The position numbers and the translations under genes were made by a program. Source: Deltaproteobacteria bacterium (GTDB lineage Bacteria > UBA10199 > DSSB01). From it: a stretch of DNA of 16,668 bases. Below the pieces are notes generated by a model. That model was not told the origin of the DNA, did no database searches, and was given only the letters and a program-made list of their open reading frames with translations. Location: NCBI GenBank assembly GCA_021414045.1, contig JAIOPF010000254.1:1-16668 (forward strand). Reading direction: 5' to 3'. Below, one piece after another: positions 1 through 16,668 of the stretch (its first letter is position 1; each line of letters opens with the position of its first letter).

Positions 1-2869
1 CGCCGCCGAGGATGACGATGGCCATGGGTTTGCGCGTTTCCGATCCGGCGCCCAAGCCGAGCGCCGGAGGTATGGCCGCGGCGATGGTGGCGAAGGACGT
101 CATTAGAATCGGCCTCAGCCGTTGCGGGCACGCCGTCATCAGGGCCGTGGTTTTATCCATGCCCTCGGCGCGCCGCTGATTGGTGAAGTCGACCAGCAAG
201 ATCGAGTTTTTCTTCACGATACCCATCAACAAAATGATGCCGATGAAGCTGTAGATGTTCAGCGAATTGTGGCTGAGGTAAAGGGCCAGCCATGCTCCGG
301 ACACGCTGAAGGGCAGGGCCAGTAGCACGCTGAAGGGGTGGACGAAACTGTTGTATTGGCTCGCCAGAACCATATAGGCGACGATGATCCCCAGGTAGAG
401 CGCGAAGAGCAGGCTATCGAAGGACTCTTTGAAGGTCTCGGCGGATCCGCTCAAGACCGTGCGGTAACCCTCGGGAAGGGTTTCCTTCGCCATCTTTTCC
501 ATGGCTTGCAGAGCTTGCGCCTGGGAGTGCCCCTGGCCGACGTTGGCGAAGATGCCCACCGAACGCTCGCGATCCTTGCGGGTGATGCTCTTCAGCGTGT
601 CGCGTTGCTTGATGTCGACGACGTCGCTTAATTTCACCAATTCACCGCGTTGATTGCGCACGTAGAGTCGGTCGATGTCCTTCGAGCTTTGGCGCTCGTT
701 CTCCTCTAGGCGAACACGAATGTCGTTGCGGTGCCCCGACTCGGTGAACTTGCCGTTGCGGGCTCCTCCGACCATGGCATTGATGACCTTTCCGATGTCC
801 TCGACGCTGACCTGGCGGGCTTGGGCGGCCTCGCGTTTGGGGACGATCTGGATTTCGGGTTGGCCGTATTGCGCGGTGAATCCGCGGGTCGAGAGATCCT
901 GAATGACGACTTTCAGGTCGGGAATAGTGGTGAGCTCCTTCCGCACTCGGTTCATGAGGTCGGCTTGGGTGAGTCGGCGGCCCAATTCGGGATCGATGGG
1001 GCGCTCCTTCGGCCCGAGCAGGGTAACGAAGACGATGCCGCTGTTGACGTCGCCACCGCTGAAACCGCCGACGGCCGAGAAGTAACGCTGAACTTCCTTG
1101 TTCCCGGCGATCATGGCCTCGGCCTGCTTCATCACTCCGTCGGTGTATTGGATGGAGGACCCTAGCGGCGTTTCGAGATGGATGAGGAACATGCTTTGAT
1201 CCTGGGCCGGGACGAATTCCTTCTTCACCTTGGGCAGGACCGTCAGGGACCCGACGAAGACCCCGACGGCGAGGATCATGACCACCCAGCGGAAACGCAG
1301 GCAGACCTTGAGGATCTTGGCGTATCCGCTCATCAGCCAATTGAAGCTGGAATCCACGGTGCGGGTGAACCAATTCTGATTGGTATGCGCGACTTGCAGG
1401 TAAGAGAGCCGCATCGGCGTCAGGGTCAAGGCTTCGAGCAAGGAGAGCCCGACGGCCACCGACATGGTGATGCCGAATTGGAAGAAGAATTTGCCGATGA
1501 TGCCCTTCATGAAGATGACGGGAATGAAGATGGCGATGATGGCCAAGGTCGCGGCCAGGGCAGCCGAGGTGATTTCCTTGGCTCCGTCCCGCGCGGCGGT
1601 GAGCGGCGTCTTGTGCATCTCCTGGTGCCGGACGATGTTTTCCAGGATCATGATGGCGTCGTCGACCACGATGCCGATCGCCAGGATCAGACCCAGCATG
1701 GTGAAGGTGTTCACCGTGAACCCGAAGAAATAGAGAAAGATGAAGGCCCCGACGATGGAGGTCGGGATGGCCAAGAGCACGTTGAAGGTCGAGGACCACG
1801 AAGCGAGGAAGGCGAGGCAGACGATGGCCGTCAGCAGGGCCGACAGGATCAAGTCATAGCGCATCTCATGGTTGGTCGCTTCGATGAACTTGGTCGCATC
1901 GAAGTTGACCTTCACGGCCAAGCCTTCGGGCAGGGTGGGGGTGATCTCGACCATCTTCTTTCGGACGCCTTCCGCGACGGCGACGGCGTTGGAACCACGC
2001 TGTTTCTTGATGCCTAATCCGATCGCGGGTTTCCCGTCGACGCGGCTGAGTCGCCGGATGTCGTCCAAGCCCGACTCCACCCGCGCGACGTCTTTAATAT
2101 AGATGGGCTTGTAGATCGGGGCGCCGCCGCGCTTCGTGATGGCGATATTGCCGAAGTCTTCCGGCGAGAAAACCTCGCCCATGGAGCGGATGTTGTACTC
2201 TTTCAGGGGAGTTTCGATGCGTCCGGCCGGGATTTCCTTGTGCTGCTTGTCGATGGCGTCGGTGACGTCCTGGACGGTTAGCTCCCAGGCGTCGAGTTTT
2301 TTTGGATCCACCCAAATGCGCAGGTTGGGCTCGACGAAGCCGCTGAGCAGGACCTCGCCTACGCCGTTGACCGTCTGCATTTTATCCTTCAGGTGATCCC
2401 GGGCGTATTCCATCAAAAAACGCAGGGGCCTGTCGCCGGACAGCGAGATCCACATGATGGGCTGGTCTTCGGGATTGGTCTTGGTGACGATGGGCGGGTC
2501 GATTTCCTTGGGCAAGCGCTGCTGCGCCTGGGCGATCTTGGTCTGGATCTCCTGCAGAGCCGCGTCGATGTCGCGGTTGAGGTCGAATTCGACCGTGATG
2601 TCCGCCTGGGATTGGCGGGAGGAGGAGGAAATGTTGCGGATGCCCTGGATGGACAGGACGGCGTCCTCGATGACGTCGACGACGTCGGATTCCATGATTT
2701 CCGGTGCGGCGCCCTCGTAGGTGACCGAGATGTTCACGACGGGAAAATCGACGTCGGGCATTTCGCTGATGCCCATGCGGCTGAAGGAAATGGCTCCGAA
2801 GAGGATGAGTCCGGCCATCAGCATCCAAGCGAAAACGGGGTTCTTGATCGATATTTCGGCGAGACTCAT
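1..2869 (-). CDS. RND (HAE1-type) efflux pump inner-membrane subunit, C-terminus cut by window edge
   Basis: Proton-driven inner-membrane pump of the AcrB/MdtB family, which passes drugs or other amphiphiles to a periplasmic adaptor and TolC-type channel. The visible 956 residues start MSLAEISIKNPVFAWM, with TM1 at about 11-31, then a porter domain. TM4 carries the proton-relay pair in GIVVDDAIMILEN (D403, D404, equivalent to AcrB D407/D408). Near the left edge MGIVKKNSILLVDF supplies the relay lysine (K887, like AcrB K940). AcrB has about 1050 residues, so roughly 80-100 C-terminal residues lie outside. The ATG overlaps the TGA of the upstream tolC-like gene as ATGA, implying translational coupling. 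No frameshift was seen in the hand translation. Family assignment is firm; the substrate cannot be read from the sequence. Confidence 0.95.
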   Translation of the reverse strand, partial: MSLAEISIKNPVFAWMLMAGLILFGAISFSRMGISEMPDVDFPVVNISVTYEGAAPEIMESDVVDVIEDAVLSIQGIRNISSSSRQSQADITVEFDLNRDIDAALQEIQTKIAQAQQRLPKEIDPPIVTKTNPEDQPIMWISLSGDRPLRFLMEYARDHLKDKMQTVNGVGEVLLSGFVEPNLRIWVDPKKLDAWELTVQDVTDAIDKQHKEIPAGRIETPLKEYNIRSMGEVFSPEDFGNIAITKRGGAPIYKPIYIKDVARVESGLDDIRRLSRVDGKPAIGLGIKKQRGSNAVAVAEGVRKKMVEITPTLPEGLAVKVNFDATKFIEATNHEMRYDLILSALLTAIVCLAFLASWSSTFNVLLAIPTSIVGAFIFLYFFGFTVNTFTMLGLILAIGIVVDDAIMILENIVRHQEMHKTPLTAARDGAKEITSAALAATLAIIAIFIPVIFMKGIIGKFFFQFGITMSVAVGLSLLEALTLTPMRLSYLQVAHTNQNWFTRTVDSSFNWLMSGYAKILKVCLRFRWVVMILAVGVFVGSLTVLPKVKKEFVPAQDQSMFLIHLETPLGSSIQYTDGVMKQAEAMIAGNKEVQRYFSAVGGFSGGDVNSGIVFVTLLGPKERPIDPELGRRLTQADLMNRVRKELTTIPDLKVVIQDLSTRGFTAQYGQPEIQIVPKREAAQARQVSVEDIGKVINAMVGGARNGKFTESGHRNDIRVRLEENERQSSKDIDRLYVRNQRGELVKLSDVVDIKQRDTLKSITRKDRERSVGIFANVGQGHSQAQALQAMEKMAKETLPEGYRTVLSGSAETFKESFDSLLFALYLGIIVAYMVLASQYNSFVHPFSVLLALPFSVSGAWLALYLSHNSLNIYSFIGIILLMGIVKKNSILLVDFTNQRRAEGMDKTTALMTACPQRLRPILMTSFATIAAAIPPALGLGAGSETRKPMAIVILGG

Positions 2870-4140
2870 GGCATTATCCCCGAGGTGACTTGAAGGTTCA
2901 GCCAGTCGAGCCAGGTTTGAACTTCCGCGGTATTCCTTTGGCGGAGGGCGTCAAGCCAGGTCTGTTGCGACTGCAGCAGGTCCAAGGTGGTGATGAGGGT
3001 GTCGGTAAAGTCTTTTGATTGCAGATTGTAGCTCTGCCGCGCCTTGGCTGTGGCGTTCTGGAATTTTTGGTATTCGTTCCGCGAGGAAACGAAGCCGTCG
3101 TAGGATTTTTGCACTTCGGTGACCGCGCCGCGGCGAGTCAGCTCTTCCTTCAACTGCGACTGTTTCGCCAAGGTCTTGGCCTCTCGGATCTTGCCCACCG
3201 TCTCCCAATTGAAGACGGGGATTCCGACATTGAAGGTGGCGTCCCATTTAATGTCTTTTTGGAAACCCGTGCGATAGGGATAGTAGTTGGCCGTGAGGTC
3301 GGCTTGAGGGAGTAGGTCACCCTGTCGGATCTTCACTTCGCCTTTGGCGAGTTGCACGTCGTCGCGAGCCGCCTGAACGTCCGGCCTCGCGTCGAGCTTT
3401 TCCGTATAAAAATCGATGGCCTTGAGGTCGCGGACCGGAGGATTGTCGTAGGAGATGGCTGGCTGAGGTTGGAGTCCGGTCAAAAAGGCCAGGTTGTCGT
3501 AGGCGGTGCGTCGCTGGCCACGCTTCTGTTCGAGTTGAGCCTCGAGCAGGGCGATGTCGGCCTCCAAAAGGGCGGCTTCGCTGTCCCTGGATTTACCCAG
3601 TCGCACGCGTCTGGCCAGTTCGCCGATGCTGGAGCGCTCGACCTGGATGATTTGCTGGGTGATCTCGATGTCGCGCTCGATCTTGAAGATGGTGAGGAAG
3701 ACGATGGCCACGTCCTGGAAGAGCAGGCGCTCCGCGTTGCGTTGCAGCGAGCGCTTTTGGGATTCGTTGATCTTGGCCAGCTTGAGGGCGCGGAATTCCT
3801 TGAAGCCCCGGAAGATGGCCTGATTCATCGTGAGGGCCACCGACGGTCGGCTGAATTGGGTGAAGGTGCTCCCCACCGAGCCAGCGCCGTCGGTGTTCGC
3901 GGAGGAGTCCTGCAGCACCTCGATCACGTTGAGCGAGAGTCTCGGTAGCACGGATCCCAAGGCCTGGGTATAGATCGCCTGGGCGCGAGCGATTTCTTGC
4001 TCGCTGATGGCCACCGTTTCGCTGCGTTGCAAAGCGTATTGGTAGCATTCTCCCAAGGTCATTTTTTTGTCGTCGGCCCGCGAAATTCGCGGTGCAACCA
4101 CCAAGCCTATGAGGAAGAGTAAAAAGAGAGCGCGTTTCAA
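2866..4140 (-). CDS. TolC-like outer-membrane efflux channel protein
   Basis: Outer-membrane efflux protein (OEP/TolC family) that forms the exit duct for the RND pump encoded just downstream. The 424-residue product has an N-terminal signal peptide (about 1-22, cleavage probably after SRA, before DDKKMTLGECYQYALQRS). No lipobox cysteine is seen, so it is not an obvious NodT-type lipoprotein. Two OEP repeats follow, about 28-225 and 235-420, with long Gln/Glu/Lys/Arg-rich helices typical of the periplasmic barrel, and the length is normal for the family. The start is TTG at 4140, overlapping the TetR stop as TTGA, with GGAG about 7 nt upstream. The stop overlaps the RND start. This placement makes it the second gene of a three-gene operon. 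Confidence 0.93.
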   Translation of the reverse strand: MKRALFLLFLIGLVVAPRISRADDKKMTLGECYQYALQRSETVAISEQEIARAQAIYTQALGSVLPRLSLNVIEVLQDSSANTDGAGSVGSTFTQFSRPSVALTMNQAIFRGFKEFRALKLAKINESQKRSLQRNAERLLFQDVAIVFLTIFKIERDIEITQQIIQVERSSIGELARRVRLGKSRDSEAALLEADIALLEAQLEQKRGQRRTAYDNLAFLTGLQPQPAISYDNPPVRDLKAIDFYTEKLDARPDVQAARDDVQLAKGEVKIRQGDLLPQADLTANYYPYRTGFQKDIKWDATFNVGIPVFNWETVGKIREAKTLAKQSQLKEELTRRGAVTEVQKSYDGFVSSRNEYQKFQNATAKARQSYNLQSKDFTDTLITTLDLLQSQQTWLDALRQRNTAEVQTWLDWLNLQVTSGIMP

Positions 4141-4751
4141 GGCTGGACTCCACGGGTGAAGATGAGCACGAATTGCTCGAGCATGGCCGTCTCGGGCAAG
4201 GGGAAATGGTCTTTGGCGTTGAACACTTGGGTAATCAAAACATAATGATGGATCATGGCTATATAAGCGCGCGACAAGACCGCGGAATCCAGTGTTTTCA
4301 GCTCGCCGTCGCTAATTTTCTTGTCGAAAAATTCCACGAGGAACTCGACCAGCGGCAGGCGTTGCTTGAAGAACTCTTGTCCCAAGTCGTGGCTTTCCAA
4401 GGCCGCGAACAGCATGACGCGCAAGAACCAGATATTTTCCCGGTGTTTTTCGACGATGATTTGCGCGACTTTCAAGAGGCCTTCCGGAACCGGAAGTTCG
4501 AGGGTTTTTCGCAGTTCGGGGGCGATGAGGGCGTCGAAGGTCTCGAGCTTCCTTTTTAAGAGGGCATTGTAGAGTTCCACTTTGTTTTTGAAATGCCGGA
4601 AGAGCAGGGCTTCGTTCACCCCTGATTCCAGGGCGATGGCCCTCGTCGTGGTTCCGACGAAGCCCTTTTCGGCAAAAAGCTGCCCCGCAGCCTCAAGGAT
4701 CAAGGCTTCCCGTTCGGAAAAGGATAGGCGATGGCTCTTAACGATGGACAT
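4137..4751 (-). CDS. TetR/AcrR-family transcriptional repressor of the efflux operon
   Basis: DNA-binding repressor, 204 residues, with the usual N-terminal helix-turn-helix at about 14-62 (ILEAAGQLFAEKGFVGTTTR, then AIALESGVNEALLFRHFKNK) and a variable C-terminal ligand/dimer domain. It is first in the operon with the tolC-like and RND genes, so it probably senses a pump substrate and represses itself and the pump. An 8-bp inverted repeat lies only 2 nt upstream of its ATG, overlapping the predicted transcription start, which supports autorepression. No good Shine-Dalgarno is visible because the leader is only about 13 nt. The family call is firm; the ligand is unknown. Confidence 0.93.
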   Translation of the reverse strand: MSIVKSHRLSFSEREALILEAAGQLFAEKGFVGTTTRAIALESGVNEALLFRHFKNKVELYNALLKRKLETFDALIAPELRKTLELPVPEGLLKVAQIIVEKHRENIWFLRVMLFAALESHDLGQEFFKQRLPLVEFLVEFFDKKISDGELKTLDSAVLSRAYIAMIHHYVLITQVFNAKDHFPLPETAMLEQFVLIFTRGVQP

Positions 4752-4753
4752 AA

Positions 4754-4773
4754 AAGTAAGTGTTTACTTACTT
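4754..4773. promoter_or_regulatory. Putative TetR operator (perfect inverted repeat)
   Basis: AAGTAAGT-GTTT-ACTTACTT: two perfect 8-bp arms around a 4-bp centre. Its right end overlaps the predicted -10 box of the TetR promoter and its left end stops 2 nt before the TetR start codon. Position and symmetry fit an autoregulatory TetR-family operator; binding is inferred, not shown. Confidence 0.75.
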
Positions 4774-4798
4774 ATACTGAATCTAGAAATTGGGTCAA
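4771..4798 (-). promoter_or_regulatory. Predicted sigma-70 promoter of the TetR-tolC-RND operon
   Basis: Read on the minus strand: -35 TTGACC (4798-4793), 16-bp spacer, -10 TATAAG (4776-4771). Each box matches the consensus at 5 of 6 positions. The predicted start near 4764 leaves a leader of about 13 nt, almost wholly inside the operator palindrome. Confidence 0.65.
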
Positions 4799-4927
4799 AC
4801 CCAAAATCCGTTGATTGAAGCCGCAAATCGCCCTAAACGATGCTTTCGGCACCTCAAATTGTGACGGAACTGTCGCTTCCGCGTCGAAAAACTCAGCAGC
4901 GAAGGCCGCAGATTTCAGGATTCGCCC

Positions 4928-5497
4928 ATGGACCGCCCAAAAAGCCCGAGTCTTGACCCCGATCTCGAGGCCCTTCGCCGCTGCCGGCAAGGGGACAGGC
5001 AGGCCTTTGCCGAATTAGTGGAGCGTCATCAGAATGGGGTGTTTCGCTTGATCCACCGGTGGGTTGGCCAAAAGGAACGCGCGGAAGAATTGGCCCAAGA
5101 CGTCTTCTTGAAAGCCTTTCGGGACCTTTCCAATTTTCGCGAGGAGTCGAAGTTTTCGACTTGGATCTACCAAATCACCCTCAACCGTTGCCGGGATTAT
5201 TGGCGCAGTCAAAGACGCGGGTCCGAGAAATCCTTTGTCCACGAGGCTATCCATTCCCAGCCTTCGGAGGATCCTTCACCCGAGACCGAGGCGGTTAGTC
5301 TTGGAGAGGCCGGGCGCTTGCGGCAAGCTTTGGATGAGTTGCCCGGAATTTACCGAGACGCCCTTAGCCTAAGGTACTTCGGCGACAGGAATTACGAAGA
5401 GATGTCCGAGATCAGCGGCGAAGGCGTGAGCAATTTGAAGATGCGCGTGGCTCGAGGCCTGGCTCAATTGCGGAAAAAATTGGAGGAACTGAAGTGA
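4928..5497 (+). CDS. ECF RNA polymerase sigma factor (RpoE-like)
   Basis: Extracytoplasmic-function sigma factor of 189 residues that redirects RNA polymerase to a specific regulon. Region 2 (about 22-90) is clear: FAELVERHQNGVFRLI, then ERAEELAQDVFLKAFRDL and the tryptophan-bearing KFSTWIYQITLNRCRDYWR. A linker rich in Ser/Pro/Glu follows, then region 4 (about 127-185) with LDELPGIYRDALSLRYFGD and a helix-turn-helix EEMSEISGEGVSNLKMRVAR. The ATG at 4928 has AGGA 7 nt upstream. The last codons overlap the next gene as GTGA, and that gene encodes a membrane-anchored putative anti-sigma factor, the standard ECF arrangement. No convincing autoregulated ECF promoter was seen upstream, so its targets are unknown. 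Confidence 0.93.
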   Translation: MDRPKSPSLDPDLEALRRCRQGDRQAFAELVERHQNGVFRLIHRWVGQKERAEELAQDVFLKAFRDLSNFREESKFSTWIYQITLNRCRDYWRSQRRGSEKSFVHEAIHSQPSEDPSPETEAVSLGEAGRLRQALDELPGIYRDALSLRYFGDRNYEEMSEISGEGVSNLKMRVARGLAQLRKKLEELK

Positions 5498-6129
5498 GTC
5501 CCGAGGAAGAAAAAGAAAAATTACGCGAACTTTTGGGGGCGGCGTTTTCCGAGGAGGAAATCGAAACCGCCCTGACTCTCGAACCCGACCTTGCCGCGGC
5601 GGCGGGAGCCTTGCTGGAGGAATTCTCCGCTTTGCGCTCCGACCAAGTTCCGCCATTGCCGGCGGATTTCGCTCAAAAAGTGTTGGGTCGCCTCGAAGCT
5701 TCGGACGCGCCGTCCCCTTCGCGAAAGTCGCGGTCGTTTTTTCCCAAGCTCGCTCTGTCCTCCGCCTTGGTGTTCGGGCTCGTCGCCTGGTTTTGGATGG
5801 GATATTTCCGCGCGCCCGTCATGGGCCCGCCGCTGAGCGTCCGGGAGGCCGTGGGCTCCGACCGACAAAAAGTTTTTTTCGTGCGCTTCGCGATACGCCA
5901 ACCCGCCGCGAAGCAGGTCGCGGTGGCGGGAGATTTCAACCAGTGGAAGCCCGAGGCGCTAAGCCCATCTTCGGAAGAAGAGGGGGTTTTTGCGGTCGAG
6001 TTGCCCTTGAGCGGCGGTGCCTACAGTTATTCTTTCGTCGTCGACGGTAGTCGGTGGATCCCTGATCCGGCGGCGGATCGCATCGTCGAGGACGGTTTTG
6101 GACAAAGGAATTCGGTCCTCAATTTGTGA
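5494..6129 (+). CDS. Putative membrane-anchored anti-sigma factor with C-terminal CBM48/AMPK glycogen-binding-like domain
   Basis: 211 residues, GTG start overlapping the sigma gene stop (GTGA), with GGAGG 7 nt upstream. Residues 1-70 are acidic and helical and could be a sigma-binding domain; they contain no cysteine, so no zinc anti-sigma (HxxxCxxC) motif. One membrane helix is at about 87-106 (LALSSALVFGLVAWFWMGYF). Residues about 124-211 form a CBM48/AMPK-beta-like early-set domain, with GDFNQW at 146-151, then YSYSFVVDGSRWIPDPAADR. The positive-inside rule (RKSR before the helix) puts the carbohydrate domain in the periplasm. The anti-sigma role is inferred from gene pairing and topology; the CBM48 call rests on clear motifs. 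Confidence 0.82.
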   Translation: MSPEEEKEKLRELLGAAFSEEEIETALTLEPDLAAAAGALLEEFSALRSDQVPPLPADFAQKVLGRLEASDAPSPSRKSRSFFPKLALSSALVFGLVAWFWMGYFRAPVMGPPLSVREAVGSDRQKVFFVRFAIRQPAAKQVAVAGDFNQWKPEALSPSSEEEGVFAVELPLSGGAYSYSFVVDGSRWIPDPAADRIVEDGFGQRNSVLNL

Positions 6130-6133
6130 AACT

Positions 6134-6901
6134 ATGAGACGTTTATTCGCCATCTTGGTTTTGTTTTTCAGTCTCGGAGTTGTCTTGCCGTTGAGGGCGC
6201 AGGCCGACCCCGAGCTCGCGCGTGAAGCCGCCGCGCTGGGAACGGAGAGTCCCGCGCTGAAGGCCTTGCTCGCGCGTGAAGCCGCTAACCCAAGCTCGCG
6301 GGACCTCGTTCTCGAGACCTTGCGCGGGGCGAAGGAACTGAAATCGCAAGGGCTTCCCCCCGAACCCTATTTGCTCAAGGCGAACGAGGGTTTGGCGAAG
6401 GGCCTGCCTCCGGAAAAAATTCTCCCGGCGATGCAAGAGTCCCGGCGCAGGACGGAGACGGCCGCGGGCCTGGTCGATTCGGCCTCGGCGAAGGAAACCG
6501 GGCTTTCCCCTCAAGCACGACAGAAGGCGATTTTAGAGATGCAGGGGGCCTTGTTGAACGGCGTTTCTCCCCACGATCTCGAAAAGGCGCTTCGGAATGG
6601 CCAGCCCAATTCCACAAATCTCGAGCAGAAGGTCGAGGCCACCAGCCGCGCCTTTTCGCCTCGTCGCCATGTCTTGATTGCGTCTCCTCCCATGCCGAAG
6701 CTGGAGCCCACTCTCCACGAAAGGTCTGACAAACCCGAACATCACGAATTCCACCCAGAAGCCATGGATACGAACGAGGCTTGGGGGCACCGTGGTAAGG
6801 AAAAAGGGAAGAAGGAGACTCGCGGGGGATTCGAGGGGGCCCAAGATCATGGGCGGGGTCAGGGTTTCCATCATGGCCAAGGAAGAGGCAAGAAAGACTA
6901 A
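6134..6901 (+). CDS. Secreted protein of unknown function with His/Gly/Lys-rich C-terminal tail
   Basis: 255 residues from the ATG at 6134, 4 nt after the anti-sigma stop. This start gives a good signal peptide (MRRLFAILVLFFSLGVVLPL, cleavage near RAQA-DP); an upstream extension in the same frame would only read through the preceding gene. No strong Shine-Dalgarno is seen, so translation is probably coupled. The mature part (about 25-185) is Ala/Leu/Glu-rich and helical with repeated short motifs (LAREAAALG, LLAREAANP). The tail (about 190-255) is hydrophilic, rich in Gly and Lys, with eight histidines, ending HHGQGRGKKD. No known family was recognised. It is the third gene of the sigma/anti-sigma operon, so it could be a regulon output or an extra sensor part. 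Confidence 0.75.
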   Translation: MRRLFAILVLFFSLGVVLPLRAQADPELAREAAALGTESPALKALLAREAANPSSRDLVLETLRGAKELKSQGLPPEPYLLKANEGLAKGLPPEKILPAMQESRRRTETAAGLVDSASAKETGLSPQARQKAILEMQGALLNGVSPHDLEKALRNGQPNSTNLEQKVEATSRAFSPRRHVLIASPPMPKLEPTLHERSDKPEHHEFHPEAMDTNEAWGHRGKEKGKKETRGGFEGAQDHGRGQGFHHGQGRGKKD

Positions 6902-6908
6902 GGCTGTA

Positions 6909-6941
6909 GGTGTGACCCTTTTTAGGCATCGACGTCACACC
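6909..6941. promoter_or_regulatory. Inverted repeat upstream of the His-tail protein gene (operator or leader hairpin)
   Basis: GGTGTGAC (6909-6916) and GTCACACC (6934-6941) are perfect 8-bp complementary arms separated by 17 nt. The element sits 9 nt upstream of the Shine-Dalgarno of the gene at 6963. It could be a protein-binding palindrome or an RNA hairpin; it lacks the T-run expected of a terminator after the stem. Confidence 0.5.
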
Positions 6942-6962
6942 CCTATATCTAAGGAGAAGCGA

Positions 6963-7712
6963 ATGAAAATCATGAATAAATGCGCCGCTATAGGTTTGAT
7001 CCTCGGTTTCTGGTCAGCCAGGGCTGGTGCCGTCGATATCAATTTGCTGAACGTGAATCTGGGTTCGCCGGAAGCCTCGCGGGCCGAGCAGCTTTATGGG
7101 AATGCCTATGGTTTTCAGCCCCAACAGGTGACGCCCGCATTATTGGGACCCGCCGAAGAGGTTCCCGCCATCATGCAGGTCGCCCAGGCGGCGGGGACGG
7201 TTCCGATGTCCGTGATGTTGATGCGGAAAATGGGCATGAGTTACTCGAGGATTTTGCAGACCTTCGCCGTCGCTCCATTGGTGGGAATGGGGACTCCGGT
7301 GACGGATTCCTATTATATTCAAACCAATCGGACGAATTTCCTGCAGAATATTTTGCATGTGGATCCGCTCTTTATGCCGAATATACCCATGAGCGGCCCG
7401 GAATTTACCCGTTTCATCGTCTACCCCACGCACAAGGACTATGGGTACTGGATGCCTCCGGGAATCGCGAAAAAATACGGGATGTGGATCCCTCCGGGGC
7501 AGGCCAAAAAGATGGGGATATGGGGTGGGCCCGGCAAGTCGGGATGGGGAAATTTTGAGGGCGAAGACGATGATGATGGCCATGGGCATGGCCATTTTAA
7601 AAAGGAAAAGGGAAAGGATGAAGGTTGGAAGCATGAAGCGAAAGCTTATGGCAATGAAGGAAAGGGTCATGGTCAGGGAGGTGGTCATGGGCACGGGCAT
7701 CACGGAGATTAA
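6963..7712 (+). CDS. Secreted protein with WxPPGxAKK repeats and His-rich metal-binding-like tail
   Basis: 249 residues starting at ATG 6963, chosen because AAGGAG lies 6 nt upstream and a signal peptide follows (MKIMNKCAAIGLILGFWSAR, cleavage near AGA-VD). The frame is also open upstream, but that stretch overlaps the preceding gene. Residues about 25-160 show no recognised domain. Residues 163-174 (WMPPGIAKKYGM) and 175-186 (WIPPGQAKKMGI) are an exact 12-residue tandem repeat, with a decayed third unit starting WGGPGKSGW. The tail (about 203-249) has an acidic EGEDDDD block, then nine histidines in Gly/Lys context, ending GHGHGHHGD. The tail could bind divalent metal. It resembles the tail of the protein encoded just upstream, suggesting a shared pathway. 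Function unknown. Confidence 0.8.
   Translation: MKIMNKCAAIGLILGFWSARAGAVDINLLNVNLGSPEASRAEQLYGNAYGFQPQQVTPALLGPAEEVPAIMQVAQAAGTVPMSVMLMRKMGMSYSRILQTFAVAPLVGMGTPVTDSYYIQTNRTNFLQNILHVDPLFMPNIPMSGPEFTRFIVYPTHKDYGYWMPPGIAKKYGMWIPPGQAKKMGIWGGPGKSGWGNFEGEDDDDGHGHGHFKKEKGKDEGWKHEAKAYGNEGKGHGQGGGHGHGHHGD
7446..7550 (+). repeat. Coding tandem repeat, 36-nt period (WxPPGxAKK units)
   Basis: Two adjacent 36-nt units (7449-7484 and 7485-7520) encode 12-residue repeats sharing W-x-P-P-G-x-A-K-K-x-G. A third unit begins at 7521 but loses the pattern after WGGPG. The repeat is visible in the protein; the DNA copies have diverged. Confidence 0.75.
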
Positions 7713-7864
7713 GCTTTTAAAAAGCCGGAACCTTACCTGATTTTTGGACGATAAAGGGGTAGGGGTCACGGATGCGAGGGGCTTGTATTTGAAAAATGGC
7801 TTAAAGTTTCGTTGACAACTTCCTGAAATTAAAGCCATTCTTTGACTCTGGGCTGTGAGGGCGC

Positions 7865-8416
7865 ATGACACCTATCAAGATTAGTTTCCAAAAAGATCCC
7901 GCTGATACGCTTAACGAATCCACCAACGTGTCTTCGTGCGGGCCTGTTGCGTTGGAGACCACGGCAAACTCCTCGGACTTGTCGGATCTTCCCGCTTTGC
8001 AGAGCTTGCTGAGTCGGATTCTTCCCGATGCCCGAGGCGCCTTGTCTCGCCGGGCGGATTTCTTCGCCTCCTCCAAAGAGGCCGGACTGCTCGAGACACC
8101 CGAGGCCGATCCCTTGCAATCTTGCACTCAACTGAACGTCAGCACCGGTTCGATTTATTTCGGCGACGTGCGAGTGAACAGTTCGGTCACCCAATACTTT
8201 CGGATCAGCAATCCGAACTGCTGCGCGGTCAACTACACGATCAGCGGCGGCGGTTATGGATTTTCCCTTTCGACCAGCGGCGGCACCATTCCGGCCAATG
8301 GCAGCGTCTCCGTGGCGGTGACCTTCACCCCTTACGTCGCCCAAAATTATTCCGGCTCGGTCAGCATCTCTCCCAGCGGCTCGGGCGTCAGTTTCACCGG
8401 ACGGGGAGTTCCCTGA
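7865..8416 (+). CDS. Small soluble protein with C-terminal ASH/HYDIN-type Ig-like domain
   Basis: 183 residues, ATG at 7865 with a GAGGG a few bases upstream. No signal peptide or membrane helix is seen, so the product is probably cytoplasmic. Residues 1-85 are polar and probably partly disordered, with one helical patch around LQSLLSRILPDARGAL. Residues about 90-183 form a beta-sandwich of the ASH (ASPM-SPD2-Hydin)/choice-of-anchor type: LNVSTGSIYFGDVRVNSSVT, then YFRISNPNCCAVNYTIS, IPANGSVSVAVTFTP and a closing SGSGVSFTGRGVP. Such domains mediate protein contacts, often as repeats in large secreted proteins; a single copy without an export signal is unusual. The gene lies alone between two intergenic gaps. 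No function can be assigned. Confidence 0.8.
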   Translation: MTPIKISFQKDPADTLNESTNVSSCGPVALETTANSSDLSDLPALQSLLSRILPDARGALSRRADFFASSKEAGLLETPEADPLQSCTQLNVSTGSIYFGDVRVNSSVTQYFRISNPNCCAVNYTISGGGYGFSLSTSGGTIPANGSVSVAVTFTPYVAQNYSGSVSISPSGSGVSFTGRGVP

Positions 8417-8431
8417 TCCCGCTTAATTTTC

Positions 8432-8460
8432 TTGAGTCGTTTCAAGGTGCTGTGTACTCT
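8432..8460 (+). promoter_or_regulatory. Possible sigma-70 promoter giving leaderless pgi mRNA
   Basis: TTGAGT (8432-8437), 17-bp spacer, TACTCT (8455-8460). The predicted start falls at or next to the A of the pgi ATG at 8467. The boxes are weak (4/6 and 3/6), but the gene also lacks a Shine-Dalgarno near its start, which fits a leaderless message. Confidence 0.35.
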
Positions 8461-8466
8461 TCCTAG

Positions 8467-9861
8467 ATGCCGCATCGCGACCTTCATCTCGATTTCAACG
8501 AAGCCTTCGCCCCCCAACAGAGTAACGGTATCACCGAGGCCGAACTGGAAGCCGCCACGCCGAATTTCATCCAAGTTCACCGCGCCTTGAAGGCGATGCA
8601 TGAAGTCGGACAGGTGCAATTCCTGAATCTGCCCTTCCTTGAAGACGTGCTGGAGAGCATCTCCAGTCGCGCCCAGGATTTACGCAGCAGCTTCGACACG
8701 ATGGTCGTCCTGGGCATCGGTGGTTCAGGCTTGGGGGCCAAGGCCATCGAAGAGGCTATCTTCGGCCCCTTGTCGCTTTCGAGTACCCCTTTGCCGACCA
8801 AAAGGATTTTCGTCCTCGATACCCTCGATCCGGACTACCTTGCCGGATTCTTCCGTGACATCGATCTCGAGAGGACTGTTTTCAACGTCGTCAGCAAATC
8901 CGGCAATACCGTCGAGACCATGGCCCAGTTCATGTACCTTTACGAATTGCTCCGCGAGAAGCTAGGTCCCGAGCGCTTTCGCCGCCATCTCATCATGACC
9001 ACCGATCCGCAAAAGGGCGTTTTGCGCCAAATCGCCAAGCAAGAAGGGTTGGAGAGCTTCGATATCCTTCCAGGAGTCGGCGGACGTTTTTCGGTGCTGT
9101 CGCCCGTCGGATTGCTTCCGGCCGCCTTTCTCGGAATTTCGATCCACGAGATGGCGGAGGGCGCGGCTCGTCTGATTAAGCGCTGCAAGGGCGAGGATCT
9201 TTGGTCCAATCCCGCGGGGATGCTCGCGATGGTGACTTATTTATTGTCCCAAAATCACGGCCGCGGCCAGTTGGTACTCTTCAATTACTCCGAACGCTTG
9301 AATCGCACCGCGGAATGGTTCCGCCAGCTTTGGGCGGAGAGTCTCGGTAAGAAGCTGGACCTCGAAGGCAAGGAAGTGCGCGCGGGAATCACGCCGATCC
9401 AGGCCAGCGGGCCGCGCGATCAGCATTCGCAGATGCAGCTTTATGTCGAGGGCCCTCCCGACAAGATGGTCATGCTCTGGTCCCAGGAAAAATTCGAGCA
9501 CGATCTTAAGATTCCAAAGCTCTATCCCGAGATCGAAAGCCTCAGCTATTTGGGAGGCAAAACCTTCAGCGAAATTCTTTATGCCGAGATGATCGCCACT
9601 GAGCAGGCCTTGAAAGAGTCGGGAGTTCCCAACTTCAAGCTCCAACTCTACGGCGCCGATGCCTACACCCTAGGTCAGCTGTTCTACCTCTTCGAAATCG
9701 CCACCGTCTATGTCGGAGGTCTCTTGGGCGTGAATCCCTACGATCAGCCCGGCGTAGAGTTGGGCAAGAAGTACATCTATGGGAAATTGGGCAGACAGGG
9801 CTCGGAAGAATTCGGCGCTACCCTGGCTAGAAAACTCAAAGACAAGCGCTACGTTGTCTGA
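8467..9861 (+). CDS. pgi: Glucose-6-phosphate isomerase
   Basis: Cytosolic enzyme interconverting glucose 6-phosphate and fructose 6-phosphate in glycolysis and gluconeogenesis. The 464-residue product is close to the short bacterial form (about 450 residues). The two SIS domains are complete: VVLGIGGSGLGAKA near 79-92, the phosphate loop SKSGNTVET at 143-151, and GGRFSVLSPVGLLP. Catalytic residues by family pattern are E291 (WAESLGKK), H320 (GPRDQHSQMQL) and K434 (GVELGKKY). The ATG at 8467 follows a TAG in frame directly, so no upstream start exists, and no clear Shine-Dalgarno is present. It appears monocistronic: 50 nt separate it from the ASH-domain gene and 397 nt from the next gene. 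Nothing suggests damage. Confidence 0.97.
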   Translation: MPHRDLHLDFNEAFAPQQSNGITEAELEAATPNFIQVHRALKAMHEVGQVQFLNLPFLEDVLESISSRAQDLRSSFDTMVVLGIGGSGLGAKAIEEAIFGPLSLSSTPLPTKRIFVLDTLDPDYLAGFFRDIDLERTVFNVVSKSGNTVETMAQFMYLYELLREKLGPERFRRHLIMTTDPQKGVLRQIAKQEGLESFDILPGVGGRFSVLSPVGLLPAAFLGISIHEMAEGAARLIKRCKGEDLWSNPAGMLAMVTYLLSQNHGRGQLVLFNYSERLNRTAEWFRQLWAESLGKKLDLEGKEVRAGITPIQASGPRDQHSQMQLYVEGPPDKMVMLWSQEKFEHDLKIPKLYPEIESLSYLGGKTFSEILYAEMIATEQALKESGVPNFKLQLYGADAYTLGQLFYLFEIATVYVGGLLGVNPYDQPGVELGKKYIYGKLGRQGSEEFGATLARKLKDKRYVV

Positions 9862-9910
9862 GTTAGCGCATATTCCCAGTAACAAATTCTACAAAATTTA
9901 TAAGATTGCC

Positions 9911-9933
9911 TGTTTTTGAATGTTGCAAAAACA
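9911..9933. promoter_or_regulatory. Putative enhancer-binding-protein site (inverted repeat) for the sigma-54 promoter
   Basis: TGTTTTTG (9911-9918) and CAAAAACA (9926-9933) are perfect 8-bp arms with a 7-nt centre (AATGTTG). The centre lies about 103 bp upstream of the predicted sigma-54 start, within the usual -80 to -150 range of activator sites. No T-run follows, so it is not a terminator on either strand. Assignment depends on the sigma-54 call. Confidence 0.45.
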
Positions 9934-9998
9934 ACAAGAGGCGAAAGTTTTTGTGACTAACTTGTTGAAAATAAACAATCTTTTATCACGCCGACCAG

Positions 9999-10014
9999 TG
10001 GCACTCTATTTGCT
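9999..10014 (+). promoter_or_regulatory. Sigma-54 (RpoN) -24/-12 promoter
   Basis: TGGCAC-TCTAT-TTGCT matches the sigma-54 consensus TGGCAC-N5-TTGCW, with the invariant GG (10000-10001) and GC (10012-10013) exactly 10 bp apart. The predicted start is near 10025. The next elements downstream are a hairpin, a terminator at 10076-10107 and the giant gene at 10259. Confidence 0.6.
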
Positions 10015-10024
10015 TTTGTCTAAT

Positions 10025-10107
10025 GTCATGAGGGGTTTTACCTCTCAGAGATGACATCTTAGCATTCATCACAGGGCCGCCCTAGGGCACTAGGGCGGCT
10101 TTTTTTT
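10025..10107 (+). ncRNA. Predicted ~83-nt sigma-54-dependent small RNA or attenuated leader
   Basis: Bounded by the predicted sigma-54 start (about 10025) and the intrinsic terminator. The 5' part can fold: TGTCAT (10024-10029) pairs with ATGACA (10051-10056), with inner GAGG (10030-10033) against CCTC (10041-10044) and an asymmetric bulge. A single-stranded linker and the GC-rich terminator stem with a U-tail follow, the usual layout of a bacterial sRNA. No protein is encoded in it and no known RNA family was recognised. It could instead be a leader whose terminator controls read-through into the gene at 10259. Confidence 0.4.
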
Positions 10108-10167
10108 GCCTCATTTCGTATCGAAACAAATAAGAGCACCACCCGATAACGAACGAGTGATGAATGC
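10062..10167. repeat. 11-bp inverted repeat enclosing the terminator
   Basis: GCATTCATCAC (10062-10072) is the exact reverse complement of GTGATGAATGC (10157-10167), 84 nt apart, with the terminator hairpin between them. In a read-through RNA the arms would pair and present the terminator stem on a larger stalk; alternatively the short RNA could pair in trans with the leader of the gene at 10259. Confidence 0.55.
10076..10107 (+). terminator. Strong intrinsic (rho-independent) terminator
   Basis: A perfect 10-bp stem, GCCGCCCTAG (10076-10085) with CTAGGGCGGC (10090-10099), 4-nt loop GGCA, followed at once by eight T residues (10100-10107). It lies 215 nt after the pgi stop and about 50 nt after the predicted sigma-54 start, so it could end either transcript. 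Confidence 0.9.
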
Positions 10168-10258
10168 CCTGAGGGCTGGAGTAACTTAGATCGCGCTGAA
10201 TTAATCCCCCAAAAGAAGATGTCCGCATTCGGTCGCGCCGTACCGAAGAGGGGCACCC

Positions 10259-13200
10259 ATGTCTGGCCTAAGTCTGGACGTTTCATCACCGTCGCTTCAA
10301 GACCTGCCCAACGAGGGGCATCCTCCTGCCTTTGAGGCCGATGACGGCTCGTCCGCAAAAAATCCCGATCCCACCTTGGAAGAATTTCGTAAATTAATCG
10401 GAAGCCTCGTCACGGATTTGCTGCGCGATGCCGGTGGCGCCCTGGATTTGTCAAAAATTCCCGCGAAGGATTTTGGAGAATTCAAGACGTTCATTCAAGA
10501 CCAAGCCGCGCAAAACGACGGGATGAGCTTCCGAAATCCCTATGAGTCTTTGCTGAAGCAAGAGCAGTACGAGCCCTTGCTCAAGGCCTTATGGGAAAAC
10601 CGATCGATTTCCCGGAACCATCCTTTCTCGGATATACTTCAAGATCTCTTTCAGCGGTTTCAGTCCGATTTCGTCGGCATCGATGCGGACCGTTTCGTCC
10701 AGCGAGAAATCGGCACAGCGGAAGGTCGAACGAAATTGAGAAGGATTCTCGGCAGCTCGGGATATTTCTCAAAGGACCGGAAAAGCGACTTGGTCAAAGC
10801 CATTGCCAAGGCCGGAGATCACCAGAAATTGGCTGTTGATTATCAGATCCACGGCGTCACCAATCAGATTTCGACCTGGAATATCTTCAACCTCTTCGTC
10901 AGCGACGAAGACTTGTCCAAAGCCACCGAGGCGGCCCAAGAGATCCTCGACTCCGCCGAGGGTATTCATCAGCGATCGGAGAGAATCCGGAAAAAAGAGG
11001 CCAGGGGAATGGGCGAGGTTTCGCTGCTCTCCGCAGATTACGTCGGGCGCGGGATCACCATAGACGAGTACCGCGCCTTCGAGAAAATCGCCGAGGAAAA
11101 ATCCCAGCGAAGCGATCCCGTCTCGAAAGCCCAGGCCCAGTTGGCGAGCCTTTGGTTATTGGCGGCCAATCAGTCGAATTGGAGCAGCGAGGACGCCGGA
11201 TCTCAATCCAAGGAGCGAGGCCATGTGATTCGCGAAGTCGAGGCGCTTTATGCCGGCGCGAATGCCATCAAGACAGAGGCCGACTTTGTTCGCTTTACGG
11301 GACATTTAAAGGAGTTTTTACACAGCCCCATCAGCGGGATGGCGACGGTGGAGGAGGGCACCTGGCAACGCACCCAGCGACAACTTTTGGAGGAAGGGAA
11401 GTTTCATCTGGGGCTGAATGGGCTGCCCCAAGTCTTCGCCGCCATGCCTTCCCAGCTTCGCGAGCCTTATGATCAGCTCGTCCAGTCCACGAATGAGTGG
11501 TCCGCTTCGATGGATATGGGGGAGACGATCCGCATCTCCAATCCTGGAGAACGAAATTCGGACATCGCGGAACCCGCAACGGCCAAGCTGGCCAAACCGA
11601 GTGTGAACCGTGAAGACCTTCGGGAAGTCATGGATGCCGGACCCTCCGGAGCGGAGCCAAGCGACGAAGAAAAGGCCCTGCGCCAACTCATCGACGGTTT
11701 GGAGCATGCCAAGCACCAGCTTTGGGCGGGATACAAGCAGCACAAGGCTGTTTCTCGAATGATCTCAGCCGCGGCGGACCAGATCGGCGCGGGCGACCGT
11801 CAGGACATCCGCAAGGCCAACCAATTTCTTGATCAGGCGATCGCGGGCCTGGGAAAAGCCAAGTCCAAGCTTGATGTCGAAGCCGAGATGAAGCGGCTCT
11901 ATCAGTCTTTGCAAAAGGACGGCCTGCTGTATCGGGCCTATGCCGCGGCCGAGATGGATGGGATCGAACAGGCCTTGGGATTGATTCAATCGGCGGCGAT
12001 CGCGATCGGAATCGGCATGGCGACCAAGGGACTTGGCACCGTCGCCCAAGTGGACATGGCCCTGTTCGAAGCCTCGATGGGATTGACGGCGACGCGCATG
12101 ATCAGCGGTTTCGGCATGGGAATGGCGACGACGACCGCCGAGAATTTGGTCGCCATCGCCTCGCGAGAAAGTCGGCAGGGCCCCGAGACGGCGGAAGCCT
12201 GGTTCAAGGATGCCATGGCGACGGGACTCTCGATGTCGATCACCGGTGCGCTTCCCGCAAGCCAGGCGGCGCACCCAAGCCTCCTCAAAAATCTTTGGGC
12301 GCGCTACGCCATGGGCGGCCTAAGCGGAGGGAAACATCTCGTTCTCGACACGCTCGCGGAGACGGTGGAGGAGGGGGTCGACCAGGTGGCTCGCCAGGCG
12401 ATGGACGGCAATACCCACGGACTTTCCTTGAACGAATGGCGCGAGTTGGCCTCGATTTCGGCATTGGGCGGTGGGGCCAAGGTAGGCGCTGTGGCCGAGG
12501 CGATAAAGGGAAGCAAGGCGATGGCGACCCGCGAAAGTTTATCTCCCACCAAATCAGATTGGAGACACTCTCCCCTGATCACGCATCCTTTGGGGAATTT
12601 ACTGATGGCCCCGCTCGGCCTTTTTCTCGGCGTGGGAGGCGGCGCCTTCTTTGGCCCGCAATTCAAAAAGAAACTCACCATCGATCGTAAGACCCTGAGC
12701 GAGATGGAGGCCTTTTCCCGAACCAAGGTCAAGGGTGACGGCGAGGATCATGCTGTGTTTTTTGGTCTCAACCATCTCAAATGGTGGTTGAGTCTCGTGT
12801 ACCGCGACATCGAGACCTTGGGAGCTAGGGCGATTTTCCAGGGTGGTGCCATTCTCTTTGCCCGCTGGCAGGGGAAGTCTGAGAATCGCAAAAAGACAGA
12901 AGCCGCATTGACGGCCTTGGCTGAGGAGGCAAAGTTTTCCGTAAAGTGGAAGGCGCCGACGGCTGAGGCGTATTGGCAAGAACTCTGGGAAAAGTCGCGG
13001 GTCGAGAATCCAAAAGTCGCCGCGTCAGTGCTCCAGCAACTACGGAAGGACCAAGCTCCATTGGCCCAAAACTGGTTGGAAGCCTTGGCGCAAAATGATT
13101 TCGATCGTAGCGAAGAAATTCGAAAGATCATGAAGGGTGAAGAGATTCGCCTCTCAGTGGCCTCACCCCCGCGACTCAAGGTCGATAATGTGGATTCTCT

Positions 13201-16200
13201 CAACTCTAGCATCGCCAAAGCCTATGATAAAGCCTGGACAGCGGCTTCTCTCGAGGAAACCCTGTCCGAGATCGCCGCGCTTAAAAAACAGGTGGAAGAA
13301 CTCCACTTTCTTCCCGAGGAAAAGCTAAGTGGCGAGCCTATTGCTGAGCAGAAGCCTGCCGCACCTATTCCAGTTGGCCGCGTAAGTACCGCACTTCATC
13401 CTCATGCGGCGAGGTTTATTGAATTATCGTTTGGTCACGATAAGGCATCGTCAGAACAAATTGAAGAGTGGATTGCGGCTGAGGGGCCTCGGTTACAGGC
13501 GATTTCTCGTGCCGTACAGGGGTACATCAAAAAAGTTCTCGGGGTGGAAGGTTGGGAACGTTATTTTGTCAAAGCTCGCCGCCAATGGGCGAGGGCGGCT
13601 AAGGTTCATTCAGGTTCCGATATACAGTCGCTTTATATCGCGCGAGTCATTAGTTCGCTCGAAGATGGCTCGTGGGTTTATCAACATCCTGATAATTTAG
13701 ATCCATGGCAATTTGCAAGGGAGACATCAGCGGCCGGTCTTCTTATTAACCAAGGTGTTGAACCAGCCCTAAGAAATGTTTGGAACAGGGGGGCCTCTGA
13801 GTACGCCTATCTCATGTCTGCCCACTTGGCGAAAGTTTTAGCCGAGGATATCGCCGCGCAGAAGGCGCTTGCATCTATCCCAATAGGCCCCGTAAAGGCC
13901 CCGCTTCATCCGCTCGCGGCCACGTTGATTAATAAGGTTTTTGGTCATGATGAAGCATCCGCAAATAAAATCGAAGCGAAGATTGCGGCTGAGCCTCCTC
14001 GGTTCCGGGTCATCCCTCGTGCCCTGCAGGGCTACATCAAAAAAACTCTCGGAGTGGAAGGGTGGGAACAGTATTTTGTAGAAGCCAGAAGCGACTTCGA
14101 AACGGCGACAAAGGACCAATCGCAACCCCTTGCAGAATCGCATAAAAAGGCGCGTCTCATTAGTTCACTTGAAGATGGTTCGTGGGTTTATGAAGTTCCT
14201 CGGGTTACTCCGTATGGCAACGAGGCGAATTTAGCGGCCGAGCACCTTCATTCGGAAGGCCTTGAATTCGCCCTGAAATGTGTTTGGGACCGTCATACCC
14301 ATGCCAATGTAGCAGCACTCAATCTCTCAGCCCACTTGGCTAAGCTTGTTGCCGAGCTTATTAGGTCGAACAATGCGCCCGCGAAAGGTTTAACAAGCCA
14401 ATTTACCCTTCAGCCTGGACTTGATTATCGGATCGGTGCCGATGCCAATAGGGACATCCCGATTCGTAATATGGGGCTGAAGAAATTTCATTTACAGGAA
14501 AATCTGAAGACCCCCGCAGATACCTACTTCGATACCCTCCCCAAGCGAGACCTCGCGACCATTCCTGAGGAATTCCGGCACCTCATCCCTAAACCCAAGG
14601 ACATCGTTCTCTTTAAACGTTTCAAGGAAATTTTGGACGAGACGGCTTCGCTGCTCTCGGCTCCGGAACGGATCGCCGTGCGCTTCTTCGGGCCGCCCGG
14701 AACGGCTAAAACCACGATTCCCGAGATGATCGCCCAACAGATGGGCGTGCCTCTCTTGCGTTTTCCCTTCAGCAAATTCACAGACCCCAGTGACATCGAC
14801 GGGCAGTGGAACCTGCAGGAAATCAACGGTGAGGAAAGCGTCATTTTTGAGGAAGGTCCCGCGACTCTCGCGATGGAGCACGGATTTCATTTGGTATGGG
14901 ATGAGCCCGATCTGGCGCGGCCCGGAACGCTGGCCTATGCCAATAATATTTCGGCGCCTGGCGCGACGGCCTGGGTGCGAGGCCGCGATGGAAACCTGCG
15001 GCGCATCGAGGTTCATCCCGGCTTTCGCGTCCTAGCCACCGAAAACGGAGTCACCGAGATCGGTCGAGACGAGCACGGCAAGGACTTCCTCCGACGTTTC
15101 GTCCCGTACCACGTTGGGCCCTGGACTCAGGAGGAAGTCGTTGAAGTTTTGACGCAAACTTTCGAGAGCTATGGCGGCAGGAGACGTTGGAGCCATAAAG
15201 TCACCGAGACTCTGGCCTTGTTTCACGAGCAGATGCGGAAACTCGCCGCGGGAGGCCGTGACCCTAAAAGCGGAGTCACCCTGACTCCTTTGGGTTCCGG
15301 CGTGGGGCAGACGCTTCAATTCACGCCGCGTTCAGTCCTGCGTTTGGCTCAGCGCCTCTTAGCCTCGGGTGGGCTGACGGCCGAAGGGCTCGCGCGCGCG
15401 CTTCGCTCCGAATATATCCTCCCCTTGGCCCTCGAAGAAGACCGGCGCTTGGTTTGGGACCAGGTTAAGGCGCTTTTTTCGGTGCTGCGATTGGGCGATA
15501 TCGGGCCTGAGAGCATTCCCCAACCCACTCTTGAGTCGCTTTCGAAAAAATACCTGGGGGGACGCAAGATTCAAAAAAATCATTTCGTGTGGACGCCTCA
15601 AGACCTGCGCCTCGCCGATGAGATCCTGTGGAACAAATCCCTAGGCATCGATGTCATGCTCTTGGGCGAGGCGGGAGAGGGCAAGACGGAGCTGCCGCCC
15701 CAGATCGCCAAACTGTTGCAGCTACCATATTTTCAAAAATCGATCAGTCGGGAGACGGAAGAGAGCGATCTGGTAGGTGGGCCAGGCCGCGAGGGCAAGA
15801 AGATCGTCTTTAAACCCGACGTGGTCACTCTCGCGACCGAGCAAGGTGGGCTCTTACATCTGGACGAGTGCCTGCTGGGCGACACCGCCAAGATCGAGGC
15901 TGTCTTCAACCCCTTGATGGACGGCACTCAAGCCCTTATTTTGAAGCATCCCTATCGGATGATTCCGCGGCATCAAGACGCCTTTTTCGTTTTTACCTCC
16001 AATCCGCCCTTTGGGGAATTTGCCGATCGCTATGAATACTCCGGAGCTTTACAGAGCCGCATGGCGACCATTTATTTAACGGGAGAATTCGCCAAGCAAC
16101 CCAAGGATCGCTTGGACATCCTGGAAGGTTACTTGGAGGGATTGGAGGGGAATGCTCGGTCCCTTCCCTCCGCGACACGCTTGGCCTTAAGATTGTCCCG

Positions 16201-16668
16201 TGAAGTGGGTAGGAGCAAAACGACACTTCGCTTCATTCCCCTGGTTCCCAACCAAGTTGCCCGGGATCGATTTCAGGTCCCGGAACTATTGGCGGTGGAG
16301 ATCGGGCCAGCGGCGATTCGTGAGATCGACGCGGAGGGCAGGCTGATTCCTCTTTCCGCGCAAAGCCAAAGCTCCCTCGAGGAATACGCCTCCTACCTAT
16401 CCCGTAGGACTCAGGCGGATATGGCGTCGAGCGGACGTGTTTTTCAGATCTCGTATTCGGTCCTTGGCTCCAACTTAACGGATTTCGATACTAGAGGCAT
16501 TCAGCTCAACCTAAGCCATGTTTTGGAACTTCCTTTGGATGCGGCTTTGGGGATTGGCAAACACGAATATGCTCACGCCCTTATCGACGGGCCTAGCGAA
16601 AAATACGACGCCCACCCTTGGGGACAGCTCTATGCCAACGCGGTGGGCGACCCGCGTATGCACGAGTA
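10259..16668 (+). CDS. Giant multidomain protein: helical N-terminal region, tandem duplication, two MoxR/midasin-like AAA+ modules, HEXXH motif; C-terminus beyond window
   Basis: The frame is open from ATG 10259 to the right edge: 2136 codons, no stop. The ATG is the first start after an in-frame TAA at 10202, with GAAGAGGGG 5 nt upstream. No signal peptide. Residues 1-560 are polar and helical; 566-640 and 771-803 (LLMAPLGLFLGVGGGAFFG) are Gly/Ala-rich and hydrophobic. Residues 1036-1369 hold a 170-residue tandem repeat. AAA+ module 1: Walker A GPPGTAKT (1478-1485), Walker B VWDE (D1548/E1549), sensor-1 N1596, arginines R1612/R1613. Module 2: GEAGEGKT (1803-1810), LLHLDE (D1869/E1870), sensor-1 N1915, possible arginine finger R1934. 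GPATLAMEHG before the first Walker B is MoxR-like. HEYAH (2102-2106) is a possible zinc site. ATP-driven remodelling is likely from the family; client and overall function are unknown. Confidence 0.9.
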   Translation, partial: MSGLSLDVSSPSLQDLPNEGHPPAFEADDGSSAKNPDPTLEEFRKLIGSLVTDLLRDAGGALDLSKIPAKDFGEFKTFIQDQAAQNDGMSFRNPYESLLKQEQYEPLLKALWENRSISRNHPFSDILQDLFQRFQSDFVGIDADRFVQREIGTAEGRTKLRRILGSSGYFSKDRKSDLVKAIAKAGDHQKLAVDYQIHGVTNQISTWNIFNLFVSDEDLSKATEAAQEILDSAEGIHQRSERIRKKEARGMGEVSLLSADYVGRGITIDEYRAFEKIAEEKSQRSDPVSKAQAQLASLWLLAANQSNWSSEDAGSQSKERGHVIREVEALYAGANAIKTEADFVRFTGHLKEFLHSPISGMATVEEGTWQRTQRQLLEEGKFHLGLNGLPQVFAAMPSQLREPYDQLVQSTNEWSASMDMGETIRISNPGERNSDIAEPATAKLAKPSVNREDLREVMDAGPSGAEPSDEEKALRQLIDGLEHAKHQLWAGYKQHKAVSRMISAAADQIGAGDRQDIRKANQFLDQAIAGLGKAKSKLDVEAEMKRLYQSLQKDGLLYRAYAAAEMDGIEQALGLIQSAAIAIGIGMATKGLGTVAQVDMALFEASMGLTATRMISGFGMGMATTTAENLVAIASRESRQGPETAEAWFKDAMATGLSMSITGALPASQAAHPSLLKNLWARYAMGGLSGGKHLVLDTLAETVEEGVDQVARQAMDGNTHGLSLNEWRELASISALGGGAKVGAVAEAIKGSKAMATRESLSPTKSDWRHSPLITHPLGNLLMAPLGLFLGVGGGAFFGPQFKKKLTIDRKTLSEMEAFSRTKVKGDGEDHAVFFGLNHLKWWLSLVYRDIETLGARAIFQGGAILFARWQGKSENRKKTEAALTALAEEAKFSVKWKAPTAEAYWQELWEKSRVENPKVAASVLQQLRKDQAPLAQNWLEALAQNDFDRSEEIRKIMKGEEIRLSVASPPRLKVDNVDSLNSSIAKAYDKAWTAASLEETLSEIAALKKQVEELHFLPEEKLSGEPIAEQKPAAPIPVGRVSTALHPHAARFIELSFGHDKASSEQIEEWIAAEGPRLQAISRAVQGYIKKVLGVEGWERYFVKARRQWARAAKVHSGSDIQSLYIARVISSLEDGSWVYQHPDNLDPWQFARETSAAGLLINQGVEPALRNVWNRGASEYAYLMSAHLAKVLAEDIAAQKALASIPIGPVKAPLHPLAATLINKVFGHDEASANKIEAKIAAEPPRFRVIPRALQGYIKKTLGVEGWEQYFVEARSDFETATKDQSQPLAESHKKARLISSLEDGSWVYEVPRVTPYGNEANLAAEHLHSEGLEFALKCVWDRHTHANVAALNLSAHLAKLVAELIRSNNAPAKGLTSQFTLQPGLDYRIGADANRDIPIRNMGLKKFHLQENLKTPADTYFDTLPKRDLATIPEEFRHLIPKPKDIVLFKRFKEILDETASLLSAPERIAVRFFGPPGTAKTTIPEMIAQQMGVPLLRFPFSKFTDPSDIDGQWNLQEINGEESVIFEEGPATLAMEHGFHLVWDEPDLARPGTLAYANNISAPGATAWVRGRDGNLRRIEVHPGFRVLATENGVTEIGRDEHGKDFLRRFVPYHVGPWTQEEVVEVLTQTFESYGGRRRWSHKVTETLALFHEQMRKLAAGGRDPKSGVTLTPLGSGVGQTLQFTPRSVLRLAQRLLASGGLTAEGLARALRSEYILPLALEEDRRLVWDQVKALFSVLRLGDIGPESIPQPTLESLSKKYLGGRKIQKNHFVWTPQDLRLADEILWNKSLGIDVMLLGEAGEGKTELPPQIAKLLQLPYFQKSISRETEESDLVGGPGREGKKIVFKPDVVTLATEQGGLLHLDECLLGDTAKIEAVFNPLMDGTQALILKHPYRMIPRHQDAFFVFTSNPPFGEFADRYEYSGALQSRMATIYLTGEFAKQPKDRLDILEGYLEGLEGNARSLPSATRLALRLSREVGRSKTTLRFIPLVPNQVARDRFQVPELLAVEIGPAAIREIDAEGRLIPLSAQSQSSLEEYASYLSRRTQADMASSGRVFQISYSVLGSNLTDFDTRGIQLNLSHVLELPLDAALGIGKHEYAHALIDGPSEKYDAHPWGQLYANAVGDPRMHE
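13364..13852 (+). repeat. Internal duplication, copy A (residues 1036-1198 of the giant protein)
   Basis: Copy A begins PIPVGRVSTALHPHAARF and ends SAHLAKVLAEDI. Its landmarks recur in copy B exactly 510 nt (170 codons) later, both at the start and the end, so there is no net indel. Conserved blocks are FGHD, QGYIKK-x-LGVEGWE and ISSLEDGSWVY. No known domain was recognised. The copy is AT-richer than its flanks. Confidence 0.9.
13874..14362 (+). repeat. Internal duplication, copy B (residues 1206-1368 of the giant protein)
   Basis: Copy B begins SIPIGPVKAPLHPLAATL and ends SAHLAKLVAELI. By hand alignment about 60 percent of the first 72 residues are identical to copy A; the centre (after the YF-V-x-AR block) is more diverged. 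Codons here also favour A/T at the third position compared with the AAA+ part. Confidence 0.9.

Follow-up and report, generated by a model that had tools for sequence, protein, structure and literature searches.

The last open reading frame (ORF) of the window, the whole stretch of 16,668 nucleotides analysed here, raises the question of whether a MoxR-VWA remodelling machine can be built into a single giant bacterial chain. The window contig (G000:C127, G000 being the window's genome) ends at 16668. The ORF runs off it, with 2136 codons free of stops at 10259..16666 on the plus strand. Two features define the start of the locus:

10073 to 10102, plus strand: intrinsic-terminator-like hairpin with a 13-bp stem and a T run, seen in the sequence after the phosphoglucose isomerase gene and before the giant ORF.
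10259 to 16668, plus strand: giant ORF of at least 2136 aa, its ATG preceded by GAGGGG and its 3′ end cut by the contig end.

Its start behind the hairpin, with GAGGGG just 5′ of the ATG, makes it probable that the giant ORF is transcribed as a separate unit; a search between hairpin and ORF gave no sigma-70-type promoter match. P0003, a protein from a separate data set, had the same head, core and order as the window protein (head 32% identical, core 58%), indicating that the window ORF is not an assembly join. The original prediction was of a giant protein (>2136 residues) joining tandem MoxR/midasin-like AAA+ modules to an HEXXH segment. That protein is real: the frame is open, with no sign of the frameshift or join that might have produced such a chain, and its motifs are conserved. 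Elsewhere in the window, ORFs 6017-6901 and 6678-7712 are small, lie in overlapping frames after genes for a sigma factor and a CBM48-like protein, have His/Gly/Lys-rich tails, and gave no Pfam match in the parts scanned. A 183-aa ORF at 7865-8416 carries an Ig domain like that of ASH/HYDIN (Pfam ASH, E 1e-7), a fold known mainly from ciliary proteins.

Residue numbers below refer to the giant protein. Its two AAA+ modules are located as follows:

14618 to 15166, plus strand: AAA+ module 1 (AAA1), residues 1454-1636, with Walker A at 1478-1485, Walker B at 1548-1549, sensor-1 N1596, and R1612/R1613.
15599 to 16126, plus strand: AAA+ module 2 (AAA2), residues 1781-1956, with Walker A at 1803-1810, Walker B at 1869-1870, sensor-1 N1915, and R1934.

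Pfam AAA_5 matched the whole protein with E 3.2e-21 (76.2 bits; cut-off 22), in two stretches (G000:C127 14687-15100 and 15650-16063) that correspond to the two modules. In AAA1, K and T of Walker A (GPPGTAKT), Walker B DE, sensor-1 N and the RR finger were present in 19/19 family members, the window protein included. In AAA2 (Walker A GEAGEGKT), K, T or S at the following position, Walker B E, sensor-1 N and R were likewise found in 19/19; the residue preceding Walker B E was D in 17/19 and E in 2/19. The prediction that both modules have complete Walker A, Walker B and sensor-1 residues was thus confirmed, with the Asp-to-Glu change in AAA2 Walker B as the one weak spot. Both modules have the set of features tested for MoxR/midasin-type AAA+ ATPases, namely an AAA_5-type P-loop domain with its two Walker motifs, the sensor-1 residue and an arginine finger. 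The best PDB match of the whole sequence was midasin (E 1.9e-25), and CobS, CbbQ and NorQ were also matched; the best single midasin stretch covered residues 1505-1955, from behind AAA1 Walker A through AAA2. These matches, with those to AAA_5, give no indication that the P-loops lie outside the MoxR/midasin clade. PHROGs matches, all on the AAA modules, were to families labelled porphyrin biosynthesis, ATPase or unknown. A defence-system library gave only short P-loop matches to the window protein, to IetA.

From a database of 5.8 billion proteins, the 7987 with most words in common were taken as candidates and scored, which gave 25 matches: the window protein, 18 close relatives (44-70% identical), and 6 distant many-AAA proteins, one of them named midasin. 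A scan of named genomes found no match with a single protein as query and one locus with the family alignment as query. The core order in the relatives was domain X (described below), FHA (15/18), AAA a, AAA b, HExxH domain, linker, and VWA. A VWA/MIDAS domain had been predicted to follow the HEXXH segment. The window contig ends before that point; among the 19 family proteins and P0026, 17 are long enough to reach it, and all 17 carry the domain. MIDAS D-x-[ST]-x-S was present in 17/17, and the MIDAS Thr and Asp in all 16 whose sequence reaches those positions. The best sequence-profile match of the VWA among solved structures was midasin-MIDAS. The predicted C-terminus of a relative was matched best to midasin-MIDAS by VIA-align and to NorD-VWA by Foldseek (E 1e-8). 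The relatives' VWA has the NorD/CobT-type fold, with Pfam CobT found in 1/8 C-termini and CobT_C in 3/8. In G003, a genome of the window's family, one contig ends at position 385 of the zincin–VWA profile and another starts at 392 with the VWA; this pair fits one gene broken by assembly, and the two contigs are treated as separate here.

We consider it likely that the window ORF is the gene for a giant fused MoxR–VWA remodelling machine with two modules, belonging to a small bacterial class. The basis is the order of the domains, the conserved motifs, the relatives' VWA and zincin, the predicted C-terminal fold of a relative, and the existence of two-, four- and six-module forms. The proposed full order is helical head, domain X, tandem repeat (FHA in most relatives), AAA a, AAA b, putative zincin-like domain, helical low-complexity linker, and VWA/MIDAS. 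Like NorQ/NorD, CbbQ/CbbO and CobS/CobT, the family combines a MoxR-type AAA with a VWA; unlike them, it has a single chain, two different adjacent AAA modules, an HExxH domain, and mostly FHA. On MoxR-vWA-beta-propeller conflict systems, Kaur et al. 2020 (PMC7159879) report VWA systems that include peptidase or FHA components. Of these ternary systems, bpMoxR (PF20030) matched window AAA1 weakly (29.8 bits; cut-off 27); they are, as described there, sets of separate components, whereas the window family has one chain. No neighbouring vWA or beta-propeller gene was matched in the eight upstream ORFs; the downstream side lies beyond the contig end. At locus L053 (1659-5558, G010:C15), a gene like that of haem-copper-oxidase subunit I is followed by a NorQ/GvpN-type AAA gene and a VWA gene. 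The AAA and VWA genes, which lie ~4 kb away from where the one-pair giant P0018 ends, are seemingly an ordinary two-protein MoxR-VWA system beside a fused one. Among open-licence papers, none on bacterial midasin or giant AAA–VWA proteins was found by title or abstract opening.

The region before the AAA modules had been described as ~1470 novel residues. It proved to be not one block; it consists of a shared helical head, a conserved domain X and a two-copy repeat:

10376 to 12538, plus strand: mostly helical head, about residues 40-760, identified from shared sequence and AlphaFold2.
12641 to 13228, plus strand: domain X, about residues 795-990, conserved in all relatives and opening the core that the family has in common.
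13529 to 13873, plus strand: internal repeat copy 1, residues 1091-1205 (blastp).
14039 to 14383, plus strand: internal repeat copy 2, residues 1261-1375 (blastp).

Domain X (residues 801-950) showed 14-52% identity per 50-residue block of alignment columns in 18/18 relatives and gave no match in a Pfam scan. The two ~115-residue repeat copies are 48% identical (E 7e-26, blastp of copy against copy). FHA domains lie between domain X and AAA1 in 15/18 relatives; a profile built from the relatives' own FHA stretches found none in the window protein. The AlphaFold2 model of the head is helical and of middling quality (mean pLDDT 66.7), and with it Foldseek gave no solved-structure match at E<=0.001. 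The head is common to P0003 and four other ORFs of the window's genome: C184 (3676 aa, cut), C107 (about 1700 aa), C57 (908 aa), and C138 (663 aa, cut). It also occurs on proteins ending in LRR or HEAT/transglutaminase-like parts. The recurrence of the head on unrelated tails, and the different N-terminal heads or none in other relatives, would suit a delivered or surface effector whose glycine-rich helical head, as a membrane or transport module, carries LRR, HEAT/transglutaminase-like or AAA-zincin-VWA payloads into other cells. We regard this as quite improbable: ATP-dependent modules fit the cytoplasm, and five relatives (P0007, P0009, P0016, P0017, P0019) are headless and begin almost at domain X.

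The C-terminal end of the window protein contains the HEXXH segment noted in the original prediction:

16376 to 16666, plus strand: zincin-like domain, starting near residue 2040 and truncated where the contig ends; recognised from HExxH conservation and the model of relative P0016.
16562 to 16576, plus strand: HExxH, residues 2102-2106, present in 19/19 family members.
16637 to 16666, plus strand: NAVGDPRMHE, residues 2127-2136; N-x3-[DE] in the 18/18 members reaching this far.

Since HExxH was kept in every member, it is not a chance motif, and the segment after the AAA pair appears to be a conserved zincin-like domain and putative metallopeptidase. In the AlphaFold2 model of P0016, the zincin part exceeded 80 pLDDT in nearly every block, and the HExxH helix and the next helix, with N-x3-[DE], were modelled. 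One-pair proteins and the giants' line (described below) have homologous HExxH domains (hhalign E 2.7e-9). With DUF2201 (PF13203, putative metallopeptidase with a VWA-like partner domain), HExxH followed by N-x3-D-x3-N is shared; the window family has no Pfam match to PF13203, and only the giants' zincin exceeded shuffles (profile E 4.7e-5 against DUF2201 metallopeptidase domains; best of 100 column shuffles 0.035). The one-pair zincin of the window type was at noise level as a DUF2201 member (E 0.022 vs 0.021 for the best of 20 shuffles), and this assignment was rejected. The PF13203 profile found nothing in G000, G001, G003, G004, G010 and G044.

A different reading takes the protein as chiefly a metallopeptidase of giant size: the AAA pair would unfold substrates or deliver them to the zincin, and the VWA would only recruit. 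It draws on HExxH being present not only in 19/19 family members but also in giants G001, G044, G002, P0034, P0035 and P0036 and fragments L059 and L061, and on the high pLDDT of the HExxH helix and the following N-x3-[DE] helix. We consider this reading unlikely. The acidic residue in the helix after HExxH, present in 18/18, is D in 17 and E in 1, so that the third metal ligand is a guess, and we know of no demonstrated peptidase activity for DUF2201-type proteins with a similar motif. Foldseek and Pfam gave no zincin match for the C-terminus, though VWA filled the fold-search list, which makes the missing match there uninformative.

The preferred reading, a fused MoxR–VWA machine, extends to giants of about 3700-6700 aa in the window's genome and its relatives. 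These contain four to six AAA modules arranged as pairs, followed by zincin and VWA in all but one, which a contig end cuts. Six modules, midasin's number, were found in three: G001:C21 (5337 aa) and G044:C177 (4347 aa; 4335 aa as P0034, a MAG protein named 'Deltaproteobacteria bacterium') have three AAA pairs, then zincin and VWA; in P0036 (6708 aa) each of the six modules was matched in two pieces, and the C-terminus is as in the other giants, as it is in P0035 (4509 aa), which has four modules. C184 of the window's genome has five, one matched in part, before the contig end. Fragments of G004 and G010 have one AAA pair with zincin and VWA and are cut at the contig end. In a module tree that left out P0035 and P0036, the a modules of G001, G044 and C184 grouped with a, and b with b, indicating that these giants grew by pair repetition. 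The C-terminus of zincin–VWA kind was found in 7 of the 46 genomes analysed from the window's phylum, which are the same set as its class (6 at E<=1e-40; the window's truncated one at 5e-27). One-pair forms were found in G000, G003 and G010, and the giants' line in G000 (AAA part only), G001, G002, G004, G010 and G044. The Walker A motif ends in GKN, rather than GKT/S, in AAA modules 1, 3 and 5 of G001:C21 and in module 1 of L059 and L061, all odd-numbered modules of a single sub-line of the giants, possibly reflecting altered nucleotide handling.

According to reports on NorQD (PMC13036017) and midasin (PMC6920918), the VWA docks on the MoxR-type ring and puts a finger into its pore; twisting or pulling driven by ATP turnover has been proposed. 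By analogy, the AAA modules would build a six-module ring, from the (ab) pairs of three chains in the window type and as (ab)x3 within one chain in the giant cousins. The C-terminal VWA would dock on this ring and, as NorQD and midasin do, insert its finger into the pore; it would bind a client through the MIDAS metal. ATP hydrolysis would then twist or pull the client or the linker, and the zincin domain, located between ring and VWA, may bind zinc and cleave or hold the client. Where present, FHA may bind phospho-peptides and confer phospho-responsiveness; the window's genome also has apparent kinase–sigma54-type AAA fusions. The earlier suggestion of a self-contained remodelling machine stands in part: the relatives have the fused MoxR–VWA layout, but two modules cannot close a six-module ring alone, and such a ring would therefore need three chains. 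The six-module relatives could close it within one chain. An AAA_5 search of G000 gave eleven frames >1000 aa besides C127 and C184. Two of these, in G000:C118 (L011 1312-5889, minus strand) and G000:C112 (L055 2046-7115), encode 1525 and 1689 aa and show, by eye, a Ser/Thr kinase-like start, an AAA_5 match, and a Fis-type helix-turn-helix-like end; they are perhaps kinase-sigma54-activator fusions.

The layout had been said to recall midasin or dynein. The midasin part held, in layout, VWA and best PDB match. No match named dynein appeared in the PDB, family or G044 searches, in which many matches were nameless, and the dynein link was dropped. Like midasin (Mdn1/Rea1, the eukaryotic pre-60S remodelling ATPase), the window's relatives carry more than one MoxR-clade AAA module per chain, with a linker and then a VWA/MIDAS at the C-terminus; midasin also gave the best matches to the VWA in fold (VIA-align) and sequence profile, and its adjacent AAA modules align to the window pair in one stretch. 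The differences are that midasin has six AAA modules and the window two, six being found in the related giants G001, G044 and P0036; that the zincin domain of the window occurs in 0/62 midasin-side matches; that no counterpart was seen in midasin for the head, domain X or FHA of the window family; and that the window is bacterial. Layout and VWA support the view that the window machine works like midasin. A special kinship of its AAA sequences to midasin was not supported. The window modules scored 75.8 and 46.4 bits with the midasin profile, and seven single-module controls scored 129.9, 118.4, 57.1, 55.5, 47.9, 46.0 and 19.5 bits; the best control is called NorQ/GvpN-type from its neighbours and from NCBIfam matches far under their cut-offs. 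Thus, the window AAA sequences are no nearer midasin than a NorQ/GvpN-type ATPase, and common descent of the fused chains is not demonstrated.

Assignment of bacterial a and b to midasin's odd and even modules was also rejected. Of 63 proteins tried, 59 gave six clean modules, and at every position of these the a model was preferred on average (in 41 to 58 of the 59); midasin thus shows no a/b phase. A tree did group midasin modules 2, 4 and 6 (97/89), and neither a/b pairing was rejected by clade tests (p-AU 0.124 and 0.284). With the final part of G044 as query and 1619 candidates scored, a search gave 66 matches: the query, C184, P0035, P0036 and 62 others, of which 28 were named midasin and most of the rest were nameless. 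None of the 62, some of them partial, showed a zincin at E<0.1. These midasin names, and midasin being the best PDB match for both ends of the core, are what acquisition of midasin from a eukaryote would predict. We find such an acquisition highly improbable, given that the bacterial modules fall inside no single midasin module group, the bacterial chains carry the zincin that those matches do not show, and chains of two or four modules were encountered on the zincin-bearing side alone. The fused AAA pair with zincin and VWA might instead be a surviving intermediate between MoxR-VWA pairs and one-chain rings, multiplied to four and six modules in bacteria, with midasin (and dynein via it) descending from this line or having retraced its path; we hold this scenario to be rather doubtful.

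Six MoxR-type AAA modules and a MIDAS in one chain are, in the available parts of the literature consulted, described only for eukaryotic midasin. The bacterial two-, four- and six-module chains, visibly repeats of a pair, open the origin of one-chain AAA rings to testing, and the zinc-peptidase-like domain inside a MoxR–VWA machine raises the question of whether some such machines cut as well as pull. P0097 and P0098, proteins of 5.7-5.8 kaa, have six weaker AAA modules and a VWA-like end, with no zincin, and could be divergent midasins of protists.
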